This document shows, piece after piece, positions 1 through 11,047 of a DNA stretch of 11,047 nucleotides (position 1 is the first letter of the stretch; each line of letters begins with the position of its first letter). The position numbers were made by a program, and so were the translations under genes. The notes below the pieces were generated by a model that was not told where the DNA came from, ran no database searches, and worked only from the letters and a program-made list of their open reading frames with translations. The stretch spans positions 1 through 11,047 of the forward strand of contig CALYQE010000059.1 in assembly GCA_945281075.1 (NCBI GenBank), given 5' to 3'. Origin of the DNA: an uncultured Lactobacillus sp. Its GTDB lineage: Bacteria > Bacillota > Bacilli > Lactobacillales > Lactobacillaceae.

Positions 1-1334
1 TTGTTTGAAGCAATGACGAATGGGACGTAGATTAAGAAGCCAACTACCATATTAATCAATTGTAGAATAGCTGCACGCCAATCCATAGTACCAAGAATAG
101 AGTTCAAAAATGGTGGCATTGCCCAAGTTATCTGAGTATATACTCTATTTACTAAGCCAAGGCTCAAAGCACCATAAGCAATTGAAGCCATAACTAATGG
201 AGCAATGACAAATGGAATAATATATATTGGATTTAAAACAATTGGCATACCAAACATCACAGGTTCATTAATGTTAAAAATGCCAGGAACAAGTGAAACT
301 TTAGCAACAGCTCGCTCATCTTCACGCTTAGAAAAAGCTAAAACAGCTAAAATAAGAAGCAATGTTGAACCAGCACCACCGATCCAAACATATAAATCAA
401 AATCTGTTCTAGTCCACATATAAGGCAATGGTTTCTGCATTTTATATGCACTTTGATTAGCAAGCAATGCAGTCGTCCAAATACTTTCTGTGATTGGTGC
501 CATTACATTCGTACCATGAATACCAAAGAACCAGAACAATTGAACTAAGAACGTAATCAGTATGACTGATCCATATCCCTGTCCCATTTTCATCAGCGGC
601 TCTTGAATTGTTTTGGCAATAAAGTCAATAACAGTCGTGTTATTTAAAGTAAACAAATAGTAAATAATACCAACAACATATAAACCTGCAGTTGCAGGAA
701 TAATCCCTGTGAAGGCATTTGAAACTGCAGGTGGGACACTTTCTGGCATCTTAATGGTGATGTGTTTCTTTACTAACCAAATATAAATTGAAACTGAAAT
801 AGCTCCCATAATCATAACGGTAAAGAAGCCATATGAACCAAAGTACTTGCCAAAATTGAAATAACCCCAAGCGCTAACATTTTTACCAGCAACAGCTGCA
901 CCAGCATCAGTTAAACTCTTGATATCAATTTTTGACAAAGCATTCTTTAAGTCTAAAGAAAAACTTTGAGGCAATCCCATGATAAAGGTACCTAAGGTGA
1001 CTAACCCACCGGCAATTGGTTCTACATCATATTGCCGGCACATTTGATATCCAAATGTAAATGCAAACAATACACCTAAAATAGCAGTTGTTCCTGTCCA
1101 AACTACTGCATTAATATTAATCAACCATTGCATTGAGTTGACTATACCAGTCCAACCTAAGTTTGTAGGTACATCTCTGAAGATGGCATTAAGCACATTT
1201 GCAACAGCACCAGCCATAATCAGTGGCATAAGTGAAATAAACGCGTCACGCAAAGCTACAAGCCAGCGAATTGACCCAATCTTGGCTGCGACTGGGACGA
1301 CATGCTTATTTAACCAATTTATTAAAGCATTCAT
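1..1334 (-). CDS. PTS EIIC component, lactose/cellobiose family (C-terminus beyond window)
   Basis: Integral membrane permease of a sugar phosphotransferase system; it moves a beta-glucoside or diglucoside-type sugar across the membrane while EIIA/EIIB (not in the window) phosphorylate it. Translating the minus strand from ATG at 1334 gives 444 open codons running off the left edge. The product has many hydrophobic segments and the two family signatures: GIHGTNVMAPI around His273 and NINEPVMFGMPI with Glu357. Their 84-residue spacing matches the substrate-binding His/Glu pair I recall for the ChbC structure. An AAGGAG lies 7 nt before the ATG. Family members run about 430-450 residues, so little is missing. 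The family is clear. The sugar is not: cellobiose is the default guess, but chitobiose or other beta-glucosides are possible. A cre-like site and GntR-type palindromes upstream suggest catabolite repression plus substrate induction. Confidence 0.93.
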   Translation of the reverse strand, partial: MNALINWLNKHVVPVAAKIGSIRWLVALRDAFISLMPLIMAGAVANVLNAIFRDVPTNLGWTGIVNSMQWLININAVVWTGTTAILGVLFAFTFGYQMCRQYDVEPIAGGLVTLGTFIMGLPQSFSLDLKNALSKIDIKSLTDAGAAVAGKNVSAWGYFNFGKYFGSYGFFTVMIMGAISVSIYIWLVKKHITIKMPESVPPAVSNAFTGIIPATAGLYVVGIIYYLFTLNNTTVIDFIAKTIQEPLMKMGQGYGSVILITFLVQLFWFFGIHGTNVMAPITESIWTTALLANQSAYKMQKPLPYMWTRTDFDLYVWIGGAGSTLLLILAVLAFSKREDERAVAKVSLVPGIFNINEPVMFGMPIVLNPIYIIPFVIAPLVMASIAYGALSLGLVNRVYTQITWAMPPFLNSILGTMDWRAAILQLINMVVGFLIYVPFVIASN

Positions 1335-1369
1335 AATAATTCTCCTTACTATATTTCTACTCCAACTGA

Positions 1370-1378
1370 ATTATAACA
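1370..1378 (-). promoter_or_regulatory. Extended -10 promoter of the PTS EIIC gene
   Basis: The minus strand reads TGTTATAAT, a perfect -10 box with the TGn extension, placing the start site near 1363 and giving a leader of about 30 nt before the ATG. At 17-bp spacing the -35 hexamer is poor (TAAAGC) and lies inside the adjacent cre-like site, so CcpA binding would block the promoter directly. Confidence 0.7.
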
Positions 1379-1384
1379 CATAAT

Positions 1385-1400
1385 TTGGAAACGCTTTAGT
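1385..1400 (-). promoter_or_regulatory. cre-like CcpA site (copy A)
   Basis: The plus strand reads TTGGAAACGCTTTAGT; the minus-strand core CTAAAGCGTTTCCA matches the cre consensus TGWAANCGNWWNCA except at the two outermost 5' positions. It overlaps the -35 region of the EIIC promoter, a classical repression position. The same core recurs at 1692-1707. Binding is inferred from consensus only. Confidence 0.55.
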
Positions 1401-1441
1401 ATTTTTGGGCAGAAATCCGCGTGGCTGTAGCGCTGACAGCA

Positions 1442-1455
1442 TTGGTATACACCAA
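1442..1455. promoter_or_regulatory. GntR/HutC-type operator 1
   Basis: TTGGTATACACCAA is a near-perfect palindrome with the GGTATA..ACC pattern typical of GntR/HutC repressor operators (TreR- and NagR-like sites). It lies about 70 bp upstream of the EIIC -10 box. No GntR-family gene is in the window, so the regulator must be encoded elsewhere, possibly just beyond the left edge with other PTS genes. Confidence 0.55.
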
Positions 1456-1479
1456 AGTAAGCTCATAATCACGGTATAT

Positions 1480-1499
1480 TTATTGATTATCATCAATAA
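1480..1499. repeat. Short inverted repeat between two operators
   Basis: An 8-bp perfect stem, TTATTGAT (1480-1487) with ATCAATAA (1492-1499), and a 4-nt loop. It sits between an isolated GGTATAT half-site (1473-1479) and operator 2. It may add to regulator binding or be chance in AT-rich DNA. Confidence 0.35.
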
Positions 1500-1511
1500 T
1501 GGTATATACCA
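1500..1511. promoter_or_regulatory. GntR/HutC-type operator 2 (perfect palindrome)
   Basis: TGGTATATACCA is a perfect 12-bp palindrome, 57 bp from operator 1 centre to centre. The GGTATAT half-site at 1473 lies about midway (29 and 28 bp). The pair could support cooperative or looped repression of the EIIC promoter. Assignment to the GntR/HutC family rests on operator resemblance. Confidence 0.58.
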
Positions 1512-1624
1512 AAGTTTTTTTAAAAAAACCATAAATATAATTACAAAGAAAGCTTTTTCAGCATTTGTATAGCAAAGACAGGCAGTTTTGAGGAAATTTT
1601 GAGATAATCTTTTTGATTGCAACT

Positions 1625-1656
1625 AAAAACCAAGCAGCAATTACCACTTGGTTTTT
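1625..1656. terminator. Hairpin terminator, probably bidirectional
   Basis: AAAAACCAAG (1625-1634) pairs with CTTGGTTTTT (1647-1656) around a 12-nt loop, with T-runs on both strands. In the minus direction it lies just after the five-codon ORF and about 290 nt upstream of the EIIC start. It would stop any transcript entering from copy B of the duplicated control module or from deoR read-through. Confidence 0.6.
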
Positions 1657-1658
1657 AC

Positions 1659-1676
1659 TTATTTAGTTTTTGCCAT
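1659..1676 (-). other. Five-codon ORF with Shine-Dalgarno: leader peptide or gene remnant
   Basis: The minus strand reads AAAGGA, then 6 nt, then ATG GCA AAA ACT AAA TAA, encoding Met-Ala-Lys-Thr-Lys. The terminator hairpin at 1625-1656 begins 2 nt after the stop, and cre-like copy B lies about 16 nt upstream. It may be a tiny leader peptide coupled to the terminator, the stub of a deleted PTS-type gene, or coincidence. Confidence 0.3.
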
Positions 1677-1691
1677 TTTTATTCCTTTAAG

Positions 1692-1707
1692 TTGGGAACG
1701 CTTTAGA
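1692..1707 (-). promoter_or_regulatory. cre-like CcpA site (copy B)
   Basis: TTGGGAACGCTTTAGA on the plus strand differs from the copy at 1385-1400 in 2 of 16 bases. It lies exactly 57 bp before operator 3, as copy A does before operator 1. No gene of ordinary size follows on the minus strand before the terminator. Confidence 0.45.
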
Positions 1708-1748
1708 ATTTAATGTGAGTGTTCATTGTGGCGATTAAAATTGCAAAA

Positions 1749-1762
1749 TTGGTATGAACCAT
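1749..1762. promoter_or_regulatory. GntR/HutC-type operator 3 (degenerate)
   Basis: TTGGTATGAACCAT keeps both TGGT and ACCA arms at the spacing of operators 1 and 2 but has a less symmetric centre. It is collinear with operator 1 at a 307-bp offset. This makes it the third likely site for the same unseen repressor, or a decaying copy. Confidence 0.42.
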
Positions 1763-1984
1763 GAACAACTAATATTCTTAATATACTAGTCATAGTCAGA
1801 CTTTAAAAATATTTTATATTATTTTTTCCTTATTTACTCAAAAACTTTATTTAAAGAAGCTGGTAACACTATCTGCCTTTTTAGATAAAAAAGCCAGTAA
1901 TTATTAAGATAAAAACTTATAAAAGAGTTTTTCAAATATTGAATTTTTCAAGATAAAAATATTTAAGACTTTATTTGCTTGCTA
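1763..1984. other. AT-rich non-coding stretch downstream of deoR
   Basis: Together with the elements above, this forms the roughly 650-bp gap between the EIIC and deoR genes. I see no convincing coding frame. The only clear structure is an imperfect hairpin: 1873-1882 (CTGCCTTTTT) pairs with 1888-1897, with one C-C mismatch. It lies about 90 nt beyond the deoR stop but lacks a T-run on the minus strand, so it is a poor intrinsic terminator. The rest is A/T runs. Confidence 0.5.
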
Positions 1985-2731
1985 TTAAAAAATTAAATTT
2001 ACATTTTTTTGTTTAAAATATTCTACCCATTCAGTATCAGGTTTTTTATCCGTAATTACATCACTCAATTTTGAAATATCTATTAGATGAACAAAACCTT
2101 TTTTCCAAAATTTAGTGGAGTCTACAAGAAGATAGACTTCATTTGCTTGCTCAATCATAATCTTCTTAATTACGGCTTCAGAATCTGTTGAGTCTGTGAC
2201 ACCTTGAGCTATATCTAAGCCCTTACAGCTAATTAAGGCAACATCCACATTGTAGTTTCTTAAAGTACGCTCCGCAATCACACCATGAAATGAAAGGCTT
2301 TGTCTATCTAATATTCCACCTGAAGAAATAAAGTTGGCTTTGCCATTGTATAGTTGCCTAGGAACTTCAGCAGAATTAGAAACAATTGTCAAATTTGTAT
2401 CCCTTAGAAATTTGATGGCATTGACAACCGTCGAACTTGAATCAGCAAAAACACTACTGTAATTTTTCAACAGTGATGTAACTTTTAAAGCTATCTTATC
2501 TTTATTTTCTTTGTTTCTAGCTAAGCGTCTATAAAACGGTACTGCAAAATCAATTTTAGATTCATTTAGAATTGCCCCACCATATGTACGAGTAATTAGC
2601 CCTTCTGATTCAAGTTGACTTAAATCCCTTCTAATAGTCTGATTTGTAACACCAAATTTTTTACTTAAATCAGAAATATTAACAGAATGATTATCTATCA
2701 AATCTTTTTTTATTAATTCTATTCTTTCCAT
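1985..2731 (-). CDS. DeoR-family sugar-metabolism repressor
   Basis: A cytoplasmic DNA-binding repressor of 248 residues, the usual size for the family. The N-terminus is a DeoR winged helix-turn-helix (about residues 1-55, with VTNQTIRRDL as recognition helix and RTYGGAI ending the wing). The rest matches the DeoR sensor domain: FADSSST, IVSNSAE, SSGGILDRQSLSFHG, LISCKGLD and LVDSTKFWKKG, which in the family bind phosphorylated sugar intermediates. ATG at 2731 is preferred: it puts the HTH at the normal distance from the N-terminus and has a partial GGGA Shine-Dalgarno. An in-frame GTG at 2743 would add four residues but has its purine run directly against it. Its position beside the divergent locus suggests that it controls those two operons; this is inference from context. 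Sites 6268-6283 and 6449-6465 are candidate targets. Confidence 0.9.
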   Translation of the reverse strand: MERIELIKKDLIDNHSVNISDLSKKFGVTNQTIRRDLSQLESEGLITRTYGGAILNESKIDFAVPFYRRLARNKENKDKIALKVTSLLKNYSSVFADSSSTVVNAIKFLRDTNLTIVSNSAEVPRQLYNGKANFISSGGILDRQSLSFHGVIAERTLRNYNVDVALISCKGLDIAQGVTDSTDSEAVIKKIMIEQANEVYLLVDSTKFWKKGFVHLIDISKLSDVITDKKPDTEWVEYFKQKNVNLIF

Positions 2732-2763
2732 ATAAGTTCCCACTTCCGACAGTCTTTAAATCT

Positions 2764-2772
2764 ATTCTAGCA
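2764..2772 (-). promoter_or_regulatory. Extended -10 promoter of the DeoR-family gene
   Basis: The minus strand reads TGCTAGAAT, a TGn-extended -10 box, about 30 bp upstream of the ATG. The -35 at 17-bp spacing is TATTAT, which is weak. With the terminator just upstream, this supports independent transcription of the regulator. Confidence 0.5.
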
Positions 2773-2820
2773 AATGTTTAATTAATATAATACAAAAATA
2801 TATCTAACTTTTAAAAAATA

Positions 2821-2854
2821 AAATAAGACCAAGTTTAAAGACTTGATCTTATTT
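2821..2854 (-). terminator. Intrinsic terminator of the aldolase operon
   Basis: AAATAAGACCAAGT (2821-2834) and ACTTGATCTTATTT (2841-2854) form a 14-bp stem with one mismatch and a 6-nt loop. On the minus strand the hairpin is followed by a T-rich tract. It lies 46 nt after the aldolase stop and ends the minus arm before deoR. Confidence 0.75.
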
Positions 2855-2900
2855 GCTAAAAACAAATTTAACTTTAGTAGTAATTAAAAGGGTAAAAACT

Positions 2901-3755
2901 TTAATAATTATCTAGTTTTAACTCGGCCTTACTCTGTGAACCAAGTACGTGAATCTTATGAACAGCCTCATCTTTTATCCCCTCACGAACATATTTTTGA
3001 ACCTCAAGGTAAAGCTGATCACGATGTTTATTAAATGCTTTCATAGCCGCAATACCAAGATCAGTATGAATATTAACCTTGCAAATTCCCATTGAAACTG
3101 CCTTAGAAACTTGATCATCCGGAATTCCCGATGCGCCATGCAGAACTAGTGGAACCGACACCACATTAGATACTTTTTCTAATACATCAAAATTAAGGCT
3201 TGGCTTTGAAGTATATACGCCATGAACTTGACCAATTGCAACCGCTAAAGAGTCACAATGCGTTTGATCCACAAATTTTTTAGCAATCGATGGATCGGTA
3301 TATTTATAGTTCTCCATTGCCTTTTCATATTTATTTGGATCCGCCACATGACCAAGCTCAGCCTCAACACCAACATTCAAAGGGTGAAAATATTCAACTA
3401 CTTTTTTCGTTTCGGCAACATTTTCTTCAAACGATAGCTGAGAGGCATCACGCATTACAGAATTCATACCATAATCATATCCATTTTTAACGATATCAAA
3501 ACTGCGTCCATGATCCCAATGTGTTATTACTGGTAATGATGAATGCTTTGCCATTGAGACCATCATGCCAGCGTATTCCTCAAAAATAGTATTATGGATA
3601 AAACCTGTACCAAATGAAATAATCACAGGTGAATTTTCCTGCTCACAGGCATCCATTACTCCTTCAAGCATTTCGACGTTCCAAACATTAAAATGAGGAA
3701 TTGCAAAATGGTTTTTTTGAGCAATTTTTTCCCAATATCTTACATCTGCCAACAT
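2901..3755 (-). CDS. Class II (zinc) ketose-(bis)phosphate aldolase, GatY/KbaY/FbaA family
   Basis: A cytosolic TIM-barrel aldolase cleaving a ketose phosphate to dihydroxyacetone phosphate and an aldehyde. From ATG at 3755 it has 284 residues, the length of GatY/KbaY tagatose-bisphosphate aldolases. Catalytic Asp81 and zinc ligand His82 lie in THWDHGR; the other zinc histidines are His178 (GQVHGVY) and His206 (LHGASG). The phosphate-binding GASGIPDD and NIHTDL segments are present. These positions agree within two residues with Asp82, His83, His180 and His208 of GatY. His230 in NIHTDL is unusual: fructose-bisphosphate aldolases usually have Asp and tagatose enzymes Ala there. The substrate may therefore be a different ketose-1-phosphate or bisphosphate. 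A GGGAG lies 10 nt before the ATG; a TTG three codons upstream is too close to it. It follows the dehydrogenase by 20 nt and is last in its operon. Confidence 0.9.
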   Translation of the reverse strand: MLADVRYWEKIAQKNHFAIPHFNVWNVEMLEGVMDACEQENSPVIISFGTGFIHNTIFEEYAGMMVSMAKHSSLPVITHWDHGRSFDIVKNGYDYGMNSVMRDASQLSFEENVAETKKVVEYFHPLNVGVEAELGHVADPNKYEKAMENYKYTDPSIAKKFVDQTHCDSLAVAIGQVHGVYTSKPSLNFDVLEKVSNVVSVPLVLHGASGIPDDQVSKAVSMGICKVNIHTDLGIAAMKAFNKHRDQLYLEVQKYVREGIKDEAVHKIHVLGSQSKAELKLDNY

Positions 3756-3775
3756 TATATTCAATCTCCCAAAAT

Positions 3776-4852
3776 TTAATCATCAAAATCATAATGAAAT
3801 ACAACTTTTATAGCTGACTTGTCAGCCATAGCATCAAAGCCCTTCTGCCACTCTGAAAGACCATATCTATGGGTAATCATTGATTCAACATCGACCTTAT
3901 GAGCAGCCAACAATTTTGTCGTCCGACGCCAAGTTGATGAACTATAGGCTTGATGCCCTTTAATATCAATGTTCCACTCAGTAATACGGTTAATTGGGTA
4001 ATTAAATGATTTATATCCCATACCCACACGTACAATTGTTGCATTTGGGCAAACCATTTCAATAGATTGATGTAAGGCTACCATTGCTCCAGAACATTCA
4101 ATAACAGTGCCCAGGTTCTCTTCTCCAATTATTTCCTTGCAGCGCTTCACTACATCTTCTTTGGAACCGTTAACGCAGTCCGTAGCCCCCAATTTCTTAG
4201 CTATATCAAAACGATATTTGGTATCTGCATCAAGGCCAACCACGACTATCTTCAAAGCACCTATTAGTTTAGCTATCTGTACTGAAAAAAGACCTAAAGG
4301 GCCCGTACCAAACACTACCACATCATCGCCAGGTTTTAATCCGGATTGTTCAGCTACTGCTTTATAAGCATTACTAATAGGATCAAGACAACTTGCCTCT
4401 TCATATTTGACATTATCTGGAATTCTCCAAAGTGCATGTTTGTGAATACGCAAAATTTCACCAGGAACTAAGCAGTATTTTGTAAAGCCGCCACCCCAGT
4501 GATTATTATCTAAACCTAAGTTGATTTTATGTGGACAAAGTAAGAAATCACCCTCATCACAAGCGGGACACAATCCACAAACATGACCAGTATTGTCAGA
4601 AACTACTCTATCGCCAACTTTCCAGTCAGTAACCTTGCTTCCAACTTTAACAACATCACCCGCAAATTCATGTCCACGAATAGAGTTAAAATCTTTTGAT
4701 CCATTATCAACTTTATAATGTTTCATATCCGCGCCGCAAATTGTTGCAGCCTTAATCTCAATTAAAACATCTTCCGGACCCACTTCAGGCACCGGTACAT
4801 CAATCATTTTATAGCCACCAAATGGCTTACCATAGCGAGCTAATGCTTTCAT
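3776..4852 (-). CDS. Zinc-dependent medium-chain dehydrogenase, polyol or sugar type
   Basis: Predicted NAD(P)-dependent oxidoreductase of 358 residues, interconverting an alcohol and a ketone on a polyol or sugar. The N-terminal GroES-like domain carries catalytic zinc ligands Cys39 (ICGAD) and His61-Glu62 (GHEFAG), and a complete structural-zinc set Cys92, Cys95, Cys98 and Cys106. The Rossmann domain has GTGPLG near 182-187 and the strand VVVGLDAD, where the usual NAD-selecting Asp position is shifted, so the cofactor is uncertain. Asp157 (LDP) replaces the Glu of the EP motif that completes the catalytic site in sorbitol dehydrogenases. The start at 4852 is chosen because the glycine-rich family start MKALARYG begins there with GAAGG 8 nt upstream; a longer frame to 4930 would overlap the preceding gene. 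It lies 19 nt after the MFS stop, clearly co-transcribed. Threonine/butanediol dehydrogenase-like activity is less likely from context. Confidence 0.88.
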   Translation of the reverse strand: MKALARYGKPFGGYKMIDVPVPEVGPEDVLIEIKAATICGADMKHYKVDNGSKDFNSIRGHEFAGDVVKVGSKVTDWKVGDRVVSDNTGHVCGLCPACDEGDFLLCPHKINLGLDNNHWGGGFTKYCLVPGEILRIHKHALWRIPDNVKYEEASCLDPISNAYKAVAEQSGLKPGDDVVVFGTGPLGLFSVQIAKLIGALKIVVVGLDADTKYRFDIAKKLGATDCVNGSKEDVVKRCKEIIGEENLGTVIECSGAMVALHQSIEMVCPNATIVRVGMGYKSFNYPINRITEWNIDIKGHQAYSSSTWRRTTKLLAAHKVDVESMITHRYGLSEWQKGFDAMADKSAIKVVFHYDFDD

Positions 4853-4871
4853 ATCATTTACCTTCTTTCCT

Positions 4872-6233
4872 TTATATTGAACCAATTTCTTCAACAGATT
4901 TTCCTCTGGTTTCAATCCCAAAAATTCCAATCATAAGAGCAGTAATTAAACAAGTAACACCAAGTAGTATAAAAACACCGGTAACACCAACTGTATCTAA
5001 TAATTTAGCAACTACGAACGGAACAATAATTCCACTAATTCTACCTATTGCATTACATATACCTGACCCTCGTAATTTTGCATTTGTCGGCCAAATTTCA
5101 GGAACATACACTGCTGAGGCATAACAAACAAACATATAGACTGAGATCATTAAAAAGAAGCCTAAAATTGAAATCATTAGCATTCCTTTTTGTAATGAAT
5201 AAATATAGCCTAAAATAGCCATAATGCTCAATAAGCCTATTCCCATTGCTTTTCGTGGAATTTTATCCATTATTAAAGTGGCTATAAATATGCCTACAGG
5301 TGCCCCAAACATATTCATGGTATTGAGAAAAACAGAATTTTTAATATTAATTCCTTGTGTTAAAAACATTGTTGGTAGCCAATTTATCAAAGTATATTGC
5401 GTAACGTTCATTGCAATTAACGAAAAGGAACCTAAAACAACTCTCTTCAAAAGGTCACCTTTAAATAGTTCAGAATAAGAAATATTCTGTTTAATATTCA
5501 CATTTTCTTTCTTGGCACTGGGCAAATTACTATGAGTTTCTTTAATTACTTCATTTTCAATGCTAGTTAACACTTTTGTCGCTTCATTATAGCGTCCCTT
5601 AGATTCTAACCATCTAGGACTCTCGGGAAAGACCTTCCATGCAACACAAGAAATGAGGCTGGACAGAACAGCCGGAATTATGAATTGCAAACGCCAATTC
5701 ATATCGGGGGCAACTGTTTCCGTTAAAAACATTGCAATTACTGAACATACTGGATATGACCAGTTTCCAATAAAAGAAACACGTGATGACCAAGTACCTC
5801 TACTTCTTGAAGGCATATATTCAGTAAAGCTAGCAAAAAGAATTGTTAACAGTGCACCTAAAGCTATACCCATAAAAAAGCGGTCAAACATCAAGAAACT
5901 CATATTCGGAGACGCAGCTGCAATTATCATTGTTAATATATGCATCACCTCAAAAAACAAAAATGTTTTCTTTCTACCTGATCTATCTCCTACATAACCA
6001 CCTAGCAAAGCTCCAAAAAACATTCCTGCAGTACTTAAAGAAGTGAACAAAGCAGTTAAATTATTATTAGTCCAGCCGATGGTTTTTAACTGTGCCAAAA
6101 CTAGTCCACCAATTGCATTGCTCCAGCATGTTAATAGCGCAAATCCTACAATGAGAAATATTTTCCAATGAAATTTACTTGTTGGAAGTCTATCCAGTCT
6201 GGATCCCGCATGAGGTATTTTTCCATTTTCCAT
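4872..6233 (-). CDS. MFS sugar/polyol transporter (minus arm)
   Basis: A 453-residue major facilitator of the sugar porter-like group, placed in the cytoplasmic membrane with about 12 hydrophobic segments and a cytoplasmic loop near 210-260. Family marks in order: GGYVGDRSGRKK (78-89, loop 2-3 motif), RFFMG (118-122), FPESPRWLE (202-210), PEIWPTNAKLRGSG (378-391) and ETRGKSVEEI (441-450). It probably imports the substrate unphosphorylated by cation symport. The AAGGAGG Shine-Dalgarno 5 nt before the ATG is ideal. It opens the minus-arm operon with the dehydrogenase and aldolase. It is collinear with the plus-arm MFS: the PRK and ETR motifs fall at nearly the same residue numbers. The two are clearly paralogues but well diverged, so different substrates are plausible. 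Confidence 0.9.
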   Translation of the reverse strand: MENGKIPHAGSRLDRLPTSKFHWKIFLIVGFALLTCWSNAIGGLVLAQLKTIGWTNNNLTALFTSLSTAGMFFGALLGGYVGDRSGRKKTFLFFEVMHILTMIIAAASPNMSFLMFDRFFMGIALGALLTILFASFTEYMPSRSRGTWSSRVSFIGNWSYPVCSVIAMFLTETVAPDMNWRLQFIIPAVLSSLISCVAWKVFPESPRWLESKGRYNEATKVLTSIENEVIKETHSNLPSAKKENVNIKQNISYSELFKGDLLKRVVLGSFSLIAMNVTQYTLINWLPTMFLTQGINIKNSVFLNTMNMFGAPVGIFIATLIMDKIPRKAMGIGLLSIMAILGYIYSLQKGMLMISILGFFLMISVYMFVCYASAVYVPEIWPTNAKLRGSGICNAIGRISGIIVPFVVAKLLDTVGVTGVFILLGVTCLITALMIGIFGIETRGKSVEEIGSI

Positions 6234-6267
6234 TTTGACCTCCTTATTAGAAAGTCCTTATTACTAT

Positions 6268-6283
6268 TTGAGTCATGACTCAA
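6268..6283. promoter_or_regulatory. Perfect 16-bp palindromic operator at the minus-arm start site
   Basis: TTGAGTCATGACTCAA is its own reverse complement over all 16 bases. It lies 2 bp downstream of the minus-arm -10 region (6286-6291), covering the expected transcription start, an ideal repressor position. No second copy was found in the window. The neighbouring DeoR protein is the nearest candidate binder, but this is not shown. Confidence 0.65.
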
Positions 6284-6285
6284 CT

Positions 6286-6316
6286 TTTATACTAGGCTAA
6301 AAATGTCAAAAGTCAA
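6286..6316 (-). promoter_or_regulatory. Promoter of the MFS-dehydrogenase-aldolase operon
   Basis: The minus strand has TTGACT (6311-6316), a second TTGACA just downstream, and TAGTATAAA over 6286-6294. TTGACT with TAGTAT gives 16-bp spacing; with TATAAA it gives 19 bp. This is the strongest sigma-A-like signal in the divergent region, and the start site falls in the palindrome. Confidence 0.6.
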
Positions 6317-6332
6317 TATTATTTTTATTTTT

Positions 6333-6346
6333 TGTTTTCGTTTAAT
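6333..6346 (-). promoter_or_regulatory. cre-like site upstream of the minus-arm promoter
   Basis: The minus strand reads ATTAAACGAAAACA, matching TGWAANCGNWWNCA except at the first two positions. It lies about 16 bp upstream of the -35 box. Only moderately convincing because the surroundings are so A/T-rich. Confidence 0.35.
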
Positions 6347-6448
6347 ACATTAATTATTTATTAAAGTGTTGTTTTATCAGCATTTATTGCAGAACAGTTT
6401 GCCTTATTATTTTATTTTGCATTCTTTTTTTACATTTTATGTTTCAAA

Positions 6449-6465
6449 ACAACATTTTTTGTTGT
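6449..6465 (+). promoter_or_regulatory. Inverted-repeat operator in the plus-arm promoter
   Basis: ACAACA (6449-6454), five T, then TGTTGT (6460-6465) form a perfect 6-5-6 inverted repeat ending 2 bp before a CATAAT -10 candidate (6468-6473). A TGTTGT half-site also occurs at 6367-6372. The arms resemble the TGTTT-rich sites of DeoR-family repressors such as LacR and FruR, so the adjacent DeoR protein is a reasonable binder. It is unlike the 16-bp palindrome on the other arm. Confidence 0.45.
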
Positions 6466-6467
6466 AC

Positions 6468-6473
6468 CATAAT
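6468..6473 (+). promoter_or_regulatory. Candidate -10 box of the plus arm
   Basis: CATAAT lies 36 bp before the MFS start codon, between the inverted repeat and the cre-like site. No good -35 hexamer is found at 16-18 bp, so this promoter would be weak or regulator-dependent, unless the true start lies further upstream in the T-rich stretch. Confidence 0.35.
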
Positions 6474-6486
6474 GTTAGCGATTTCA
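6473..6486 (+). promoter_or_regulatory. cre (CcpA) site at the plus-arm start
   Basis: TGTTAGCGATTTCA matches cre consensus TGWAANCGNWWNCA with one mismatch (T for A at position 4). It directly follows the candidate -10 box, covering the likely start site, a typical repression position. It is the best cre match in the window. Confidence 0.6.
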
Positions 6487-6509
6487 AAAAATACGAAAAG
6501 AGGATAGAA

Positions 6510-7907
6510 ATGAATAATGGATATAGTTCCGAACTAGTTCTAGATAATTTACCTTTCTCACGGTGGCATCTAGAGAATTTCTTTATTTTAGGATTTGGTT
6601 TACAAATCAACGGTGTTCTCAATTCTTCTGGAAATTCAATTCTAGCTGATTTGGTTCATAAAGGTTGGTCTAATAATTATTTGAATGCAGCTTTTTCGTC
6701 AGTCATGATGACTGGATTCTTTATTGGATCACTATTTGGCGGTTGGCTCGGTGATAAATTAGGTAGAAAACTTTCAAATGAAATAGCAATCATTATCTTT
6801 ACGAGCTTTTCATTATTAGCAGCTTTTTCACCAAATATGGTTTTTTTGATTATTTGCAGAGGACTAATGGGTATTGGTATGGGAGCAGGAATCGAATTAG
6901 GTTATGGCTCTTTTACTGAACTAATTCCAGCTAAATTTAGAGGCAAATGGCAGGCTATGCTATCCTGCTTCGGTAATCTTTCACCGTTAATTGCTTCGAT
7001 AGTTTGTTTGCTAGCAATCCCTACAACCGGATGGAGATCTGTTTTTATAATTTGTTCTGTTTGTGGTTTTATTTCTTTCGTCTTCTTTTATCGATTTTTT
7101 CGAGAATCGCCTCACTGGTTATTGCAAAATGGTTATAAAAAAGAAGGTGAACATTTAATTAAGGAAATAGTAAACAAAGTAGAAAAAGAACAGGGACACA
7201 AAATAAACATACCAAAAGAAAAATTGACTACGCCAATTGAAAACCAAAGGAAAGTCAACATTCCCTTAAAATATTTCTTTTATGGCGCTCTAGGTAGAAG
7301 AACTTTGGTTTGCTCCGTCACACTAATAGCAATGAACTTAGCCTTATACACCATTAATAATTGGATTCCAACAATTTTTGTGAATAATGGCATAACTGTT
7401 ACTAAATCTTTATTAATGACGACTATTATGATCATCGCCGCTCCAGTAGGAACTTTCGCATCAACATTAATTATGGAATTTTTACCTAGAAAATGGTTTG
7501 GCGGAATTTTTATTATTGCTATCGCTATTTTGGGGTATATTTATGCGCAGCAAAGAAGTGAAACTAATATTTTAGTCATTGGTTTTCTAATGATTTTCAT
7601 TCTTTACATTTATAACAGTTTCTCTTCTGCTGTATATGCTACAGAACTTTGGCCTACGCAAGTCAAAATGCGCGGACTTGGTATATCAAACGCAATTGGT
7701 CGCTTTGTTGCTATTACTTCTCCATATTTAATTGCCTGGCTTTTAACTGATTTTGGCGTTATGGCTGTTTTTATCACATTAGGTGTTTTATTAGGTCTTT
7801 GTGCATTAATTATTTTCTTATTTGGAATTGAAACCAGAAAAAAAACTATTAATGAAATTGACAGTTCTATTAATTTAAAAACTAACAAGGAGGTTAATCA
7901 TGCATAA
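6510..7907 (+). CDS. MFS sugar/polyol transporter (plus arm)
   Basis: A 465-residue major facilitator permease in the cytoplasmic membrane, paralogous to the minus-arm transporter. Marks: GGWLGDKLGRK (77-87), CRGLMG (116-121), FRESPHWLL (197-205), a cytoplasmic loop with many charged residues (about 208-255), TELWPTQVKMRGLG (378-391) and ETRKKTINEI (441-450). ATG at 6510 is chosen: AGAGGA lies 5-6 nt upstream and the protein then aligns end to end with its paralogue. The frame is open to an ATG at 6366, but that 48-residue extension would overlap the promoter, inverted repeat and cre site. The gene overlaps the next one by 8 bp, implying translational coupling. It probably imports an unphosphorylated polyol or sugar for the dehydrogenase encoded next. 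Confidence 0.9.
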   Translation: MNNGYSSELVLDNLPFSRWHLENFFILGFGLQINGVLNSSGNSILADLVHKGWSNNYLNAAFSSVMMTGFFIGSLFGGWLGDKLGRKLSNEIAIIIFTSFSLLAAFSPNMVFLIICRGLMGIGMGAGIELGYGSFTELIPAKFRGKWQAMLSCFGNLSPLIASIVCLLAIPTTGWRSVFIICSVCGFISFVFFYRFFRESPHWLLQNGYKKEGEHLIKEIVNKVEKEQGHKINIPKEKLTTPIENQRKVNIPLKYFFYGALGRRTLVCSVTLIAMNLALYTINNWIPTIFVNNGITVTKSLLMTTIMIIAAPVGTFASTLIMEFLPRKWFGGIFIIAIAILGYIYAQQRSETNILVIGFLMIFILYIYNSFSSAVYATELWPTQVKMRGLGISNAIGRFVAITSPYLIAWLLTDFGVMAVFITLGVLLGLCALIIFLFGIETRKKTINEIDSSINLKTNKEVNHA

Positions 7908-8952
7908 TACAAAAGCTGTTCTTAAAGAACCAGGCCAAATGATAATCAAGGATTCAGAGATTGGTGACCCTAAGGATAATGAGGTGCAAGTTAAAGTCTG
8001 CGACGTGAGCATTTGTGGGTCGGATATGCACGGGTTTACCGATGGCCCGTATTTACCACCTAAGGATCCAAAACAAGAAATAGGTTTGGGGCACGAAACA
8101 GCTGGAATAATTTCGAAAGTTGGCAAAAAGGTTAAAAATTTTAAGGTTGGTGATAGAGTTGCTATTGAACCTGGGGTACCTGATGGAACATGTGATTTTT
8201 GCCTATCTGGGCACTATAATGTTTGTCCAAATGTTGATTTCTTAGCAACAGCACCTAATTATAAAGGTTCGCTTACAAACTATATAAATCACCCAGCAGA
8301 ATGGACATACCATCTACCTGACAATATGAGCTTAGTTGAAGGCGCAATGACTGAACCTGCATCAGTTGCTATTCATGCTGCAGAATCAGCTGGTAATTTA
8401 CTTGGCAAAACTGTAATCATTTTAGGTGCAGGTGCTGAGGGATTGTTAACCACCATGGCCGTAAAAATTGCTGGTGCAGCTAAAGTTGTAGTTATCGATG
8501 TTATGGAAAATCGTCTGATGAAGGCTAAAGAACTAGGTGCAAATGCCACTTTCAACGGTAAAGACAAAAATATCGTCAGTGAAATTAAGTCAGTTGTGGG
8601 TAAAATTGGTGCCGACTTTGTTTACGAATGTGCGGGAAGTAATGCAACGGCTCAAATTGGGCTAAAAGTTGTCAAAAACACTGGAACATTTTTCATTCTG
8701 GGAACGATTCCCGGAACCACACCAGTTGAATTTCTCAAAATAAACCGTGAAGTAACAATTCATACCCTTTTTAGATACGTTAATGACTATCCTAAGACTA
8801 TCAAAATGATTGCAAGTGGAAAATTCAATGTTATGTCCATTGTTGATAAGTACTTTGTATATAACGATATCCAAAAAGCATTCGAATTTGCAACCCAACA
8901 CAAGAGCGATTTTATTAAAAGCGTAGTGATAGTCGACAAGTCATACAGGTAA
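7900..8952 (+). CDS. Zinc-dependent polyol dehydrogenase, sorbitol/xylitol dehydrogenase family
   Basis: A 350-residue medium-chain dehydrogenase expected to oxidise a polyol to a ketose with NAD. Catalytic zinc ligands Cys39 (ICGSDMHG), His65-Glu66 (GHETAG) and Glu152 (TEPASVAIHA) are all in place. The HPAEWTYHLPDNMSLVEGAMTEP stretch is typical of sorbitol, xylitol and L-arabinitol dehydrogenases. The Rossmann fold has GAGAEG (176-181), and Asp200 after VVVI indicates NAD rather than NADP. Of the four structural-zinc cysteines only Cys98, Cys101 and Cys109 remain; Asp95 occupies the first position, so this site may be altered or empty. AAGGAGG lies 6 nt before the ATG inside the MFS gene, which it overlaps by 8 bp. 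It resembles polyol dehydrogenases more than the minus-arm enzyme does. The actual polyol cannot be read from the sequence. Confidence 0.9.
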   Translation: MHNTKAVLKEPGQMIIKDSEIGDPKDNEVQVKVCDVSICGSDMHGFTDGPYLPPKDPKQEIGLGHETAGIISKVGKKVKNFKVGDRVAIEPGVPDGTCDFCLSGHYNVCPNVDFLATAPNYKGSLTNYINHPAEWTYHLPDNMSLVEGAMTEPASVAIHAAESAGNLLGKTVIILGAGAEGLLTTMAVKIAGAAKVVVIDVMENRLMKAKELGANATFNGKDKNIVSEIKSVVGKIGADFVYECAGSNATAQIGLKVVKNTGTFFILGTIPGTTPVEFLKINREVTIHTLFRYVNDYPKTIKMIASGKFNVMSIVDKYFVYNDIQKAFEFATQHKSDFIKSVVIVDKSYR

Positions 8953-8961
8953 GGTGAAAAA

Positions 8962-9912
8962 ATGTCACAAGACGTAATTTGTGTAGGAACTGCTTTAGTT
9001 GATATTCCTTTATTCCCAATTACACCCAAGATACTGGATGAGGTTTCAGCGCCAATCGAAGATATATCCATGAAAATTGGTGGCGATGCTATCAATGAGG
9101 CGATCATTATCTCCAGATTGGGCAAAAAAGTTTCATTGGTTAGCGCTGTGGGCGATGATGTTGCTGGACACTATGTTATCAAGATGGCTAAAAAAAATAA
9201 GGTCGACATTTCTAATTTAAAGATTGATTCTCGACTAACAACTTCAATTAATGTTGGACTAGTAAAGCCTGATGGCCAAAGAACCTTTATTACAAATAAG
9301 AATGGCAGTTTGTGGAAGATGGACGAAACAGACATTGATTTTAGTTCAATTAATAACAGTAAAATTCTGTCTATGGCAAGTATCTTCAATAACCCGTTAA
9401 TTGATGACCAAGTCATCCTCAAGATTTTTAAACAAGCAAAAAAAGAAAATATGCTTATCTGTGCAGACATTGATGCACCCCGTTTGGGCGAAACAATCGA
9501 TGATATTAAATATATTCTACCTTACATCGATTACTTCTTTCCGAACGACAAAGAGGCTGCCCATCTAACTGGTTTAACCGGCCTTGAAAACCAAGCCAAC
9601 CTACTGCTTAAATTAGGCGTTAAAAATATCATTATCAAGACAGGAGATCAAGGTTGCTTTATCAAAAACAAGTATTTAATGAAGTTTATTCCTTCATTTA
9701 AAGTGCCATCCAAATTTGACATTGATACTACTGGAGCCGGAGACAATTTTGCAGCAGGTTTTATATCTAAACTAGTTGAAGGTGAAAGCTTTGAAAATTG
9801 CGCACTATTTGGCAACGCAGTCGCCTCTATTTCAGTAAGAGAGCTAGGTGCAATAAATGGTTTGAAAAATAAAGACCAAGCTGAACAGTTAATAACAAAA
9901 CGTAAAAGATAA
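8962..9912 (+). CDS. PfkB/ribokinase-family sugar kinase
   Basis: A cytosolic ATP-dependent carbohydrate kinase of 316 residues, normal for the family. The N-terminal PfkB signature is GGDAINEA (40-47); the C-terminal one is DTTGAGDNFAAGF (255-267), with Asp261 as catalytic base and the GAG anion hole. Asn195-Asp-Lys-Glu and KTGDQG (226-231) are the usual nucleotide-site segments. It does not match a single named subfamily (ribokinase, fructokinase, 1-phosphofructokinase or KDG kinase) well enough to name a substrate. In context it probably phosphorylates the ketose made by the dehydrogenases, giving a ketose phosphate for the aldolase on the other arm. The Shine-Dalgarno AAGGTG overlaps the preceding stop, and the gap is 9 nt. 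Confidence 0.9.
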   Translation: MSQDVICVGTALVDIPLFPITPKILDEVSAPIEDISMKIGGDAINEAIIISRLGKKVSLVSAVGDDVAGHYVIKMAKKNKVDISNLKIDSRLTTSINVGLVKPDGQRTFITNKNGSLWKMDETDIDFSSINNSKILSMASIFNNPLIDDQVILKIFKQAKKENMLICADIDAPRLGETIDDIKYILPYIDYFFPNDKEAAHLTGLTGLENQANLLLKLGVKNIIIKTGDQGCFIKNKYLMKFIPSFKVPSKFDIDTTGAGDNFAAGFISKLVEGESFENCALFGNAVASISVRELGAINGLKNKDQAEQLITKRKR

Positions 9913-9925
9913 GGAGTTACAAAAT

Positions 9926-10897
9926 ATGAAATTAGGAGACAATATGCAAGTTTCACGTATTGGATTAGGCACTTGGGCACTAGGTGGAGGGCCAGCGTTT
10001 ACAGACTATAACAACCATCAATCAGCCATAGAGACAATAAGGGGAGCATTAAAATATGGTATTAATTTGATTGATACTGCACCAGGTTATAATTTCGGCG
10101 AAAGTGAGAAGTTAGTTGGAGAAGCTATCAAAGAAAATAGGGAGAAATACACTATTATTACTAAATGTGGAATAACTTGGGAAAGACAAGGGGCTTTCTT
10201 TAATAAAGTTGGGGAACGATCCTTATATAAAAACTTGTCTCCTGAATCAATTTCTTTGGAATTATTCGATACATTAAAGAGACTGCAAACTGATTATATT
10301 GATGTCTATATGACTCACTGGCAATCAGTTGAGCCTTATAAAACACCAATTTCAGAAACCATGAGATATTTGATGGAATTAAAGGAGAAGGGAATAATTC
10401 GCGGAATTGGTGCGGCAAATGTTAACGCTAATGATGTGCGAGAATATCTTAAATACGGTCAACTTGATATTATACAATGCCGTTATAGTATCCTTGATCG
10501 GGAAGTTGAAAAAGACTTGCTACCACTTTGCAAAGAAAATAATATTGTTTTAGAAGCTTACTCACCACTGTCAATGGGTATCTTATCAGGCTCAGTGCCA
10601 CGTGACTATGTACCGCCTAAAGGTTCTGCACGAAATGGCAAAAAGTGGTTTAAACCCGAAAATTTAGTAAAAGTTGATGACATGCTTGACGCTTGGCAAC
10701 CTTTATGCCAGAAGTACAATTGTACGTTAGCTAACTTAGCCATTGCCTGGGTTCTTAACCAAAGCGAAAACGTTAATGTGTTGAGTGGATCTACATCCCT
10801 TGATCAATTAGATGAAAACAGTAAAGCAATGAATATTAAAATTGAGCCAAATGATCTCGCACGAATGAGAAAGATGGCTGAGGCTTTGGATAATTAA
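9926..10897 (+). CDS. Aldo/keto reductase
   Basis: A cytosolic NAD(P)H-dependent TIM-barrel oxidoreductase of 323 residues, resembling the IolS/YdhF-like bacterial group. The full catalytic tetrad is visible: Asp50 and Tyr55 (IDTAPGYNFGES), Lys80 (ITKCG) and His131 (MTHWQ). IGLGTWALGG at the N-terminus, IRGIGAANV (158-166) and LSGSTSLDQL near the C-terminus are family features. AAGGAG overlaps the kinase stop and lies 9 nt before the ATG; the gap is 13 nt, so it is the last gene of the operon. Likely role (inference): reduction of the aldehyde released by the aldolase, for example glyceraldehyde, glycolaldehyde or lactaldehyde, with redox recycling. Oxidation of an incoming sugar is an alternative. 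Confidence 0.9.
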   Translation: MKLGDNMQVSRIGLGTWALGGGPAFTDYNNHQSAIETIRGALKYGINLIDTAPGYNFGESEKLVGEAIKENREKYTIITKCGITWERQGAFFNKVGERSLYKNLSPESISLELFDTLKRLQTDYIDVYMTHWQSVEPYKTPISETMRYLMELKEKGIIRGIGAANVNANDVREYLKYGQLDIIQCRYSILDREVEKDLLPLCKENNIVLEAYSPLSMGILSGSVPRDYVPPKGSARNGKKWFKPENLVKVDDMLDAWQPLCQKYNCTLANLAIAWVLNQSENVNVLSGSTSLDQLDENSKAMNIKIEPNDLARMRKMAEALDN

Positions 10898-10920
10898 AAA
10901 GTTGCTTTAGTTAACTACTG

Positions 10921-10926
10921 TATAAT
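10921..10926 (+). promoter_or_regulatory. Isolated consensus -10 box after the operon
   Basis: TATAAT directly preceded by TG occurs 24 nt after the reductase stop. The -35 at 17 bp is poor. Transcription from here would give an RNA of about 110 nt ending at the hairpin at 10994-11038, with no ORF of note. A chance match is quite possible. Confidence 0.25.
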
Positions 10927-10993
10927 CAATTCTTAAAAAATTAACTCTCTGAATCAAAATTATTATTAGTTCAGGAAACAAAAAAAGATAGTA

Positions 10994-11038
10994 AAAAGCA
11001 TCCCAATCCATAATCGAATTTATTTTAGGGATGCTTTT
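10994..11038. terminator. Strong hairpin terminator closing the plus-arm operon
   Basis: AAAAGCATCCC (10994-11004) and GGGATGCTTTT (11028-11038) form a perfect 11-bp stem with a 23-nt loop. T-rich DNA follows on the plus strand, and the A-run on the left makes it usable from the other side. It is about 96 nt after the reductase stop, so it may be shared with a convergent gene beyond the window. Confidence 0.75.
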
Positions 11039-11047
11039 CTTTGTTAT

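Follow-up and report, generated by a model that had tools for sequence, protein, structure and literature searches.

The divergent locus at 2901-10897 of an 11,047-nucleotide stretch of DNA (the window), together with the deoR gene beside it, is the form taken in a lactobacillus by the ydj cluster for sugar breakdown, which is known and has been partly studied in E. coli. Membership of the ydj family is virtually beyond doubt, and a complete ydj cluster serving a ketose-1-phosphate kind of route is the best explanation of the locus, with a probability of roughly 0.87. All eight genes pair one-to-one with E. coli K-12 ydjEFGHIJKL at 45-68% identity, the comparison set for best matches being the ydj region and yeaE. 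The first-pass annotation had described the gene set as uncharacterised and unnamed, but each of its genes has its orthologue in a cluster that already had a name, 'carbohydrate utilization cluster Ydj' (PMC4556653). Since this cluster is already known in E. coli, the locus represents no new pathway; that claim is withdrawn and the locus is tied to ydj, a cluster whose promoter in E. coli reportedly becomes active in the mouse gut (PMC6561318). Orthologous loci of a known pathway, named in the annotation as grounds for abandoning novelty, do exist, to the extent that ydj itself has been assigned.

Layout of the locus and its enzymes

Each of the seven ORFs is present, as is the deoR gene (Table 1); the main Pfam family of each scores far over its cut-off, and the YdjF orthologue contains DeoRC and HTH_DeoR domains. 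The seven genes form two compact divergent arms with the DeoR gene alongside, K-L-I and F making up one arm and E-J-H-G the other. Spacing is operon-like in both, with gaps of 19 and 20 bp in the left arm; in the right arm the first two genes overlap by 8 bp, and gaps of 9 and 13 bp follow. ORFs, Pfam families and spacing thus bear out the earlier description of seven genes in two divergent operons with an adjacent DeoR regulator. Starts were set by alignment to E. coli and by the position of the ribosome-binding site, and several fall within the listed ORFs; revised starts apply to the aldolase, the YdjL-type dehydrogenase (whose match to YdjL begins at residue 27 of a listed ORF with start 4930) and the YdjE-type MFS transporter, placed 3' of a Shine-Dalgarno-like AGAGGA. 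The absence of a PTS component, also claimed earlier, stands for 2901-10897 but not for the whole window, which has a lactose/cellobiose-family PTS EIIC gene at 3-1334 (minus strand), cut by the contig end.

Table 1. Genes and signals of the locus, with identities to the E. coli K-12 proteins
Feature	Position	Strand	Remarks
DeoR-family regulator, YdjF orthologue	1985..2743, start possibly 2731	-	45% to YdjF over 248 aa
Terminator-like hairpin, between aldolase and deoR genes	2821..2854	-	14-pair stem, T-rich tail, z -4.7
Class II ketose-1-phosphate aldolase, YdjI orthologue	2901..3755	-	59% to YdjI
Zinc-dependent dehydrogenase, YdjL orthologue	3776..4852	-	68% to YdjL over 358 aa
MFS transporter, YdjK orthologue	4872..6233	-	63% to YdjK, 43% to YdjE
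16-bp perfect palindrome TTGAGTCATGACTCAA, candidate left-arm operator	6268..6283	.	L010 keeps 15/16 bases
Promoter-like TTGACT-16-TAGTAT, upstream of left arm	6289..6316	-	both hexamers kept in L010 alignment
MFS transporter, YdjE orthologue	6510..7907	+	47% to YdjE, 38% to YdjK
Zinc-dependent dehydrogenase, YdjJ orthologue, sorbitol-dehydrogenase-like	7900..8952	+	52% to YdjJ
PfkB-family kinase, YdjH orthologue	8962..9912	+	52% to YdjH
Aldo/keto reductase, YdjG orthologue	9926..10897	+	58% to YdjG
Terminator-like hairpin after right arm	10994..11038	+	11-pair outer stem, -18 kcal/mol, z -4.5

Three of the enzymes have solved relatives that are also their best PDB matches: YdjI for the aldolase (6ofu, 375 bits; next 185), YdjH for the kinase (3h49, 338 bits; next 108) and, for the YdjJ-type dehydrogenase, 5vm2 (395 bits; next 237), which is YdjJ by sequence, differing from the E. 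coli protein at 2 of 347 residues. The aldo/keto reductase scores 498 bits with the NCBIfam YdjG model, under the cut-off of 550, and the next model reaches 112. A reverse check against own-genome paralogues covered two of the eight genes: E. coli YdjH retrieved the window kinase at 327 bits (next 107; 8 of 10 own-genome PfkB places), and YdjI retrieved the window aldolase at 354 bits (next 170; all seven own-genome class II aldolases). Both the structure match and the reverse search place the kinase nearer YdjH than other members of the PfkB family; the kinase residue count took six orthologues and four of seven own-genome paralogues, three being dropped for short alignment.

In the aldolase tree, which took 14 of the 26 non-YdjI loci and 9 of 120 listed homologues (507 found, 18 fetched), the window protein groups with YdjI rather than GatY, KbaY or FbaA. 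It lies within the YdjI clade (support 100/100, 15/15 rows), which was recovered in 100% of 200 bootstrap trees; GatY, KbaY and the remaining six class II aldolases encoded in the same genome fall outside. Residue counts, from which FbaA is excluded, show Asp81, His82, His178 and His206, which we take to be the catalytic and zinc residues of the family, to be invariant in all 38 sequences. Arg84 and Arg102, both kept in the window, occur in 15/15 YdjI-type rows and in 0/23 other aldolases, and adjoin the universal Asp81-His82 and Asp103. Judging from these positions, the two arginines may bind a carboxylate.

Related loci and distribution

All eight ydj genes were found in each of the six YdjI-type loci with context examined, in four arrangements, and the eight-gene set in none of the 26 loci (L012-L037) whose class II aldolase is of another type. 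One Lactobacillaceae locus (L010) has all eight genes arranged as in the window at 74-90% identity, whereas in a second (L011), which is also complete, ydjL ends the E-J-H-G arm. In a genome from another family of the same taxonomic order (G1111), the eight genes form blocks F-E-J-H-G and K-L-I about 7 kb apart, separated, by eye on the ORF lists, by ORFs of other apparent kinds. E. coli K-12, a host from a different phylum, has all eight on one strand as L-K-J-I-H-G-F-E, in contrast to the divergent K-L-I-F / E-J-H-G of the window. The single strand and gene order of E. coli are not found in the window, and gene order was not treated as defining the cluster because it varies in L011 and G1111 too. 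Because the eight genes recur in every one of these loci, in four arrangements, the two arms probably serve one pathway that includes both dehydrogenases and both transporters; a reading as two unrelated operons was rejected, since the complete set is also found arranged in other ways. Such complete, shuffled sets in distant hosts, by indicating one pathway for all eight genes, constrain the hunt for the ydj substrate.

The YdjI-type aldolase is rare in the sampled Lactobacillaceae (2/397), suggesting acquisition by horizontal transfer. In the phylum sample, which scores the top few candidates per genome, so that misses are possible, none of 397 other genomes yielded the YdjL-type dehydrogenase at E 1e-120 or the aldolase at E 1e-80. 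One genome with a 40% aldolase (G049) was looked at apart from the other loci; besides that aldolase, its 20 kb stretch (L045) yields only a DeoR match at 36%. The flanks of the related loci were searched by eye on ORF lists for a hydrolase or isomerase that might reveal the substrate, unproductively. In L011, an aldose-1-epimerase-like ORF, also seen by eye in the ORF list, lies directly 3' of deoR.

Proposed route and competing readings

The route would start with import of a long-chain sugar acid, or of a compound akin to one, by YdjK and YdjE (both MFS), followed by its oxidation, or oxidation and re-reduction, by YdjL and YdjJ to a 2-ketose with a terminal carboxylate. YdjH would phosphorylate C1, and YdjI would cleave the ketose 1-phosphate to DHAP, which would enter glycolysis, and a shorter aldehyde acid, to be reduced by YdjG; YdjF would act as a repressor in the absence of an inducer, perhaps through the palindrome. 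The kinase and aldolase steps follow reports on E. coli YdjH and YdjI, which are said to favour long-chain sugars ending in a carboxylate; activity is reported, in E. coli only, on octuluronate for the kinase and octuluronate-1-phosphate for the aldolase, and the aldehyde acid product of the aldolase assay is given as L-arabinuronate. The dehydrogenase steps, transport and regulation are inferred, and the lactobacillus enzymes presumably keep the E. coli specificity, although that of kinase and aldolase, at 52-59% identity, could have drifted. A further point against this account is that the best YdjI substrate is described as without natural abundance (PMC9602453). The earlier proposal of a ketose-1-phosphate route was right in kind and fits what later papers report of YdjH and YdjI, and its non-PTS steps (MFS uptake, dehydrogenation, C1 phosphorylation, retro-aldol cleavage to DHAP and an aldehyde, AKR reduction) are supported. 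Its polyol or neutral substrate is less likely because Arg84 and Arg102 are kept; a carboxylate end on the substrate is, by our estimate, reasonably likely.

Ydj-type genes of changed specificity might serve a polyol or neutral rare sugar, a polyol dehydrogenase giving the ketose, PfkB the 1-phosphate, the aldolase DHAP and a neutral aldehyde, and the AKR reducing the latter. The order of steps is identical to that of the ydj route, the YdjJ-type dehydrogenase shows similarity both to sorbitol dehydrogenase and to a ketose reductase, and a literature search found no assay of any lactobacillus enzyme of the set. With the YdjI-specific arginines retained and the E. coli enzymes reported to prefer carboxylate-ended sugars, however, we consider such a substrate unlikely.

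A tagatose- or fructose-bisphosphate locus, with a GatY, KbaY or fructose-bisphosphate aldolase among miscellaneous dehydrogenases, would agree with an aldolase that exceeds the cut-off of the broad model TIGR00167 and draws 188-242 bits from the GatY, KbaY and tagatose-bisphosphate models; the E. coli gat and kba loci share the class II aldolase family and the universal residues with the window. However, the window aldolase misses all listed fructose- and tagatose-bisphosphate equivalog cut-offs of NCBIfam (TIGR01859, 249 against 343 bits; TIGR01858, 226 against 444), GatY and KbaY replace Arg84/Arg102 with Thr/Ile and Glu/Ile, and the gat and kba loci carry PTS genes whereas the window operons do not. 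This reading was rejected on the tree, with GatY and KbaY outside the YdjI clade, and on the NCBIfam cut-offs, and has a negligible probability. A detoxification or stress cluster built around methylglyoxal reduction by the YdjG-type AKR is very improbable: methylglyoxal reduction by YdjG has been reported, and PMC6561318 speculates that this is a reason for gut expression, but the joint retention of a kinase, an aldolase and a pair each of transporters and dehydrogenases in all six loci goes unexplained, and detoxification was rejected as the main role.

Within the ydj reading, a bolder idea, possible rather than probable, is that the set forms a mobile module of eight catabolic genes, whose order is free to vary, serving a natural gut C7-C9 sugar acid (keto-uronate). 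If the idea is true, the rare carrier lactobacilli, with the palindrome between the arms, would offer a Gram-positive host for finding the ydj substrate.

Intergenic signals

The L010 copy of the palindrome sits at the same place as in the window. No second site within 2 mismatches was found in the available part of the same genome, and none within 3 mismatches in L009, L011, L043, L046 or L047. Window-wide, promoter-like sites number 39, against 44.9 in shuffles, and terminator-like sites 8, against 6.8 (sd 2.8), neither count rising above the shuffle spread. Rfam at gathering thresholds gave no match in the window, and two patterns for cre-like (catabolite-repression) sites, one of them applied to the plus strand only, gave none. 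The two hairpins, one after each arm, fold better than 200/200 shuffles, although the one at the right end is absent from the list of the window-wide terminator scan.

Identity of the divergent locus

The gene content of the locus is that of E. coli K-12 ydjEFGHIJKL: two MFS permeases, two zinc dehydrogenases, a PfkB kinase, a class II aldolase, an aldo/keto reductase (AKR) and a DeoR regulator. The same families, with the zinc dehydrogenase and the MFS permease each occurring twice, are assigned by Pfam in the window, where the main family score for each of the eight genes is well over the cut-off. The seven genes at 2901-10897 and the adjoining DeoR gene appear in the ORF list where the first-pass annotation had placed them, and several gene starts in that list were corrected by comparison with the E. 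coli proteins. Among the nine proteins of the E. coli ydj region, which were used for the protein comparison rather than the whole proteome, no two window genes share a best partner, and the runner-up is always weaker. The left dehydrogenase scores 528 bits with YdjL and 143 with YdjJ; the closest case is the right MFS (YdjE 393 bits, YdjK 298).

Features of the window and their E. coli counterparts
Feature	Position	Strand	Counterpart	Identity	Remark
PTS EIIC gene, lactose/cellobiose family	3-1334	-			truncated by contig start
DeoR regulator		-	YdjF	45%	
Class II aldolase	start 3755	-	YdjI	59%	start corrected against ORF list
Left dehydrogenase	start 4852	-	YdjL	68%	start 26 codons within listed ORF
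Left MFS		-	YdjK	63%	
Inverted repeat	6449-6465				weaker than the palindrome; upstream of right arm
Right MFS	start 6510	+	YdjE	47%	start behind AGAGGA
Right dehydrogenase	7900-8952	+	YdjJ	52%	
PfkB kinase		+	YdjH	52%	
AKR		+	YdjG	58%	

By these eight matches the locus is the known Ydj cluster, a name found in excerpts of two papers (PMC7065263, PMC4556653), and not the unrecognised pathway that had been proposed. The pathway logic of that proposal (uptake, oxidation, phosphorylation, aldol cleavage, aldehyde reduction) is largely right, and its pair of operons is real. RefSeq labels YdjH as octuluronate kinase and YdjI as octuluronate-1-phosphate aldolase. Excerpts of other studies tie the ydj operon to the resistance of E. 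coli against lactic acid (PMC9602453), report that in E. coli the ydjLKJIHG promoter is induced in the mouse gut and that methylglyoxal is reduced by YdjG (PMC6561318), and mention expression of YdjF, YdjL and YdjG in gut metatranscriptomes (PMC10117117). Within the library searched, ydjI, ydjH and Lactobacillus come up together in a single paper, a Bacillus subtilis study judging by its title.

The aldolase and its partner enzymes

The best solved structure for the aldolase is YdjI (6ofu). The window protein belongs to a 15-row YdjI clade (support 100/100) in a maximum-likelihood tree built from 39 aldolases. GatY, KbaY and FbaA fall outside this clade, as do the other six class II aldolases encoded by its own genome, of which L057 branches close to the clade with support that is not firm (89/78). 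E. coli YdjI as query ranks the window aldolase first among 7/7 own-genome aldolases. When 15 YdjI-type aldolases are aligned with 23 others, every sequence has Asp81, His82, His178 and His206, whereas Arg84 and Arg102 occur in 15/15 of the former and 0/23 of the latter. Two unusual arginines reportedly lie near the active site in the YdjI structure; they may or may not be Arg84 and Arg102. The assembly (1.84 Mb, rated 76% complete) holds seven class II aldolase genes including that of the window (C59, C105, C177, C132, C68, C87 and C56), with C132 and C68 very near each other in the tree.

For the kinase, the best solved structure is YdjH (3h49), and E. coli YdjH as query places it first among 8 of the 10 own-genome PfkB places. 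Comparison of six YdjH-type kinases with four own-genome paralogues shows that the universal Asp255 and Asp261 are retained and that YdjH-specific positions include Trp118, Lys119 and Arg174. The right dehydrogenase best matches 5vm2; this protein and E. coli YdjJ are identical except at 2/347 residues. Against solved structures, the left dehydrogenase reaches at best 162 bits (threonine dehydrogenases) and the AKR 169 bits (IolS of the B. subtilis type), so that both lack a close structural relative. With the YdjG model the AKR reaches 498 bits, below the formal cut-off of 550; despite this, its orthology to YdjG is clear. By eye, residue 95 of the YdjJ-type dehydrogenase, the first structural-zinc cysteine, is Asp (PDGTC) in the window and in L010, a ydj locus of another Lactobacillaceae, and Cys in E. 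coli YdjJ, in L011 (a second such locus) and in G1111, from another family of the order. Because of this replacement, structural zinc binding may differ in the window enzyme.

Distribution and gene order

A contig scan with the window aldolase gave 28 loci. L010 (90% aldolase identity) and L011 (68%) contain all eight genes; in the other 26 (aldolase at most 42%; four contigs under 10 kb), no further set member was found at E 1e-20, except for a 29-30% dehydrogenase match in two. All 6/6 YdjI-type loci examined in context (window, E. coli, the Klebsiella record L046, G1111, L010, L011) carry the full set, with ydjL and ydjE of L046 matched in pieces. The order is L-K-J-I-H-G-F-E on one strand in E. 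coli and Klebsiella, divergent K-L-I-F and E-J-H-G in the window and L010, divergent K-I-F and E-J-H-G-L in L011, and blocks F-E-J-H-G and K-L-I ~7 kb apart in G1111. That the eight genes stay together across four arrangements bears on an earlier doubt whether both arms belong together.

The ydjL and ydjE regions of L046 (8406-9536 and 15850-17215, matched in two pieces each) have no listed gene, in a gene table known to leave out pseudogenes; both genes may be broken there. In E. coli NZ_CP115361 (2091713-2093326), feature names indicate that an IS1 element apparently interrupts ydjI. Directly after deoR in L011, an ORF resembling aldose-1-epimerase by eye (11964-12890) is possibly part of that locus. 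In L028, a Clostridia-like MAG contig, stretches resembling class II aldolases follow one another five times (10001-15500).

In genome samples, where the searches score the top few candidates per genome, the aldolase occurs in 3/397 Lactobacillaceae at E 1e-60, counted as 2/397 with the window included because one is a 40% match without the cluster, in 2/395 of the order sample (window included), in 1/105 of the family of G1111, and in the window alone among 398 genomes of the phylum. A ydjI match of at least 95% identity is present in 4204/5426 E. coli genomes. A protein search yielded 507 relatives at E 1e-80 among 7999 scored candidates; the best 120 of the 507, at 59% identity or more, include sequences from Brachyspira, Gilliamella, Enterococcus, Loigolactobacillus, Amphibacillus, Anaerococcus, Atopobiaceae and Lachnospiraceae. 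In the aldolase tree, the YdjI proteins of E. coli and Klebsiella are nested inside this mixed group. The scattered distribution and this nesting suggest horizontal spread.

Intergenic signals and flanking genes

In the 276-bp divergent region, a promoter-like TTGACT-TAGTAT points towards the left arm and is closely followed downstream by the perfect palindrome TTGAGTCATGACTCAA. L010 keeps both (15/16 palindrome bases) and has a further match with three mismatches elsewhere (position 2279); conservation in this one close relative is modest evidence for an operator, and the palindrome is a candidate only. It is absent within three mismatches from loci L009, L011, L043, L046 and L047. The available part of the own genome has no second site with two or fewer mismatches, a uniqueness that means little because, by our own estimate, about half a match is expected by chance in a genome of that size. 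Stable hairpins lie downstream of both arms; window-wide, sites resembling promoters and terminators are no more numerous than in shuffles. As for the weaker inverted repeat at 6449-6465, L010 has an imperfect one nearby, but the sequence is poorly kept.

Between deoR and the PTS EIIC gene lie some 650 bp in which no gene is obvious. The EIIC gene is 84% identical to its counterpart adjoining the ydj set in L010, past which ORFs resemble, by eye, DUF871, MurQ and PTS proteins.
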